Assembly (NCBI GenBank): GCA_009778265.1
Contig: WRKA01000162.1
Span: forward strand, 1 to 10,581
Reading direction: 5' to 3'
Length of the DNA: 10,581 bases
DNA from: Methanomassiliicoccaceae archaeon
GTDB taxonomy: Archaea; Thermoplasmatota; Thermoplasmata; Methanomassiliicoccales; Methanomethylophilaceae
This document shows positions 1 through 10,581 of the stretch, in pieces. The notes beneath the pieces were generated by a model, which was given only the letters and a program-made list of their open reading frames with translations, was not told where the DNA came from and did no database searches. The position numbers and the translations under genes were made by a program. Within the stretch, counting starts at the first letter, position 1. Every line of letters starts with the position of its first letter.

Positions 1-2696
1 GAGGAGGATACAAGAGCGCGTTCAACGACTTCGCGGTCAACATCGCCGCAGAGAGGATAAGGGATGCGGAGGCCGTGGGCGCCGAGATAATAGCGACCGC
101 GTGTCCGTTCTGCGTTCTCAACCTGAACGCCGGAGCGAAGAAGATAGGGTCGAAGGTCAAAGTGATGGACATCTCCGAGATACTGCTGAAAGTTACAGCG
201 CCGATAGAGGCCAGCGCCGCCGTCGCGCCGGCGCCCGCACCGGCTCCGGCACCCGTACCGGAGGTCGTCAAAGAGGTACCGAAGCCGGTCGTGGTGGAAG
301 AACCCCCGCCCGCACCCGTACCGGAGGTCGGCGAATGGGACGATCTCATTCTGGACACCCCGGAATCCAGGCTCAGGAGGATATTGTGGAAACGCGGGTA
401 CAGGTACAGAAGGAACTACGGCGATGATAAGATAACTATCGCATATCCGAAACCCCTTGCCGCGATATTCGTGAGCGATGAACGCGATCCAGAGACCGAT
501 CTGAGACTCATGGACCAGAAATGGTCGCTGATCAGGTTCATCAACAGCGAAATGTCCGACGATTCCGAAAAAGAGGCGCAGATCGTCATAGACCTGCTGA
601 ACAGAAGGGACGCGGGCGCCGCGGCCGAGGCCGCCAAGTTCGCTGAGCCGGAACCGATCCCGGAACCGACCGAAGAAGCGGAAGAAGAGATGGAACTTGA
701 CACTCCGGAGTACAGGCTCAGGAGGATATTGTGGAGACGCGGTTACAGGTACAGAAGGAACTACGGCGACGACAATATCACGATCGCCTATCCGAATTCC
801 GATGTCGCCGTGTTCGTGAGCAAAGATCCGGATTACGGCACCGACCTGAGACTGATCGACAAAGGATGGTCGCTCCTCAGATTCTATGAAGCGGACATGA
901 CGGATTCCGAAAAAGAGGCGGAGATCGTCATAGACCTGCTGAACAGAAGGGATGCTGCTGCTGCGGCCGCTGCGGCGAAGGCTGTGCCCAAGGCTACGCC
1001 CGTGCCCGCGGAAGAGGAGGAGGACAACGATATCTTCGCCGAAGAGACGCCTCAGGACAGCGCCGATCTGAAGCTCAGAAGAAGGCTCTGGAGACGCGGT
1101 TACAGGTACCGGAAACAATACGGCGATGAAAAGATGAACGTCGCCTACCTCAAAGCGAAAGTGTGCGCGTTCGTCAGCAAAAAGGATGACAACAGAACGG
1201 ACGACGCGTTAAGAGGAGAAGGATGGACCGTACTCAGGTTCAGAGAAGCGGACGTCACGGACGCGGTCAAAGAAGCTGACGCGGTGATCGCGGCGATAGA
1301 GGACAGCTTCGACGCTCACTGCGCAGAATATCTGACTGCGGCGGCGGAGGAACATGACGACGACGTCCTTGCGGACGAGATGCCCAGCGACTGCGCCGAC
1401 CTTAAGATCAGGAGGATATTGTGGAGACGCGGTTACAGGTACCGGAAGCATTACGGGAAGGACGATATCACCATCGCCTTCCTTAAGGCCAAGGTGGCGG
1501 CGTTCGTAGGTCCGGAAGCAAAGAACAGGGACACCGACGACGGCCTTAAGAAAGAGGGCTGGAACGTTCTGAGATTCAAAGATGCGGACGTGACCGACGG
1601 CAAGAAAGAGGCGGAAAGGATCATAACCGCCATCGAAAAAAGTCTGAACTCGATGATGAACGAGGACCTTCCCGCCAAAGGAAAAGTGAAGGTTGACGAG
1701 GATGTCCTGAAAGAAGAGAAAGCGGACGACCCGGCCGACCTGAAACTGCGGAGACTGCTGTGGTGGGGCGGCTACAGGTACAGACGCAAATACGGAAGAG
1801 AGAAGATAACCGTCGCATTCAGGAGAGCTAAGGTAGGCGCATTCGTCTCGGCGGACGCGCACAGGCGCAAAGGCGACGATCAGCTCGTAAAGAGAGGATG
1901 GACGGTAATGAGGTTCAGGGAATCCAACATCACCGACGCCAAGAAAGAGGCGGCGAAGGTGATAGCCGCGGTGGACAGGAACCTCTACCTGCTGTCGAAA
2001 GGCATCATACCCGAGGGAGCGAACATCACGTGCACGGATGTCCTTGACCGCGACGTGGAAGAGAACACGCCGGAGTACAGGCTGAGGATGGCGCTGTGGC
2101 CCACTAACCGTTACAGGAAGAACTTCGGAGAGGAGAACATCGACATCGCGTACCCGGGTTCCAAAGTGGCGGTGTTCGTTTCCGACACGACCGACAGAAA
2201 ACCGTGCGACGACCGCCTCGAAGAGGATAACTGGGCGGTCCTCAGGTTCAAGGGAGTGAACATCACCGACGGTAAGAAAGAAGCGGAAAAGGTGATCGCG
2301 GCGATCGAAAAGAATAAAAAACTCGTCGACGCCATGGAATCGGAGAAGTACGACGTAGATAACATGGACGATCTTGCGTACCTTCTCGAGGACACCCCCG
2401 AACTCAGGGTCCGCAGGGCGGTCTGGAAGAAGAAACTGAGATACAGAAGGAACTACAGCCGGTACAAGATACACATGGCGTTCGTGAAGTGGCAGGTGGC
2501 CGCGTTCATCGACACCGATCCTAAGAAGAGACCGGTGGACGATACGCTGACGAGCAAAGGATGGATAGTCCTCAGGTTCAGGGAATCGGGTATCACCGAC
2601 GGTAAGAAAGAGGCGGAACAGATCTTTGAGGCTGTGAAGGAGAATAAAAAACTTCTGAAAAAGCCTAAAAAGAAGCCGGCGAAAAAGAAAGAATGA
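1..2696 (+). CDS. HdrD-type CCG domain fused to seven tandem Vsr-like (nuclease-fold) repeats; 5' end missing
   Basis: The reading frame is open from base 3 and ends at TGA 2694-2696, giving 897 visible residues; the start lies before the window. Residues 1-70 resemble the second half of a CCG domain as in heterodisulfide reductase HdrD and glycolate oxidase GlcF: TACPFCVLNL carries the CxxC that closes a cluster-binding CX(n)CCX(n)CxxC motif, followed by VKVMDISEILL. A Pro/Ala/Val linker (about 75-117) leads to seven repeats of about 86 residues starting near residues 118, 233, 352, 463, 576, 688 and 797, separated by acidic or Ala-rich spacers, and a Lys-rich tail. Each repeat follows LRRxLWxRGYRYR..YG..I.IA...VAAFV...D..L...GWxVLRF...ITD..KEA..VI, the pattern of Vsr endonucleases. 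Known: CCG domains bind [4Fe-4S] clusters in disulfide- or hydroxyacid-linked redox enzymes. Inferred: the repeats are inactive binding or scaffold modules. No membrane segment is seen. What the HdrD part reduces cannot be judged from this fragment. Confidence 0.85.
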   Translation, partial: GGYKSAFNDFAVNIAAERIRDAEAVGAEIIATACPFCVLNLNAGAKKIGSKVKVMDISEILLKVTAPIEASAAVAPAPAPAPAPVPEVVKEVPKPVVVEEPPPAPVPEVGEWDDLILDTPESRLRRILWKRGYRYRRNYGDDKITIAYPKPLAAIFVSDERDPETDLRLMDQKWSLIRFINSEMSDDSEKEAQIVIDLLNRRDAGAAAEAAKFAEPEPIPEPTEEAEEEMELDTPEYRLRRILWRRGYRYRRNYGDDNITIAYPNSDVAVFVSKDPDYGTDLRLIDKGWSLLRFYEADMTDSEKEAEIVIDLLNRRDAAAAAAAAKAVPKATPVPAEEEEDNDIFAEETPQDSADLKLRRRLWRRGYRYRKQYGDEKMNVAYLKAKVCAFVSKKDDNRTDDALRGEGWTVLRFREADVTDAVKEADAVIAAIEDSFDAHCAEYLTAAAEEHDDDVLADEMPSDCADLKIRRILWRRGYRYRKHYGKDDITIAFLKAKVAAFVGPEAKNRDTDDGLKKEGWNVLRFKDADVTDGKKEAERIITAIEKSLNSMMNEDLPAKGKVKVDEDVLKEEKADDPADLKLRRLLWWGGYRYRRKYGREKITVAFRRAKVGAFVSADAHRRKGDDQLVKRGWTVMRFRESNITDAKKEAAKVIAAVDRNLYLLSKGIIPEGANITCTDVLDRDVEENTPEYRLRMALWPTNRYRKNFGEENIDIAYPGSKVAVFVSDTTDRKPCDDRLEEDNWAVLRFKGVNITDGKKEAEKVIAAIEKNKKLVDAMESEKYDVDNMDDLAYLLEDTPELRVRRAVWKKKLRYRRNYSRYKIHMAFVKWQVAAFIDTDPKKRPVDDTLTSKGWIVLRFRESGITDGKKEAEQIFEAVKENKKLLKKPKKKPAKKKE
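231..350 (+). other. Pro/Ala/Val interdomain linker
   Basis: This segment encodes alternating Ala-Pro and Val-Pro-Glu units, with PAPVPEV occurring twice. A 19-base string is repeated exactly at 249-267 and 312-330. It joins the iron-sulfur domain to the first Vsr-like repeat. Such Ala-Pro linkers are usually extended and stiff, as in lipoyl-domain enzymes, and may hold the repeats away from the redox part (inference). Confidence 0.75.
354..614 (+). repeat. Vsr-like repeat 1
   Basis: Begins DTPESRLRRILW and ends LNRRDA. It has the GYRYR, IAYP and AIFV elements and the late WSLIRF strand. The position of the Vsr catalytic Asp is Thr (ITIAYP). It is closest to repeat 2, with which it shares whole segments such as EKEAQIVIDLLNRRDA. 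Confidence 0.8.
699..956 (+). repeat. Vsr-like repeat 2
   Basis: Begins DTPEYRLRRILW and ends LNRRDA, followed by a poly-Ala spacer. The catalytic Asp position is Thr (ITIAYP). Bases 718-752 are identical to 1408-1442 in repeat 4. Confidence 0.8.
1056..1310 (+). repeat. Vsr-like repeat 3
   Basis: Begins DSADLKLRRRLW. The Glu of the TPE motif is replaced by Asp, and the catalytic Asp position is Asn (MNVAYL). The helix after the last strand reads TDAVKEADAVIAAIE. It is of the LKAKVCAFV subtype, close to repeat 4. Confidence 0.8.
1389..1646 (+). repeat. Vsr-like repeat 4
   Basis: Begins DCADLKIRRILW. The catalytic Asp position is Thr (ITIAFL). It carries the GWNVLRF strand and the TDGKKEAERIITAIEKSL helix. 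At protein level it resembles repeat 3, but it shares a 35-base identical block with repeat 2. Confidence 0.8.
1728..1994 (+). repeat. Vsr-like repeat 5
   Basis: Begins DPADLKLRRLLWWGGYRYR. The catalytic Asp position is Thr (ITVAFR). The GWTVMRF strand and TDAKKEAAKVIAAVD helix are kept. Confidence 0.8.
2064..2327 (+). repeat. Vsr-like repeat 6 (keeps the catalytic-position Asp)
   Basis: Begins NTPEYRLRMALWPTNRYR, so the usual RGY turn is replaced by PTN. It is the only copy with Asp at the Vsr catalytic position (IDIAYP). The His expected after the next strand is absent: the sequence there reads AVFVSDTTD. Confidence 0.8.
2391..2666 (+). repeat. Vsr-like repeat 7
   Basis: Begins DTPELRVRRAVWKKKLRYR. 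The catalytic Asp position is His (IHMAFV). It is followed by a short Lys/Pro tail (KKPKKKPAKKKE) that ends the protein, which may bind nucleic acid or an acidic partner (inference). Confidence 0.8.
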
Positions 2697-2789
2697 TAAA
2701 TTCCTTTCACAAACACCTTAACTTTTATCTTTAGATCTGCAGCGGATGCTCCGCTACAGTAATATAATGAGAAACTCGTCATCACATCA
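2697..2789 (+). promoter_or_regulatory. Spacer with T-rich stretch and likely TATA box for the lhr gene
   Basis: After the stop codon, T-rich tracts around 2722-2733 could end the upstream transcript, because archaeal termination needs only U-runs. A TATA-like element, aatataat at 2761-2768, is centred about 26 bases before the proposed TTG start at 2790, the distance expected for a leaderless archaeal transcript. No Shine-Dalgarno site precedes the start. Confidence 0.45.
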
Positions 2790-5531
2790 TTGTCGTTCGA
2801 TCTCTTGGACAGGAGGGTCGCGGATGTTCTCGAAGGTATGAACATCTTTTCGCCGACCGATCCGCAGACTGACGTTATACCGAAGATACTGAAAGGTGAT
2901 AATGTTCTCCTTGTTGCTCCGACGGGTATCGGAAAGACGGAGGCCGTCATGCTTCCGATATTCGACATGCTCCTGAACACGCCGGGAAAAGGTATACGGT
3001 GCATATACGTGACACCGCTGAGAGCTTTGAACCGCGATATGCTGCGCCGCATGGAAGAGTTCGGAAATGCGTTGGGATTGAAAGTGGGGGTAAGACACGG
3101 CGATACCCCGGACAGCGAAAGGATGAGACAGTCCAGAGAACCTCCCGACATCCTGATCACGACGCCGGAGACGATGCAGGTCCTGTTCACAGGAAAACGG
3201 CTGCGCGAACATCTGAAGAATGTTAGATTCTTTGTCGTTGACGAGATACACGAATTAGCGACGGTGGAGAGAGGGGCGCAGCTCAGCGTCGCGATGGAAC
3301 GGCTTGTGATGCTCGCCGGCGAATTTCAGCGCATCGGTTCATCGGCGACCGTCGGCAATGTGGACGAGGTCGCAAAATTCCTCTCCGGCGCCGGCAGGAA
3401 CGTGATCGTATCGAAGCACGAAACGAAAAGAGATATGGTGCTGGAGATAGAATGCCCCGAACCTAAGGACGACGATCCCGTCCTTGAGGACAAATTACAG
3501 AGCGATCCCGATGTGATCGCGGTGATGAAAAGAGGGAAGGAGTGCATCGAGAACGGACGTTCGACGCTGTTCTTCGTGAACACCAGGGAAACGGCGGAGT
3601 GGCTGGCCGCCAGATATCATCTTCTGGATCCAGAATTTCAAATAGACGTGCATCACGGCTCCCTTTCAAAGGAGAACCGCGTGGAAATGGAAGAGATGTT
3701 CAAGAAAGGCGATCTGAAAGCATTGATATGCACCTCGTCGCTTGAACTCGGTATAGACGTCGGAACGACGGACCTCGTGATCCAGTACAATTCTCCGAGA
3801 CAGGTCTCGAGGATGATACAGCGTGCCGGAAGAGCGGGTCACCGTATCGGCGAAACGATACACGCTAAAATATTGGCCACCTCCCCGGACGAACTGCTTG
3901 AGGCCGCGGTCATAGGGCGGAGGACGGGAACGAAGGAACTGGAGAACAAGGCCGGAAGACCCAGACCGTTCACGGTGCTTGCGAATCAGCTCATCGCCAT
4001 GACCATGTCCTCGCGTATCAACCGCGAGGACGCGTTCGCGATATTCAAACGATCGCATTCGTTCCGCGATCTGCGCCGGGATGAGATGGATAACGTTCTC
4101 GAACAGCTGAGATCCATAAAAATGATATTCGAGGACGATAACGGATTCAGACGTTCCAGGAAGGGGATGGATTACTTTTACGATAACATCTCGATGATCC
4201 CGGACGAGAAGACGTTCCTTATACGCGACATCGGTACGCGCGGGATAATCGGAACGCTTGACGAGAGTTTCGTGGCAACGTTCGCGGAACCCTACGCGAT
4301 GTTCATCGCCAAAGGCAGGACCTGGAGGATAGTGGAGATGCGCGAGGACGAATTGCTGGTGGAAGCGTGCAGAGAGATAGGTTCCGTACCTTCCTGGACC
4401 GGCAGCGATATCCCCGTTCCGTATGAGGTCGCCATGGAAGTGGGACGTTTAAGGCGTCTGATGAACATAGACGATTACGATTGCGACGGCCCCGCGAAAC
4501 GGCGGATCCGCGAGTACATAGAAAAACAGAAAAAAGAGGCGGAGGTCCCGTCGGACGAGCTGGTCACGCTCGAGATCGGGGACAGGCTGGCAATAATAAA
4601 CTGCTGTTTCGGGACGTGTGTGAACGAAACGTTAAGTAAGATATATTCGGCGCTGCTTTCCGCGAGGCTTGGGGAGAGCGTCGGTATCTCCACCGATCCG
4701 TACCGCATAATAGTGGAACTTCCGAGGAACGTCGGAAAGGACGTTCTGCTTAACGCGCTTACATCGATACGCCCCGGGACGGTCGAATCGTTAACGAAGC
4801 TGACGATGCCCAATTCCTCGTATCTGAAGTGGAGGTTCGTCTATGTTGCAAAAAAATTCGGAATAATCGAAAAGGGCGCGGATCACCGGTACATGAATTT
4901 TTCACGCCTTTTCGAAACATACCGGGATACGCCGGCGTATGACGACGCGGTATCGAAAGTCCTGTGGGAGGACCTCGACGCCGAGAACGCCGAAAAAGCG
5001 ATCGCGGCGTTATCCGACGGAAGGATAAAGGTGAAAGTGACAAAGATGACGCCGATCGGTCTCGAGGGTGTTTCGCGGACAAAGGAACTGATGCAGCCGA
5101 TGAGGGCAGATCATACGATCCTTATGGCGATGAAGAAAAGACTTGAGGATGAGATCATGTACGCATCGTGCATAAGATGCCGCACCCAATGGAGGATGCG
5201 CGTCGGCGACGCTCCGAAAAGAGTGGTCTGCGGAAAATGCGGCGGCAGCATGGTCGCCGTTCTGAAGGAATACGAACGCGATAACATCAGACTGCTTTCT
5301 AAAAAGGAACCTGACGGAACGGAAAAGAACGAGATCCTGAGGATAACAAAGAACGCCAACCTTGTGAACGAGGACGGGAAAAAAGCTGTGCTCATTCTCA
5401 GCGGCAGAGGGATAGGGCCGGATTCCGCGTCACGTATACTCAGAAGGATGCACATCGACGAAGATGACCTCTTAAGAGATATCCTTGCGTCCGAGGTCCT
5501 TTACGCAAAGAATAAAAGGTTCTGGGACTGA
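2790..5531 (+). CDS. lhr: Lhr-family ATP-dependent superfamily 2 helicase
   Basis: A 913-residue DNA/RNA helicase of the archaeal Lhr type. Visible motifs in order are: Gln of the Q-like motif (Q26), Walker A APTGIGKT (43-50), Ia TPLRALNRD, Ib TTPET, Walker B DEIH (151-154), SAT (185-187), FFVNTRETAE (IV), SLELGIDVG (V) and QRAGRAGHR (344-352, VI). The following region fits the winged-helix and Lhr-core parts. A zinc knuckle near the C terminus has Cys 794, 797, 814 and 817 (CxxC-x16-CxxC). Known: Lhr enzymes unwind branched DNA or RNA:DNA hybrids and act in repair or RNA processing; the substrate here cannot be read from sequence. The TTG at 2790 is chosen because the frame is closed by TAA at 2760-2762, there is no ATG before residue 17, and residues 3-16 (FDLLDRRVADVLEG) match the usual Lhr N terminus. 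Starting at the ATG at 2838 would lose that part. Confidence 0.93.
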   Translation: MSFDLLDRRVADVLEGMNIFSPTDPQTDVIPKILKGDNVLLVAPTGIGKTEAVMLPIFDMLLNTPGKGIRCIYVTPLRALNRDMLRRMEEFGNALGLKVGVRHGDTPDSERMRQSREPPDILITTPETMQVLFTGKRLREHLKNVRFFVVDEIHELATVERGAQLSVAMERLVMLAGEFQRIGSSATVGNVDEVAKFLSGAGRNVIVSKHETKRDMVLEIECPEPKDDDPVLEDKLQSDPDVIAVMKRGKECIENGRSTLFFVNTRETAEWLAARYHLLDPEFQIDVHHGSLSKENRVEMEEMFKKGDLKALICTSSLELGIDVGTTDLVIQYNSPRQVSRMIQRAGRAGHRIGETIHAKILATSPDELLEAAVIGRRTGTKELENKAGRPRPFTVLANQLIAMTMSSRINREDAFAIFKRSHSFRDLRRDEMDNVLEQLRSIKMIFEDDNGFRRSRKGMDYFYDNISMIPDEKTFLIRDIGTRGIIGTLDESFVATFAEPYAMFIAKGRTWRIVEMREDELLVEACREIGSVPSWTGSDIPVPYEVAMEVGRLRRLMNIDDYDCDGPAKRRIREYIEKQKKEAEVPSDELVTLEIGDRLAIINCCFGTCVNETLSKIYSALLSARLGESVGISTDPYRIIVELPRNVGKDVLLNALTSIRPGTVESLTKLTMPNSSYLKWRFVYVAKKFGIIEKGADHRYMNFSRLFETYRDTPAYDDAVSKVLWEDLDAENAEKAIAALSDGRIKVKVTKMTPIGLEGVSRTKELMQPMRADHTILMAMKKRLEDEIMYASCIRCRTQWRMRVGDAPKRVVCGKCGGSMVAVLKEYERDNIRLLSKKEPDGTEKNEILRITKNANLVNEDGKKAVLILSGRGIGPDSASRILRRMHIDEDDLLRDILASEVLYAKNKRFWD

Positions 5532-5601
5532 CCGCCGAAAGACTATCAGAAAGCTATTTTTACTCTTGTACCAATGCTCTTTCCCGTGATGAAATTTCTG
5601 C

Positions 5602-5614
5602 TTTTACTGTAAAA
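5602..5614. promoter_or_regulatory. Perfect 13-base palindrome, candidate operator
   Basis: The sequence ttttac-t-gtaaaa is symmetric around base 5608. A partial copy of the left half (atttactg) recurs near 5634. It lies about 110 bases before the winged-helix start and 57 bases centre to centre from the second palindrome. The role as an operator is inference. Confidence 0.4.
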
Positions 5615-5657
5615 AAACATAGGCATTTACTGGTAGAAACTATATATCATTTATGCA

Positions 5658-5672
5658 TCATGTAATACATGA
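5658..5672. promoter_or_regulatory. Perfect 15-base palindrome, candidate operator
   Basis: The sequence tcatgta-a-tacatga is symmetric around base 5665. It sits about 25 bases upstream of the presumed TATA element for the gene at 5717, where a dimeric winged-helix protein could control transcription. The adjacent gene encodes such a protein, so autoregulation is plausible (inference). Confidence 0.5.
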
Positions 5673-5716
5673 CTCCAAATGTTAACTATAACTTTTACAA
5701 GCCTATGCGTTAGTCG

Positions 5717-5998
5717 ATGAACAAAGAATTAAAGGTTTCTGCATTGGAGGAGACCCATGCGCTAAAAATTCTTTTAATTCTTGGCACAAGAGGAAAAATG
5801 GTAAAGGGAGAGCTCGCCGCCTGTGTGGCGAAAGGCACCGTTGCAGTTCAGTCTAGAATAGAATCACTCGTTTCGGAGGGTCTGATCACCGAGACACAGG
5901 AAACGAAAAGGCCCTTCAGAAAATATATAAAACTGACGGAAAAGGGTGAAAAGATATCGAACCACATCGCCGAGATAGAAGCGGTCATGAGAACGTGA
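5717..5998 (+). CDS. Small winged-helix transcriptional regulator
   Basis: A 93-residue protein consisting of little more than a winged helix-turn-helix. Residues about 12-27 (HALKILLILGTRGKMV) form the first helix, KGELAACV and VAVQSRIESLVSEGLI the helix-turn-helix with recognition helix, ETKRPFRKYIKLTEKG the wing, and ISNHIAEIEAVM a closing helix that could form the dimer. This matches the general MarR/PadR-like or archaeal single-domain winged-helix layout; the exact family is not certain. No ligand or metal site is seen. It stands alone after lhr and convergent to the FAH gene. Two perfect palindromes upstream may be its own operators. The ATG at 5717 is used; no Shine-Dalgarno site is present. 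Confidence 0.85.
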   Translation: MNKELKVSALEETHALKILLILGTRGKMVKGELAACVAKGTVAVQSRIESLVSEGLITETQETKRPFRKYIKLTEKGEKISNHIAEIEAVMRT

Positions 5999-6046
5999 AA
6001 AATTCATCCGTATGTCAGAGGTCCGCAACGGCCGCCGATAATAAAA

Positions 6047-6667
6047 TCACACCACTCTGTTCCTCAGTACGCCGACGCCCGGTATCTTCGCTTCCGCGAT
6101 GTCCCCCTTCACCAGCGGACCGATCCCCTCGGGGGTCCCGGTAGCCATAATGTCCCCTTTCTCGATGGTAATGAATCTGGAAACGTATTCTATCAGTTCG
6201 TTCACGGTGAATATCATCATCGACGTGTTCCCTTTCTGTCTCAGCGTACCGTTCACCGACAGTTCGAGGTCCAGGTCACGAATGTCTCCGACGGAACCGA
6301 TCGGGACCGGATCGGTCATGGGTCCGAACGTGTCGATACCTTTGGCGATGCACCACGGATTGCCGTCGGCCCTCGCTTTGGTCTGCATGTCGCGTGCGGT
6401 GACGTCATTGAACACCGCAACATGCGAGACGTGGGACAACGCCTCCTCTTTCCGTATGTTCTTTCCTTTCTTTCCGAATATCAGTGCCAATTCGACCTCG
6501 TGATGTATCGCCCCGATACCCTCCACCGTAACAATATCGTCACCGTTGCCGATGAGACACGACGGCGGCTTGAAGAAGACTATCGGTTCTTTGGGAAGTA
6601 CCGCGTTCGTCTCGGACAGGTGCGATCGATAGTTCCATCCGATGCATATTATCTTACTCGGTCTCAT
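6047..6667 (-). CDS. Fumarylacetoacetate hydrolase (FAH) family protein
   Basis: A 206-residue single-domain FAH protein, near the size of FAHD1/YcgM. Seen: the early IGWNYRSH element, the metal-ligand motif HHEVEL with Glu57 and Glu59, NDVTARD with Asp88, the Lys109 of AKGIDTFGP, and the late GTPEGIGPLVKGD loop. The spacing Glu59-Asp88-Lys109 equals that of the FAHD1 metal ligands and catalytic Lys. Known: members are Mg2+/Mn2+-dependent and act on beta-keto acids (acylpyruvate hydrolysis, oxaloacetate decarboxylation) or as 2-keto-4-pentenoate hydratase-like enzymes. The specific substrate cannot be told here. Its ATG overlaps the rlmE stop codon (ATGA, 6664-6667), so the two are cotranscribed and probably translationally coupled, although no functional link between them is evident. 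Confidence 0.92.
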   Translation of the reverse strand: MRPSKIICIGWNYRSHLSETNAVLPKEPIVFFKPPSCLIGNGDDIVTVEGIGAIHHEVELALIFGKKGKNIRKEEALSHVSHVAVFNDVTARDMQTKARADGNPWCIAKGIDTFGPMTDPVPIGSVGDIRDLDLELSVNGTLRQKGNTSMMIFTVNELIEYVSRFITIEKGDIMATGTPEGIGPLVKGDIAEAKIPGVGVLRNRVV

Positions 6668-7338
6668 TCCAGATCCCCCTTTACCGTGAATTCCGCCGTC
6701 TTTATTTCCCTTTTGTCATCGTCCGCATCTTCGGGCCTGTGCCCCCTGAATCCTTTGGCTATGACGTAAACTTCCGATGATGTCGATCTCGTCGCATCCG
6801 GCGAGTGAACTTTCACGCTGCGGAACCTTATGTCCAAAGAATCCTTCACGTCCGGGAACATGTCGCCCATGAACACTTTGACGACCATCTTACCGTTCTT
6901 TTTGAGAACGTGGTCGGCCACGTTCACCGCATACGAACACAGATGTACCGATCTCGCGTGGTCCGTCGAATAGTGGCCGCCGACGTTCGGCGCCATATCC
7001 GACAGGACGACATCCGCTTTTCCCCCGAATCTTTCAAGTAATTCGTTCATCGTTCCTTTGTCGGTGATATCGCCGAGTATCGTGATCACGCCGTCTATCG
7101 GCCTTATCGGTCTGAGGTCCACACCGATCACCTTTCCGCCGCCGACCCTTTCTTTCGCTACCTGTAACCACCCGCCCGGTGACGCACCCAGGTCAACGAC
7201 GGAATCCCCCTCTTCGAATATTCCGAACCTGTCGTCGATCTGTATCAATTTGAAAGATGCCCTCGACCTGTAGTCCAGCTTCTTGGCCAGCCTGTAATAT
7301 TTCTCCTGTTTGTGTTCGGCGAGCCAGCGTTTCGTCAT
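6664..7338 (-). CDS. rlmE: 23S rRNA 2'-O-methyltransferase, RlmE/FtsJ family
   Basis: A 224-residue SAM-dependent methyltransferase expected to methylate the ribose of a uridine in the A-loop of 23S rRNA (U2552 in E. coli numbering). Seen: RSRASFKL with Lys30, the SAM-binding DLGASPGGW (49-57), VIGVDLRPI, SDMAPN with Asp114, VVKVF with Lys154 and SSEVYV with Glu189, which together form the family's K-D-K-E catalytic tetrad. The length and the missing extra domains fit the archaeal/bacterial RlmE type rather than larger eukaryotic Spb1 forms. The C-terminal tail after about residue 197 is charged and probably variable. The gene heads a two-gene unit with the FAH gene. A TATA-like element centred about 26 bases upstream of the ATG supports the start. 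Confidence 0.95.
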   Translation of the reverse strand: MTKRWLAEHKQEKYYRLAKKLDYRSRASFKLIQIDDRFGIFEEGDSVVDLGASPGGWLQVAKERVGGGKVIGVDLRPIRPIDGVITILGDITDKGTMNELLERFGGKADVVLSDMAPNVGGHYSTDHARSVHLCSYAVNVADHVLKKNGKMVVKVFMGDMFPDVKDSLDIRFRSVKVHSPDATRSTSSEVYVIAKGFRGHRPEDADDDKREIKTAEFTVKGDLE

Positions 7339-7360
7339 CTTCCGTACTATCGGATATGCG

Positions 7361-7370
7361 GATTTAATCT
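7361..7370 (-). promoter_or_regulatory. TATA-like box of the rlmE-FAH unit
   Basis: On the minus strand the sequence reads agattaaatc, centred about 26-27 bases before the ATG at 7338, as expected for a leaderless or near-leaderless archaeal promoter. Confidence 0.5.
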
Positions 7371-7419
7371 CTTCGCATTCTTAGCTGTCAAAAGATCTTC
7401 GGTCTCAGGGATCTCAACG

Positions 7420-7663
7420 TCATTGAACTGAACCGTACACTGCTCTCCGGGTGTTCGCCGACTCATAGGCTGTAGAATACTTACCGGACATTCTCTCTTC
7501 GAACTCTTTCGGGGTATAGACGGTCATATCTGTCGGAATGTCAGGGGTCTTTCAATGCCCGTCTGGCCGCGGCGCTGCGGATGAGCCGGCTCTCGTCCGA
7601 TCCTTTCACAAATATCAGATGGGATAGCTGCCGTCGTTCGCTGTTCCCTTTGCCGCCGGTCCC
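7420..7663 (-). pseudogene. Decayed MNT-type nucleotidyltransferase, C-terminal part, frameshifted
   Basis: Two overlapping short frames on the minus strand together read like the end of a small nucleotidyltransferase. From 7663 down to a TGA at 7541 comes a piece containing LIFVKGSDESRLIRSAA and ARRALKDP. In another frame from about 7555 to a TGA at 7420 it goes on with PDIPTDMTVYTPKEFEERM and ends RRAVYGSVQ. The order beta strand, basic helix, PTDMTVYTPKEFE, short tail matches the second half of MNT-domain proteins (pattern IPVDxxVxTPEEFE). The catalytic GS..DxD half is missing and a stop precedes the fragment. One frameshift near 7545-7555 breaks it. Inferred to be a relic of a toxin/antitoxin-type or stand-alone nucleotidyltransferase, cut off where the purM promoter now lies. 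Two genuine small proteins are a less likely alternative. Confidence 0.5.
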
Positions 7664-7670
7664 TCAAAAG

Positions 7671-7707
7671 AAGATTTAAACCTTCAGGCGTTACATGGAA
7701 CGATAAT
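7671..7707 (+). promoter_or_regulatory. Probable purM promoter
   Basis: The TATA-like sequence gatttaaa at 7673-7680 lies about 30 bases before the purM ATG at 7708, so the transcript would have a leader of only a few bases. No Shine-Dalgarno site is seen. The element is nearly symmetric and could serve either strand. Confidence 0.5.
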
Positions 7708-8727
7708 ATGCCTGCGGGATGGACGTATGCCAGATCGGGAGTGGACATCGACAGAAAATCCAGCGCTATAGAATCGCTGGTGAAGGAACTGAAGTATAAG
7801 AGGACGGGGAGGGGAAGGTCCGCGGATCTGAAGGGATTGTTCACCAGTCTGATAGATTTCGGGGATGATTATCTCACGCTTTGTACGGACGGGGTCGGGA
7901 CGAAACTTATTGTGGCCGAGGAACTAGGGATCTGGGACACCGTGGGCATCGACTGCATAGCGATGAACGTTAACGACACGATATGCGTGGGTGCGGAACC
8001 GATGTCGTTCGTTGATTACATAGCCATAGACAAGCCGAACGACGATCTCACGAAAGCGATCGGGATCGGACTGGAGAAGGGCGCCGAAATGTCGAACATG
8101 GAAATTGTCGGCGGCGAGATCGCCGTCCTTCCGGAAATGGTGAACGGCGTCGACGTTTCGGGAACGTGTCTGGGATTCGTGAACAAGAAGAAAGTGATCA
8201 CCGGTCAGGATGTGAACGAAGGCGACCTCATCATCTCGCTGGCCGCGTCCGGGATACATTCCAACGGTCTCACGTTGGCGAGAAAAGTGTTCGAGAGCGC
8301 CGGGATCGGAGTGAATGATAAAGTGCCGGGATTGAAAAGAACGGCGGGAATGGAACTTCTGGAGCCCACCGAGATCTATGTGAGACAGGTCCTCTCGATC
8401 ATCGGCGGACATAACGTCACCGGGATGGTGAACATAACCGGCGGAGGTCTCAGGAACCTTCTGAGAATGAGAAAGGGATTGAGGTATGTGATAGACGATC
8501 CGGTGAGACCGTTACCGATATTCGATAAACTGCAGGAACTCGGAAATATCGAAACGAGGGAGATGTATCAGACGTTCAACATGGGCATGGGGTACACTAT
8601 CGTCGCATCGCCGAACGAAGCTGAAGCCATCGTTAAAGAGAACGGGAACGCCAAGATCGTCGGCTTCACCGAAAAGGGGAACGGCGTTCTGTACGGACCG
8701 GATTCTCTTCTGTACGAGAATTACTGA
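7708..8727 (+). CDS. purM: Phosphoribosylformylglycinamidine cyclo-ligase (AIR synthetase)
   Basis: A 339-residue PurM. It uses ATP to close the imidazole ring of formylglycinamidine ribonucleotide, giving aminoimidazole ribonucleotide in de novo purine synthesis (cytoplasmic, homodimer in the known family). Seen: N-terminal TYARSGVDID (6-15), the ATP/phosphate-binding TDGVGTK (60-66), AMNVNDTICVGAEP with Asn/Asp 87-90, the EIVGGEIAVLP segment (132-142), SGIHSNGLTLAR (181-192) and NITGGGLRNLLR in the C-terminal domain. The length is normal and nothing is broken. It stands alone rather than in a pur operon, with its own TATA-like box. Its end overlaps the end of the convergent DUF531 gene by seven bases. 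Confidence 0.97.
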   Translation: MPAGWTYARSGVDIDRKSSAIESLVKELKYKRTGRGRSADLKGLFTSLIDFGDDYLTLCTDGVGTKLIVAEELGIWDTVGIDCIAMNVNDTICVGAEPMSFVDYIAIDKPNDDLTKAIGIGLEKGAEMSNMEIVGGEIAVLPEMVNGVDVSGTCLGFVNKKKVITGQDVNEGDLIISLAASGIHSNGLTLARKVFESAGIGVNDKVPGLKRTAGMELLEPTEIYVRQVLSIIGGHNVTGMVNITGGGLRNLLRMRKGLRYVIDDPVRPLPIFDKLQELGNIETREMYQTFNMGMGYTIVASPNEAEAIVKENGNAKIVGFTEKGNGVLYGPDSLLYENY

Positions 8728-9257
8728 TACGCACATAACGCACCGACCACGGCGCCGAGCGCCGTACATGTCTCAAGCGAGTAACGTCCTCCCGTTATGT
8801 CCAGATTGTATCTGGGTATGCCTGACGCACTTTTAGGAACGCCGTGCGGCCCGAGACCGAATACCAGAAGGATGCTGTTCCCGGTATCGATCATCCTTTT
8901 CGCGTCGCTTAACGTTATCGAAAGTTTCGGATCCGGTTTGCTCGTTGTCAGTATCGGCTCGCCCAGCTGCGGCGGGAATCCCTTTCCGGGATACGGAAAA
9001 CTCTGAAATCTTCCTTTTTCCGCGAGTTCGACGAAATATCTTCCGTCACCGCCGATGCTGGTCGTCGAGGCGACCCATTCCGCAAGTTCCTTCGGCGTAC
9101 CGGGTTCCTCCGGAAAAGGGAAACCGAACAACGCCAGATTACAATCGAACGCCAGCGCCAGCGGTCCCGCCCTCGCCAACGCCCGGCGGTGAGCTTCCAT
9201 GAATTTCGACGGGTTGTATGAATTGTACAGACCGATCGTGACCCTTCCTTTTCCCAG
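8721..9257 (-). CDS. DUF531 family protein, probable CTG start
   Basis: This matches the archaeal DUF531 family in my reading: RALARAGPLALAFDCNLALF near the N terminus and LLVFGLGPHGVP followed by YNLDITGGRYSLETCTALGA at the end. The latter resembles the cofactor-binding knot of SPOUT RNA methyltransferases (LxFGxExxGLP...SLN/SLE), so an RNA-modifying or nucleotide-binding role is possible but unproven. The first ATG (9198-9200) would drop the family's opening strand, which is coded just upstream in the same frame as GRVTIGLYNSYNP. The frame is closed by TGA 9264-9266, and between the two only CTG 9255-9257 can serve as start; it lies 7 bases after the GGTG core of a strong Shine-Dalgarno site. 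With CTG the protein has 178 residues. It follows a 55-residue gene in one unit and ends in a 7-base convergent overlap with purM. Confidence 0.8.
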   Translation of the reverse strand: MGKGRVTIGLYNSYNPSKFMEAHRRALARAGPLALAFDCNLALFGFPFPEEPGTPKELAEWVASTTSIGGDGRYFVELAEKGRFQSFPYPGKGFPPQLGEPILTTSKPDPKLSITLSDAKRMIDTGNSILLVFGLGPHGVPKSASGIPRYNLDITGGRYSLETCTALGAVVGALCAYQ

Positions 9258-9260
9258 GGG

Positions 9261-9269
9261 GGATCACCT
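9261..9269 (-). promoter_or_regulatory. Strong Shine-Dalgarno site for the DUF531 gene
   Basis: The minus strand reads aggtgatcc, fully complementary to the conserved end of archaeal 16S rRNA (ggatcacct). It overlaps the TGA of the upstream small gene and has good spacing to the CTG at 9257, so it decides the start and suggests translational coupling. Most other genes here show no such site. Confidence 0.75.
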
Positions 9270-9431
9270 CTCCGCATCGCTTATCTTACGCTGACGGCCG
9301 ACGATCGCGTGTCTGTCGCCGTCCAGAAATATCTCCAGTTCCGGGTTATCGGACTGTATCAGCTCTATCTGCCTGAATATCTCCGACAGCGTCAGATCGC
9401 TGGTCCTTACGTCGATGAAGACCTTATCCAT
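9264..9431 (-). CDS. Small protein of 55 residues, upstream of DUF531
   Basis: Starts ATG 9429-9431 with MDKVFIDVRTSDLTLSEIFR and ends at TGA 9264-9266. The composition looks like a real compact alpha/beta protein: a strand (VFIDV), a helix (TLSEIFRQIELIQ), a strand (ELEIFLDGD) and a strand (HAIVGRQRK). I do not recognise a named family, and no catalytic motif stands out apart from the acidic FLDGD turn. It is too regular in codon use to be chance and is directly coupled to the DUF531 gene, which begins only six bases after the stop and in the same frame. A joint function with DUF531 is inferred from this. AT-rich TATA-like sequence lies near 9463-9472. Confidence 0.75.
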   Translation of the reverse strand: MDKVFIDVRTSDLTLSEIFRQIELIQSDNPELEIFLDGDRHAIVGRQRKISDAER

Positions 9432-9516
9432 GATATCCCGATGCTAACGTGATATGATTTTCGATATATATGTTTTATAAAATATTATATGCGTAAATTG
9501 ATACCTGTCAGAGAAT
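9432..9516. promoter_or_regulatory. Divergent promoter region
   Basis: An AT-rich spacer of 85 bases between two diverging genes. The run from 9461 to 9490 contains overlapping TATA-like sequences: tcgatatatatg could serve the minus-strand unit, and ttataaaatattatatg could serve the plus-strand gene at 9517 (about 26-36 bases before its ATG). No operator-like palindrome is clear. Confidence 0.45.
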
Positions 9517-9705
9517 ATGGCCACACTTTTGGATTATCAGCACATGAGCGTGCCGGAGCCGGATAAGTTCTACGGGATGTACAAGAATTTAAAACCGGAG
9601 GAGTACAGGGCGAAGATAATCGAAACGTACGGTCCGGCGGCCGGACGTGATAAAAAGGTGGAGGCGATGGTGAACGCCGCGGTGCTCGCATATCTGTTGA
9701 AGTGA
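9517..9705 (+). CDS. Small helical protein of 62 residues, unknown function
   Basis: Reads MATLLDYQHMSVPEPDKFYG at the start, then a charged segment with LKPEEYRAKIIETYGPA, and ends in a helix, KKVEAMVNAAVLAYLLK. Not recognised. The ordered amphipathic helices, third-codon pattern and upstream TATA-like sequence support a real gene; the ending helix could mediate a protein contact. No signal peptide, Cys pairs or membrane segment is seen. It diverges from the DUF531 unit and is followed, 54 bases on, by the 3' end of a tRNA gene on the other strand. Confidence 0.65.
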   Translation: MATLLDYQHMSVPEPDKFYGMYKNLKPEEYRAKIIETYGPAAGRDKKVEAMVNAAVLAYLLK

Positions 9706-9758
9706 ACGGACTCACGGGAACATGTTATGCGGTGCGCATCTTACGTTTTGAGAACAAG

Positions 9759-9834
9759 TGGTGCCGTGAGCCGGACTCGAACCAGCGACATCTGCGTCTT
9801 CAGCGCAGCACTCTCCCAACTGAGTTACCACGGC
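9759..9834 (-). tRNA. tRNA-Phe(GAA), CCA encoded
   Basis: On the minus strand the sequence folds as a complete cloverleaf: acceptor gccgtgg pairs with tcacggc (one G-U pair), a D arm with agttggga, anticodon stem ctgcg/cgcag enclosing the loop ctgaaga (9797-9803), a variable loop atgtc, and a T arm gctgg-ttcgagt-ccggc. The anticodon is GAA at 9799-9801, reading Phe codons. The discriminator is A at 9762 and CCA follows in the DNA at 9759-9761. No intron is present. A TATA-like box (ctttataata on the minus strand, about 9858-9867) lies about 26-30 bases upstream of the 5' end. Confidence 0.97.
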
Positions 9835-10036
9835 GTGGGACTCCACATTGTACAGTCCTATTATAAAGTTACTGGTTTGCGGATCGTGTTGAATAGTTTT
9901 TTATCTCAATTCCGGCTTTTCGTGTTCCGTATCCTTCTTCTTGACCGTCAGCAGTATAGTTATCGGTGTTAAGAATACTTTCTAAACTTATCTTGTTTTA
10001 TACTCATACTACGGGTACTTAACGAGGTTGAGGAAG
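9835..10036. other. Spacer holding the tRNA promoter, a possible gene remnant and the promoter of the last gene
   Basis: About 200 bases without a clear intact gene. Near 9858-9867 is the TATA-like box of the tRNA (minus strand). At 9901-9981 the minus strand codes a short piece resembling the end of a membrane protein (see findings). At 9995-10003 gttttatac is a TATA-like box for the plus-strand gene starting at 10037. Confidence 0.4.
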
Positions 10037-10581
10037 TTGGCAGATAGCGCACAGTTGGACAATGCTTTCTCTAAATTGAAAACGACCGCGGAAGCTGAGC
10101 TTAAACTTTGGCTGGCAACATGGCCGCCTACGTCCAGTTCTAAGACCGCATTGGTAAATGCAAGACAGGCAACGGCGGCGGCGGCGGCAGAATACATAAA
10201 GATCGCATCCTCGGAGGGGGTGACGGTAGACCCCAAGATCAAAACGGTGGCGGAACACAGCACTTCGGCCGCCGCGATGGCGGCGGTGAATGAGATAGGG
10301 ACTGCGGCATCGAGCGGTAAACTTACCAAGGAACAAATGCAGGATTCTCTTACATTCAGCGCTCCGACGGCCGGTACGATACTCGGGTCCGCCACCCTGC
10401 TCACAAAGACCGCGGATCTCAGAACCGCCACCACCGCCGCGAAGATCGCCGATACCGTAAAAGCGGCGGATACCGTAAAGGCTGTCGAAACAACGGCTGC
10501 CGAGATAAAGGCTACCGAGGTAAAGGCTGCCGCCGATACCGTAAAAGCGGCGGATACCGTAAAGGTTGCCGAGGTAAAGGC
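10037..10581 (+). CDS. Ala/Lys/Thr-rich repeat protein, 3' end beyond window
   Basis: Open from TTG 10037-10039 to the window end (181 residues seen). It begins LADSAQLDNAFSKLKTTAEA (first residue Met if TTG is the start). A mixed region of about 130 residues follows with a poly-Ala run (ATAAAAAEYIKIA) and SGKLTKEQMQDSLTFSAPTA. From about residue 136 the sequence becomes repetitive: IADTVKAADTVKA, AAEIKATEVKA, AADTVKAADTVKV. This is a 28-residue period built from small helix-forming units and probably makes a long charged helix or coiled coil. No signal peptide or membrane segment is seen in the visible part. The TTG start is chosen because GAGG lies 9 bases before it and the TATA-like box at 9995-10003 fits; another TTG nine bases upstream is possible. 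Unknown function; TolA-like or histone-H1-like composition is only a resemblance. Confidence 0.7.
   Translation, partial: MADSAQLDNAFSKLKTTAEAELKLWLATWPPTSSSKTALVNARQATAAAAAEYIKIASSEGVTVDPKIKTVAEHSTSAAAMAAVNEIGTAASSGKLTKEQMQDSLTFSAPTAGTILGSATLLTKTADLRTATTAAKIADTVKAADTVKAVETTAAEIKATEVKAAADTVKAADTVKVAEVK
10447..10565 (+). repeat. 35-base direct repeat with 84-base period inside the last gene
   Basis: Bases 10447-10481 and 10531-10565 are identical. Each copy contains two gataccgtaaa units. The 84-base period equals 28 codons, so the frame is kept. A further short repeat, gaggtaaaggc, occurs at 10517-10527 and 10571-10581, which suggests the array goes on beyond the window. Confidence 0.9.

Follow-up and report, generated by a model that had tools for sequence, protein, structure and literature searches.

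The gene at the start of the window, a 10,581-nucleotide stretch of DNA from a Methanomassiliicoccaceae archaeon (contig WRKA01000162.1), fuses an HdrD-like iron-sulfur protein, at its C-terminal end, to seven Vsr-like domains. Its product would be a heterodisulfide reductase subunit of the HdrD type that ends in a long, flexible tail of seven dead Vsr-fold beads, which may bind rather than cut. On translation of the window, the frame at 3-2696 on the plus strand stays open over 897 amino acids. It comprises the C-terminal end of the HdrD-like protein with the last CCG domain and its CPFC motif (3..200, +), an Ala/Pro/Glu-rich linker ahead of the first repeat (201..350, +), the seven repeats, a Lys-rich C-terminal tail with a net charge of +7 (2655..2693, +) and the stop codon (2694-2696, +). 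The Pfam CCG profile matches amino acids 1-41 with 24.2 bits, at a cut-off of 20.6. An earlier note had read this order of HdrD-type end, Ala/Pro linker and seven Vsr-patterned domains from the sequence, and both Pfam and a profile built without the window agree with it.

The Fe-S protein is represented in the window by its tail alone. Its 5' part, whose recovery had been proposed in the earlier note, was found on contig C105 (L003) of the same genome, at 1079-3 on the minus strand. The reverse complement of C105 ends in the first 52 nt of the window, an exact overlap across which the frame stays open, and the combined protein is ~1,230 aa long. An assembly error, which the same note had considered as the source of the fusion, is ruled out by six of the seven other genomes of the genus, where HdrD is followed by 4, 4, 5, 5, 5 and 6 copies, each time on a single contig (two of these six proteins are cut at the 5' end). 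The seventh genome, G002, gave no repeat copy and only short HdrD matches.

The HdrD name rests on domain layout and literature, and reduction of CoM-S-S-CoB by this protein is putative. In L142, Fer4_8 and two CCG stretches were matched, i.e. a 4Fe-4S dicluster and two CCG domains, which the bead-bearing protein has in common with the HdrD of Methanomassiliicoccales. Two full CCG motifs are present in 39 of 42 HdrD-type proteins; the remaining three are truncated at the 5' end. NCBIfam returned no HdrD match; the best NCBIfam match of three fuller proteins was TfrB, with 183.9-211.3 bits at a cut-off of 385. In contrast to the window protein, HdrD-type proteins of the sampled genomes outside the family have neither the C-terminal linker nor the beads.

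A repeat profile built from 47 relatives' copies, with the window rows excluded, finds exactly seven domains in the window protein at 77.6 to 121.4 bits, and when the protein was shuffled 200 times, no version scored at E <= 10 with the same profile. All are on the plus strand. Copy 1 (351..614, aa 117-204; 77.6 bits, net charge 0), copy 2 (696..959, aa 232-319; 93.9 bits, net -2), copy 4 (1386..1652, aa 462-550; 116.7 bits, net +6) and copy 5 (1725..1991, aa 575-663; 116.5 bits, net +12) have Thr at the catalytic Asp position, copy 3 (1053..1316, aa 351-438; 107.1 bits, net +2) has Asn and copy 7 (2388..2654, aa 796-884; 121.4 bits, net +10) has His. Copy 6 (2061..2324, aa 687-774; 111.6 bits, net +1) keeps the Asp and lacks the FWHG segment. 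In five of six relatives, copy 5 is conserved more strongly than any other copy. Pfam Vsr scores 75.8 bits on the whole window protein (cut-off 27) and 17.8 bits on copy 7 alone, Pfam DUF559 scores 59 bits (cut-off 20.6) and TIGR00632 (Vsr) 52.5 bits (cut-off 97.85). Copy number varies, seven being one state and a single copy being usual in other genera.

Copy 7 was modelled by structure prediction with a pLDDT of 88.4, and its best structural likeness in the PDB is to the catalytic domain of I-Bth0305I, itself a homing endonuclease (3r3p; E 1.4e-3, prob 1.00, TM 0.75); no structure matched the model at E 0.001 or better. I-Bth0305I is grouped with Vsr in the portion consulted of the FASTKD4 paper (PMC11879112), and the comparison bears out the Vsr-like fold expected in the earlier note. 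A PDB sequence search with the bead gave no credible match. Tandem copies are predicted to lie as beads on a string, with four separate folded units and flexible linkers (pTM 0.45).

The bead resembles Vsr (PF03852, TIGR00632) in its predicted fold and N-terminal signature; read by eye, that of the family's true Vsrs is LR.ELW..G.RYRK. The modelled fold of the repeat is Vsr-like, though the catalytic residues are not, and the label Vsr holds for the former only. In contrast to I-Bth0305I, Vsr-type catalytic residues are absent from the bead: of 138 copies, 130 lack the catalytic Asp of the PD motif and all 138 lack the FWHG-type active-site segment, and a working Vsr is excluded by these absences. 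Both are kept in 12 of 12 true Vsrs sampled from the host's archaeal family. Vsr stands alone, whereas the bead sits C-terminally on other proteins. The eight copies that keep the Asp, window copy 6 included, are all among the 36 copies of the window's genus; outside it, nearly every copy has Pro or Gln at this position. A nuclease fold reused without its nuclease residues, one of the earlier suggestions, agrees with these counts. At E <= 0.1, the Vsr profile of Pfam matches 26 of 54 copies, and the endonuclease-like families DUF559 and MTES_1575 match 31 and 8 of them, weakly (best 3.9e-5 and 1.6e-4); the Pfam matches of the 54 copies at this threshold include no RAP profile.

The bead is present in 84 of 102 genomes of the host's archaeal family, C-terminal on its carriers. 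A tie specific to HdrD, which the earlier note had raised, did not survive: the 108 carrier proteins classified comprise 52 multi-TM membrane proteins (TM numbers being a crude hydropathy count), 43 HdrD and 13 others, and in genera g4 and g12 the bead is on no HdrD. Five HdrD beads of g11 group among membrane-protein beads in the bead tree, where 58 of 119 inner branches are open. This grouping hints at bead exchange between HdrD and the membrane protein, which no strongly supported branch forces. A viral origin was rejected, as no relative of the bead was found in viral contigs or phage records.

The bead probably acts as a flexible tether and not as a nuclease. The explanation favoured here, tentatively and at somewhat less than an even chance, is that HdrD bears a non-catalytic multivalent tether with a polyanion target, nucleic acid first. 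As a C-terminal tether on HdrD and on an unrelated multi-TM membrane protein, the bead would keep both carriers close to one shared type of target, and in the window's genus, where the number of HdrD beads has risen to 4-7, avidity would be raised. We infer binding, avidity and target alike, the last most likely being a polyanion and first of all nucleic acid. The occurrence of one bead on two unrelated protein types supports the tether reading, as does FASTKD4, which has a Vsr-like cavity, is nuclease-inactive and binds RNA according to the sections consulted of its paper (PMC11879112). The domain of FASTKD4 (FASTK/RAP) and the bead have their C-terminal position in common; FASTKD4 is eukaryotic and mitochondrial, whereas the bead is archaeal and its binding of RNA is putative. 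Further support comes from the positive first 24 residues of the bead, averaging +3 to +5, from the Lys-rich C-terminal tail, with a charge of +5 to +10, and from the beads of g1, the window's genus, which average +6.5. The missing catalytic residues, the purifying selection on the copies, the I-Bth0305I-like predicted fold and the predicted layout of separate units on flexible linkers speak for it as well. Against the tether reading, single-copy beads carry almost no net charge as a whole (HdrD -0.2, membrane proteins -1.1), the window's own copies span -2 to +12, and there is no metabolic reason why a heterodisulfide reductase should target nucleic acid. By eye, R9, W13, R18 and R20 are common to beads and true Vsrs, so their conservation may be structural. 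Redox control or electron transfer by the repeats, which the earlier note had suggested, would be speculative: no conserved Cys is seen in the seven-copy alignment for the window's genus, although Cys19 is common in single-copy beads from other genera.

A close rival, possible though doubtful, is protein docking, in which the beads would bind a membrane protein or complex (e.g. Fpo-like), replace the HdrE anchor and keep HdrD at the membrane. The order has hdrD and no HdrE, the HdrD anchor, and a direct interaction of HdrD with the Fpo-like complex is assumed, as far as the consulted parts of two papers go (PMC4153887, PMC7374477); the same bead on a membrane protein also fits. However, the bead is absent, at bead-level scores, from 45 of 45 genomes sampled in the order's other families. 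It is also absent from 6 of 6 g14 genomes, although g14 has an HdrD-type protein, so docking can work without it, and a membrane protein that bears the bead needs no anchor.

Self-association, in which beads on HdrD and the membrane protein, or on several HdrD chains, would associate with one another and gather the enzyme into clusters, is improbable. Both carriers occur together in 15 of 17 g5 genomes, as they do in g13 and in part of the g10, g11 and g2 genomes, but g1, g3, g6 and g7 have HdrD beads without membrane-protein beads and g4 and g12 the reverse, a split read from genomes many of which are incomplete, with some proteins cut. A hidden bead on the g1 membrane paralogue was rejected, since 8 of 8 proteins (405-429 aa), one in each of eight genomes, are doubled TM units with no match, and the model gives no confident packing between tandem copies. 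That all or part of the beads still cleave nucleic acid via an altered active site is very improbable: the Asp of copy 6 and the others, 8 of 36 in the genus, would allow it, but the loss of FWHG throughout and the Pro or Gln found elsewhere oppose it. Hardly credible is neutral accretion of a tolerated tail without a role, which patchy presence and variable copy number would suit, but the copies are under purifying selection (pN < pS against relatives in all 24 comparisons) and eleven positions are kept in 128-138 of 138 copies.

The portions of the literature consulted leave unsettled how HdrE-less methanogens hold HdrD in place and couple it, and the bead is a concrete, removable module on HdrD; natural zero-, one- and many-copy versions allow comparison, and the lineages concerned include Candidatus Methanomethylophilus and Candidatus Methanoplasma. 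No published description of a bead-bearing HdrD was found among the matches listed, from a search with most subscription journals outside its coverage, and HdrD with a 'C-terminal extension' occurs there, in the text visible, only in the sense of an extension of MtrA. If the tether reading is right, the archaea would supply a further example of a nuclease fold recruited for binding. A wider claim, which we consider rather unlikely, is that one archaeal family has retired a DNA-repair nuclease fold and turned it into an exchangeable tether of its central energy metabolism, multivalent dead-Vsr beads holding anchorless HdrD and the membrane protein of sister genera at one shared cellular polymer or surface. 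A formerly DNA-nicking domain would then tie methanogenic electron transfer physically to nucleoid, RNA or membrane.

The Lhr, PCNA and TFS loci exist without the bead and therefore give no support for a nucleic-acid target. The bead-bearing membrane-protein gene lies near PCNA, TFS and beta-CASP nuclease genes, identified as crude ORF picks; a link to these was rejected, as HdrD-only genera and two genomes from outside the family have the locus but not the membrane-protein gene. An Lhr helicase gene lies downstream of the window's HdrD gene, which is no evidence of a link, since beadless HdrD adjoins Lhr too: it does so in all 6 g4/g12 genomes compared and, outside the family, in 4 of 10. In five more genomes outside the family, HdrD and Lhr are separated by ~0.9-1.9 kb.

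The 897-aa open frame at 3-2696 (+) picks up an iron-sulfur protein within its last CCG domain (PF02754, 24.2 bits in Pfam) and continues, after a linker rich in Ala, Pro and Glu, into repeats matched by the Pfam families Vsr (75.8 bits for the whole protein) and DUF559 (59 bits). Using a profile of 47 copies from relatives, with the window rows excluded, exactly seven domains (copies 1-7) were found in the window protein, while 200 shuffled versions of it gave no match. The HdrD end, Ala/Pro linker and seven Vsr-patterned repeats that the earlier note had read in one frame were confirmed, and the 5' end of the gene, which it had proposed to recover, was located on another contig of this genome, C105. 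The final 52 nt of the C105 reverse complement are the first 52 of the window, and no stop interrupts the frame across the join, giving a protein of ~1,230 aa. An assembly error as the source of the fusion was ruled out, because both parts lie on a single contig in six of seven other genomes of the window's genus, g1 (4, 4, 5, 5, 5 and 6 copies; 5' truncation affects two of the six proteins). In G002, a g1 genome, the domain is absent and HdrD matches are short only.

The enzyme part is named HdrD, the iron-sulfur subunit of heterodisulfide reductase, because of its domain layout and because papers report hdrD in this order. The full-length relative L142 combines a 4Fe-4S dicluster with two CCG domains, and two full CCG motifs were found in 39 of 42 fetched HdrD-type proteins, the other three being cut at the 5' end. 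NCBIfam gave no HdrD match, its best being TfrB, far under its cut-off; among solved chains, HdrB subunits and an iron-sulfur-binding reductase come closest. In this order, HdrD is found without its anchor HdrE, and a direct interplay between HdrD and the Fpo-like complex is assumed (PMC4153887, PMC7374477, PMC6147122).

The nuclease-type fold proposed in the earlier note is consistent with the predicted structure of copy 7 (54 aligned copies; pLDDT 88.4, pTM 0.75), which has the element order H-E-E-E-H-E-H. Its top PDB match is the I-Bth0305I catalytic domain (3r3p, E 1.4e-3, prob 1.00, TM 0.75), the second a T. gondii mitoribosome chain and the fourth a putative endonuclease, 3hrl; none reached E 0.001 or better. 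The outcome that the earlier note had named as refuting, a fold unrelated to the Vsr/PD-(D/E)XK core, was not obtained. At the Vsr catalytic Asp position, g1 copies have T 20, D 8, N 5, H 2 and P 1, HdrD copies outside g1 P 31, Q 3 and E 1, membrane-protein copies P 49 and Q 3, and copies on other proteins P 14 and Q 1. With Asp missing in 130 and FWHG in all of the 138 copies (a set that leaves out a 22-bit match and a copy truncated at a contig end), the domain is, by its residues, not a working Vsr. As a control, 12 proteins were fetched among the weak profile matches listed for the window's family, f1, and all 12 (L272-L283) proved to be true Vsrs carrying both PD and CD(S/A)EFWHG. These 12 match the profile in two pieces flanking the CD(S/A)EFWHG segment. 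The domain, here called a bead, looks like a Vsr minus its active-site segment; these Vsrs may be its source. Residues R9, R10, W13, R18, R20, Y23, G24, A31, W59, T70 and D71 are each conserved in 128-138 of the 138 copies; R9, W13, R18 and R20 are, by eye, common to true Vsrs too, and their conservation may be structural. At position 19, Cys is commonest in single-copy beads and Tyr in g1.

Matches at E <= 1e-3 were found in 88 of 102 f1 genomes, four of which have weak true-Vsr-type matches only, leaving the bead in 84. In the rest of the order, one of 45 genomes matches, weakly (8.7e-5), and in class and phylum samples at 1e-10 the matching genomes (54/400 and 35/389) all belong to f1. A pattern scan of a named genome collection gave 52 loci, in assemblies titled Methanomassiliicoccales, Methanomassiliicoccaceae, Methanomethylophilaceae, Methanoplasma and Methanomethylophilus, some plainly Thermoplasmata, Thermoplasmatales or Euryarchaeota; judged by these titles, f1 is probably Methanomethylophilaceae. 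Among f1 genera, with many genomes incomplete, the bead was not found in g14 (6 genomes), g8 and g9 (1 each) and ten further genomes (G002 of g1, G008 of g2, seven of g4, one of g6).

The 108 classified carriers (107 fetched loci and the window) comprise 43 HdrD-type proteins, 52 membrane-type proteins with at least 4 hydrophobic segments and 13 others, several cut or masked. Each genome has at most one HdrD-type and one membrane-type carrier. The bead is on HdrD only in g1, g3 (one genome), g6 and g7, on membrane-type and unclassified proteins only in g4 and g12, and on both types in 15 of 17 g5 genomes, g13 (one genome) and some genomes of g10, g11 and g2. HdrD-type matches at 1e-40 occur in 100 of 102 f1 genomes, a count that takes in a paralogue of ~35% identity; the closer HdrD of g4 and g12 has stop-to-stop frames of mostly 395-540 aa. 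The membrane parts link as one BLAST group in 51 of 52 cases, the exception being from g2. Tandem beads outside g1 were seen once, in L162, a cut g12 protein with three copies. Three g12 proteins (L113, L143, L156) have repeated ~45-aa units ahead of the bead, and g1 has a bead-free, doubled multi-TM relative of the bead-bearing membrane protein (L288-L295, 405-429 aa), whose NYLSDLG motif presumably resembles DUF998.

When the last four window copies were compared with counterparts in six relatives, pN was 0.08-0.35 and pS 0.51-0.85 across the 24 comparisons. Copy 5 (1725-1991), the best conserved in all but one of the six relatives (79-87% identity; 52% in L167), is the most basic of the window copies, whose charges run 0, -2, +2, +6, +12, +1 and +10, and may hold an essential function. 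Copies 1 and 2 (351-959; 74% identity, dS 0.57, dN 0.17) are a younger duplication. In the bead tree, the last g1 copies are closest to single copies of other genera, with 58 of 119 inner branches open. Mean bead charge is +6.5 in g1 relatives, -0.2 in other HdrDs and -1.1 in membrane proteins, and the tail beyond the last bead carries +5 to +10 charges on average. In 33 proteins outside g1, the HdrD linker has a median length of 85 aa (range 41-299), with A, E, K and P abundant. Copies 4-7, modelled from seven sequences (pLDDT 78.5, pTM 0.45; three linker stretches below pLDDT 50), are predicted as beads on a string, with no packing between them modelled confidently. Window linkers, e.g. 2325-2387, have short acidic motifs (DVLxEE, DLAYLL) directly ahead of the next bead, possibly binding motifs; a helical turn is predicted in two of three modelled linkers.

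The beads are selected, flexible, common to a membrane protein and, judged by residues, non-catalytic; they would act as a tether. Its target, as a first guess, would be a polyanion, nucleic acid foremost, because true Vsrs act on DNA and because the domain start is basic and the tail Lys-rich. The guess also draws on FASTKD4, a nuclease-inactive Vsr-like protein reported to bind RNA (PMC11879112). A membrane protein as the docking partner is only slightly less likely than a polyanion target. HdrD beads and membrane-protein beads cannot generally pair with each other, since some genera have just one of the two carrier types.

Gene neighbourhoods were dropped as a clue to function, since the same loci occur without bead or carrier gene. 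An Lhr-type helicase gene lies near bead-bearing HdrD in 38 of 40 loci read, almost always next downstream, and also accompanies bead-free HdrD in 6/6 g4/g12 genomes compared and 4/10 outside f1, five more of the latter having HdrD-helicase gaps of ~0.9-1.9 kb. Around the membrane-type carrier (52 loci) are genes that, from sequence and known family features, we take to encode a beta-CASP nuclease (40), TFS (38) and PCNA (34); this locus occurs without the carrier in HdrD-only genera and two genomes outside f1.

Nuclease folds gone dead and used for binding are a kind already known. Among the papers listed in searches of the accessible literature on methanogen heterodisulfide reductase with Vsr, and on HdrD C-terminal extensions, none describes an HdrD-bead fusion. 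New here is a dead fold that is archaeal, in tandem, on a methanogenic redox enzyme and, in every search made, confined to a single family. Elsewhere in the window, an open frame of low complexity occupies 10028-10579 at the contig end, containing short tandem repeats at 10476-10571 and giving no Pfam match at E <= 1, and a tRNA-Phe gene (anticodon gaa) lies at 9759-9834 (-).
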